Origin: Phoenix dactylifera
Taxonomy: Eukaryota; Streptophyta; Magnoliopsida; Arecales; Arecaceae
DNA length: 64,000 nt
NCBI RefSeq assembly: GCF_009389715.1
Contig: NC_052401.1
Span: 2,406,843-2,470,842 of the forward strand
Direction of reading: 5' to 3'
Shown here: one piece after another, positions 1 to 64,000 of the stretch
How the letters are laid out: the number at the start of each line of letters is the position of its first letter
How positions within the stretch are numbered: position 1 is the stretch's first letter
The notes under the pieces: model-generated
Told to the model about the DNA's origin: nothing
Databases searched by the model: none
The model's input: the letters and a program-made list of their open reading frames with translations, nothing else
Position numbers and translations under genes: made by a program

Positions 1-2764
1 AGAACTTTTCTAAATCAAGCAAGTCCTATTTTCGACCAACCCAAAAAAAATATTTAAATCCACCAATATTCTCAAGATTACTAATTGACTTTCCATCAAA
101 ATATCAATCTTAATTGTTTTAAGTCTCAAGTAGAGCCAAATAAGAATTATTAAGTCTCATCCCAGAGTATATTTTCCTTCTATATACGAGCTCCATGCAT
201 GATCCACATACAGATTTCAATGAATATTTTCTAGTCCAAGCTTTAAACATCTTTTTATAGATGAATCTTAAATTGCTACCAAAATAATTAACTTCAACTA
301 GAAGCAATATTCACAGTGCCTGATATCAAGTTAAACTTCCCAAATAATTACATTGCACGATAATAACTCATGATTAATATTCCTTCACTTAATTTAGTCA
401 AAATCTAATTAATCATAACTTGAAATACAAGTTGCTCTACCAAGAAAACTCTTAGAGTAGCTCATTCACACTTTGGTTACGACCATAATTAGGTTGCAGT
501 CTAATTTTAGCATTTCAAAATTATGATAAAATAACTCAAATTTATCAATAACAAAAGCAAATAAATGCCTTCATCTAATGGCCTAATGTCTACCCATCTC
601 TCAAACTTTCTGACGAATCCTAAAGATCCTAAAACTTAAGCTCCATCTGACTATTTCAAATACAATCCCTAGGAATCTGAAACCTAAGCTCTGATACCAC
701 CAAATCTGTCACGCCCCGAGCCCGAGGCGCGGCAGACGCCGCACGCCCGGTAACGCACTCCTCAATCCCGTGAGATCAAGCCTCTGGATCTGAAAAAATG
801 GAGAAAATAGAATAATGAGCTACACTAGCCCAGTAAGCAACAAAATACCCCAGAGTGGGGTCAGAGCATATCAGATCAAAATACAGGATAATGTCTGGAA
901 TAAATCATAAATAACATCGTTTTGTTGTTTTCAAAACTTATTATTATTTTTCCAAAAACTCTTATACCAGAATCTCAACATAATAGGCTACGGCCACGTA
1001 ACCCAGTGGCATGGGTTGCACAAGGTGCCAAACACCACTATTATTAAGCACCGGTGGTGTCCAAATACCACTATTCTAATCACCGGTGGTACGGTGTCGA
1101 AACCGGTTCCTCACAGATTACAAGTCGACAGGGCCAACGTATAATCCCCATTGGCGGGGCCAGAACAGAACAGAACAGATCATAGCCATGCTGAGAATAC
1201 ATATATATAAAAACAGATTTCATAAATTTTCCAATCATAGTTTACGGATTTCAAAGCATAATTTTCAGAAATTTAACATGCCAGACCCATTTTACTAAAT
1301 ACAAAACATATTTCAGAATTTAATCTATTTATCAAATAATTTAGAAATCACACTCGAAGTATTAAGTTACTTACCTCTTCTCGCTTGATTCCTATTTCAG
1401 GTAGACGGATCAGGTTCACCTGTTAAAGTTTAATTAATTTCTTGTTAATTTCAGACTAAGCAAAATTCAAAAATAATACTATTGGACATGGCCAAACAGA
1501 GCCCAAAGTTGGCCCATAATGGGCACGGCCTGATAGGGCCCATATCGGACTCGGCCCAATGGGCCCGCATAGACTCGGCTAAATAGGGCCCCCAAGGTTG
1601 GCTTCTAATTTGTTCATTTATACAATAAGATTTTTTTGCAGGGACTAATACTTAATTACAGGGTACTATTCTATAATAAAACTTGAGTGAGGGGACTAAA
1701 TAAATATCGTTGGGGGCCTTTATGTAATAAATCTTTCCTATAGGGATCAAATACAAATTACAGGAGTCCCTATTTCTGAAATAGCATACTGCCAAGGGCT
1801 TAACTGCAAAAAATCTGTTTATTGGTCAAATGGGTTTGGGTTTCGGATCCCGGGTTTCGGGTTCGGGTTCCAGTTCAGGTTCAGGTTCAGGTTCGGGTTC
1901 GGGTTCGGGTTCGGGTTCGGATTTTCGGGTTTGATCTGGATCCAAGTTGGGCCCATGGGGGTATTGCCCAACTGGGCCCAACCGGACTGGACTGGGCCCA
2001 AGTTGGGCCTGCAATGGACTGGGCCCAACGGCCCAATTTGGCCCGTGATGGGCCTCCTCCTTCCCCAAACTCCCCCCCACGAATAGGGGGAGAAGAAGAG
2101 ACGGAGGAGAGAGGGAGGTGGCCGGCGGGGGTGGCCGGCTTGGGTGGCCAGGGGCCACCCCTCGATCGACTGCCAGCCAGCCGCCATGGCGGCCGGCGGC
2201 GTTGCAGGGACCGACGGGGAGGAGAAGCAACCGAGATGATGATCTCGGCTGCTTGGGCTGAAACAGAGGAGAGGAGGATCTCGACGGCGGTCGACGGAGG
2301 TGGCAAATCCCGGCCGAGGGAGGCTCGGTCCGGCGTCAAGCGACGGCGGCGATGTTTGAAGCCGAGGGGTTGGATCTCGGAGCAGGGGAAGCTCGCGGAG
2401 GGGATCCGGGCGGCGCTCGGTCGGGAAGACACACTGATCGGAGAGGAGGAGGAGGGAAGGAGGAAAGAGAAGGAGGAAGAGGGCTCGGTTTGCCCTAGGG
2501 AGGAGGATTTGGGGGGTTTTTATCACCCCCCTCGTGATGGCTCTCCGCCGCGAAGATCGCGGCGGCCGAGCGAGATCCGCGGCCGCGGTTCGGCCGTGGA
2601 TGAGCTGGAGGGGGGGGGGTGCCGCGGGACTAGCGACATCCCCGCCCCGATCATCCCCGAAAGAGCCGGAGAGGATCGCAAATCGCGATCCTCTGTTCCG
2701 GCCTTCCAAAAAGAGAACGGGACTGAAGTCGGCAGGGGCTGCCGACTTCAGCCCGTGTCTCACA
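1..2764 (-). mobile_element. Tekay/Del-type Ty3-gypsy element, 5' LTR plus leader (partial)
   Basis: An LTR runs 707-2764 (2,058 bp). Read on the minus strand it starts TGTGAGAC and ends GGGGCGTGACA. Just inside it, at 688-699, is the complement of TGGTATCAGAGC, the initiator-Met tRNA primer-binding site. The element interior therefore lies to the left (1-687, AT-rich leader with no coding sequence seen) and leaves the window. The LTR holds an opposite-strand (GGTTCG)n tract near 1855-1920, a GC-rich block at 2050-2750 and a short inverted repeat by its outer end (2730-2757). The lineage call rests on the long LTR, the Met primer site and the stretch near 785-850 that resembles Del/Tekay LTRs. 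The other end is outside, so no target duplication can be checked. The long open frames across 1819-2793 on both strands are GC-rich LTR sequence. Confidence 0.8.
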
Positions 2765-3130
2765 TAGTTCCTCTTTCTCATATAATTCATTAGATGAAAG
2801 GTCCATAAGCTCTTCTTTCCTATCTAGAATATCCAGCTCATGAAGAATCTTGTCTTTGATGTCTTTGTTGGCAATTCGCTTAAAGGCAAATCAAGTTTTA
2901 AGTGCAGACTGAAGCATTTTCAAATTTGCGACCCACATTGCATTAGGATCAGAACATCCAACGAAGCTGCGCCAAGTAGCATTCCATGTTAGAATTTTTG
3001 ATATATTCTCGAAGGACCACCACAATTAGAAAGCACACTTCTTCAATACATTGAAACTTCTTCCTCCTCGAAAAGCCATGCGCTCTACTTCTCTGTTAGG
3101 ATCAAGCTTCTCCAACGATTGTGCTTGTTA
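2765..3130 (-). mobile_element. LINE-like coding remnant
   Basis: The minus strand gives interrupted peptide stretches such as SCNCGGPSR-like and ANKDIKDKILHELDILDRKE text, with a Trp-rich start and Leu/Lys/Glu-rich helices. These resemble the linker between the endonuclease and reverse transcriptase of plant L1-type LINEs. Frames are broken. The adjacent LTR begins exactly at 2764 and may have inserted into this LINE. The family call is from pattern only. Confidence 0.35.
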
Positions 3131-3329
3131 GAAGAAAATCGAGCTAAGCCAAATTATTATATTTTGAGAACGAGTCATAAATCTATATATAAGAGGCAAA
3201 ACATGTTTTTATGATAATGTATATTACGCGCTTCGGTTTAAACAAACTATTTTCAATCTTTTAAATTTATTTTAATAATTTTTTTTAATATTATTATAAA
3301 ATAAATGTACAGGAATTGTTGTTTTTAGA

Positions 3330-3830
3330 ATGATTTTCAACAGGAGGAGCATTGTAAAGCACGCCACTCTGATTCGGAACACTGAAAGGGACTACGGCGA
3401 GACTGCCCTCTCTTCCACCAGAAGGAGATGACGTGGAGGAGTTGTGGTCCGACCTGGAATCCTCGCGGCATCTGGACGCCACGATCTCCGCCATAAGAGG
3501 TATGCTCGACGAAACAGGGGCGACGTGTTTCGAAGCGGAGGAGATGAGCAGGAACAAAAATCATATGGTGCGCGTACCATACTAGATCGTATGGTACGCG
3601 CTCCTATTTCAGCCACGTCAGTATGGTACGTAAATCTCAAAAAAAAAAAAAAAAAACCAACCGGAAGTCCCACACTCCGCCTCGAGTCCCCCATAGGCTG
3701 ACGTGGAGATATCGAGATGACTCGGCCTCACGTGATTGTTCGCAGAAATGGGGGCCATCACAGCAGCCGAAACAGGGGCGAATGAGGCGTTGAAATCCCG
3801 CTCTTTAGCCAAGTGCCACGGATGAGGAAC
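3330..3830 (+). other. GC-richer block with short coding-like text, unidentified
   Basis: This block stands out from its AT-rich surroundings. On the plus strand, about 3395-3555 reads as an acidic peptide (…EELWSDLESSRHLDAT…) and a second short frame from about 3749 reads MGAITAAETGANEALKSR. No splice sites could be matched confidently and no family was recognised. It could be an exon of an unknown gene, a pseudogene piece or part of a transposon. The block also holds a perfect hairpin at 3570-3601 and an A-run at about 3638-3655. Confidence 0.25.
3570..3601. repeat. Perfect 12-bp inverted repeat with 8-base loop
   Basis: The arms GCGCGTACCATA (3570-3581) and TATGGTACGCGC (3590-3601) are exact reverse complements around an 8-base spacer. 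Related TATGGTACG text recurs at about 3622-3630. This may be the terminal or subterminal part of a small DNA transposon, but no target duplication was found. Confidence 0.6.
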
Positions 3831-4691
3831 GGGTCGAAGAATCCGCGAAACAGGGGAAATAAGCCGTGGACTCTTCGGGTTGTTCGCGCCCTCTAAGAAA
3901 CTTCCTTCCGCGGATAAGGCGGAAGTCTCGTCGGTCGATCCATTTGCGTGAGCACCATAGATATTGTCTTCACAGCTTCACGAGTTGGCAAGGAATCTCC
4001 AAAGATAAATAAGTCTTTTCCCCTCCTTCTGTCATATGTTTATCTACAAGAAAACTAGTAGCCAACTAAGTTATAGCAGATGTATTAGCTCTTGATGGAT
4101 TAATAGGCATTGACTTTTACCCTTACAAAAATGGGTCAGCATAATAGTTAATGGCTAAACGATGCTTGCAAGCTTTGAATGCAGTTTTACAAAACAGGGG
4201 TTGTCTTGTAGCCAACTACGTATCAGACAAAACCTACATCTAATATCTTGAAAGCTCTATATGAAAATAACGAGTTCTTTTCAAGAACACTGAGAAGTTG
4301 AGAATTCTCTCCATCAGATGGGGACCGAATAAACAACCCCATTTCGGAAACTCAAAATGACAAAGTCTTTTTTTTTTTTTGAATAGAAAATTAAGGAGCC
4401 ATTGTCATGCACAGCCAAAGACTTGGTAAACAATTTGAATTCGATGTGCAGGACCCCTTCCTTTTCAAGAGGACAAATAACTGATAGCCATTTGTTACTG
4501 TGTCTTTATCGTGTCGTTTCTAATGAGAGCACATGGATCGGACTATTGAGACATCTACGTGGTCCATACTAAATATTTTTCTTCCTCCACCTACCTCATA
4601 AAAAAACCCTTCTTTCGCGAGTTTTATGCAACTTGTCTTCATACATAAACCCTCAGTTTTCTCTTAACTCTTCCATATTTTCTTGTTCATC

Positions 4692-7600
4692 ATGGCTTCC
4701 TTTCTTTGGATCCTCTGCTTCTTCTGTTACTTCTTCGTGTTCGCTAGCAATGGTGCGGCGGCTTATCGCAGAGTCTTCAGATTTCCAGAATCTCAGGAGA
4801 CTTCTTCTATTGCTAGCAACCAATATAGAACTGCATACCACTTCCAGCCTCCTAAGAACTGGATGAATGGTATGTTTTCCCTAACCCATCTTTGAGTCTT
4901 CTATATCTTTCAAGGTAGTCATGTCCTCAGTTAACATATCCCTTTGCATCAACCGTTTCATTCCCCAATTCATCAGCCTGTGTCATTTTCTTGCAGGTGA
5001 ATTTTGTATAAAGGATACACTTAATAATTGATTTTGTCAAAAAAAGTGGGATTAATTTTATTTTGAGAATAATACATATTTTGGAATCCACAAACAATTT
5101 TGCCCTAGATATGAGTTTAGATGGGCGATGATGTGTATCTATTGAATGCCTCGCAGATATATGTTGAATATGCAATACATATATTTTGAATATCCAATAC
5201 ACATTTGTCTAGCATGTCTTGTATTTAGACTTCTGGATAAAATTCTCTAGAGATCCTATATGTGTTCTGTTTTGCAAAATAACAATGAATATAATAATAA
5301 TCTGATTTTTTTTCTTGCGAAATCAATAACTACAAAATTTTGAACAATCGACTTCCAGGAAGAATGGGTCTCTCCAGGCTTTCCTCCCAAAATGAAATTG
5401 ATCAATAACAACCACCCAATTGCATTGCCTATCACACCTTATCTTGAATATGTTCGCTGTCCGGCTTCCTGACAGCTGAAATTTGTGAATTCGCGGAAGA
5501 ATTTGCAGCTCTCACTAGCCACCAGCACAAAGAAATTTCTATGGGGGATGGAGGTCTGTTCTTCTTTGGATGCTTTACTATGACATACAAGGTTATCAAG
5601 AAACAGCTTCAACAGTATGTTAGGAATTTGGTTTAGGTCTATTTGTTTTTATAAATCTCGGTTCTTCCTTCGTTTAGCGGTCGAGATAAATCAAGATCTC
5701 AGTCCATCTCGATGTAGGGCACCTGCCGAGATCTCCATAATTAAAAGCCTTGGGCACAAGCAAGATTAACAAATCCTGGCTGAACTGGCCTGGGGATCCA
5801 ACTAGCTAACCATCAGGACAGTGTCCCTGATCTAATACTATTAGGCGTTTAGATCCATAACAGGCCCAACCATAAACACCAGCATTCTCACAGTAAAACT
5901 GAAGCAATAAATATTAGCCTTGAGCAAGCTGTAGCCTGAGACAGCATCAACCTCAAGAGCTCATCTCGACGACTCAACCTCGCCCCCGTCAGGAGGGCAC
6001 ACTATACAAATCCAGATACCACCGAACTCCGAAGAGCCGTCTTTTCGTGAGCATTTAATCGAACAGATGCTGTGCATCGCAAGCCCTACCACTGTTCGCG
6101 GTGATCCCGAACTCGTGCAAACCGAGCAAAGAAAACAATTAACATTTAAATATTGCAAGTTCGTATATTTCCTTCATCATATCATGACAATATGGTAAAA
6201 CTTGGATTTGTTACGATTTTGCCAAGCTCTAACTTGTCTTTGTATTTATTTTGCATGCAATTGCCACGCAAACTTGGCCCATCAACCGAACCCCAGATCC
6301 AAACGGTACGTACTCCTTTATTCACGCATCTACGTTCCAAGTTCCCTTTCCAACTGAAATTTGAAAGGTTACACCCGCCTCCAACGCCAAAAAAAAAAAA
6401 AAAAAAAAACAGGACCCATGTACTACAATGGCATTTACCACCTTTTCTACCAGTACAACCCCAACAGCGCAGTGTGGGGCAACATCACTTGGGGACACTC
6501 CATATCGACTGACCTCATCAACTGGACGCCACAAGATCCTGCGATCCACCCGAGCAAGAGCTTCGACATCAATGGATGCTGGTCCGGATCCGCAACAATC
6601 CGTCGCGGCAGCGAGCCTGCGATCCTTTACACTGGCATCGACGCAGAGAACCGGCAAGTCCAGAATGTCGCGATCCCGAAGAACCTGTCGGATCCATTCT
6701 TAAGGGAGTGGTCGACGCCCGATTACAACCCGCTAATGGAACCGGTTGATGGGCTCGATCCAAGCCAGTTCAGAGACCCGATGACTGCTTGGCATGGCTC
6801 CGATGGCCATTGGAGGGTGGCTGTGGGGGCTCAGATTGCGGGGAATGGAACGGCCGTCTTGTACAAGAGTAGCGACTTCGTGCATTGGGTGCGAGCTGCA
6901 TCTCCCTTGCATACTTCGAAAGGCTCGGGCATGTGGGAGTGCCCCGACTTCTATCCAGTGCCATCGAAGGGAAGGCAAGGCTTGGATACGTCGGAGAATT
7001 CCAAAGATGTGAAGCGTGTGCTGAAGATGAGCCTGAGCGAGACGCAGAGCGACCATTATATGTTGGGAAAGTATGACATTGAGAAGGACATCTTTGTGCC
7101 AGACGAAACAGTCGATGATTATCGGGTATGGTTAAGGTATGATTATGGCAAATTCTATGCTTCAAAGACATTCTTCGATGAAGAGAAGAAGCGGAGGATC
7201 TCGTGGGCTTGGTTGAATGAATCGGACACCGAGGCTGATGCTTTGTTAAAGGGGTGGGCAGGAATTCAGGTGAGTCCTGATCAAAACACAAGTAGAACTT
7301 ACAAGTTCTTCTACAGTAAATTTACACAAATAGAACTTAGAAGTTCTTTTTAACTCTGCAAATTTACACCAAAGGAATCATAACTTTTGGTGGATTTCAG
7401 GCAGCTCCCAGGACAATCTGGCTAGATAGCAATGGAAGGCAACTGGTGCAATGGCCTGTTAAGGAGCTTGAATCTCTTAGAAGAAATGGAGCTCATTTGC
7501 AGAACACGGAGCTCAAGACAGGAGGCCTCTTCGAAATCAAAGGAGTAAAAGCTTCGCAGGCTAGTCTTTCATCTAATATCTCATTTGATGTTGAAAAAAT

Positions 7601-8669
7601 ACTACTACTTTATCTCCCCAAAATAATGCTGCTATGCTATAGATGTTAGCCTTATGTTATTTCTGCGTGCTGGTTTTGGTTGTGCTCTGACCTTCCAAAC
7701 AGGCAGATGTTGAAGTAGACTTTGAGCTACCAAGCCTAGAGAGAGCAGAGCCCTTGGATCCTTCTTGGCTGATGGACCCTCCAAAGCTTTGTCGCGAGGA
7801 GGATGCTTCTGTTCAAGGTGGGCTTGGTCCCTTTGGGCTGTTGATCTTGGCTTCTCATAACCTCGAGGAACACACTGCCGTCTTCTTCAGGGTATACAAA
7901 GCTCACAACGGATACATGGTTCTTTTGTGTTCTGACCAAAGGAGGTAACTCATGTTGCTTTGTCTTTAGGCTGTACTATGAGACATGTAGGACAACTAAA
8001 ACAACCAAAAACTTAACAAAAAAACCTATAGTACAATTTTCTTGGCACTAAAAGCATTTTGCTTCATGATAACCCTACACCAAGATCATTTTGAGGCTGC
8101 CCTGTTTCAAAATCTCGTCATGCAATCAGTTTGCTCTCAAAGTTCTAATGACCCATGTGTTTAGTAAGCTTGGAAACATATTACTGAGTTTCTTCTGCAT
8201 GTTTCATTACTCCTCTATTTTTCGATTCCAAATGCAGGTCCTCTTTGAGACCAGAAGTTGACAAGCCAGCGTATGGGAGCTTTGTGGATATGAACATCGA
8301 AAAGGAAGGAAGGATTTCTCTGAGGACCTTGGTGGGTTAATGAATGTTTAGTTCTTTGATCTATCTCGCTAGTTTGTAATTAGAGTGATAATAAACATAT
8401 GACCATATATCATCTGACCTATGTTTTATATTCCTCAAAAAATATACAATCTGAAGGACTTTTGACGCTGGGGATTTTGAATACAGATTGATCATTCAGT
8501 TGTAGAGAGCTTTGCTGGTGGAGGGAGAACATGCATCACAGCTAGAGTTTACCCTGAAGTCCTTGTGACAGGCGACATCCATCTATATGCATTCAACAAT
8601 GGAACTGAGACAATAAAGATTCCGAAACTTCAGGCATGGGACATGGCCAAACCTTGGATAAATGTATAA
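4692..8669 (+). CDS. GH32 enzyme: cell-wall invertase / fructan exohydrolase family
   Basis: Seven exons: 4692-4869, 6297-6305, 6413-7269, 7401-7559, 7703-7944, 8238-8331 and 8487-8669. They join in frame to 573 residues, normal for the family. Exon 2 is the 9-base mini-exon known in plant acid invertases; it restores NDPNG. Residues 1 to about 24 are a hydrophobic signal peptide, so secretion to the cell wall is expected. Catalytic residues are present: Asp60 (NDPNG), Asp184 (FRDP) and Glu238 (WECPD). Pro240 in WECPD is typical of cell-wall forms; vacuolar forms have Val. WSGSAT lies at 119-124. However, the positions matching AtcwINV1 Asp239 and Lys242 are Ser271 and Gln274, so sucrose may be a poor substrate and fructan hydrolysis or a non-catalytic role is possible. 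Intron 4 begins with GC. Intron 1 (1.4 kb) carries transposon-like sequence. Confidence 0.9.
5618..6144. mobile_element. Transposon-like insertion in intron 1 of the GH32 gene
   Basis: A GC-richer block lies in the otherwise AT-rich intron. It begins TGTTAGG and ends TTAACA, as a small LTR might. Phrases such as CCGAACTCGTGCAAACCGAGC resemble text inside the Tat-type element at 37.4-42.3 kb. No flanking target duplication was found, so the family and the exact ends are uncertain. Confidence 0.3.
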
Positions 8670-10018
8670 GGTGAATAGATGGTCATGAGAAATCAACTAG
8701 GAGGAGACTGATGGGTCGTATTCTTTTGATTTCTAATTAAATAATGGGTCATATTCTTAGCTTGTCCGAAACCTCATCTGATTCATGTAACCAAATATCA
8801 TTATAAATTTATGACGCAATAATTGTTAATGCATTTTGTTATTATTATCCATTTTATTATATACTATTAAGAATATAATTATAAGATGGTAATATGAAAA
8901 TAATTATGACCCCTATATAATTAGAATAATATTAAAACAGTGATTTATATTTAAATTTACTAGAAATAACAATAAGTTCCTAGTATAACATCATAATATA
9001 TATAGTTCATTAATTGGCTGTCCATCGATTAAATATGATAAACAGCATAAATTGTTGCTACCAAGGGGTAAATTCACTTAGCCATTTTGTAAATACATTC
9101 ACAATTATCAATATTTTAATATTATTAATTATAGAAAAATAAACAGAAACCTCTTTTTCATCACTAGGTCTTATTGCAACAATTCCTATACAATCCCCAT
9201 ACAGTAATTGGAACTGCAAGCACCTGAACAGCCCCGAAGTACAAAATGATGACATGACTTATTTCAAAATAAAAAAGAATTCGGAGCAAACGAATCCATT
9301 TACTCTAATTTAACATACTCCAGCACCAAATATAACCATGGCTGACTGATATAAACTTGCCAACCCTTAGCCCACTGATATAACCTCACCACATTTTCAC
9401 CTCTCTAATATCAGAGTCCCTATATGACATGTTTTAATGCCTAAAATCCCCAAACCACCATGGCAAGCAGGTTAAAACGCAGACAGGAGCACGGCCAGTA
9501 AGATGGGACATCCTTGCCAATGATTTCAGACATAACACAACCTGTCCAAACCGAATGATATTATTACATTTAGTTCTCACTAGTGTAGAACTAGAAAATT
9601 AGTACCACAGGAGTTACATTTGCAACATAATAAGCAAACCCACTGACTAATAAAAATCTGAATGGTAAACCCTCGTACAAAATAACACATCCAAATAATG
9701 AACCTCATAATCTGCTTATGCTTCACCGAATCCATGCATACTAGATAAAGCTAAATGGAAGAACTTATAACAAGAAGCAAAGCATTAAGATCAAGTTCGC
9801 AAAGGTGTTCGGCATCTCCAATGATCCTAAAACAAAATGCAAAATATCTACTAAACAAATCACAGCGGTATCATCCGATGATTCATGATGAATTCATCAA
9901 ATAAATCAACATTCCTGATAAACATTAAGAAAACTACAAAACTGAACCCAAAAATACGAGGAATTGTCTGGCCAGTGGTAGAGAGCCGTGGCTGCTCTGT
10001 AACAGACGTGAAGATAAG
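8670..10018. other. Intergenic stretch between two convergent genes
   Basis: This AT-rich sequence separates the GH32 stop codon from the RPS14 stop codon. It should contain the 3' untranslated regions and polyadenylation signals of both genes. I see no coding sequence, RNA gene or clear transposon in it. Confidence 0.6.
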
Positions 10019-13600
<3,582 letters not shown>

Positions 13601-13659
13601 GGTGGCGGTGGCGGTGGCGACGAAGGGGGCGGCGGTTTGGAGGCGCTAGGTTTTGATCC

Positions 13660-13800
13660 GGGAAAATATAGAACCCTAGTTTTCGCCTTCGATGCATTGC
13701 CGCCGTTACCCTAAACTCGATTATATATAGAAGATAAAATGGGCCGAGCCCACCACCTTTACGTCGTGCAGGTTTGGACATTATAACGAATATTTGGGCT
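13660..13800 (-). promoter_or_regulatory. RPS14 promoter: telo-box and TGGGCC/T (site II) motifs
   Basis: Upstream of the RPS14 ATG the minus strand has CTAGGGTTC at about 13666-13674 and a second GGGTAA-type telo motif near 13705-13712. A TATATATA stretch lies at 13721-13729. Site II motifs are TGGGCC on the plus strand (13740-13745), TGGGCT on the minus strand (13747-13752) and TGGGCT on the plus strand (about 13794-13799). Telo-boxes with site II elements are known to drive coordinated ribosomal protein expression in plants. Confidence 0.6.
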
Positions 13801-14910
13801 ACAGACCGGACCTAGTGCCTGTCCATACGTCAATGGGTTAACATAAACACTGCCAATTTTAACATTATTATATGACTCGGTGTCTCCCACTGTGTTAATA
13901 AATTTGACCCATAAAAGCATTACACTAAGCTCTCTTTTGATCCTGGTTCTCCATGCCCATAGTTTTTATGATCACTGACTGGCGTTGATCAGACCCGACC
14001 TCTTAATTTTAATTCACAAATCACTAGTTTAAGATATGGCATTCGGACGGGGTTGTATCTTTCGTGTGAAAGGTAGATTCATCATTCTTAGCACGGGTCC
14101 TCATTGGACTAAGAAATTTGAGCAGATAGATGAATGAAGAGTTTAGAGTGTTTTTTTGTTATCTTATCTTAATCCTATTGGTGATGCTTTTTTAATTAGA
14201 ATGCCACTGATTGTGCCGGTACCCAAGTATGAATAAGCTAATTAGAAGTTCTCATAGTGGATATTTCAGGTTATGATAATTGAAACTTGACCAAAATTAA
14301 GTCCAAAAGGATTGACCATAAAATATTATCGTGCAATGTAATTATTTATTTATTAGTTAATTTGGAAGTTTATTTTGATAGGGGGTATATTGAGATCTTA
14401 CATCTAGTTTAAATTTAATTATTTTGATGGTAAGTTAGGTTCGTTAATAAAAAATTGTTTATGACTTTATTTTTTTAATAATATTTATTGAAATACTTTT
14501 TGAGGTTAAAATTTATATGTGCATAATGCATCAAATTCTTACGTAGTTTTGATGCTTGCTCTCCGTTTAGAGAAACCACCCGCCGCCTACGTCTCCCCTC
14601 TCGGGACAAACGTCGAACTCCTCTGCCCTACCGTCAGAAAAAAAAAAAAACCAACTGCTGAAGCAGTCGCAAACAGTGGAAAAAAAAAAAAAGTCAACCA
14701 TAGATATCCAAAATTAACATGGAAAGAAAGCAGAAGAATCCATTAACAAAAAGAAACCATCGACGCCACCAACATTCCGCTGTAGTTTAATCTAAATTGC
14801 TGTCGTTTAATCTAAACTCTAGCTGTCTCCTAGACCGTATCCCTCTTGACATCTATCGTTAGGTTTTTTTTTTGGGTCAGAGCAAGAAGCCTTGATGCTA
14901 CCGCCTTCCT

Positions 14911-15587
14911 CTACCGTTTACGGTGGGGGCAGGGGCCGAGGAAAGCCGCGCAGAGCTCGTAGGCACAGCGATACGTGCCAGGAAGCGGCAGCACGTGCGA
15001 ATCTGGAGACCCACAGGCCTTGAACAGTCCCATCCCCGTTCCCTCCCTCGGTTCCTCCACCGCCAATGGGTGGCCGGTGCACGAGACGGCGTCGCCCGCG
15101 GCCGGCGAGGAGCCTACGGAGGGCTCGCGGAGTTGCTCCAGAGATGCGATCATGGCCTCGTGCTCCCTGGCGATCCTCTGCCACGTCTCCCTCTCCTCCT
15201 CTGCTCTTTTGAGGCGCGATTCCAGTTCCATCATTCGGTCCCGGGCCATCAACAATTCGCTCAGAAGGAAGGAGGTCATCGACTCGTCGCTCTGGAGAAG
15301 CGATAGCGTGTGCTGCCGGGTAAACGCCGCTCCTGGCCGGTTGCTCTGTTTTAGAAACAAAACAGAACTGAATTAAGATAGGATCTTTCTCGGACTTCTC
15401 ATCCCCTACAAAAAAAAAAAAACGAATTTCGTACTTGATTCAAAGAAGAAGAACGTACCTGGAGGCCAAGGTTGGTCAAGGATTGTTCCATGGAGAGAGG
15501 GCGATTGGCGAGGAAATTGGAAGGCGGAGCAACCAGCATCGGTGGTGCAGGAAAATAAAGACAACCCGGCGACCAGAAACCTGCCAT
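14911..15587 (-). CDS. Unknown small coiled-coil protein, copy A of inverted pair
   Basis: Two exons on the minus strand, 15459-15587 and 14911-15345, with a short GT-AG intron, give 187 residues. Exon 1 encodes a Pro/aromatic-rich start (MAGFWSPGCLYFPAPP) ending MEQSLTNLGLQ. Residues about 55-110 form a charged helix with heptad-like spacing (MMELESRLKRAEEERETWQR, then IAREHEAMIASLEQ), a probable coiled coil. A Gly/Ser/Cys-rich tail follows. No enzyme motif, signal peptide or membrane segment is visible and I do not recognise the family. Copy B lies head-to-head 1.5 kb away and the two start codons are about 1.48 kb apart. Both copies keep the same splice sites and open frames, which argues for function or a recent duplication. 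The last 30 residues differ completely between copies. Confidence 0.6.
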
Positions 15588-15835
15588 CTCCTCAATACCT
15601 GCGCTGTAGAAGAGAAGGAGATAGAAACAGAGAAGAGGAGAGCAGAAGTTATAGTTGGATCGAACGCAGGGAACGATTTATAATCGCTGAAGTAGGAGTT
15701 GGTGGTGGTGGTGAAGTTTTGTTGCAATATATATAGAGTTGCGAAGAGATCTAACTCGGAAAGGACTAGATCGGGAGGTTGAGTCATCGTTTCAACCAAT
15801 AAGGCCGAGTAAACCTAATTAAGTAAGCCCGGTAC
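15588..15835 (-). promoter_or_regulatory. Promoter of copy A (mirrored in copy B)
   Basis: The sequence upstream of copy A matches the sequence upstream of copy B (16800-17070) almost base for base on the opposite strand. Shared parts include a TATATATA box (15728-15735; 16922-16929), a CACCACCACCACC run in the leader and a GGTACAATTT block at the outer limit of homology. Both copies therefore probably started with the same core promoter. Confidence 0.5.
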
Positions 15836-16799
15836 AATTTAAGAAACGTGGCGACCTTGACGTGGCTGAGTCAAAATTGGAGCTGAAACGCCACGAGAAT
15901 TGCCCGCTAGGAGCATGTAACCCGCGCCGCACGTTGAGGTTACCTGTAATAAAAAAAAAAAAAACGATACCATATTAGCACATATTTTTTTATAATAAAT
16001 GATCTAGGGCTCAAGTCCTTATTTTTTGAACTCTAGATTGGCCCAAATAGGAGGTCCAAGACTGGTGACCACTCAACATTTGACTTTTTTTCGGTCTTCA
16101 CTAGCTTTCTAGTCATTGTTGGATTCCACTAGATCTGGCAATCCTTGATCGCTATAAGTTACCTATATTTTGATTTGATTTTTGATTGGATAGAATGAAC
16201 TTAACCGGATTGATTGGATTGTTGGTCCTTACCACCCGATCAGCCCTATCCTTCTTCATTCTTATCGAGCATGAAGCCCTGTCTCTCTTTGTTCAGGTCC
16301 CAATCATTGTGGAGGCCCTGAACCACCCTGATACTTAGACGGTAAACCGGCCCATTACTTCAACCCCAGCTAGATTTTTTTGAAATTTGATCACTATTGA
16401 TCTTCACGCGACGAGTTGAATTCGCCTTGCTCGGACTGACCTGGGCAGTCGGGCAGTGTCACTAGACGGACCTAATTTGGGGATATGAGGTCGTTTTCTA
16501 ATAGTATTTTGATTTTTGACCTCGCATTGCTTTTGAGACGATGAAGAAATATTTTAGAAAGATGTCTCTTTGACTTCGCATACCTGAATGGCTGACCATA
16601 AAAGAATGCAATGCCATAGATCATATGAAAGCAATAATAATTCTTAAAAATTTATTTAATTAAAAAAATATTCAAATAACTCTTACAATAGTTCCAAAGT
16701 AACATAACTATTTATTTAAATTAAATAAAATATTCTAACTAGTCTAAATAATCTTATTAGAACTCCAATAATTAAAAGTATCTTCAAAAAATCTAACCA
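15836..16799. other. Spacer of the inverted duplication with a Tekay LTR fragment
   Basis: The spacer has no credible gene. Its right part (about 16585-16800) matches part of the decayed Tekay-type LTR at about 18825-19045 in the same orientation. It is a truncated LTR piece directly abutting the right arm. The left part has an A-run near 15950-15963 and text without recognised origin. Confidence 0.5.
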
Positions 16800-17070
16800 C
16801 GGTCGCAACGTTTCCTAAATTGTACCGGGCTTACTTAATTAGGTTTACTCGGCCTTATCGGTTGAAACGATGACTCAACCCCACTATTCTAGTCCTTTCC
16901 GAATTAGATCTCTTCGCAACTCTATATATATTACAACAAAACTTCACCACCACCACCAACTCCTACTCCAGCGATTATAAATCGTTCCCTGCGTTCGCTC
17001 CAACTATTACTTCTGCTCTCCTCTTCTCTGTTTCTATCTCCTTCTCTTCTACAGCGCAGGTATTGAGGAG

Positions 17071-17707
17071 ATGGCAGGTTTCTGGTCGCCGGGTTGGCTT
17101 TATTTTCCTGCACCACCGATGCAGGTTGCTCTGCCTTCCAATTCCCTCGCCAATCCCCCTCTCTCCATGGAACAATCCTTGACCAACCTTGGCCTCCAGG
17201 TGAGTTCTCCTTCTTTGAATCAAGTACGAAATTCGTTTTTTTTTTTTTTTGTTGGGGGATGAGAAGTCTGAGAAAGATCCTCTAAAACAGAGCAGCCGGC
17301 CGGGAGCGGCGCCCACCCAGCAGCACACGGAATGGCTTCTCCAGAGCGACGAGTCGATGACCTCCTTGCTTGTGAGCAAATTGTCGACGGCCCGGGAGCG
17401 AATGATGGAACTGGAAGCGAGCCTCAGGAGAGCAGAGGAGGAGAGGAAGACGAGGCAGAGGATCGCCAGGGAGCACGAGGCCATGATCGCATATCTGGAG
17501 CAACGCCACCTCGTAGGTTCCTCGCCGGTTGCGGGCGACGCCACCTCCTGCACCGGCCACCCATTGGCAGCGGAGGAACCGAGGGAGGGAACGGGGAATG
17601 GGCTGTGCAACACCTGCGGGTCTCCAAATTCGCACGATCTCTGTGCGTGCGAGGACTTGGAGGCTACCTTGAAGGCGGTCGGCGAGTTCTTGCTCGGAAC
17701 CCAATAA
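17071..17707 (+). CDS. Unknown small coiled-coil protein, copy B of inverted pair
   Basis: Two exons, 17071-17199 and 17291-17707, joined by a GT-AG intron in phase 0, give 181 residues. The start MAGFWSPGWLYFPAPP, the MEQSLTNLGLQ end of exon 1 and the helix MMELEASLRRAEEERKTRQR match copy A closely. After the shared GHPLAAEEPREGTG block, copy B continues with CNTCGSPNSHDLCACED and an Ala/Leu-rich helix. Copy A has unrelated sequence there, so the 3' ends were exchanged or one was replaced. The Cys cluster (CNTC…CAC) could bind metal but is not a RING or other recognised finger. Function is unknown. The intact frame, conserved splice sites and duplicated promoter suggest both copies can be expressed. 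Confidence 0.6.
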
Positions 17708-17759
17708 AACCCCATACAAAACCCAGAGTTGTAGTTTAGATTAAACGACAGGAATTTAG

Positions 17760-19790
17760 ATTAAACGGCAACAGAAATTCGGTGACGTACGTCGATGGTT
17801 TCTTTTTGTTTTTTTTTTTAGGGGTACGTCGGCGACTCATAATGGTTTGTTTTTGTTACTGGATTCTTCTGGTTTCTTTCCATGTTAATGTTGGATGTCT
17901 ATGGTTGACTTTGTTTTTTATTTTTTATTATATCGTACTCTTGGCGACTGCTTGAGTAGTTGTTTCATTGACGGTAGTGGCAGCGTATGGTTGCTAGGGA
18001 CACAGAGCAAGTAACCTACAGATTTCAACATCAAAAAATATTTTAATAAATAGTATAAAGTTTTTTTAAAAAAATTAAGCAACTTTTTATTAATAAATTC
18101 TAATTTATCATCAAAATAATTAAATTCAAGCTAGAAAATAAATAATTACATTGCACGATAATATTTTATGGTCAATCCTCCTGCACTTTATTTTAGTCAA
18201 ATTTTAATTAATCATAAACTAAAATATCCACTGAGACTTGAGAGAACTTCCAACCAGCTGATTTACATTTGGGTACTAGCACAATAGGGTGATATTCTAA
18301 TTAAAACAAAAATTTACCAATAATTAAAGCAAATAAATATCTATCTCATTTTCTAATTTCTACCCAACTTTTAAACTTTTACGCAAACTCAAACAATCCT
18401 AAAAGCTAAGCTCTGATATAACTATTTCTGCCATGATCTATCACAATCCATAGTGATATTAAACTTGAGCTCTGATACCATTTGTAAAACCCATGACCTC
18501 ACCCAAAAAGGCTAGCCAAAAGGTATTTTAAATTGTTTGGTCCTGTTTAAGTACCCAAGATTTTCTCGACGAATAATTGATGTAAAACTAAACACACGCC
18601 CACGTGGGTCCTCGCATATTATCCTGTTATAGCCTCGTTAGGCTAAGAGTTTAAATCTATTCAAATCTAATCACAAACACCATGATCGGCCTGTGGTCAG
18701 TCTCTGTGAACCTGTATTGCAGTGTCCCCTACTCCACATAGACTATGGGTCGAATTCGCTTTGATATCACTTAATTTGTTATGCCCCAAACTCAGAGTGT
18801 AATAGATGCCGTATACATGTATCGCTGACCATATAAATATGCAGGGCTACATATCGTATTAAAGAAATAATAATTCTTAAAAATTTATTTAATTAAGAAC
18901 TTATTCAAATAATTTTTACAATAGTTTCAAAGTGATATAAGTCAACATATGTAAACTATTTACTTAAATTAAATAAAATATTTTAACTAGTCTAAATAGT
19001 CTTACTAAAACTCTAATAACTGAAAGTATCTTCGAAAGATCTAGTGCACTCCTCCAAGTCCCGAACAATCATGCATCTGGATCTGAAAAAAAAATAATAA
19101 TGAGCTACACTAGTCCAGTAAGCAACATAATATTCTAAAGTGAGGTCTAAGCATGCCAAGTAATTAGTTAAAAAGCAATATGTTGACTAAAAAATAAATC
19201 AATTCTTGAATAATACATATTTTTTTTGAAGTTTACTATTATTTTCATAAATTGATATTAGAAATCCAACATCAGATTATTATCACGTAACCGAGTGGCA
19301 TGTATCAAAATGCAGAAAGTTTCAAACATCACTATTCTTAATTGTTGATGGTACGGTATCTAAATACTTCTATTCTAATCACCGATGGTGCAGTATTAAA
19401 ACTAGTTTCTAAGATTACAAGTCGACAGGGCCAACGAATAATCCCCATTGGCGGAGCGAGAACATAACCATACGTAATATAATTTAAAATAATTACTATC
19501 ATAACATTAATATGCCTGACCCGTTTAACTAAATATAAAATAGATATTATAATCAAATTTAATCAACTAAAATACCCATGATAAAATTATATAATAACAG
19601 AAAGTGTCCATTTATATCATAATGCACAAAAAAAATCTGCAGGAGCCCCAACAACCAAGGAACCCTAATTAGTCTTGGCTTTCTCCCTTACCACGTGATT
19701 AAGGTATTATTTCTCTGCTCCATTTATTTATTCATCATTTTGAGGAGAGAATTTTTTGGCTTCGTTCCTCATTTTATCCCAAAAAATCTG
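17760..19790 (-). mobile_element. Decayed Tekay-type LTR-element sequence with two primer-site relics
   Basis: Leader-like AT-rich sequence runs from about 18040 to a primer-site complement (gctctgatacca) at 18469-18480. A separate block starting TGTAAAACCC (18482 to about 18757) looks like a short LTR of another family. A second, weaker primer-site complement lies at 18758-18769. From 18777 (TGTTATGCCCC) to about 19790 is a diverged relative of the LTR at 707-2764: it keeps the GAGCTACACTAG…CCAGTAAGCAAC text and the AAGTCGACAGGGCCAACG block. The element is old and heavily broken; no coding region is visible. Confidence 0.65.
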
Positions 19791-20214
19791 ATGGCATTAT
19801 AATATCAAAATATTATATTATACCATAAATATAATATTATATTACATTATATCATAATATATTGATATATTATGTTATATAATATCAAATTATATTATAT
19901 TATTATGTTATAATATATAATATTATATATTAATTATATTAGAATAATATTATATTACATTATACTAATATTATACTATATCATATATTTATGTATTAAT
20001 ATATATTATATTTTATTATACTCCGTTGTATAATATCATGCAATGTCCTCAATGGTCATTTTGTCATTCCTAAAGTACTTTCTCAGTTTGTTTGGCAATC
20101 ATATATCAAAGTTTTATAGCACTTTAGAAATGTAGTTACCAAGTAAAAATAGCTTTTTATAAAAGCTCTTCTTCAAAAAGCTTTACACCCAATAGCTCCC
20201 CAAACGGGGCCTAA
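19790..20214. mobile_element. Right end of a Harbinger/Tourist-like DNA element
   Basis: The sequence matches the right part of the element at 33694-35332: the same AT-rich tract, then ATGGTCATTTTGTCAT and AGCACTTTAGAAATGTAG. It ends in AATAGCTCCCCAAACGGGGCC (inverted terminal repeat, to 20211) followed by TAA (20212-20214), the usual 3-bp target. The left end is not found. It is a truncated relative. Confidence 0.6.
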
Positions 20215-20825
20215 GTTAACACAATCGACACTATTTCATAGGGAGCTGTCGCAAAATGTCATTTTTTCTAGAGTCAGGCCATCCAATTACTTTCAGGGTT
20301 TGGTTAATCAAGATCATTTCTTGACTACAAAATAAAAGGATCAACTTTTCTAGATGACTCCTTCAATTCCTACACAAGCAAAATCTGGACAAATTAGGAA
20401 CATAGCTCTACCTTTTAAGCTAGTTTATGGACCTAGCCATATGATGCTTCAAGTAAGCCTATAAACAAGGCCCATGAGACTCAATTGGGATGCAGGCTCT
20501 GCAAAGCTTGGTTGTTGTCCTATAACAAGGAGCTGAATCTGCTTATATCTCAACGGCTATATGTTCCCCATAGTTCAAGTATCAAGTATCATATAGCTGC
20601 AACAGTCGTCAGAAAACTGCTCAAGGAAAACGCTGCAAATCCACAGTACCCTCTTCTTTGATAAGAGAGTACCGTCAAAAGCAATACGAGGTTTTCAGCA
20701 ACAACAAAAAAAAAAAGCAATACGAGGAACATAAATTTCAATGGCAACTGTAGCAGTAGATGCTAAACGGAATGATCTTGACATAATAACCATCAAACTT
20801 TGTTACTGAGTCCACAAGTTCATAC

Positions 20826-23800
20826 TTTCCAGCACCTGAGCAATTTTAACTGAAGCTGGTTCTGTAATACCTGGGCCCAAAAATCAACTGGGCCCAATTA
20901 CTCCTTTTTGGGCCCATATTTGAACATTAGGCCATGACATCTAATAGGCTAACTGGGCCCATGGTTGGCAGCCCGTTTGATAGCTGCCACCTCATGCTTT
21001 ATGCATGGATTTGACTAGGGCCAGGTGGGGATCAGAGGAAGGCCCAAGTGTTAGGTCCTTCACAGGGGAAAGCTGGGGGTGACACCTCACCCCAGCAAAA
21101 AGAACCTTACCGCTCTCCTTCCTCCCCAAGAACTTTCTAGGACGATGGCTGAAGCACCGGAGCAGGAGGCACTGCAGTTCATCCCCAGGTAAGCTCCCTG
21201 ATCATGCTCAGTCCTTCATCTTCCCTGTTTTCAAAATAAAATAGAGGAGGGATTCCACGGATCTCAACTGCAGTCGCTGTCGGCTCTCGGCAGGGGGCTG
21301 CAGTCGGCCGGAGCCCCATTCCCCTTCTTCTTCTTCAGTGGGATAGGAGGGTCTCGGTGAAGAAGAAGAAGGGAGGAAAGAAAAGAAAAAAGAAATAAAG
21401 AAGAAAAAGAAAAGTGGAGGAGGGGACTCACCGGGGTGACGTCGCGTGCGGCGGCGGCGGCGGCGGGCTTTGGCTGCGAACGCCGCCGATGCGGGCGTCG
21501 GCCGCAGGCCGGCCGAAGGCACCGCGAGCTCGGCCGCGGGCACCGCCGGCCGTGGCCGACCTCTTTCGAACCCGTCGTCCCCCCCCCCCCCCCCCTCGTA
21601 GGAGAAGAAAGGGGGAAAGAAAAGAGGGATCGGGAGAGAAGGAAGGGAGAAGAGAGGAGAAGAGAAAATAGAAGAAAAAGGGAACGGGGACTCACCGGTT
21701 TGTTGTCACGTGCGGCGGCCACCGGCTTCGGCCGCGAGCGCCGCCGGCACGAGCCTCGGCCGCAGGCCGGCCGAGGATGCGGGCGTCGAGCGTCGGCCGC
21801 AAGCGCGGCCGAGGGCGCCGCAAGCTTCGGCCGCGGGAGCCGGTCGCGGGAGCCGGCCGGCCGTGGCTCAACCCCTCCCGGGCTCACCCTCCTCTCTTCG
21901 CGGTGGAAGGAAGAGAGGAGTCGGGTGAAGCTTCGGGAAGGAGAAGAAAAAGAAAAGAGAAAGAAAGGAGAAGAAAAAAAAAAGAAAAGAAAAAAAGAAA
22001 AAGAAAAAAAAAAGGGGAGAAGAAAAGAGATCCTAACGGATCCGACCTAATGGGACGGATCGGGGTTCGGGTCCGAAACCCGTTAAGCCCAATAATAAAA
22101 AATTGATTTAGCCAATTGAACCTGAACCCGAGCCTAATTAAATTGGTCTAAGTCTGAACGAGCCCAAACTGCAAATTGGGTCAAATCCGAAACAAATTAA
22201 GCCCAAATTGATTTGGGTCCGAACCCAATTAAATTGAGTTAGTTCCAGCAGACCCAATCTGGTTTTAAATCGAACCCCAAAGGCTTCAAATTGGACTTGG
22301 GCTAAATCCTTGGATGGGATCCAAGCAAGTAAGTTCATAATATGATGAACTAAGAGATTTTATAATAAATAAATGGGGAATAATGTAATCCCTATTATGT
22401 TGTTTTAGGTGATTAAGGATTTGTCATCTGGACTTGAGCAATTTGGAAAGCGAATTGATGTAAGTAATCTATCTTAATCTTATCGTAGATCTTGTATTAC
22501 GTTTTATAAGATGAACCAGTATTTTTCATACAATTTGAATTGTATACATGATTTGTGAAGAAAGTAAGTAACCTGTTCTAATCCTGTTATGGATCATGTC
22601 ATGTTATTAATGTTTCCTCAGCACTTTTTAAGTATATATGTTTCATGCATGATATGTTACAATGCATAAGTAACATGCCTGAATCCCAGAAGCTATGGCC
22701 ATGTATGCAACGTGATTATGCTGGTATTTTAATCATGCATGTAAGTTTATACAGTCTTAGCTAGCCAAGAGGCACTATAATGGGCTCAAAGATGCTACTG
22801 ATCGAATGCAACTGAGCTGGCCTTGCTAGTGGCCGAGAATAACTTTGCTAGCCTTGCTAGTGGCCGAGAATGACTAGCTGGCCCCGCCAGTGGCCGAATG
22901 GACTTCGCAGTAGCATCCGAGAGAATGGACCACGGTATGCCGGGGGCACGGTTTCATATGCATACTTTATGAAAATGATATTTGAAGCATGATCATGAGG
23001 CTCATTTCAGAGCCTGGGTATATGAGGCGGGTGTTTCCAAATCCTGCAGATGCGTTTTGGGGAGAAGCAAAATCGGTGAGGGGTGAAGGACGCTTGCGTG
23101 AAGCCCCGGAACCGGCCAACATCTGGCAGGGGAGCCCCGTGTTTCCCCCTCATGTGGGCCCGATAGTCACGTGCCCTGCGCAGGCGGGCCGTGACATTTA
23201 TGAACGTGCCTGGCCAAAGCATACATTGTTTTACAACGGATTTTTGAATATATCCTTATAAAATGTTGTATTTTGCTATCACCGCTATCTCCTTTAAATT
23301 GCATACATATTATGCCATGATGATGATTAGATAAATATGCATGTCAGCTTCTCAAACCCTGCATAAACATGGTTACCGTTATGTTCGATCCGGTAAGATT
23401 ATGTATGATTACTTACTGAGCCGTGTAGCTCATATCCGTTCATTTACTTTTTCTTTCAGATCCTTACCACTGATAGCTGCCAGAGACACGTTAGTTTGAT
23501 ATCAGGGCTTCTTTCTTTTGGGGTAAAGCAAGAATACTTTTGTGTACATAAACTACATAGAAGCTCTGTATTTGGGTACTGACCAGCATGATGTACTAAG
23601 AATGCTTTCATATAAAAAGATTCGGTTGGTTTGACTACCCTGTTACCCAGGTATGAGGCTGCGTGCTATTGTGGGCGATAGTCGGCAATAGCACGGCCGT
23701 GTCACGGATCCGGGTCCGGGGCGTGACAGGTTCCATGCTCAAGAACACAATACTGGCAGAACACCGAGCACAAGCTAAATATCCTGCATTTCCACAGCAC

Positions 23801-24277
23801 TGCATAAAAAACTTCCATGGAGATTGCCCGATTCACACCAAAAAATTCTCACCGGGCACACAAAATAACTCAACGATAGTAGTATATAAATATCAGTAAA
23901 TAACTTGCAATAATAAATACATTATTTTAGGTCTTGTAACTCTTATCACCCATCATTAGGAGCACAAAATCATAGAAGTTGCAGCTGCTTTATATCTCCT
24001 TTGTTTTTTTTGAAAATTCCAACCAAGAAGTATTTCATTATTTTTCCATTGACCACACTTTTCTTCCATTTTTTCCGTGAACCAAACAAGCCGTTAAGGT
24101 TTTTAGTGTCTGGTTCACGAATAAACACAAAAATTAGAATCCAAATCTTAAACAAACCAATATCACAATTTTTCTGCATTAAAAAATATCAGATAATCAC
24201 CATATGAGGGAGACATTCTCCTCGCTGCGCTCTTCTGCACTCTCCAAATGCTGCAGGACCTGCAACCTCCTTGTCAA
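20826..24277 (-). pseudogene. ORANGE-like gene remnant (DnaJ-type zinc finger), interrupted
   Basis: On the minus strand, 24201-24277 reads LTRRLQVLQHLESAEERSEENVSLI, resembling the RRLRIQQRIKSAE exon of plant ORANGE proteins. An acceptor at 23801-23800 starts an exon reading CCGNAGYLACARCSAS, then VFLSMEPAS, close to the ORANGE text GYLACARCSSTG…L.IEPIS. The exon continues across a solo LTR to 20826, where NCSGAGK appears in another frame just before a GTATGA donor, the place of a known ORANGE exon end. The membrane-spanning exons and the last finger exon are not found. ORANGE proteins stabilise phytoene synthase in plastids. This copy lacks essential parts, contains a frame change and is split by a 2.9 kb insertion, so it is a pseudogene. 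Homology is judged from memory of the family. Confidence 0.5.
20858..23733 (+). mobile_element. Solo LTR, Tekay/Del-like, with 5-bp target duplication
   Basis: The LTR spans 20863-23728 (2,866 bp), begins TGTAATACC and ends GGGGCGTGACA. It is flanked by GGTTC at 20858-20862 and 23729-23733. There is no internal region, so it is the product of recombination between two LTRs. The stretch near 23400-23475 (TTACTTACTGAGCCGTGTAGCTCAT, then TTTCAGATCC) matches the equivalent part of the LTR at 707-2764. Inside are TGGGCCC-rich text, a GC-rich block with an internal duplication (about 21423-21690 and 21687-21900) and a purine-rich tract at 21900-22035. The long open frames here are compositional. 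Confidence 0.85.
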
Positions 24278-24299
24278 CTTAGTGAGCATCCATTAATCA

Positions 24300-25930
24300 T
24301 GTTTCAGAAAAAGACTTGATTGCTGAACGTCATTTTCTAATGGAGAAGTGCTTTTCTTTTGTGATGGTTTCATTTCTTGCCATTGGTTAAACAAAAAAAT
24401 CACTAACAAAATATCAAGAAAAAGAGAAAGGTAGAAAGTGATTCCTATGAATTAGTGGGAAGGCTCTGCAGGCACCCCATTTTTTCAACCTAGCTTTGTT
24501 AGACTCAAGGCAGGTGATAGCTAGGTACCATCGATCTTATTCATGTATATAAAAATTTGGGATTAGATTTTTTATTTATGTATTTATCTATCTAGCAAAT
24601 GTTAAGAATGGCTTGCATCATGAAGAATAATTTATAATCCCAAGGATTCATAGGGCTAATGAGAAGCACCATGGACCACGTTACTATTTGTCCTGATGCT
24701 TAGATGAATACTATGTTTCACCAATCATCACAAGAACTTCTGCACAAATTAGCACATCTATGATCCAAGAAAGATAGGAGAAGACCACATATAAATTTTT
24801 TGACAAAAAAAACACGCAAATGAAATAAGAAACAGACATCGTCGGTATCCGCCATGAGGGAATCCATGACCTCAATTCATAGATATGCATGCGTATATCG
24901 ACAGGCTTTCATCTAATTTTTTTCACCAATGCTGACAAGAACTTGTTTGTTATCTTGTAGAACCCTAATTTTTTCTAAAGAAGAGCATGATGGATATGGA
25001 CAGTAACGGACAAGGATAGCTCATGACAATCTCAACATTTTTACAGAACTAAGTATTTTTTATGTAATATAAGCAACCTCCATTATGAAACAAACAATTT
25101 GTTGATTCCCAACAAAGGCCGGATTGGATTTCATATTTATGAGCACAATCGTTAAGGTCTAATAGTTCAATCTGAGGACGGCTAAAGGAGGATAAGTGGT
25201 TCTTTGGTTTATCCTCCCCACTTTTTTTAGGTCAATGCTCCTTTAGCCCCATCAAAGGGAGTAACCTATACCTAAGTTCCCTTGTATCCGGATTTAAGTG
25301 ATGTAAACCAAGCTCTTTATTCTTGCAATTAATTGGAGAAATAACCAATACCACCCTCAATTATTTCTCACCTTTTAGGATGTAAATATTAATTATAAAT
25401 AATAATATGCTAAAAATTCATCATCTATCAAATAATTGCAACATTTTTTATCGCCAAAGATATATTATATCTGTATGTCAATCTTAATTTTATATTGTTC
25501 TATGCAAATATTAGCAAATATTAATAACGTAATATGATAAATTATATTAAAAATAAAAATTCATCTAGTATTACAATAAATTGTAACATTATTATATCAT
25601 CTTTGACTCATTGCTTATTCATTATCATGAATATTTCTCAAGAATTAATAATATAATATTTATTTTCACTATAAGTAGTTAATAATATTAAAATTATTTA
25701 TTATTGTACAAAATTATCCAATGAACTAGGATTGGAAGGACAAATTTATGTCCTTTCTGAAAACATTTTTTTCCCCAAATAGTGTTATATAATTCTTAGG
25801 CTGCCTGGCTCCAAATAATAAACCAGGGGTAACTGCAATCATTATGTATGATAATTTTATTTTATTCTAAATGGCAAATAATTAAGATTTATAACTGCTA
25901 AATCCGGTATAAATTACATGATATGATCCG
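24300..25930. other. AT-rich stretch without recognised features
   Basis: I find no gene, RNA or structured transposon. Between 25190 and 25260 there are palindromic GGAGGATAAG…TTATCCTCC segments, which may belong to a small inverted-repeat element. The rest is AT-rich with scattered homopolymers. Confidence 0.4.
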
Positions 25931-26429
25931 GAAAGGGGGGCCGAAAAGATTACCATACTTCGTCATTAATTTCAACGTGGACTTCTATTGTGCCGCTTCC
26001 CAAGAACGAACGAGCGCAGGGATGAAAAGCTCGTAACGGCCAAGTAAAGCACCTGGTCGGAGCTCCGGTTACTCTGACAGACGTCAGCGCTTCCGCGGAT
26101 ATGCCTTGCAGGTACGTGCATGCGCATAAAATCTCTATGCCGAAGGCAGATCCGCCGTCCACCTGGCACCTCATGACATCAACTCCTTCACGCTTCGTGG
26201 CCACGTTTCCTCCAAATGGATTCCCGCATAACAATTTTAAGCGGCACGTCCGGTCCCGCATGGGTATCCAAACCATTCGGTTCGACCCATGCTTTCCGCT
26301 AGGCGCGCCACTGCCGTGGGTTTACAAAACGACCGGCCCTCGCGGACGTACGCATCCGTGTCAAAGAATTATTGGGAAACCAAGTGGGGCCCGTATGGGC
26401 CGCACATGGTCTCACAAGCTTAATGATTG

Positions 26430-26990
26430 ACACGTCAGCGAGAAATGGTGGTAATCCAGAGGAGCGGTGACGGGTGACAGATACGAGCCCCCCGTTTTGT
26501 AACGTTTGTTGCCGTGGACTCCTAGGACACTTCCACGGCTCTTCTAAAACAAATGCGACAGACAGTGTCCAGCTCCATTTTTCCGCATAATCATGGATGT
26601 GCGAATCACATCCACCGTTCATTCCAAACCATCCCGCTCGCTGCCTCATAGCGTAACGCGACGGAACGACGTCACGCTAAGATCGCACGCAATCTGAAGA
26701 CTCTCGTCTAGGAATTTTTATGCGGGATATTCGAGGGGACATCTTTAAGGCGCTGTCCCCAGCATTCCGGATGGGACCCACCGTTCTCGATGCGGTTGTC
26801 TTAAAAAAAAAAAAACGATGGGCCCCACCATGCCGCCGACTCTTGCCCCTCCCCGTCATCCCTTCCTACCCTCCCACTATTTATTCCAACCCCTCCCCCT
26901 TTTTCCCCCTCGCCCCTGCTCTCTCTCTCTCTCTCTCATGGTGGAGCGCCACGAGATCGCGCGCCGGTGACCCCCGCTGCCGCCCGGCTC
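26430..26990 (+). promoter_or_regulatory. Promoter and leader of the S40-like gene, with a short upstream ORF
   Basis: ACGT-core motifs occur at about 26430-26437 (ACACGTCAG) and 26667-26674 (GACGTCAC), the type bound by bZIP factors. A TATTTATT box lies at about 26878-26885. A (CT)n leader (about 26919-26936) follows. An upstream ATG at 26938 opens a ten-codon frame (MVERHEIARR) that stops at 26968-26970, 20 bases before the main ATG, and may limit translation of the main frame. Confidence 0.45.
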
Positions 26991-27731
26991 ATGGAGAGCT
27001 TCCGCCACCAGCGGGCCCCCGGTTCCGACCGCTTCCTCGGCCTCTTCGCCGCGTCCCCGGCCGCCAACGGTACGGTCCTCTCCGCCGGGGAGGACGAGCT
27101 TCACGAGGAGGAGATCTTTTGGACCGGGGCCGACCCTCCCTCCTCCGAGACCAACCGCTACCCTATGAAGCCCTCCCCCGCTATCGCCAATCCCAACCCT
27201 AGCCCTGCCTGCATCGCCCGCGCCGGGTTTCGGCGCCTTCCGGAGCGGAACTTCGGAATCCTCGCCGCCCTCCCGGAGAACGACAAGAAGGAGCCGACGG
27301 CGAAGGCCGGTCCCCAGTTCCTCCATCGGAAGGCCGCCGCCGGCGTCCCCACTTCTTCACCGTCGAGCTCCACCTCCCCTTCCTCCGTCTCCAGCTCCGC
27401 TCGGATGATCCCGGCGGTCCCCAAGACGAAGCCGGAGTCCGCGATGTCGATTCCGGGCGGGAAGATCTACCACCAGTCCGCCCCGGTGAACGTGCCGATG
27501 GCGCCGCCGATGATGAGAAAAGGACGGGGGGAGTTCGAGATGGACGACGGAGATTTGGACGGGGATGAGGAGATGCTTCCGCCCCACGAGATCGTGGCGA
27601 GGCGGTCCGGGATCGATTCGCCGATGACCACCTTCTCGGTGCTGGAGGGGGTCGGAAGAACGCTCAAGGGGAGGGACCTGCGCCGGGTTCGCAACGCCGT
27701 CTGGCGAAAGACGGGCTTTCTTGATTTATAG
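26991..27731 (+). CDS. Senescence regulator S40 family (DUF584) protein
   Basis: This single-exon gene encodes 246 residues. Family blocks appear in order: FLGLFAASP near the start (about 18-26), an acidic EEEIFWTG block (about 39-46), a Ser/Pro-rich low-complexity middle, GGKIYHQSAPVNVPMAPP (about 155-172), EEMLPPHEIVARR (about 191-203) and the C-terminal MTTFSVLEGVGRTLKGRDLR followed by RVRNAVWRKTGF. These are the hallmarks of plant S40-like proteins, nuclear proteins linked to leaf senescence and to responses to dark, ABA and pathogens. The exact molecular activity is not settled. The ATG at 26991 is preferred because it precedes the conserved N-terminal block. Base composition is GC-rich, common for intronless monocot genes. 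Closely related S40 members exist, so a subgroup is not assigned. Confidence 0.9.
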   Translation: MESFRHQRAPGSDRFLGLFAASPAANGTVLSAGEDELHEEEIFWTGADPPSSETNRYPMKPSPAIANPNPSPACIARAGFRRLPERNFGILAALPENDKKEPTAKAGPQFLHRKAAAGVPTSSPSSSTSPSSVSSSARMIPAVPKTKPESAMSIPGGKIYHQSAPVNVPMAPPMMRKGRGEFEMDDGDLDGDEEMLPPHEIVARRSGIDSPMTTFSVLEGVGRTLKGRDLRRVRNAVWRKTGFLDL

Positions 27732-29670
27732 CGAGGAAAGTGCTTAATTTCCCTCTCTTAAATTTTTTTGTCTCTTTTTGATCGTGGTGGTATTGTGTTT
27801 TGTGATCTTGGGGGAAGAGGGGATGGCGATTGAGAGTGTTTTGGTGGATCGGTGACAATAAATGATCATCTTTTGCCACTTCGCCCATTGCGTTCTTCAA
27901 TTTGCCTTTGCTTTTGTGTCAATTAGCTCTCTCTATCTCTCTCTACTTGGAGAGGAATTTGTCGGAATTTGTTAGTTATAGAGAAAATTCACATACAGAT
28001 CTTAGTGTCGTAACTTGATCGTCTCGATTTTTTTTTGCTCAACCACCTTTTTCTTAAGAATTGTCTGTGTAACAATTTTAAATTTGCGAACTTATATTAG
28101 TTTCATGATTGATATCCGTGCACAGACCAATGTAATTTGCGATCTTGTATTAGTTTTGAGAAGATTTCCGAGCTGTCCACCATCTACATCTCGGTCGTGG
28201 CATAACTCGTAACTAGTAAGCAATCTTCTACCCGGTGTGCTGCTCTTATGATGTTTTAGATAAGCAATTCAATCTATAAACTCTCATATGAAGCTAGGAA
28301 CAAAATTTGAGGATTCTGTAAGTGAGGGGAGTTAACTGATTGGACACCGAAAGGCATGGTATTTGCATAATTTGAAAGTTTGTGGTCTCCAATTTATACG
28401 TAGGAGAGAAACAAGGCTCCTTTTGGAGCGGGTTTCGGAGAAATAAAATCAAGTAGTTTGCATGAGATCTGGTCTTCTTGGTTTCAAACATATTTTGCAT
28501 TATTTGATAAAAGATGCATTTAAACCCAATTTTTTGTGAGATGTGCATTGGGATGCTCTCAGCTAATTATTGTGGTTTCGAGGTACATTTTTGGAGAGTG
28601 GTTGAATATTTGCCCTTGCTAACCCCACTATCTTGTGTGCTTGGCTGATTGATTCCTGGTAAAGGGATAAATAAGTATTGATAATAATATATTAATGATA
28701 ATAATTAATAGCATATGATTTTCTAATGTTATATGATTATATTATTATCTAACATTATAATAGCATATCACTGTTCATTATTATAATAATAGTATATTTT
28801 ATGTACTATTGTATTACTAATTGGACATAGGAGATGGGATGGATGGCAGTGTCGTCCTTTCCTTCTATTAAATAACGATAAGAAATGGCTTCCCCCACTG
28901 CTAAGACTCCGGTTTGGCATGAGACTGGGGGACCTTAGGTCTGTACAAGACCTGGTCTCAAGCTCCGGAGGGATCATATATGGATCTGATTGAAACAAAG
29001 ATCTTATTAGGATGCTCGGCAACTTATCCTGGATAATGTGGGAATAAAACAGCCAAAAGCCTGTAAAAGTTCTTATTGCAGGGAGAGGGTCATTATATAT
29101 GAGTTCCAGCATCTTATTTGCTGATGCTAGTGTTTGTATATATGTAAGGGCAGTGTAATCATGCCGCGTTACAACCAAAAAAGAAAAAAAAAACACTCTT
29201 ATGGCAGCAAAACCAAGGCATTTTTATTTTAATAATGTTTACGAACCTAATTTCTGAATGGAGTCACTGTAGATGGGTTTTAACACTCATGGTATAGTGC
29301 TTATTGGATAAGATCCCTGTCATGTTCTCAACAAGTCAATATGGGATCACCAAATTTTGTGTTTTTGTAGTTTGTCATTGAGATTCATGGCAGAATGTAG
29401 TGATAAAGGGACATTTAAACCACTTTGTTGCAACCTCCTTTTCCTGATTGGAATATTTCGGGCTGATGGGATAAGGCCTGGACAATTATGATGATAGTTT
29501 CTTCTTGTACCTAGGCCTAGGCCATGATGGAGCTGATATCTTTACTTCATCTGACTTTTTAATTTTTTATGTTCTTTTATTCAAAATGTTCTCACATTGA
29601 GTTAATTTGTCCTGTTCATGGTTACCCTGAATGACATTATTGTGTTCCATCCATCATTATATGTTTCATA
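27732..29670. other. Intergenic stretch without recognised genes
   Basis: The start must hold the S40 3' untranslated region. Around 28680-28800 is a very AT-rich (TAATAATAT) tract. The block 28830-29060 is GC-richer with inverted-repeat-like text (GGACCTTAGGTC; ACCTGGTCTCAAG) and may be a small transposon. No coding sequence is supported. Confidence 0.4.
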
Positions 29671-29675
29671 TGCAG

Positions 29676-32146
29676 TGTTGGGGGAATAAGGTTTTTCCCC
29701 CAAATGACACGAATGCCCCAAAGAAGCCGCACAATCGTCGACCCTGGAAGGCCGAAGTCGGCACCCGAACTCGGAACCTCCGACCTAAGAGAAACCTCAA
29801 TGCCCGAGGCCTACTTTTGTCAGCCACCTACTACGGCTATACGTCTCCGAGGTCCGGCCAGAGACCGTACTATGACGCCCCTCCGGCATTTATTGCGCAT
29901 GACCGCTGTGATCCTCCGGCACACTCCACAATAAATATGGATCTCCAGCTTACTCCACAATAAATATGGATCTCCGGCTTACTCCACAATGAATGCGGAT
30001 CTCCGGCTTACTCCACAATAAATGCGGATCTCCGGCTTACTCCACAATAAATGTGGATCTCCGGCTCACTCAACAATTAATGCACGTGACTCCTGTCATC
30101 TACGGACTCCCAGCTCTCCACGGCAAATAAGCCCAGCAGAGTCTAGTCAACTGTGATAAGTCTCTGATCTCGGCCATACCTCCGACACTGATGCAATAAA
30201 TTCGCCTGGTAGCGTGCTAGTTCGGGTTGTACAACGCCCTCATCGCCGACATCAGTGCAATTATTCGCCTGACCAAGCGCCGACCTGAACGACATGCCGA
30301 GCCGTACTACGGCTTCGTCCCGTTACATCGCAGGTAAACCGACCCCCGGTCTATAAAAGGGGGTTGGAAAATCGATACTGAGGACACGCACCGTTTACCT
30401 CTACTCTACACGATTTGCCCCCTCCCTGACTTGAGCGTCGGAGGGCCGGCGCCGGGAGACCCGGCCACCGGCTCGTGTGCAGGCACCCAGACGGAGGACG
30501 CCGCCCACTGTCGGATCGTCGCCCAGCCGCGGGAATCAGCCGCTCCTTCTCGCCGATCGCCCCACACAGAGGACGCCGCCCGTCGACGAACCACCGCCCC
30601 ACCGTGAGTAACCACCTCCCGCTCCCTCTCCTCGACCGAAGATTGCCCCCGGGTCCAATTTCCAGCAACAGTTGGCGCTAGAGGAAGGGCCCGAGTAGCA
30701 GTCATGAAGTTGAGAAGTAAGGGAGCCTCTAACGTCTCCCGGCGTCCCCCGCAAAGTCCTGGACACTCCGTCCAGAATTTCCCAACTCCAGCTGACCCAG
30801 GTCCTCAGGTCCAGCTGGAACAGTTCAATGCCCTGGTACAGCAAGTCCAGGCCCTGGCCGCCGCCGTGCAGGGCCTACGGCGCGTGGAAGCTTCATCGGC
30901 GCTTCCCCCGCAGGCCCAGGCCCCGCCGGAGTGTCTCCCCAACGGCCCGGTTCTCCCCAGTCAAAATCTGCATGGCTCCTCCAGAGCCAACAACGGAGAA
31001 CGGGCTACTCCCCGTAGGGAGTTACCGAGAGAAGGTTTCGATCGGAGACCCCAACTTTCCGAGGCGGAGTCAGCCCCGGACCGCCAAGGGCCGGCGCAAA
31101 CCACAACGACAATCCCACGGGTGGGGGAGCTCGACCGAAAAGTTGAGCATCTGGAGCGCCAGATTGCGGCACTCCACGGCAAGAAGGCAAGACAGGAAGG
31201 GGACTTTGAGTTCACTGCCAAGTCCCCCTTCTCCCGCCAGATCGAGGACGAGCCGGTTCCCGTGAGATTCAAAATGCCTCAGGTGGAGCCCTACAGCGGA
31301 ATCACCGACCCCCTCGACCACTTGGAGAGTTATCGGGCCCTCATGGCCCTACAAGGGTCCTCGGAGGCCATACTCTGCAAAGCCTTTCCAGCGACCCTCC
31401 GAGGGACCGCTCGGCTTTGGTTTTCTGGACTGAAGCCGAACACGGTGTCCTCCTTTGAGCAGCTCGGCAGGCAGTTCGCCACCAACTTTGCTGCCAGCCG
31501 GCGCCAGCGACGGACATCAGACTCCCTCCTGGACATCAAGCAGAAGGAGGGGGAGTCCCTCAAAGAGTACCTGGACCGCTTTACCGCCGCCACATGGGAG
31601 GTCCGCGAGCTAGACCAGTCGATAGCCATGTCGGCTCTGAAAACTGGGGTTCGCTCCTACCGATTCCTCTTCTCCATCGAGAAGAGCTTCCCGGCCGACT
31701 TCACCGAAATGCTGGCCCGAGCCCGGAAGTATGCCAAGGCCGAGGAGGCAGTCGCCTCCAGGCGGGGAGCAATCGAGCCCGCCTCTAAGAAGCAGAAGAA
31801 GCGCCGCGAGGAGCGCGGCCGACAAAGGAGCCGGTCTCCCCGCAGAGAGAAAAATCTCCCCAGACTGAGGAGTCCGCCCCGTCAGCAGGGGCGACCTCAG
31901 CAGAGGACACCTCCTCGTCCGAGGTCTCAACCACGGCCCCGGACGTACCAGGCGAGGTACGAGAACTATACACCCGTCAATGCTCCCCGGGCCGAGATCC
32001 TGATGGAAATTGAGGGTCGGGACTTCTTCCGACCCCCGCCTCCTATGCGAGACACGGGATTTCCCCGAAATACCAGGAAGTATTGCCGCTTCCACCGAGA
32101 CCGTGGGCACGACACGGAGGACTGCTTCCAACTCCGGGACGAGATA
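29676..32146 (+). mobile_element. Tat-lineage Ty3-gypsy element, 5' LTR and gag (cut by gap)
   Basis: The 5' LTR spans 29676-30670 (995 bp), TGTTGGGG to AGCAACA. A primer-site region GTTGGCGCTAGAGGAAGGG follows. From 30704 a gag frame stays open to the gap. It has an N-terminal LQQVQALAAAV-type helix, the core with FPATLRGTARLWFSGL and YLDRFTAATWEV, and a CRFHRDRGHDTEDC zinc-knuckle-like motif, all typical of plant Tat/Retand gag. The rest of the element and its 3' LTR are lost in the gap at 32147-32246. TGCAG (29671-29675) would be the target duplication. It looks fairly young from its open gag. Confidence 0.8.
29924..30080. repeat. 29-bp tandem repeat inside the Tat LTR
   Basis: Five full units of about 29 bp, plus a partial, of the form CTCCACAATAAATRYGGATC then TCCRGCTTA lie in U3. 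They differ at a few positions. Variable repeats in U3 of this lineage often hold promoter or enhancer sites. Confidence 0.8.
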
Positions 32147-32246
32147 NNNNNNNNNNNNNNNNNNNNNNNNNNNNNNNNNNNNNNNNNNNNNNNNNNNNNN
32201 NNNNNNNNNNNNNNNNNNNNNNNNNNNNNNNNNNNNNNNNNNNNNN
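32147..32246. other. Assembly gap (100 N)
   Basis: The gap is exactly 100 N, the convention for unknown length. It separates a Tat-type gag from a PRORP intron and removes the rest of both. A (GT)n(GA)n microsatellite borders its right side at 32247-32288. Confidence 0.98.

Positions 32247-32288
<42 letters not shown>
32247..32288. repeat. (GT)n(GA)n microsatellite
   Basis: A compound dinucleotide repeat directly abuts the gap and lies in a PRORP intron. It may be part of the reason the assembly broke here. Confidence 0.95.
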
Positions 32289-32290
<2 letters not shown>

Positions 32291-32317
32291 AATTTTTAAG
32301 TGTTTTGAAGTATATAC

Positions 32318-35300
32318 TTGATGATGCTCTTTCCATTTGGGGAAAATGGACCGTCCTAGGAGCTCAAATATATGATCTCTCATCTCATCATTTGTCACAA
32401 GCAAACATTTGAGCTTCACTGCTGCATAGAGCCAGTACCTAGAGAATAACAGTTCATTATATCACATCCGAAAGAATTTGGCAAAAGGTGGAAGAGAGCA
32501 AAATAACTAAAGTAATGCTAACTCAAAGCACCGCCACACAAAATGTTAAAGATAAAAGTCATGAGTTCAATGAAATGCCAAAGAGAGGTAGAAAAAATAG
32601 TATTGATCCCTCTGCAAGGATGCAACTAACCAGGTGATTAACTGGTGACTAACCCAACCATCTTCAATTATGCATTAAGCAGATAATGTTTCTATTCTGA
32701 AACACGCATAAAACATTCTGATCCCACAAGATATTTCATTTATCAGCTTATAAGAAGAATTTTGGTTGAATTCTGGACCAAAACTTTATTTTTTTCTTGA
32801 AATTCTAAATCTTCAAGAACATGGCAGTTGAAGGAACTATTTTAATTGTTCTGATTCTAGCAAGGCCACCCGCCACCCGGACGCTTATGTAAAGATCCTT
32901 ACCAATCATCATTTGATCCAGTTGGTGTTGTGTACAATGCCCCTTCAGCTCTCCACTTCTCAAGTATCTGCCTATTTGAAGGATTTTCCATGAGTGCTAG
33001 AGCACGCTTATTATGCAGTATAATGAGTGGCCATCTGCCCTGGCTTCTTTCAAATAGTTCTCGTACAACAGCATCTAGCTGCTCTATTTAGGTATACATC
33101 ATGCAAAAAGCATCAATAAGTAAACATGAACACCAGCATACAAAGCAATAGACAATATGCACCATAAGTAATACAAATAATCAGCAAAAGGTAATGTAAG
33201 AACCTGAGACAAACTGAATCCACCATCTGCAAAATTCTGCTGATAAAGCCCAACATTTGCCCCATCAATTATAGCTTCATACTCACTGTGCTTTTCCAAC
33301 CATTCCTAAGCAAAGAGATATGCGAATAAAGATAAATCTCAGATAACAATATTGAATGAGTTCTTTCTTGATTTTTTACAACTTACTATGAAAAACAGCT
33401 ACATGTTTTCATACGAAAGGAAATACTACCGAGAATAATAAATACACCTACTAGGCAAGAGATCAAAAGTGGACATGCTAACAATGCTCAAGACAAGCAC
33501 GAGTGAGCAAAGAGCCACAGACCAGTTAAGAACTACACACAGAGAGTGGAGTCTCATGAAACCTATGCCAGGCAAGAACATAAAGACCTTGGCAATAATA
33601 AACAAGATCTCTTAGTGTTTATGTAATTACATTTTCCGTTCACAAGACTTCAAAGGGGCTGAAGTTGGAAACGTCACAGTTTATAGATACTAAGGCCCTG
33701 TTTGGGGGAGCTTTTGGAGGGCCAAAAAGTACTTTCTGGCCCTCCAAAAGTACTTTTAGGTAAAAAAAGTGTGTTTGGTAAAATTTCCAAGAAGCTGTTT
33801 CAGCTTTTGCGGGAAGCTGAAAACAGCTTTTTGGCAGAAGCTCAATTTTGGAGCTTCCCAAAAACGCTGTTTTCAGCTTTGTCGGGAAGCTGTATTTTTG
33901 ACCAAAATACTCCCATTTAAAAGTTTCTTTTTCCTCCCAAAAATCTCAATCGCACCGCCTGTTTCTCTCTCACCATCCCCCCTCTCTCTCCCTCTCTATC
34001 TCCTTCTCCTCAATGCCGCCGGCCCTCCTCTTTTTTTTTTTTTTTTTTTGGGAGGCAGCCACCACGCCGGCCACCCGTGGCCGCGCCCCCCAGCCCCCAC
34101 CCGAGCCCCCCGCTGCTGCGACCCACCACACAGCAAAAAAAAAAAAAAAGGAAGGGGAGGAAGGGGCCACCATGGCCGCTGCCTCCCCGGCCGGCCCGCC
34201 GTCTCGGCCCCCCTCCCCCGCGGTCACCGCGGCACGCCGTCCCGGCCCCTTCGAGCCCCTCCTCTCCCGCGGTCGCCGCGGCACGACGTCCCGGCCCCCT
34301 CCCGAGCCCCCCTCCCCCCGCGGTCGTCGGGGCCCGCCGTCCCGGCCCCCTCCCGAGCCCCCCTCCCCCGCGGTCTCCGCGGCACGCCGTCCCGGCCCCC
34401 TCCCGAGCCCCCCTCCCCGCGGCCGTCGGGGCCCGCTGTCCCGGCCCCATCCCGAGCCCCCCTCCTCCCGCGGCCGCCGCGGCCCGCCATCCCGGCCCCC
34501 TCCCGCAGCCGCCGCGGCCCGGCCCCCCTTCCGGCGCCGCCGGCTTTGCGGGAGAAGAAGAAAGGAGAAGAAGGAAAGAGAGGAAGGAAAGAGAAGAAGA
34601 GAAGAAAAAAGAAAAGAAAAAAGAAGAGGAAAAGGAATGAAAAAAAAAGAGAAGAAAAAAAAGAAAAAGGAAAGAAAAAGAAAAAAAGAAAAATAAATAA
34701 ATAAATAAATATGTATATAAATGAACAAATAAATAAATAAATAAAATAATAAATAAATATATTTCAATGAAATAAAATAATAAATAAATAAATAAATAAA
34801 AATATTAGTAATTATTTAACCAATTTTTTCACCTAGTTAGAAAATTTGTTAGAGAAATAAATGGTCATCAAAAGAGTAAAAAATTAATTTATACTAATAA
34901 TTATAATATTTTATATATTTATTATTATATTATACTATAAATATAATATAATATAATATTATGTTATGTTAAATAATTTAATATTATATTAAATTATTAT
35001 CCTATAGTATACAATGTTATAGTGCTATATTATAATAATATTATGTTACATTATATTAATATTATACTATATCATATATTTATGTATTAATATATATTAT
35101 ATTTTATTATGCACTATTGTATAATACTAGTAATGTCCTTTATGGTCATTTTGTCATACAAAAGTACTTTCTCAGTTTGTTTACCAAACAAATGTTAAAG
35201 TGCCACAGCACTTTAGAAATGTAGTTACCAAACAGCAAACAGCTTTTTATAAAAGCTCTACTTCCAATAGCTCTACTTCTAACAGCTCTACTTCCAACAG

Positions 35301-36614
35301 CTCTACTGCTAACAGCTCCCCCAAACAGGGCCTAAATAGTCAAACCAACCCAGAACATATAAAAGTATGTAAGTAGTCAGATGCAATTCAAAACTTTAGT
35401 GAAAAAAGGATCTTAGAATTCTCGTTCATTAAAGGCGAGGGCAGACCATGGAAGATTTGAATTGAAGTATCAGGAAGTGATTTGAAGACACTTTTCCTGG
35501 AAGAAAGGATTTCACATGAAAGAACATAATCCATAAAGCCAGCTTAACTGTTGTCATTTACCAAAAAAAATGTAAATACGGTGTGCTGAGACAGATGGTT
35601 GTGAAGATGAGGAATAGAGGTACAGAATTGAAGGAAAACAAATAAAACACGTATCGTCACTAACATTTCTGACAGCAAGAAAATGCTTTTTACCTGAAAA
35701 TTCCTGAAATTGGATTTGCTTTCCCTTCCCAGAGCCAAACTAGCCACAGATACTGCAAACTTCTCTGTCTCCATTCGATCGATATCCACACAAGCCAACC
35801 TCTGCCCACAACCAGAGCAATCCCCCTCGGAGCTTACAGTGACATGACAAATATCCCATCCCCCCTCCCCCAACCATCCGAGCCCATGCCAGCCACCGCC
35901 ATTCATCAAAATTGCATCTTTTACCCTGCCGGCATCCCAATTCGATCTCCCAACCTCCATTGCCCGCTCGCTTCTGAACCACCCCTCCAAAATCTCTGCC
36001 GTGGGGCCAGCCACACATCCGACACTGCCTCTCAACTTGTGCAAGTACCCATATACCTTCTCCTCCCTCCCCACCTTGGCGCTCACCTCCAGCAGAGCCG
36101 CAATCTCCGGCTCCTCCGGCACGACGCCCATCGAGACCATGTGATATTCCACGGCGTACGCCTTATCGGCTTCCAATCTCCGGCAAAAGGCGAAGAGCGC
36201 CGGACTATAGGTCCTCAGCTTGGGAGTGGCGCCGTACCGCTCCCCCATGGTCTTGACCAGATCGAATGCGAGGTCGGCGCCGCCGTCGGGCCTCTGGGCG
36301 GCGATCCGGGCCATGGAGGTGATGGTGGCCTCGGTGGGGGTAGCGCCGTTGGCGGCCATCCGGTCGAAGATGGCGAAGCTGGTGTCGATGGAGGATTTCT
36401 TGGAGGGCTCGTCGAGGGTCTCGATGGAGGTGGAGATGATGTGGAGGAGAGAGTTGAAGTGGTAAGCGGACAGGCGGTGGTTCTCGGCGGCGGCGGACTC
36501 GTAGAGGGCGAGGGCACCGGCGAGGTCGCCGGTCTTGGCGCACATGTCGAGGGCGTGCCGGAACTGGCCCTCTCGCGTGCCGTTCTTCTTCCTGGCCTTC
36601 CCCGCGGTCTCCAT
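32318..36614 (-). CDS. PRORP: Protein-only RNase P (PRORP), 3' end missing
   Basis: Four exons on the minus strand, 35694-36614, 33204-33305, 32903-33078 and 32318-32438, join in frame to 440 residues. About 90 C-terminal residues are lost in the gap. PRORP removes the 5' leader of precursor tRNAs. Residues about 10-230 form the PPR-type RNA-binding domain; CSGC near 280 is half of the zinc site joining the domains. The NYN nuclease domain has its metal-binding Asp residues: Asp321 (IDGANVG), Asp398/Asp399 (SNDDWYW) and Asp417/Asp421 (TNDEMRDH). The spacing matches Arabidopsis PRORP1. The protein starts METAGKARKKNG and lacks an obvious organelle transit peptide, so it is probably the nuclear PRORP2/3 type. 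Intron 1 (2.4 kb) carries a Harbinger-like element. Visible exons are intact, so the gene is likely functional and truncated only by assembly. Confidence 0.93.
33694..35332. mobile_element. PIF/Harbinger (Tourist-like) DNA element, 1.64 kb, in PRORP intron 1
   Basis: Inverted terminal repeats GGCCCTGTTTGGGGGAGCT (33694) and its complement (ending 35332) are flanked by TAA on both sides (33691-33693, 35333-35335), the target duplication of this superfamily. Subterminal text is rich in AGCTTTT/AAAAGCT repeats. No transposase is present, so it is non-autonomous. The middle (about 34016-34700) is an unusual GC-rich tandem array followed by a purine-rich tract. The right third is very AT-rich. The relative at 19790-20211 shares the right end. 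Confidence 0.85.
34205..34530. repeat. About 50-bp GC-rich tandem repeat inside the Harbinger-like element
   Basis: Six to seven imperfect units of roughly 50 bp (CGGTCGCCGCGGCACG, then CCGTCCCGGCCCCCTC and CCGAGCCCCCCTCC) lie in tandem. They keep several frames open on both strands, which explains the long spurious reading frames here. Confidence 0.85.
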
Positions 36615-36720
36615 TGCCGAGAGCTCCAACCCTCCGAAAAGCCCTAAACCCCTCCGATTTAAAACAAATCGCAACCCTGACCCCAACCCTAATTTTAGCG
36701 GGGAAGGATTGCTTCCGGCG
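36615..36720 (-). promoter_or_regulatory. PRORP leader with telo-box-like motifs
   Basis: Upstream of the PRORP ATG the plus strand shows CCCTAAACCCC (about 36642-36652) and CAACCCTAATTTT (about 36684-36696). These match telo-box-like AAACCCTA motifs common in plant translation and RNA-processing genes. No clear TATA box was chosen. Confidence 0.4.
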
Positions 36721-36849
36721 AGAACGCATGGATATTTCTGTGCGGTTATTTGATGTGCCGCTGTCGATCTGTCGTCCAGACGGATTCCAAACGGCCTTCG
36801 AAGTCATTGTTTTATGCGGGAGGATATCTGCCGTCCAACATTGTTAATC

Positions 36850-37364
36850 GGGATCGTCCGGAACAAGGGAATATTTATATCCCGAAAGAAAAATAAAAAC
36901 AGATATATTATTCATACCCAAATATTCAATATTATTTATGATTATAGTTGATCACATATAGCACTCATAATTTTTTTTTAAAAAAATAATCGTATTAACA
37001 TACAATTAATTTAATTTACTTTCTATAAAATTATTTTTTAAATTTTATGGATATAAAATTTAACTATCTGACTTATACCTATATTTATATATATAGATAT
37101 CTATGCATATCGGTTTAAAATAACTATAAATATGAATTTTTTACTCTTAATCAATATCCATGTCCATATCCTTATTTATCAAATATAAATAGATACAGAT
37201 ATAGATATATCCATATCCCATCCATGTTTGATTTGTTTTCATTGGATGGATTGTCTAAAATTTAACGCTCTACATATGGACAAATGGATGACTTTTTTTT
37301 TTAGCATATTAAGAAAAAAGAGAAAGAAGCAACAAGATAGACAGAGATCAAGAAAAATGAAAGT
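36850..37364. other. AT-rich intergenic sequence
   Basis: The stretch is rich in TATA/GATATA text and homopolymers. No gene is seen. The Tat-type element inserts at 37365. Confidence 0.4.
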
Positions 37365-37428
37365 TGTTGGTGGAAAAATGGACCACCCCACAAATGTAAT
37401 TATAGCACCCAAATCCATCAGCAAGCTC

Positions 37429-37533
37429 GAGCTCATCCTAAGTGATTGAGCTCTTCCGCTCTCGAGCTCATCCTAAGTGATCGGGCTCTTCCGCTCTCGA
37501 GCTCATCCTAAGTGATCGGGCTCTTCCGCTCTC
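37429..37533. repeat. 35-bp tandem repeat, three units, 5' LTR
   Basis: Three units of GAGCTCATCCTAAGTGAT plus 17 more bases lie near the start of the 5' LTR. The same array in the 3' LTR (40962-41206) has seven units. Confidence 0.9.
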
Positions 37534-39619
37534 GAGCTCATAGACCAGAGAGCCGAGACCAGAGAACCGAGACCAGAGAGCCGAGACCAGAGAGCCGAGA
37601 CCAGAAGGCCGAGCACAGCAGGCCAAGCCCATGCCTTAGCCAAATATCCAATTTCCACCTAACCCTCTAAGGGACCTGACAACCCCACTACAACCTGCCG
37701 CTATCTCCAAGCCATCAAGGCATAAGATCTCCGCAGGTATTCGGCACGACTTGCCATTAATGCATGAGACCCCCTCAAGTCTCCGATGCATTCAGTCATT
37801 TAATGAACACGGCCCAAGACGATCTCCGGATCACTGAACTATCAGAGCGTATGGCTCTCCCTGACCGCCGGTTCACTCGGTAATAAATGCACTTACCATC
37901 CACGGACCCCAGGCCCACCACGGCCGGCGGTTCAACCACCCCAACAGGTCCGATCGACCGTGACAACTCCCTGGTTCCGGTCTGATTCGGCCTTATTTTC
38001 CACCACGCCATTAATGGGCCAAATCGTGCCCAATTATTACAAAACAGGACAAACCTCCTGTCACCTCCCAGGTAACAAAAATCCTCCTATAAAAGGAAAC
38101 CTGGGGGGAAAAGGGAGGGGGAACTGGGACTGGACTCTGAGGACTCTCAGGACCCTTGGGACTGAACCCTCTTGGACAGCACAGATACAATGGATGACAT
38201 CATCTTCTTCATCTTCTTGATCTAATCTAAATATTCTGGCTGTCTTCTCCACATACGGGCTTCCCTGCTCTCTCCACATATTGGCCCCCTCTGACTTAGG
38301 CATCGGAGGGCCGGCGCCGGGGAGCCCGGCCACCGGTTCTTCCTGCAGGACTCGCACCCCACAGTGGAGGACGCCACCAGTCGGCGCACCGTCGACCACC
38401 CTTCCAGCGGCGGAGCTCTGCCCCTCCAGGAGGACGCCACCAGCCGGCGCACCGTCGACCACCCTTCCAGCGGCGGAGCTCTGCCCCTCCAGGAGGACGC
38501 CACCAGTCGGCGCGCCGTCGATCGCCGCCCCTGCGGCGGAAGCCCCTCCTTCCCCGGCTTCGCGGCGGCCCCCGGATCCAATTTCCAGCAACAGTTGGCG
38601 CTAGAGGAAGGGCCCGAGTTCGCTGCCATGAAGCTAAGAAGCAAAGGGGCTTCCAATGCCTCTCGACGTCCTCCACCCAGTCCTGAGCATTCCGTCCGGA
38701 ACTCACCACCTCCGGCTGAGTCAGTTCATCAAGTTCGGCCGGAGCAGTTTGATGCCCTGGTGCAACAAGTGCAAGCCTTGGCTACCGCTGTCCAAAGCTT
38801 GCAACCCAGGGGCATCCCAACGGCACCGCCTCCTCCGGCTCCAGTTCAACCGGAGCCCCCTACAAGCGGGTTTCCCCTTCGAGTATCATGCTCCAAGTCC
38901 CAAACGCTCAGTCCAAAATTCACCATCAAGATCTCCGGTAGATCAAGTTCCACAAGTCCAACTCGAGCACTTCGATGCGCTTGTGCAGCAAGTCCAAGCG
39001 CTAGCTATTTGCAGCCCAAAGCCTGCAACAAGTGGAGGCCCCTCCTTTGCCGCCTCCACGGAATCATGTTAAGCAGAGGAAGAAACTTTCTCCTGACTCC
39101 CGAGCCATCTCGAATCAGGCATGGCTCCCGCTGCAACGACGTATGTGGGGGCAACCAGTGAGAAGTAGTAGTCCAAGTCTCACGTCAACGAGTTGGGGGG
39201 AAAGAGAAATAAAAGCTGAGGTCTGGAGAAGGAGAGTTATGGAGCTTTAAAATGGGATTGTAAGCCTCTGTGACAAAGGGTACAGCCCCATTAAATCCCA
39301 TTATCCTTCCAAGTCTTCTGTCTTCCGGCAGCAAGCAAGAAACCAGCATGTACTCCCTCCTTACGGGCGTAAGTCCTTGGGACGGCGCCCGCGACATTGC
39401 TCCCCTTTCAGAGCGTCGCCATCACTGAAGCCCCCGCCGAGCTCATGCAGACCGAGCTCAGAAACCCGAGCGCAAAACACCTAAAAAATCAAGCCAAAGA
39501 AGGCCGGTGCCGAACCAAGTCCTGAGGGACTTCGAAGCTCGAGAGCTATCAAAATATCTCCAAAAGCTACAGGACGCCACTTTGGCTTCAAATAAATTCA
39601 ATATTTTATCTATTTTCAG

Positions 39620-40845
39620 GTTAGCCAACGAGCTCGGCTCGTTCTCCTACCCTGACCACGGTCAGGATGCCCCAATATATTGGGATGCCCTGCCACAACG
39701 GGATGCCCCGATTCGTCGGGATGACCCGAGACGTCGGGGTGCGGTCTTAAGTGACCAGACGAGCTCGGCACGTTCTCCATCGGCTTCCACCGTCGAGCTC
39801 GGCTCGTGCTCCCCGACTATGAGTTGCGGTCCTCTCTGACCAGACGAGCTCGGCTCGTTCTCCTACCCTGACCACGGTCAGGATGCCCCGAGACGTCGGG
39901 ATGCCCCCGATCCGTCGGGATGCCCTGAGACGTCAGGATGCCCCAATATATTGGGATGCCCTGCCACAACGGGATGCCCCGATTCGTCGGGATGGCCCGA
40001 GACGTCGGGGTGCGGTCTTAAGTGACCAGACGAGCTCGGCTCGTTCTCCATCGGCTTCCACCGTCGAGCTCGGCTCGTGCTCCCCGACTATGAGTTGCGG
40101 TCCTCTCTGACCAGACGAGCTCGGCTTGTTCGCCTACCCTGACCACGGTCGGGATGCCCTGAGACGTCGGGATGCCCCGATCCGTCGGGATGCCCCGGCT
40201 ATAGGGAAGCTCGAGACGTCGAGATGAGTTGCGGTCCTCTCTGACCAGACGAGCTCGGCTCGTTCTCCATCGGCTTCCACCGACGAGCTCGGCTCGTGCT
40301 CCATCGGCTATGAGTAGTGGTCCTCTCTGACCGGATGAGCTCGGCTCGTGCTCCTACCCCGGCCTCGGCCGGGATACCTCGAGACGTCGAGATGCCCCGA
40401 TTTATCGGGCTGAACCAATACGTTGGGATGTAGTCTTCATTGGCCCAACAAGCTCGGCTCATTCTCTATTCTTGGATTTCTCTGCCGACGTCCCCAAAGA
40501 ACGGACTCCGAGCAGAGGAGCGTCTTCAGTCGCCTCGGCGCAGGGACGCACTTAGTACCAGGTACCCATTTATTTAATGTCTTTACATTATTTTATTCTT
40601 GGACTTTTCTCTGCCGACGTCCCCAAAGAATGGAGTCCGAGCAGAGAAGCGTCTTCAGTCGCCTCGGCGCAAGGACGCACACGGTACAAGGTACCCATTC
40701 ATTTAATGTCTTTACATTCTCATTTATCTTTACTTGGATTCTTCTCTGCCGACGTCCCCAAAGAACGGACTCCGAGCAGAAAAAGCGTCTTCAGTCGTCT
40801 TGGTGTAAGAACGCTCACAGCACCAGGACGATCGATGACTGAACT
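39620..40845. repeat. Internal repeat arrays of the non-autonomous Tat element
   Basis: From about 39620 to 40460 short GATGCCCCGA…GTCGGGATG modules and GACGAGCTCGGCTCGTTCTCC modules recur in blocks. From about 40475 to 40840 a unit of about 130 bp (CTCTGCCGACGTCCCCAAAG and following) occurs three times. The region has no coding capacity beyond chance frames. Confidence 0.75.
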
Positions 40846-40961
40846 ACTTCCTTCGCCCGAGCTAAAAAGCAGCTCGGACTCGGAAGTCGGGGGGTAGTGT
40901 TGGTGGAAAAATGGACCACCCCACAAATGTAATTATAGCACCCAAATCCATCAGCAAGCTC

Positions 40962-41206
40962 GAGCTCATCCTAAGTGATTGAGCTCTTCCGCTCTCGAGC
41001 TCATCCTAAGTGATCGGGCTCTTCCGCTCTCGAGCTCATCCTAAGTGATCGAGCTCTTCCGCTCTCGAGCTCATCCTAAGTGATCGGGCTCTTCCGCTCT
41101 CGAGCTCATCCTAAGTGATCGAGCTCTTCCGCTCTCGAGCTCATCCTAAGTGATCGGGCTCTTCCGCTCTCGAGCTCATCCTAAGTGATCAAGCTCTTCC
41201 GCTCTC
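40962..41206. repeat. 35-bp tandem repeat, seven units, 3' LTR
   Basis: Seven 35-bp units lie in the 3' LTR. Alternating GATCGGGCTC and GATCGAGCTC variants suggest expansion by 70-bp steps. The four extra units account exactly for the 140-bp length difference between the LTRs. Confidence 0.9.
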
Positions 41207-42329
41207 GAGCTCATAGACCAGAGAGCCGAGACCAGAGAACCGAGACCAGAGAGCCGAGACCAGAGAGCCGAGACCAGAAGGCCGAGCACAGCAGGCCAAG
41301 CCCATGCCTTAGCCAAATATCCAATTTCCACCTAACCCTCTAAGGGACCTGACAACCCCACTACAACCTGCCGCTATCTCCAAGCCATCAAGGCATAAGA
41401 TCTCCGCAGGTATTCGGCACGACTTGCCATTAATGCATGAGACCCCCTCAAGTCTCCGATGCATTCAGTCATTTAATGAACACGGCCCAAGACGATCTCC
41501 GGATCACTGAACTATCAGAGCGTATGGCTCTCCCTGACCGCCGGTTCACTCGGTAATAAATGCACTTACCATCCACGGACCCCAGGCCCACCACGGCCGG
41601 CGGTTCAACCACCCCAACAGGTCCGATCGACCGTGACAACTCCCTAGTTCCGGTCTGATTCGGCCTTATTTTCCACCACGCCATTAATGGGCCAAATCGT
41701 GCCCAATTATTACAAAACAGGACAAACCTCCTGTCACCTCCCAGGTAACAAAAATCCTCCTATAAAAGGAAACCTGGGGGGAAAAGGGAGGGGGAACTGG
41801 GACTGGACTCTCAGGACTCTCAGGACCCTTGGGACTGAACCCTCTTGGACAGCACAGATACAATGGATGACATCATCTTCTTCATCTTCTTGATCTAATC
41901 TAAATATTCTGGCTGTCTTCTCCACATACGGGCTTCCCTGCTCTCTCCACATATTGGCCCCCTCTGACTTAGGCATCGGAGAGCCGGCGCCGGGGAGCCC
42001 GGCCACCGGTTCTTCCTGCAGGACTCGCACCCCACAGTGGAGGACGCCACCAGTCGGCGCACCGTCGACCACCCTTCCAGCGGCGGAGCTCTGCCACTCC
42101 AGGAGGACGCCACCAGCCGGCGCACCGTCGACCACCCTTCCAACGGCGGAGCTCTGCCCCTCCAGGAGGACGCCACCAGTCGGCGCGCCGTCGATCGCCG
42201 CCCCTGCGGCGGAAGCCCCTCCTTCCCTGGCTTCGCGGCGGCCCCCGGGTCCAATTTCCAGCAACAAAAGTAACAATAGCTCTAGCATCCATTTGCACCA
42301 GCAAAATGAGCTTTAAGTATAAGATAGAA

Positions 42330-42675
42330 CCAACATGGAGGTCATTGTTGAAACTCCTACTTGCTAGTGAGTCAGCCACAAAATTAGAGGTAAGGTGCTA
42401 AATATCTTTAAGAAGAGGACCAGAGAAACCAGTGCAGATGATCAATGATCCCGGTAATAACAGTAGACATTTTTACAATTTAGTGTAATAATAGAAATAA
42501 TAAGCCCTTCCCAAGCTACCCTTAATTTAGCCAGGATTGAGGTAGCTAAGAAGTTCGTTGAACCCACTAAAAATACTCGATCAGTGCGATCTCTGATAAC
42601 AAAACTAGTACCACCTTGATCGCTCCCAATAGATCCATCAAAGTTGATTTTGAGCAACCTATAGGGAGGGGGCAT
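42330..42675 (-). mobile_element. LINE-type RNase H fragment
   Basis: The minus strand encodes PYRLLKINFDGSIGSDQGG, then FVIRDRTDRVFLVGST and LAKLRVAWEGLI. This is the RNase H fold with the DGS start and the GG..FVIRD strand seen in plant LINE and RVT_3 proteins. Only this domain is present, so it is a fragment. The Tat-type element inserted beside it. Confidence 0.7.
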
Positions 42676-42719
42676 CCAATGTACCTACAAAAGGAAAGGG
42701 AAATATGAGCTATTGGAGT

Positions 42720-44090
42720 CACGGGATGTCTTTGATGCATGTAATTTGCATGAAGACTTTTTGATAAAACTCAGGCTCAAGATTAGCTCAATTGCAGTTC
42801 CATTCAATCCGTGCGTTCTCCGGGTTCAATGAGTAAGACATAGTTGTTTGTGATAGTGATCTCTAGAAGTTGGCTAATCTCTTTGTGGATGGAAATCCAA
42901 GGAGGTGGCTTACTTATGAGCAAAATGTGGGTAGGCTCCCTCAAGCCCAACCTAATTAGCCCGAATTGCCCCAAGAATGACCACATACAAGGCTGAGAGA
43001 GCACAGGAGTTCCAGGCTCCTTGGTTTCAACAAGCGAATAAGAGGGCTAGAGATGAGGAGGAGGGGGTGCTGGTGGGGGTAAAATAGAAGTGTGTAGTGG
43101 TGGTATTGGTGGTTATAGACTACAACTAAATTATATAGAATATTAGGGATTTTAGAATTAGAATTTCACTTTCCTTATTTTCATCTTGACTTTGGATTTT
43201 AAAAATTAAAAATGGAAATATAGAATATGAATGAAAAATTATATTATCAAGTTGGGCCAAGTAAAAAAATTTAAAAGCCTCGATCTGGCTCGATTTCCAA
43301 TGGATTTTAAATACTTAAGCTTGATTCAGTCGAGCCTATCTTGCATAAGTAAATTGGCATGTGATTTTTTGTGCTCGAATCTAAGAGATTGTCTACTTCA
43401 TCAAGAAGACCATATTATATCTGCTAAAATATGCAAACACTGGTAAGAGAGCTTGTCCAAAATCGAAAAATATTTGTCAAAAATGTTCAAAAAAAAACTA
43501 TCTATAGGTCCTTAAATTTTTAGTTATTAAACATTTTATAGCCCCTCAGCCATATTATTTGCATCACTTATTTATAGAAAATTAGGAGTGGCGATCGGGT
43601 CAAATTAAATGCATGATGGATTAAAAATTTGTTAATCTAAATCCGATCTATCCATTAAACTATCAAAAATCTAGATCCAAATATGATCATTTTATTAAAT
43701 AGATTATATAATGAATTGAAACAAGATAGGTGAATTAACCAGTTAAGTATTGCCACCCTTATGTGAAATATATTTATAAAAATTATTACATTATATGTGA
43801 AATATATTCATCCTTAAATACAACTTTCATTTAAAACTGCATTTGACCCTGCAATGTTTATTAAGATGTATGAGGGTAAGCTTATTTATCTGGCCTCTAA
43901 CTGGAATTTTTGATTATTAAGTTGCCTCGTGGACGTGGACCCCAATTTTTGTAGAACTCCTTAAGCTCCTCCTCCTGCGAGCACTAGAAATAATTTTCCG
44001 TCCACAATAGGCGTCAAAATCGCATAGAAATCGCGCGAGTAATATCTCAGTCTCCCTCAAAACCATTCGATTAAATTCCATCCTATCAAG
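42720..44090. other. AT-rich sequence without recognised genes
   Basis: I see no gene or structured element. A short pyrimidine-free tract and tandem GTGGTGG text occur near 43040-43120. Possible continuation of the LINE piece to about 43020 is not supported by frame. Confidence 0.35.
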
Positions 44091-44099
44091 TATCAACTA

Positions 44100-44247
44100 C
44101 TTGTAGGGTTTTATCATCTCTCTTTTTTTCTTTCCTTCCCCGCTCGAATGCTATGTGGACATTGGGCGATTCCCTCTCCCGAGTTACGGCAATGATTAGG
44201 GCAATCTCTTCACGATTCTCGATGCCACCGATCCGAACGGAGTAAGT
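44100..44247 (+). other. Possible first exon of an unidentified gene
   Basis: A leader-like TGTAGGGTTTTATC telo-box motif (about 44102-44115) and a pyrimidine-rich stretch precede ATGs at 44149 and 44154. The frame from 44154 reads MWTLGDSLSRVTAMIRAISSR, basic and Ser-rich like an organelle-targeting peptide, up to a GGA|GTAAGT donor at about 44241. No downstream exon could be joined with confidence and the family is not recognised. It could be a real first exon, or chance. Confidence 0.3.
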
Positions 44248-45232
44248 TCAGTTCGTTCTTCTTCTCTTTTTCACAACCAAAATCTCTAGATCGTTTGATC
44301 CTATCAAGTGTTTGTGGTTATTGCTCAAATAAAGCGCAACCAACTCAACTTCTGGAATTTAGTATAGATGGATATAGATTAATTCTTTCTTTTATCATGT
44401 TTTTGATTTAATTAAGCATGTTAGAAAGTAGGATTCTACATGCTCGAGTGTCTCTGAGCTGATCCACTAGAAGAGTAGAACCTTTGTGAACTTTGGAGGG
44501 TGTTTGGATGCCCTGATTTGGTGTATAGTGACAGCATGCTGGAGATAATGATCTTTGACCAGAAAATAAATGGCTGCCAGTGTGTTCAGTTTCCTTGTGA
44601 AAGGGAGGAGGATGATGGAAAAATATTAGAGAGCTGTAACAAATGGTAATAAGCTTGTATCCAGTTATTCTTTATTTAATTGAAGATGCATGTAGCCCCA
44701 ACAAAAAATAGGTTGGTGGATATTGTTATAGGCTGCTCCATACTTACATATTTCAGTACAGAGAGCTAATTTACATATTGATATATATTTAGAGAACATA
44801 AAGCAAAGTTCCTATTTTTGTAGATAAGTGGTGAGGAATGTTTGACATGCTTGCCAACATTGAGAGTTGGTATCAGATAAAACAAATGGGCTTAACAAAA
44901 TGTAAATAAGATTAAACATAGACTTCATAGGAGCCAAGAATTGTAGACATGTCAAAAAGGGATGGTACCATTTGTATTATACCGCTTTGATGAAAAAACA
45001 GGACAGCTATACAGGACATCGATTCTTAACTGGATCAAGATGTCCCCTTGTTTTGGCCGAAACCAGTTGGGACTGGCTAGGACTAGGGCTGATTCGGCCA
45101 TTACCAAGGGCGACTTGACTGGATCGCTTGATTTGATAAAGAAAAAAGAGACAGCGTGGGCCCATACTCTCTTTCCCTTGGCTTGTTACAGGTCTACTGT
45201 GGGTGAAGATTGAGAAAGAGGGCGAGGGAGAT

Positions 45233-45260
45233 GGGGTGGGGGTGGGGGTGGGGGTGGTGG
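45233..45260 (+). repeat. G-run array with G-quadruplex potential
   Basis: Four runs of four or five G separated by single T (GGGGTGGGGGTGGGGGTGGGGG) form a textbook G-quadruplex motif with one-base loops. Confidence 0.8.
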
Positions 45261-46261
45261 AGAGGAGGGCAGATCCGACCAGTCCTTTAAGCAGTGCAGC
45301 ACCATATACCCTATCATTGTCTCAAAAATCACTTTAACTTTGAAAAAATATTCATTAAAAATATATTTAAGATAAAATTAAAAATTTTAAAAAATGGTGA
45401 TTTAGAGGCAAAAACGATCCAGTACTATGTTTAATAAATTGGGGTAATGGAATTGCAAATGCTAGGAATAGTTAAATGTTGGAGCATTTGCCTAAGTCGC
45501 AAGTAGGAGAAGGTAGGAGCTTATTAAATGATTTGGTCAAGTTTTAATGAACTTTTGTTGGACCTTTCTCTATCTTTGGTGAAGTAGTTTGAGGAAATTG
45601 AACAATTTAGTCTGGAAAGAAATTTAGAGGAAAAAGGAAATTAATAAAGCCATCTAAAGTGGATAAAATTGGTGCTTGTTGGTTAGGGCCTACATGAATC
45701 TCCATTTTTCCCCAAGAGATGTTACAGGTGGTTAAGGAGGATATCATACAATTCTTCTATGAATTTGGGCGACATGGAGAAGTTAGTAGATCATTCAATA
45801 TGCCAAAGAAAGTCTCTACGAAGTAGCAAATATTTACAAAGATCCTTGAAATGTGAGTGACATAGAGGCCTACAATACGGAAGCAACATATATGTGTGTG
45901 TATGGAGTGGAATTAGAAGCACTTTTGTCTAGAATTCAGTTTACTTTTTATTTCTTGATTATGATGTTTCTGTCTAAATGCCTGAAGAGACTAATGGGAG
46001 ACCATATGTAAAAGCTTGGTGGTTTAAATTTCAGATATTTCAGTTGGCTCAACGTTGGATATAGTTTAGCAGAGGTATGAAATGTTAGTTGTTCTACAGA
46101 GAATATTTAGCTGACAGAATTCATAAATTTATGCTCAAGAATCTTGGACTGTCTGAGGTCGAAAAATCAACAAAGGGAAAACTAGGTATAAGTTGGTGGA
46201 CAACATAGAGTCTTGTTTTAGGTGACTTATGTGGGAGATACTGCTTCTATAGCTTAGTCCT

Positions 46262-46385
46262 ATATATTTTATTCATTCATGCATTCATTCATTTTGAGCA
46301 ATATCTAGAATTAGAACTCTGGACCTCGCCAAGAGCAAGCCCTTGAGGGAGAGGTGCTAACCAACTGAGCTAGCAGTTGTTGGGT
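46262..46385 (-). mobile_element. tRNA-derived SINE
   Basis: The minus strand has an A-box-like TAGCTCAGTTGGTTAGCACC (46352-46371) and a B-box-like GGTCCAGAGTTCTAATTC (about 46305-46322), followed by a (TGAA)n-type tail near 46265-46295. The tRNA folding arms are not kept, so it is a SINE relic, not a tRNA gene. Confidence 0.6.
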
Positions 46386-47362
46386 TTATGTTTTATGAAT
46401 TAGTTATACGTGATAAGAAAGTTTGGATAAGATAGTTTTGTGGACGACAAGGTTTCCTTTAGAATCCTTACTGTTGTCTATTTTCTCAGTGCTAGTTGTG
46501 TGGGCATGATAGAAAGATTTAGTGTTTTCAAGTTGCTTGGTTTGATAAGTATCCAATATCCTTTGGTTCTAGAGCTTCTTTTCCTGTGTGCTTATTGGCC
46601 CCTTAGCAAATATCAAGATGTACTACAGCTCATATTTACATCTAGTCTTATAGGTTATTAATGTTTTTGGTCTTACATCTTGTTAAATATTTTATTGTCT
46701 TGCTTGATAATATAGGAAAAAATGATCATTAATGTTAACAAAATAGGAAGATCTGAATTTGTTTTCAAGTGTTCTCTGTCTTGGAGCAGTAATCATCTCT
46801 TCTGATCGTGTGTCTTGGTCTTGTCTTCGGTTCAAAATGAGATGAAACATTCCTGAGGTTGCTAACGTTTAATAGCTAGTTATCAAAAGTTGAGAATCTT
46901 TGCCAGTTAGGTTAAGCATTGATTGCATGGTCATTTGGAAGGAAAGAAATGCTTGAATTATTTAAACATAGGAACTTTTTGATTGAGGTTTTTGCTTGAG
47001 AAATGGATTGATGCTGTATAGGCTTTAGCTAGAAAAAGTTCCGCACAATTTTTTTTCATGACTTAGTTGGGCAAATGGGAGAGTCAAATGGGACTAGCTT
47101 TGCTAAAGTCATTGGTGGCTTCTAATATCTACCGTTTATATGAGGGCGCTTTGTGGCAATGGCCTATGCATTTCTTTGCTTTGGTGTTTGCTCAGTCTGA
47201 TAAAGGGGCCATTAATATCATTTATCGACTATTTATGAATGCCTTCCATTTTTTGCTAAACCTGTTGGCAGCCACCATGGATGTCTTCGTCTTCGTTTTT
47301 TGTTGCTTTGTGCATTTTGTTGCTCATGCTATGCTGCTATTTCACTTTATACTGTGAACTAC

Positions 47363-47518
47363 TTTTTTTTTTTTTTTTTGCCTAAGGGAATTCTGTGAAT
47401 TACAATTTGAGCAATATTAAAACAACAAACAGCTCTCACCGACCACTCGAAGACAGGACTCATGCACCCAAAGCTTCTGCCTATAGGGGGCCTACCACCT
47501 GGGCTCATGAGCCTTTAC
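47363..47518 (-). mobile_element. SINE-like retroposon with poly-A tail
   Basis: A T-run at 47363-47379 is the poly-A tail of a minus-strand insertion. Towards its head are GAGCCCAGGTGGTAGG (A-box-like) and GTCTTCGAGTGGTCGG (B-box-like). The size of about 155 bp fits a plant SINE. No clean target duplication was seen. Confidence 0.45.
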
Positions 47519-49070
47519 CTGCAAATGCAATTACTTAGGAATTAATCTGTTTCTTGATGGTTGTTTGTGGGGATTGTTCATTCTTTCATCATTATCTGTA
47601 CTCTTTTTGGTTCATTTGCTTCATGTTACTGTATTTATCCCATCAAATGAGTAGGAGCAACTTTATGATCCCTTTTCCATTTAGTCCTGCGAAGAGATAA
47701 ATGCTCTCTCATCTGCGTTCTTAGTTCTTCCTGCTGAGGGATGCATAATGCATACTTTGTCAGTTTCATCCCATTGATATTTATTCAAAAGATCTAATAT
47801 TGTAGCAGCTTAATAATGGCACCATCATTGCTCCGGTATCTCGGGGGGTTTTAGCAGAGGAATTTGGTGTAAAGAAGATCTATGTCTCTTCAGACACGCT
47901 CCCAGTATAGAGGTGACTAGATATAAGAAAGAAACTTCAATCTTGAAAGACAGCATTTCAAATGTTTGCTAAGTGATGCAAGAAAGCTAGTATTCAGACT
48001 GGTGGGAACCTCCCAAGGATCCAAATTAATAGAGAAAAGTGAAAAACTCTTTGTGACATCAATTTTCAAAATTGGCTGATCAAAATATGTCCTTGATCCA
48101 AACTCCAAATGGTCACTTTTTAACAAATCTAAAATCAAATATATTTTACTGATCGTTCTTCTGTTCTGTTCCATAAAACTTTTAGCAAAAATGACAATTT
48201 AGAAAAACTGAAAAATTAAAAACTGACTTCTCTTTTGTCTATAAATCCTAAGTTTTGGTTTATCTATTCTAGTAGAACTCACAAGAACTCGAGGAGCCCC
48301 TTAATGAACAGGAGATCTAATTGACTGAATGAAGCTTGGGTTGAATATCTTCATCATGGTTGGTTGGGCAGTAAATACTCAAGATTTTCTGCACCTGTTG
48401 CTCTATTGGAGACCTTGGGATCTCGATGTATCCCACAAGGGGAATGCGATGATCATGGAATATTGTGTGACATATCCTTCTGCATAATATAAGTAGACTA
48501 TAACGGCTATGCCAAGACCACTTACAATAATGCTTTTGGTTGCTTCCTAACATGATATGACGAATTCAGATAACTGATGTGCAGGTTTCTTTTACTATAC
48601 AAAACAATTTCTGAACTTGTAATTGTTTAAAAACTGAAATTCTTCACAGCAAGCACGTGTTATCTATAGGTGATGTTATTTGTTTCCCAAGATTTGATTA
48701 TTTGTACTTTGCTACAGTTTTTTGGAAGCTAACTTCAATAGCTTTTTTTCTGAAGCACTGTCTGCAAGCTTGGTTCTTGATTGGAAAATTAACACTTGCA
48801 TTCAGATATCTATTCTTACTGTTCATGGTTTTGTTGCCCATTGGTTCATCACTAATGCGTGCTCTTATTGGTAACATATTTTATAAACTTTAGAAGAGGA
48901 AAGAAGGCTTTACAGGTTGGAGCTTCCTGAGACTCAAATTGCTAATGCTGCTTGTTGGAACCATCTTGAACAAAGCAAATGACATAGCATGCCCTGCATA
49001 CAATCTAGTACTTTTTCTTTATTGGTGACATAACACAAGCAGTTCCATGATGTATTCTCCTTCATAATGA

Positions 49071-49395
49071 TTGTTGGTAGCCTTGTTGATTTCTAAGGAT
49101 GCATCTTGCCCACCTACTTTCCCACATAGCACTATGTCATCCGAGTCATTTCTGACTAGGAATTCCCTATGAACAACTGGACTTCTACTCACTCATTTGG
49201 TGCACATTAGAAGCCCCAAGCATTTGTTGGTAGCCTTGTTGATTTCTATGGATGCATCTTGCCCGCCTACTTTCCCACATAGCACTATGTCATCCGAGTC
49301 ATTTCTGACTAGGAATTCCCTATGAACAACGGGACTTCTACTAAAATTCTCTCTCTCTCTCTCTCTCTCTCATTTGGTGCACATTAGAAGCCAAG
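49071..49395. repeat. Tandem duplication, unit of about 153 bp
   Basis: Unit 1 (49071-49223) and unit 2 (49224 to about 49395) share TTGTTGGTAGCCTTGTTGAT, CCACATAGCACTATGTCATC and CATTTGGTGCACATTAGAAG. They are nearly identical. Unit 2 has gained a (CT)n microsatellite at about 49347-49370. This is a recent local duplication of non-coding sequence. Confidence 0.9.
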
Positions 49396-49399
49396 CATG

Positions 49400-52300
49400 G
49401 CAAAATCTGTTTTCTATCTTTTGCTTGTGTGCGTAGCGAAAAAGCTGGAACTTTGCTCTCCCTTTTTCCGTAAACAGCATCAGAACAATAGATGTCCAGA
49501 CTAACACCTGTAGTTAAATTGTCAATCTCTTACCCAATAAAATACCACCAACTTGATGGGTTGATAGAATATATTATATTTTTATTTTTACTGTTTGATA
49601 TTAATTTGTCAACATCATCAAATGACCAGATGTTAATATAATTGATGCATTTGTGATCCTCGGGATACATATTCAATATGCCAGAATCTTGCTGACGGTA
49701 AACTGAATTGTTAAGTCCATAGTGGATAAGAAAATTGCAACGTGGAAGGAAAAATTGAGAAATGCATTGCATCCTAGATTATACTCTAATACAATATCTG
49801 CTGAGAATAAAAAAGACAGATGTGTAAGATACATTTGCCCATATTCAATGATTTACTTGCCATTAAAATAAGATACCAAATTACCAGATGTGCTACCTAG
49901 TATATTAGTCAATGTAGCTGTTAGCTGCAAGTAAACTATGATATAGGATGCTGATTGCTTTTCCTGGCATGCTCATGTAGTCTATGCTGGTGTTGCTCGC
50001 TGGTTAGCCATTAGAGGAGCTCTTTTATCTACCTTCTTTCTTTGATTTCAACTTCGTCTTTATTGAGGTTTCTGTCTCAGCAATTCTTGTCCTTCAAAAC
50101 AAAATCTTGTAATAATTTATTCTATCTTTGAGGTTGTTTGTATCTGATAAAGCAAGAGGACCAAAGTCATCTTCTTCCTCTGATGGTGTGATATACTTTT
50201 GGGATATGCATTTCAGATGCATGGACCATATAAAATTATTTGGCCCTTTTCCAGATATATGACAAAACAGTTGCTATGTGCTAGCCTGTGACCCTTGAAA
50301 GGGGTGCAGATCATGACATTGCGACTTGCAAAGCAACTGATATTTCACTTTGTTCTAGGGATCTCTACAAAGATACCAATCCTAAGAATCTTGTATCTAC
50401 TGTTCGTTAAAAGGATCATGGCTTTATTATATTGTTGTCTGGATATACAGGCAGATGCATTGATCCAACTCCTCTCTGTAATCATATCTGAAGGATGCTT
50501 TGCTCAAGGGAGTTTTTCTTGACAGTGAGGCATTCAGCTCCCTGGTTTCCTCTTTTAATGTGGGCTCCTCGGATCGAAAAGAATTAGAAACAGCTCAATA
50601 CTGACATATGCATTTTAGACATATACGGTCATAATTCTTCTAGTAATCTGAGTCTGACTTATGCCTATAAGCTGTTCACTCACTTGCAAATATACAACTT
50701 GGTAAGCTGGCTGGAACAAGTGCAGGAAATTTCTCAATCAGGAGTGGGTGGTTCTGATCATTCTTGGAAGACTGGCTTTCCTCCAATTCCTCCATCTGTG
50801 GAAGGCTGTCATTTCTTGTTAAGACTATTAGAAATCAGTACCTCTCGGTTGTCTTGATCAAGGCTAGCTAGCATAAACAAGGGGTCAGCATGCAGGCCTA
50901 TTCGGCTGGGGCCGAAGTTATTGGCACTCATGGTTTCAGCAGGTGTAATCAGCTTGAATTGACTGCAGCACCAACAAAAATCGACATCTAATCAAAATGA
51001 TTTTGGCTTATGGTTATCATGATCGGTGGTTAGGCCTGCTGGTTGCTGCATGACTTTAGCTGTTAGGTGGGTGTGATGGTGCCACGGTTGCAGTCTTCTG
51101 CAACCTATGGTATTCTGCTATGGCAGCTGCTTGCATCTCCATGATTGAAATATTTCTTCCACAAGTGTACATGATGTTTGTTTTGACTTGAGTAAGACAC
51201 TTGTTTTACCATCAGATTATGTATGACAGCTGCTCAAGGTTAAAATTGGGAAAATAAAAATCATTTTTCTTATTTGTATGGAATCTGCTTCATTGATTTC
51301 AATGTCAACTTGTTTAAACATCTGTGAACTGAAACATATTAAATTTCAGTTGTTATCATGCCAATTGCTTAAACTGAAGCGTATGCAGATAAACTTTTTG
51401 CTGAAGGACAGAGGTTGTATCTTCCATGCGAGAGAATGGTTCCCGTCCCTTCATGCGAATCCACCACTGGATCGCGCAATGGTCACTTTGAGATCTATGC
51501 AGATGGAGGAATGAAGTATGAAGTGCTTTGAGATCTATGCGGGATGTGATCTAATAGTCAACATCAAGATCAATCATTCTTTTGCACGAAAGATACAACC
51601 TAAGCCCTTCGCCGTAAATGTTCCATGTTTCATGCCTTGCCATTAATTACCGATTTTCAGCAAGTTTCCTGAAGAGATATTCTGGTCTTTACCTTGTCAT
51701 ACTCTCTCTTCCCGGCCTTCAGCTTGTGATGGCTATCAAGGATCCATGACATGTACTTGGAGGTAACAACTTCCTATGTAAGAGATTTGCGGCATGAGTT
51801 GAAGGATGGATGCTACTCAAGGATCTCAAGTATTTACTTTCATAACATTGAAGATTATGCAAGAATAATGACATCAGAATCTAAAATAGTTAAGATTGTT
51901 TGCCATGGAGATGCAAGCAATTTGAAGTTGGAAAATTCGGTCATGTGTAAACCCTGCTAGCCGCTTAATTACTTCCTAATTAGATTTTGAATCTGATTAG
52001 AGTACAACGAGTATGGTTGTACGTATAGGTCATAGTGCAAGTATTCATGGAAGCTGATTGAATCCCCAAATGCCACGTCGACACCATGTCAAATGAGATA
52101 GCAACCATTTTGTTGGCATTCTTATGCGTAGGATAAAACAATCACTCACTCGTCTCCTCACCAGTCGGTGAGTCTTAATCATGGCATGTTCGGAAGCTGG
52201 TCCTGGCGTATGGTCATGGCCTGCGGCCAACCCTAAGCCTTCATGCAGCCATGCTCGTTTGTTCCACATCTTAGGTTTTCCTAGTACAGAAGACCCATGA

Positions 52301-52440
52301 CCGACATCTACTCATTTTGGATCATCCTTGTGCCTTCCAGTGGGCTTGACCTAAACTTCCAAGATGTATTTAATAGCCGATCCCTCCATTGATCAGACTA
52401 TAATTTTTAATCCTCATTTCCTGAGACAATTTCCTTAATT
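49400..52440. other. Gene-poor stretch, function not recognised
   Basis: No gene is supported. The segment 50707-50822 reads SWLEQVQEISQSGVGGSDHS and continues with a Pro-rich phrase on the plus strand, which looks coding-like but has no confirmed splice sites. The small frame at 51751-51960 shows no family features. Confidence 0.35.
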
Positions 52441-52471
52441 TCCTTGTCCATAATAACTATATATGCCTAAT

Positions 52472-52499
<28 letters not shown>
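52472..52499. repeat. (CA)n microsatellite
   Basis: Fourteen uninterrupted CA units. Confidence 0.95.
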
Positions 52500-52504
<5 letters not shown>

Positions 52505-52663
52505 TACATGGCTACAAATAACTATGCATATACATATATGAATGCATGCAGGAAAGTTACAACTACGTGTAGAGACAGTATATCTACGTGCAAAATCTAA
52601 TATGAATGTATCCAATATAAGCTCGTGTAAATATGTGCAGAATTAAAAATTGCATGCAATGGG

Positions 52664-52850
52664 CGAATAATCGTGGGTTAAAGCTCCGTACCGGGTGCTG
52701 AGCTATGTGCCCTCCCGCAGGGAACCATCCAAGGCATCGTACCAAAGGGACCTATCGAAGGGTCGAATAATCTCGTGTTAAACGCTATGCACCCTCCCTA
52801 CGTAACCCATCTTGAGTGCGTCCAAAGCGACCCCTAAGGGTGGGTGTCCC
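52664..52850. repeat. Imperfect tandem repeat of about 90 bp, two units
   Basis: Two adjacent blocks each begin GAATAATC.YG.GTTAAA, pass through TATG.(G)CACCCTCCC/GCCCTCCC and CCATC..., and end near GGGACC/GCGACC...AAGGGT. They are GC-richer than the surroundings. The origin is unknown. Confidence 0.5.
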
Positions 52851-52859
52851 ACAGATATT

Positions 52860-55800
52860 ATTCCAGGTTAAAAACGTTACCTTTTTTGGGGGCCGGGCAG
52901 GTGGAGCCTTGCCGAAAGAGAGCCAGCTCGCCAAAACTTTTAGGAGCCCCACATTGAGGTCAGCTTCCAGCAATCACACGTTTGTGTTATGGATGCTAAG
53001 TTTTGTCCTAGAAGAAAACCTTTTGTGCTTACGAAAAGTGGCACAAGAGGTAGTCAAATGGAGCAGCCCTAGCAGCCTTTGTATACTAGGTTTTCAACTT
53101 AAGTTTTGTTAAAATAAGTGACATCTTCCTACTATTACACTATCCGATGGAGATTTGGTAAGATGGTTGTAGTTTGCAGGAGAAAATATTAGATGAATTA
53201 GATCCACTTTGGACTTGGAATGAAATGAATCTATCTAATAATTTCATCCTAAGATAAAATGAATCCTATCTAGGATGGTTTTATCCTAGATTAATGGTAG
53301 GCCCGATCCGCCTAATAATTTTTTAGCTTGTAGGAGAAAGAAACATGCAACTATTTAAGTTAGAAGTGCAACACTAATTCTATTACTGCCGCATCGATCA
53401 CAAGCCACTTCTCTCTTTTCAATATCTTGTTCGGAAATATGATGATGAAGAAAAATTTAGAGCACCCATTCCACATGTCTAGCCTTCCAATGCAATGCTG
53501 AAGGTATAATCCTCCTGGATGAGAGTTTTATTGTCAAAAAAAGTTTTTTTTTAAAAAAAAAAGAAGGAATGAATGATCACGTAAAGGAGAAGGAAAAAAC
53601 TTCTTAGATATTTTTACTTGTAAAGATGAGGTTACATGCGAAAAAGATGGCATGACAAAATGATAGCAGGACAAACCAAGTTAGATGTGGTGACACCTCT
53701 ACGTGTACTCTTACATCTTTGTTTCAGCCACCTGTCTTTTTTTTTGAAAAGACTGACAAGGTGATGGACAGCAGAATTCTGCCCGCTCTGGTGCTCTTCG
53801 CCCAGCCCTGCCCTACTCTTCGTAGGACGCATCAAACCTGTGACCACAGCTACAGCTGAGATCAACAGCCCTTCTGAAAAGAAAGGCCCAGTGGAACCAA
53901 TTCATCCAGTTTCAGTTCTTCTAGGAGTAAGCCTGAGAGAATAATCATCTCCCTCTGCATGAAGAATGAGCCACAAAGTTCTTGTGTGCGTACAGAAGCA
54001 CAGATGCTTCTTATCCAGTTGGATTGGTCTCTGAAGTGGAACGCTTTCCAATTACCGGTCCCATGAGAACCAACCAAAGAGATAAAGTTTGATGCGTTCG
54101 GATGGGCATATATCTTGGATGTATGCAAATATGATATGATTTCCATATTTTATTATTTTAGAGGAAGCGCAGCGTTTTTAAAGAGAAATATTTTTGATGG
54201 TACAAATTGTTCTACAGAAGATATTTCTGTGCACAAGGTTCCTGCCACTCTAGAATTTAGAGTCCACTGCATGTTACCCACGGAGCGCTTGCTTGAATAG
54301 CAGCCAACTGAAGAAGAAAAAAAAACTTCAAGAGTTACAAGTATATTTCAAATCACCAACCTAGAAAATAACATTATAGTGAAGGTGTTGTACTCAAGCA
54401 AGCATATGATCCTATAATAAGCTAAGGGAATAACTGAACAAATCACCGTTCCCTGAAACCATGGAGTTACTTCGAGTCGTTAATTAATTAAAAGATTATG
54501 AATTTTTTGATTATACTATCAAACATTACTATGTTCATGCTTTATACAAAACATTCCTGTAGCACACCATAAAGAATCAAAATTGTAAAGTGGGTTTGAA
54601 AACAAAAGCTTAATGACTTCAGCCAACTAGACTTGGTTTTTCTGGCTGGCACCTCCCTCTCCTAGGCATGCCTAAAGGAGCGGTTCCAGGATTAAACTTA
54701 GAAAATAATGTTTTCATAATTTTATTATTTATTTAATACTTTTATTTTTCATCACTGTTGATGTGTGGTGAATTTTTTTTATTTATCAAAATAACAATTC
54801 TTATTAAAGTTTATGAGAGAGAAAAGAAGAGTGAAGGAGGGGACTCTCGCTTGTCCTTTTATTTTCATTCGGATGGTGACCGCCTTGCCGGGCTCAGAAC
54901 ACATAAATAAGATCAAAGAAATATGACGTTTAACACACAGAGAGCCATTTAAAATGAATAGTAACCTAGCCGAGTTGCAAGTTTATTGGCCTCATATAGC
55001 TTAAACATAGAAAAAATAATTTCACGTAGGCATGCTGTCAAATTCTACATCCACTCAAAATTGGCTTGGTCCAGAGTACAAAATTGTTGAGTGTGATTAA
55101 TTTTGGCAGCAATGATCGGCTTTGTTAATAATCATAGAAATCATTTTTTTTAGGAATAATAACCACCAATCATAAAAATGAATCAACCAGGATTGATTGC
55201 GCACTCAAATAAGAGAAATTATTTGAAAAAATAATGGAAACAAAACTAATGAATAGAATAATCAATCCATTAGTACAACAGTAGTAAATCTTTTCATTAA
55301 GACATAATGAGAGTGGCCTAATTCAATTCTGGAAATATCCCATTTTTCAATATGACAAGAAATATGTATATGGATAATATAAAGGAAACCTAAAAAGTAA
55401 TTAACTTCATGAGTAATTTGTACATAATTATGCTTGTCCTTGCCGATAGAAACTGTGTCAAAAAATCTCAGGTTTTTTTTTTTTTTTTTGTCCCTCAAGA
55501 AGAAGTTGGCGATGGTGTCAAAAAGCTAACTAGAAGTGGAAGCACAAGTCAGAGTAAGGTATAGAGCATGCACAACTATTCAAGGTAAGAAGCTCATCAC
55601 AAGTCAATTATAAAAATTGCTAGCCTTATATATTTCCTGCAAATTGTTAGCCTTATATATTTCCTACTCATGGAACTTGCATGATGGCATAAAAATCGCC
55701 CATCCAAACTCGATAACAACCAGTAAAGACAGACAATATTTACTTTCAATTATACATACACATCAACATATATATATAATATCTATTATTATGTAATGTA

Positions 55801-56880
55801 ATTTATTTGAGGGCTACACTGGATGCCTTTGGATTTCATATTATTGCAAGTGCCACCGCAGGTCTATCTATCTATTGGATGGTTTACAATAATGAGGATC
55901 ATTGCTAGTTTTATTTTACAAGAATTTTTATTCTTATCCTTTAGTAATGATAAATCTTATTCTTATCCTTTAGTAGTGATAATTTTTATCCTTATTTTTT
56001 AGTGGGTGTTGAATTTGAATGAGAATCAAACAATCTATTTAAAAAGAAGTGCCTCTTGTAGCTTGAGAAAAGAAGAGTAGCTTGAAAAGAGAAAGAAAAA
56101 GAGAGCAAGAGTTGCTCTCTTTTTTTCCAGCATTTTTTTTTCTGTTATTTGTTTGTTACTTGTTCTATATCTAAGGTAGCATGCCATTCTACATAAATTA
56201 TACCATCTGAACATGAGAGTATTATTTATTAAATTAATCATAGATTTTAATTTTCCTCCGACATAATTAAACTTAGTTAATAACATTTTTCTCGCAAACA
56301 TTTTACTCTCTCCTACCTTCCATTCACTAGACCCTCCTCTGATCTTTTTAAGCGGAAGCAGGAGTTCCAACAAACAGCATTCCATGTTTATGTTTTCTAA
56401 AAACAACAACAACAAAAAAATATCCAGAAAGGATGCCTATGGTGCAAGAAATTCTAGAAAATAAAGGCTCATGGCAATCGACGGTGCAATAGGCCATGTG
56501 AGCGGGAACAAAACACTGGCTCCTCTCCTGCATGACGTCGACGCTTATGAGCCCGTGACAAGACCCCGCCCGCAAGTTCCTCGTGCCCATATTCCCCCAT
56601 GTGGGGCCCCAACCATGTGCCTTCCCCTGGATAGCAACCGCATGCCCAAATATAAAACCAACCACATGATCAACCAGACCATGCCGTATCCCTACCTTGC
56701 TTATCCTTGTCCCTTTGTCCCTGTCAAAGCAGGGCTTGCCCTGGCCCTAGGCCACCCGATCATATGATGGCCTCCTATACCAGATCTATGCAGAGCCCGA
56801 GGACAACGGAGTAGGAGATCATGTGTGCCTACCTGGCATACTATATATAGCTGGATAGGAATGTCCGGATGTTCGACCAC
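52860..56880. other. Gene-poor AT-rich stretch
   Basis: No gene is supported. Short direct repeats occur at 55617-55668 (two units with GCCTTATATATTTCCT) and about 55925-56005 (three units with TTCTTATCCTTTAGT). A T-run lies at about 55472-55489. The GC-richer blocks at 53750-54110 and 56465-56800 may be transposon pieces. Confidence 0.35.
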
Positions 56881-57059
56881 AGACGGGAGTTACCGAGGTG
56901 CATTGTAGATAGAGCCTTCCGTCAAGCTACCGTGACTATTAGGACTACTATGACGGTTCCATCTAGGATGGCTAGGGATATTTGGGACTCCTCTTATGCT
57001 GATTCAGCACCCAGGTTCGTCCTTATTTTCTAAGAGCTCCCACTCTTCGACCATCTTAA

Positions 57060-57440
57060 GGTAAACTTTAACGGGAGTGCTACTGGTGATGGAGACAGAG
57101 CAGTTTGAGTTTTGTGATCAAAAGTCATGACTCACAGATTATAGCTGCGAGCGGGCGACGCACTAATAGGCTAACAGGTATAGGGGTGAACTCAGGGCAG
57201 CATGGGAAGGTATTTCCTATGCGAGGAGGAGGCTGAGGGTGGAGCGTATCATCCTCGAGGAAGATTCGACCATGGTAATCGGTTGGATACGTGAGGAGGG
57301 GCGGAGGAGGGATGGACATCCTCTACTCGACTTCATTCGGTGGATGGTGCGAGATTGCAGTGATTTTCAGACAGTGCATATGTATTGGGAGGTGAACAGG
57401 CCGTCAACTGAGTCGCTTTCTATACAACACAACACTCTAA
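57060..57440 (+). mobile_element. LINE-type RNase H remnant
   Basis: The plus strand shows VNFNGSATGDG near 57063, then in other frames ASGRRTNRLTG, and from 57239 ERIILEEDSTMVIGWIREEG, HPLLDFIRWMVRDC and QTVHMYWEVNRPS. These are the consecutive strands of the RNase H domain found at the end of plant LINE polyproteins (DGS, E-DS..VI, HVYREAN). At least two frame changes and stops are present. Confidence 0.6.
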
Positions 57441-58319
57441 GGAGGTCCTCTAGACACACTGGGAGGTTCCTCCTTCACAATTATGCCAGATTGTAGCCCA
57501 TGATTCTGTTGGCTGCACCTACACCAAAGTAAAGTGAGCATCCGTTATACCAAAACTTGAAGACTTCAACCCAACTCAATCAAGTTCGGTGGTGATGACT
57601 CCAACTACACTATTGGTGACATCTTATGCACGTATTTATTAAAGGTATAGATTTATGGATATATATTACTGGTGAGAAGAAGCATCTTAGTGATAATAAT
57701 ATTGCTAAACTTGAAGAATGGGACATGGATAATAACAAAATTATCACCTAGTTTCTAACACCAGGCATCCCACCGTCAGTATAAACTTGAAATGGATATT
57801 AGGTACCATTCTGAGATGTCACTAGTCTAGGATCATTTAGGTACCTTAAATGCTCTGATTTACTATAAGCTATATGAGTAGACTCCACTTGTGCAATTTA
57901 TAGCGGCATTTCAAGATGACTTCAAGTATGTCCGAGCTTCTATTTCGTACTGGCATCCACTGTCTGCATTAGATTCGGCACTATTCGAACTTATGGTGGA
58001 AGAAATCTGGAGAGGCACTTTTCTTATTGCTTCATTCGAAGAAGATTCTATTCATGCTCCCGCCACTAAATTTGCTGGTAGTTCTTATCTTCTTGTTGGC
58101 TGGCTGTCGAGCACGTGTTGATCTATTCCAACTTCAATGCAATTACTGCAAGCAACTAGCTAGGAGCCTTGGACACATGAAATTTGATCGTCCTGTCATA
58201 AAGTAGAAAAGCAAATCCCCTCCTTAGGTCTCACAGCTACAGTGACACCAATTGACAAGACACCACCTTTCATTGATATACTTGACTACAAACTGAGGTT
58301 CAGGAGATGATTCAACGAG

Positions 58320-58652
58320 CACCCTTTAGTTTGGTAGCAAGGAGGCTTGGACTCCACCCGAGTTGTCCGGATTCGAAACGCACGGGCGTCGATCAAATCA
58401 GAAGACCGCATGCTTCACGCCCGGATGGCTCTGTGTGGATATGCTTTTCTTCCATCATTACTGAAGTGGCGCTGGGGTGACGTACTTACACGTGGATAGT
58501 CCAGTGAAGTTTCCCACGAGTTGGAGAGAGCACGCAGAAACTTGCGATCTACATCGAACATTTTCTGGTGGAAGGGGGCCTAGTGGAGGCCGCTACGCGG
58601 GTGGGGTTTTGCCCCTCCCCCACCCCTCCTATTTTTTACCAAAAAAAAAAAC
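58320..58652 (+). mobile_element. Possible SINE inserted in the Copia remnant
   Basis: A-box-like TAGCAAGGAGGCTTGG (58336) and B-box-like GTCCGGATTCGAAAC (58365) are followed by a C-rich stretch and an A-run at about 58641-58651. AGCACCCTTTAG before and AGCACACTTAG after may be a decayed target duplication. The Copia protease text resumes right after it. Confidence 0.4.
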
Positions 58653-60423
58653 AAGCACACTTAGATTTTGGTACTACTGCTGTTGCTTCGTCCGCCTTGC
58701 AGATACTTAGGCTTATTGACTCTAGGGTTTCCAATTGCATAACCTTCTATTTTAATTTGTTTGATACTATCAAGAATGTTCAGCCCTCCTACGTTCCCGT
58801 TGCTGATGGTTCGACCATATCTGCTAGTCGGATTGGTTCTCTCCATACTCCTTTGAACCATCTATCAATTTCTAATTAATATCATTTTTGTACCAAAACT
58901 TTCGATGAATTTAATATATGTCGGGAGTTTTCTATAGGACAATTTGATAGGGAAGCAACTTAGGACAGGCCGTAAAGTGGCAAGACTATTTCTTATAGAG
59001 AAACTTAATGTTCTTAGTTAATCTGTCACTATTCATGCTGCTAGCTCTAGTTATTCAACTTCTTTGCCTTGGTGGAATAGGTTAGGTCATGCGTCTTTCT
59101 CTAGGTTGTGCTATATGATAGTAAATCTTCAGAATATGCTGTCGAAAGTAATCTCTCCACATTGAATAGTTTTGAACTATATATTGCGCCCGATCCCAAC
59201 AGTGATCCATTCACCCCGAGCCTTGTTATCCAGAGCGAGAACGACGCCCACCCAAACACGTTCAGGATTATCATGAGCATAGTCTTATCATGATGCAGTT
59301 TGTGATCCCAATCAAAAATTTGGCTGTGGCAGAAGAAGAATTATATGCTCTACAAAGTACCAAAACCTCAGATCTTGTTAAGTTGGCACATAGAAAATCA
59401 GTTGTTGGTTGTAGGTGGATATATAAAATCAAGAGAATTACAGATGGATTGATTGAATGATAAAAAGCCTCTTAGCTTGTAGTGGGTAGTTTATGAAGAG
59501 AACTTCACTCTTGTAGCTACTATGACTACTATTCAAGCTCTTATTGTAGTAGCTTTAATATAAAAGGTGGCCTTTATACCAGATGGATCTCAAAAATGCA
59601 TTCTTGAATGGTGAACTCCAAGAATCAGCATGCATGAGTCCCCTAGGTCCATCTCATCAGGCAAATCAAGTTTGCAAGCTTTGCTGTGCCCCATACAGAT
59701 TGAAGCAGGGACCTCATGGTTAGTCTGCAGAGTTTTAATAGTACACCATCGCATACTGCTTTTTTTCGAAGCTCGTATAACTTTGCTCTTTTTATTCACA
59801 ATACAACCAAAGAATGAGTTTACTTTTATCCTATGTTAATAATATGATCCTTAAAGGAAGTGATCTTAATGGGTATACATGCCACACGATGCTACCTAAA
59901 CAAATGCTTTTAAATTAAGAACTTATAAGGTCCTAAAAGTACTTTTTTTGGGGATTGAAGTTCAAAATACAACTCAACGATATTTTCTCTCTTAAATGAA
60001 ATGTGCTTTAGATATTATGAGCTGGCTTGGCTGATAACAAAGTTGTTGATACATCACTTGAGTATAATTTTAAATGTCGATCCGCTGATAAATCTATTCT
60101 TTCAAAGCCTACATTACATCAACAACTTGTCGGGAGCCCTTCGGAGTTTGCACCATAGGGCAAAATTTCCCATCTTATCTTGTACTTTTCAAATTGTTGT
60201 CTTGCTCTTCAGAGTTTGCACCATAAAGCACACTTCGACATGAAATAGGCTAATGATGTTCAATATTACCGATGCACTGCTGGTTTTTGCATCTATCTGG
60301 ATGGTTCCTTAATTTCATTGATAAGAAAAAAGCAATTAGTTGTTGTTCATTTTTTACAGGAAGCAGAGTATAGAGCATTACTAACATTATTTCTAAAATT
60401 ATTTAGTTGTGGTGATAAGGATT

Positions 60424-60990
60424 CGTGCAGGCATGTGTTTAGTCTCACATCGGTTATTTGTTGGGTAGATCTTGGATACTTATACAAGATCATGGAACCC
60501 AAATAATACCTTCCGGCTAGCTTTTTTAGGTGAGGTCTTGGGTTATTATAAATGGTATCAGAGTGGACCTGATCATAATCTTTGTGGACTAGAGAATACT
60601 GCAGTATGGGTTCATTGGAGCTTACTACGGGCTGTCGTTGTGCTTGTGATTAGATTTGAATGGATTTAAACTCTTATCCTGACGAGGACATAAGAGCTTA
60701 AATGGAAAAAGTATGTGAAGACCTGGGCGGGCGTGTGTTTAGTCCCATATTGGTTATTCGTTGGGTAGATCTTGGATACTTATAAATGATCAAAAAATTT
60801 AAATAATACTTTTTGGCTAGCCTTTTTGGATGAGGCCCTGGATTGTTACAAATGGTATCAACGCGAACCTGATCCATAATTTTTGTGGACTAGGGAACAT
60901 TGCAGCACAAATTTGTTTGGGGCTGACCACAGGCTGATCATGGCGTTTGTGATTAGATTTGAATGGATTTAAACTCTTATCTTTTTGAGT
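60424..60990. repeat. Tandem LTR-like units of about 290 bp with a Met primer site
   Basis: Two diverged units (about 60424-60705 and 60725-60990) share TGTGTTTAGTC.CA.AT.GG, GGGTAGATCTTGGATACTTA, AATGGTATCA and GATTAGATTTGAATGGATTT. Unit 1 keeps TGGTATCAGAG (60552-60562), the initiator-Met primer-site sequence. This suggests fragments of a short TRIM-like LTR element that expanded in tandem. Confidence 0.45.
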
Positions 60991-61487
60991 GAGGTACTGG
61001 ATTGTTGCAAAGTTGCGTCCACTCCGCCGACCCTCTCACAAGAGTGCCGTTCAAATTGTACGCACGAAGCACATTTAAATAGTCTTACTATGTGTGAGAC
61101 TTTCGTTTCCTTAAGACACAATTACATTACCCTGCAACTTATAGATTTGTGTAATACAAATGCCTGATTTTGTTTCCCGCTCGTCAAACTTCAGCTACTC
61201 TCACATGGTCGTATCGAGCATTTTTGTTTGAGGGGGGAAGGATCCCAACTTCAAGAGCCAAGGAAAGTATCCTAAGAGCCATATCTGCGCGCAATAATTG
61301 TCTTACCATGTTCGCCTCTTCATCTTGTTGAGCATGATATGATGCCTTTTCTAGCTGATCCCTCATAGCTCGATTTGTTTGATATGCTGCTTTTATAATT
61401 GATTATAATTTATATGCCATTTATTATTTATCCCTCTATCATTTATTCTACAGGTTGTATTCTAAATTTTGTTTATTCGTGCATCTG

Positions 61488-61496
61488 TATAAATAG
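61488..61496 (+). promoter_or_regulatory. TATA box of the CYP94C-like gene
   Basis: TATAAATAG lies 93 bases before the ATG at 61581, followed by an A-rich leader with CTCAT repeats. The position is right for a plant core promoter. Confidence 0.7.
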
Positions 61497-61580
61497 AAGG
61501 TTACTCAAGAATACAGATCAGATCAAAATTTTCATCTCATCTCATCTCATACCACCAATCACCATACCAAGCAAAGAACA

Positions 61581-63125
61581 ATGGCAACGGAGTTGTCTCT
61601 TCTCTCATGTCTCCGGGACTACCTTTCCTTCCTCTTCTTCTCCTTCACCACCATCTTCCTTCTGCTCTCTCTACTACTTCTATTACTGAGATCGCGGCCT
61701 TGGTGCAACTGCCACGTCTGCAGGGCCTACCTGAGCTCGTCATGGACCACCGAGTTTGAGAACCTCTGCGACTGGTTCACACACCTCCTCCGTGAATCGC
61801 CGACTGGAACCATGGACATCCATGTGCTCGGTAACACGATCACCACCAACCCCAACAACGTGGAGTACATGCTCAGAACCCGGTTCGATAACTTCCCCAA
61901 GGGGAAGCCTTTCTCGTCCCTCCTCGGCGACTTCCTCGGGCGCGGCATCTTCAACGTCGACGGCGAGTCGTGGCAGTTCCAGCGCAAGATGGCGAGCCTC
62001 GAGCTCGGCAGCGTCTCCGCCCGCTCCTATGCCTTCCACATCGTCTCCTCCGAGGTCCGCCGCCGCCTCCTCCCCCTCTTCGCCACCGTCTCCGAGCGCT
62101 CCATCGCCGCCGATAGCGTCATCGATCTCCAGGACGTGTTCCGGCGTTTCACCTTCGACAACATATGCAGGATCTCCTTCGGGCTCGACCCGGGCTGCCT
62201 CGAGGGGTCGCTGCCCGCGTCGGAGTTCGCGGAGGCCTTCGACACGGCGTCGAGGCTGTCGGCCGGGCGGGCGACGACGGTGGCGCCGGCGGTGTGGAAG
62301 CTGAAGCGGCTCCTGAACGTGGGCTCGGAGAGGGAGCTGAAGCGGGCCATCCGGATGGTCAGCGCGCTAGCCGACGAGGTGATAAGACGGAGAAGGAAGC
62401 TGGGCTTCGCCTCCAACCTCGACCTCCTCTCCAGATTCATGGGCTCGGTCGACGACGACCGCTACCTCCGCGACATAGTCATCAGCTTCTTGTTGGCCGG
62501 CCGCGACACCGTGGCGTCCGGCCTCACCAGCTTCTTCCTCATCCTGTCGAAGCATCCAGCAGTAACAGCCGCCATTCGGGACGAGATAGCCGACGTCATG
62601 AGCGGCAGCGGCGACGACGAAGAGGCGAGTTTGAAGCAGCTGAAGGAGATGCACTACGTCCACGCGGCGATGTACGAGAGCATGCGGCTCTACCCCCCGG
62701 TCCAGTTCGACTCCAAATTCTGCGTCGAGGACGCCGTGCTCCCCGACGGTACCTTCGTGAGGAAAGGGGCCAGGGTGACATACCACCCCTACGCCATGGG
62801 GAGGATGGAGGACATCTGGGGACCCGACTGCGAGGAGTTCAAGCCGGAACGGTGGCTCCACAACCGAAAGTTCGTGCCGGCGAGCCCGTTCAAGTACCCG
62901 GTGTTCCATGCCGGACCGCGGGTGTGCCTCGGGAAGGAGATGGCTCTCATGGAAATGAAGACCGTCATCGTGTCGGTGGTTCGCAGCTTCGATGTCCAAG
63001 TGCTCGACGGGGGCCGACCGCCAAGGTTCGCCCCCGGACTCACTGCATCGATTCGCGGCGGGCTGTCGGCTCGGGTGCGGCGGAGGAGCTCCGGCGAGAA
63101 ACGGCCGGGTCACGGCACATGTTAG
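61581..63125 (+). CDS. CYP94C: Cytochrome P450, CYP94C type (jasmonoyl-isoleucine oxidation)
   Basis: This intronless gene encodes 514 residues, full length for a plant microsomal P450. A hydrophobic anchor lies at about 15-40. The I-helix reads FLLAGRDTVASG, the K-helix ExxR is in YESMRLYPP, the PERF motif is FKPERW, and the haem loop is FHAGPRVCLGKE with Cys449 as thiolate ligand. Family-specific text (FPKGKPFSSLLGDFLGRGIF, FQRKMASLELGSVS, YHPYAMGRMEDIWG) closely follows Arabidopsis CYP94C1. That enzyme oxidises 12-hydroxy-JA-Ile to 12-carboxy-JA-Ile and so turns off jasmonate signalling; other CYP94s also hydroxylate fatty acids. It acts in the endoplasmic reticulum. By family, induction by wounding and jasmonate is expected, but this is not shown here. 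GC-rich codons are typical of monocot single-exon genes. Nothing suggests damage. Confidence 0.93.
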   Translation: MATELSLLSCLRDYLSFLFFSFTTIFLLLSLLLLLLRSRPWCNCHVCRAYLSSSWTTEFENLCDWFTHLLRESPTGTMDIHVLGNTITTNPNNVEYMLRTRFDNFPKGKPFSSLLGDFLGRGIFNVDGESWQFQRKMASLELGSVSARSYAFHIVSSEVRRRLLPLFATVSERSIAADSVIDLQDVFRRFTFDNICRISFGLDPGCLEGSLPASEFAEAFDTASRLSAGRATTVAPAVWKLKRLLNVGSERELKRAIRMVSALADEVIRRRRKLGFASNLDLLSRFMGSVDDDRYLRDIVISFLLAGRDTVASGLTSFFLILSKHPAVTAAIRDEIADVMSGSGDDEEASLKQLKEMHYVHAAMYESMRLYPPVQFDSKFCVEDAVLPDGTFVRKGARVTYHPYAMGRMEDIWGPDCEEFKPERWLHNRKFVPASPFKYPVFHAGPRVCLGKEMALMEMKTVIVSVVRSFDVQVLDGGRPPRFAPGLTASIRGGLSARVRRRSSGEKRPGHGTC

Positions 63126-64000
63126 AACTATTGTATTGTGATGCGCTATAGCGCACCACATGAGCCCCATGGTGGGATCGATACCTTACGTCAGGTACAG
63201 AGAGCGGAAGGAGAGTGTTCATTTTCTCGGTGGTGGCTGTCGGCATGTTGTTTAATTATGAGAACAAGTAAACTTTTGAAGGCTTGTTTCTATCAATTAG
63301 GAAGGATAGGATGCGTCTCTCTCAGTCTCTTAATGGGTGGTGGCCATGTAGCAGATTGCACAGGCCAGAGAGGTAGTAGAGGCCAAGTGGGATGGCTGAA
63401 GTGTGATTTCAGTGTCAGATACCTGAATTGGTGATGTATACATCTTGACTCAGCCAGCACGAGGTTCCCAGTTCCCAATTCCCCCCACCCATGGTTTTAT
63501 GTTTAATCATCAATAAGGTCTCTGCATGCATGTATGTGTCACATGCATATATAATATATAATTCCTGTTCACAGCAAATCTCAGAATAATTAATTCTTGA
63601 TAAAATATTTTCAAATCAAGATGCTTCGCATGCATGCATGACCCTCCGGCTTGATGTACTCTTTTTATTTCATCGACTCTTTTGAATTAGAATCTCATAA
63701 GGTTTCATCTTTTTTCTTTAAAAGTAAGCAAATTTGAGAGAGAGAGAGAGAGAGAAATTCTGCATCCCTTTTGAGTTTAATTTCTTCTGGTTACATTAGT
63801 GAAATGAAGCAAGATAAGATATATATATATATATATATATCAATCTTGTGTTTTATTTCCTCAGTAAAATAAATGAAATATTATCTCCTCCTATTTTAAT
63901 GATACTCGTATGTACTGGTCATCAACTTTCAAGAATTCTGTATACGTGAATCACGTGTTCGAGAATACCTCCGTATTCTTTCTTTTATTCCAAACTTGCC
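63126..64000. other. 3' flank of the P450 gene with microsatellites
   Basis: The 3' untranslated region of the P450 gene should lie here. A (GA)n run occurs at about 63737-63755 and an (AT)n run at about 63821-63840. No further gene is visible to the window end. Confidence 0.6.

Follow-up and report, generated by a model that had tools for sequence, protein, structure and literature searches.

The window, which is the whole stretch of 64,000 nucleotides analysed here, contains a head-to-head inverted gene pair that most likely belongs, in degenerate form, to an already described family, the BOI-type RING ubiquitin ligases, rather than to a new gene family. The sequence of the pair and its surroundings suggests that the two genes are probably decaying, retroelement-associated duplicates on the way to becoming pseudogenes.

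Comparison of the window with itself identified two arms, 14994-15859 and 16798-17636, sharing 88.7% identity over 870 aligned bases (E=0), and a separate repeat search agreed. Outer extensions of the arms pair 14190-14379 with 18110-18306 (79% identity) and 14403-14520 with 18014-18135 (75% identity). The inverted head-to-head pair claimed in the preliminary description is therefore real and far beyond chance. Two-exon frames of 187 and 181 residues had also been described, and GT..AG splicing does give a 187-codon open frame on the minus strand (left gene) and a 181-codon open frame on the plus strand (right gene). The promoters are mirrored as proposed, with TATATAT and ATG at equal offsets in both arms. 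The features of the two genes are as follows.

14911-15345, minus strand: left gene exon 2 with stop and degraded RING (open frame, ligand alignment)
15459-15587, minus strand: left gene exon 1, 43 codons (frame and GT donor; homologous to exon 1 of the C2 and C5 paralogs)
15588-15860, minus strand: left promoter and 5′UTR (TATATAT at 15735-15729)
16798-17070, plus strand: right promoter and 5′UTR (TATATAT at 16923-16929)
17071-17199, plus strand: right gene exon 1, 43 codons (open frame)
17291-17707, plus strand: right gene exon 2 with stop and broken RING (open frame, ligand alignment)

The window lies at C10:2406843-2470842. When the genome (773 Mb) was searched with DNA, paralogs on C2 and C5 were recovered in addition to the two arms, and a protein search added a distant paralog on C100. 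All three exceed the Pfam cut-off of 27 bits for zf-C3HC4_3 (PF13920), scoring 38.8 (C2), 38.9 (C5) and 42.7 bits (C100), and the C2 and C5 proteins carry a C3HC4 RING finger at the C-terminal end. The left protein is 61% identical to C2 and 59% to C5, and a phase-0 intron occupies the identical position in the arms, C2 and C5. Sequence, intron position and intron phase thus indicate that the arms descend from palm RING paralogs. The C-terminal sequence motif, which we take to be of BOI type, supports placing the palm paralogs in the BOI group and not in another RING-HC group. Given the intron position shared with C2 and C5, the C-terminal C3HC4 RING of these paralogs, their architecture and this motif, the family of the arms can be named as BOI-type RING ubiquitin ligases. 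The protein family had not been recognised in the preliminary description; by homology to C2 and C5, the arms appear to be RING-less derivatives of BOI-type RING E3 genes, so that what had been an "unknown gene family" becomes an eroded duplicate from a family of known regulators.

The excerpted text of PMC11432932 describes BOI as an N-terminal region, a central coiled coil and a C-terminal RING, and the part of an Arabidopsis RING survey drawn on here lists a BOI group with 11 members (PMC6118397). The likeness of the window copies to this BOI/BRG class is one of descent, held in common with palm paralogs that have an N-terminal region, a long central helix and a C3HC4 RING. They differ from it by N-terminal and internal in-frame deletions and in that the RING is destroyed in both by different lesions. 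AlphaFold2 predicts residues 6-73 of left exon 2 to be helical, 46 residues having pLDDT of at least 90, and exon 2 of the C5 paralog is likewise modelled as starting with a long helix. However, with 5 sequences in each alignment, no confident RING was modelled even in the intact C5 protein, where pLDDT is mostly <50 after residue 88, so the models do not discriminate broken from intact RING domains. The exon 2 tree does not separate C5 from C2 as the nearer relative of the arms (bootstrap 58%): none of the three topologies is rejected by the AU test, although the one joining C2 and C5 fails another measure, bp-RELL. With the arms alone, every Pfam match fell below its cut-off, the best being RUFY4-like (E=0.0068, 17.2 bits against a cut-off of 27), and in the PDB search complexin fragments were matched by the right protein only (E=0.088 and 0.34). 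Neither Rfam nor ARAGORN matched anything in the window.

The arms alone have no PF13920 match at E up to 1. Seven zinc ligands were scored by alignment column, the eighth lying beyond the scored columns, and each copy keeps 3 of the 8: ligands C2, C6 and C7 on the left, and ligands C1, C2 and C5 on the right. The eighth is absent from both arm proteins. In the left RING, C1 is replaced by F, C3 by G, and H4 and C5 each by Y, and C8 is lost; the protein also ends early. In the right RING, C3 and H4 are removed by a 21-nt deletion, C6 is replaced by L, and C7 and C8 are lost where the frame changes at a gap of 30 nt relative to the left copy, or 31 columns relative to the C2 and C5 paralogs. 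Both window copies are accordingly predicted to be RING-dead through different lesions, and because the lesions differ, at least part of the loss postdates the duplication. The two genes had been described as intact copies, which holds for their open frames but not for the C-terminal RING, broken in left and right.

Codon maximum likelihood was applied to four genes (the two arms, C2 and C5) over the 191 columns of the part before the RING. The paralogs C2 and C5 evolve at omega 0.46 (against 1, p=0.0017), the stem at 2.35 (p=0.08) and the arms at 1.52 (p=0.30). Including the RING left the picture unchanged, with omega 0.38, 1.85 and 1.34, respectively. When all branches were free, omega was 0.72 for the left and 2.54 for the right copy, a gain of only 0.88 lnL for two more parameters. 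Counted pairwise before the RING, synonymous differences between the arms number 7.5 (dS 0.076) and non-synonymous ones 35.5 (dN 0.115). Selection since the duplication is thus not supported. The preliminary description had named no transcripts together with a neutral dN/dS near 1 as an outcome that would count against it, and for the dN/dS half of this the value between the copies is indistinguishable from 1. Strong selection for the open frames was rejected on the basis of neutral simulation, in which both body frames stayed free of stops since duplication with P=0.23 (0.18 with the RING part); open frames therefore need no selection over this period, though some selection on the frames of the arms may have acted. 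As a counterpoint to decay, the frames are open over 181-187 codons, and splice sites and TATA boxes are retained.

Gaps on the stem bear on the time before the duplication. All 6/6 coding gaps ahead of the RING have a length divisible by 3, compared with 2/9 non-coding gaps, a count that leaves out the common 1-nt RING gap (position 17670) and treats the common gaps at 17042, which remove the C5 start-codon region, as non-coding since they lie ahead of the ATG of the arms. This suggests that the reading frame of the single ancestor was still under selection even as its sequence evolved fast. Between the arms, the coding sequence before the RING has one indel (6 nt), and the non-coding parts compared have 15, a difference that per substitution gives p=0.12.

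The two arms are not uniformly diverged. On the inner side, differences number 10/162 in the promoter, 3/110 in the 5′UTR, 5/129 in exon 1 and 6/88 in the intron; exon 2 has 37/313 before the RING and 25/104 in the RING and tail, and the outer parts have 52/243 in the 3′ flank and 54/284 in the element. The inner 490 bp are thus much more alike than the outer parts, and for non-coding sites the step is from 19/360 to 106/527 (Fisher p=7e-11). Gene conversion between the inner halves would explain this step. Constraint on the 5′UTR in general does not account for the inner likeness because this region diverges among the paralogs, by about 41% between the arms and C2, 30% between C2 and C5, and 58-59% between the arms and C5, an argument that is rough as the 5′ alignment of the arms to C2 and C5 is poor. 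A new regulatory constraint within the pair, or faster evolution of the retroelement sequence on the outer side, would be weaker alternatives to gene conversion: in exon 2, which is neither regulatory nor retroelement, divergence is already threefold that of exon 1 (the part before the RING against exon 1, p=0.008).

Retroelement sequence lies outside both arms and between them. The element features of the window include the following.

1-706, minus strand: leader of a younger related element, the reference used in the preliminary description (PBS-like motif 690-699, LTR end 707)
14154-14546, plus strand: leader fragment 3′ of the left gene (matches L031, L032, L048, L052, L053)
15996-16550, plus strand: LTR-interior fragment in the spacer, 5′ of the left gene (other copies continue past the junction)
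16576-16795, minus strand: LTR-end fragment adjoining the right arm, in the spacer (opposite orientation to the 15996-16550 piece)
18018-18480, minus strand: leader fragment downstream of the right gene (ends in PBS-like motif 18467-18480)
18763-19570, minus strand: LTR part after the right leader (LTR end near 18777)

The PBS-like motifs at 690-699 (minus strand) and 18467-18480 are presumably tRNA-iMet-like; taken together with the LTR ends next to them, they occupy 690-717 and 18467-18787. The "leader" label given to 1-706 fits, as the motif lies just before the LTR end at 707, and the outer ends of the pair do carry the same kind of leader, their flanks matching 1-706 at 67-68%. The LTR fragment reported next to the right arm at 16585-16800 was recovered at 16576-16795. 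The piece of the same family in the other orientation at 15996-16550 had been missed. Together these two LTR pieces make up 775 bases of the 938-base spacer.

Among 40 scored of 687 candidates, 1-706 is at least 99% identical to sequence in 12 places in the genome, including the window, and each of four element fragments has at least 40 matches in the genome, the window's own included. The leader fragments flanking the genes are older and belong to a family related to the 1-706 element; L053, one of the matches, has a 2.3 kb LTR pair. Long LTRs, many copies and the PBS assumed to be tRNA-iMet-like recall Ty3-type LTR retrotransposons, of which only fragments are found around the genes here. 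The Tekay label of the preliminary description is tentative, the start of RVT_1 in the related elements L042 and L033 reaching 18.5 bits, below the Pfam cut-off of 29.6. The leader extends to 14546 in the left arm and to 18018 in the right arm, the points at which the 3′ flanks of the genes begin, and the right arm has a deletion beside the junction. Since this junction is common to both arms, it predates the inversion. Duplication of the gene together with retroelement sequence, as first suggested, is supported by the same leader junction 3′ of both genes and by the LTR sequence between them.

For the origin of the single gene, the surroundings of the paralogs were compared using two neighbour genes of the window only, a PPR gene (100 of 337 candidates scored) and an invertase gene. 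No match to either gene was found close to the paralogs at C2:4.48 Mb and C5:0.31 Mb; the least distant, to the invertase gene, lies 6 Mb away on C2. This fits a transposed duplicate. We infer the following order of events. A BOI-type RING E3 ligase gene would have been copied away from its paralogs and landed beside LTR-retroelement sequence, where, as a single gene, it would have evolved fast with its frame retained. A segment including the 3′ retroelement leader may then have undergone head-to-head duplication, its two copies meeting within LTR fragments that belong to that family. After this, the RING would have been lost in each copy by different lesions. The copies would have drifted at a roughly neutral rate, with gene conversion preserving the likeness of the inner part (promoter, exon 1 and intron). 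Any transcripts still made from them would encode RING-less coiled-coil proteins lacking ligase activity, and probably lacking function.

An origin that is quite improbable is capture of the gene in antisense by a retroelement, which would account for the retained intron and would have carried the gene here, each arm being read as leader, gene and LTR. The element fragments flanking the gene are indeed co-oriented in each arm and antisense to it, the gene sitting between a leader and an LTR fragment. However, the gene lacks an LTR start at its border, a feature sought as a test of capture and not found there; the left junction, 15996, falls within the LTR (L047 continues to match L050 and L051 beyond it), the two arms meet different LTR parts, and DNA and protein searches of the genome found no third gene copy with leader. 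Capture concerns origin and is compatible with the genes being decaying, acting as decoys or giving rise to small RNAs. The pair is an example of retroelement-rich DNA, inverted duplication and gene conversion acting on a plant gene, with an order of events that is readable from structure.

It is possible, though rather unlikely, that the copies serve as RING-less decoys in which the kept helix would bind substrates or partners of full-length BOI and block their ubiquitination as dominant negatives. The long helix predicted in left exon 2, the open state of both frames, the stem gaps that are all in frame, and the omega estimates above 1 for the stem and right copy (not significantly) would all be consistent with this. 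In the portion of PMC11432932 drawn on here, Arabidopsis BOI fragments 1-229 (RING-deficient) and 151-304 bind EXO70E2 in yeast, and fragments 1-150 and 230-304 do not, which places EXO70E2 binding outside the RING; correspondence of the bound region to the palm helix would be by analogy. Against decoys, purifying selection after duplication is not detectable and the RING was lost through different lesions in the two copies. A focused literature search found no precedent for RING-less dominant negatives. A stronger version, in which positive selection remodelled a BOI paralog associated with a retroelement, the RING was lost, and a head-to-head pair of RING-less decoys under common, gene-converted promoters restrains full-length BOI in palms, is distinctly unlikely. 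If expressed, the copies would be candidate natural RING-less inhibitors of BOI ligases.

The preliminary description had added that an inverted pair of expressed genes can generate hairpin RNA. This does not follow, as the mRNAs of head-to-head genes are both sense and not mutually complementary, and a hairpin needs a transcript crossing both arms. It is highly improbable that read-through across the arms folds into such a hairpin, with siRNAs silencing the pair and perhaps the C2 and C5 paralogs. Of the 21-mers of the left arm, 212/1251 occur exactly in the right arm. Few exact 21-mers are shared with the paralogs: 19 between the left arm and the C2 region, 6 between the right arm and the C5 region, and 0 in the two remaining comparisons (left with C5, right with C2). 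The Arabidopsis PAI1-PAI4 inverted gene repeat does behave in this way, and like the palm pair it joins two copies of a gene in inverted orientation and has further, unlinked paralogs in the genome. As described in the excerpt of PMC3203196, however, the PAI1-PAI4 genes are arranged tail to tail and are read through from an upstream promoter, whereas the palm pair is head to head with mirrored promoters.

The window segment 32256-46752 matches C10:2150000-2158000, on the same date palm sequence, in inverted orientation and in three pieces of 95.4-99.0% identity; the latter stretch ends within the match. Judged by sequence comparison, the two are a segmental inverted duplicate with copies approximately 290 kb apart. 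Each copy includes a PPR (PRORP-like) gene. Within the window copy, positions 37365-42266 hold 4.9 kb with 1.17 kb direct repeats that are 99.1% alike. The 4.9 kb is missing from the other copy, where the empty site shows a 5-base overlap, and this region is probably a recent LTR-element insertion.

A dispersed repeat lies at 18470-18772 in the flank downstream of the right gene of the inverted pair, between the retroelement leader and LTR fragments, and is found again at 60427-60981 (two copies, 80% alike). An element of the family whose leader occupies 1-706 is arranged in tandem at C1:24176000-24183500, with a period of 4,557 and at least 2,944 bases repeated at 100%, up to the end of the stretch compared.

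Among the RING-bearing paralogs of the window genes, the first ATG of the C5 paralog corresponds to GTG in the C2 paralog (C2:4474000-4483900), in which the next in-frame ATG is aligned with the start of the window genes.

An exon of a glycosyl hydrolase family 32 (invertase) gene is located at 6358-7350 and shares 62-63% identity with matches at C14:2.468 and 2.511 Mb, which correspond to the places of the cell wall invertases in the published sugar locus (PMC6794320).
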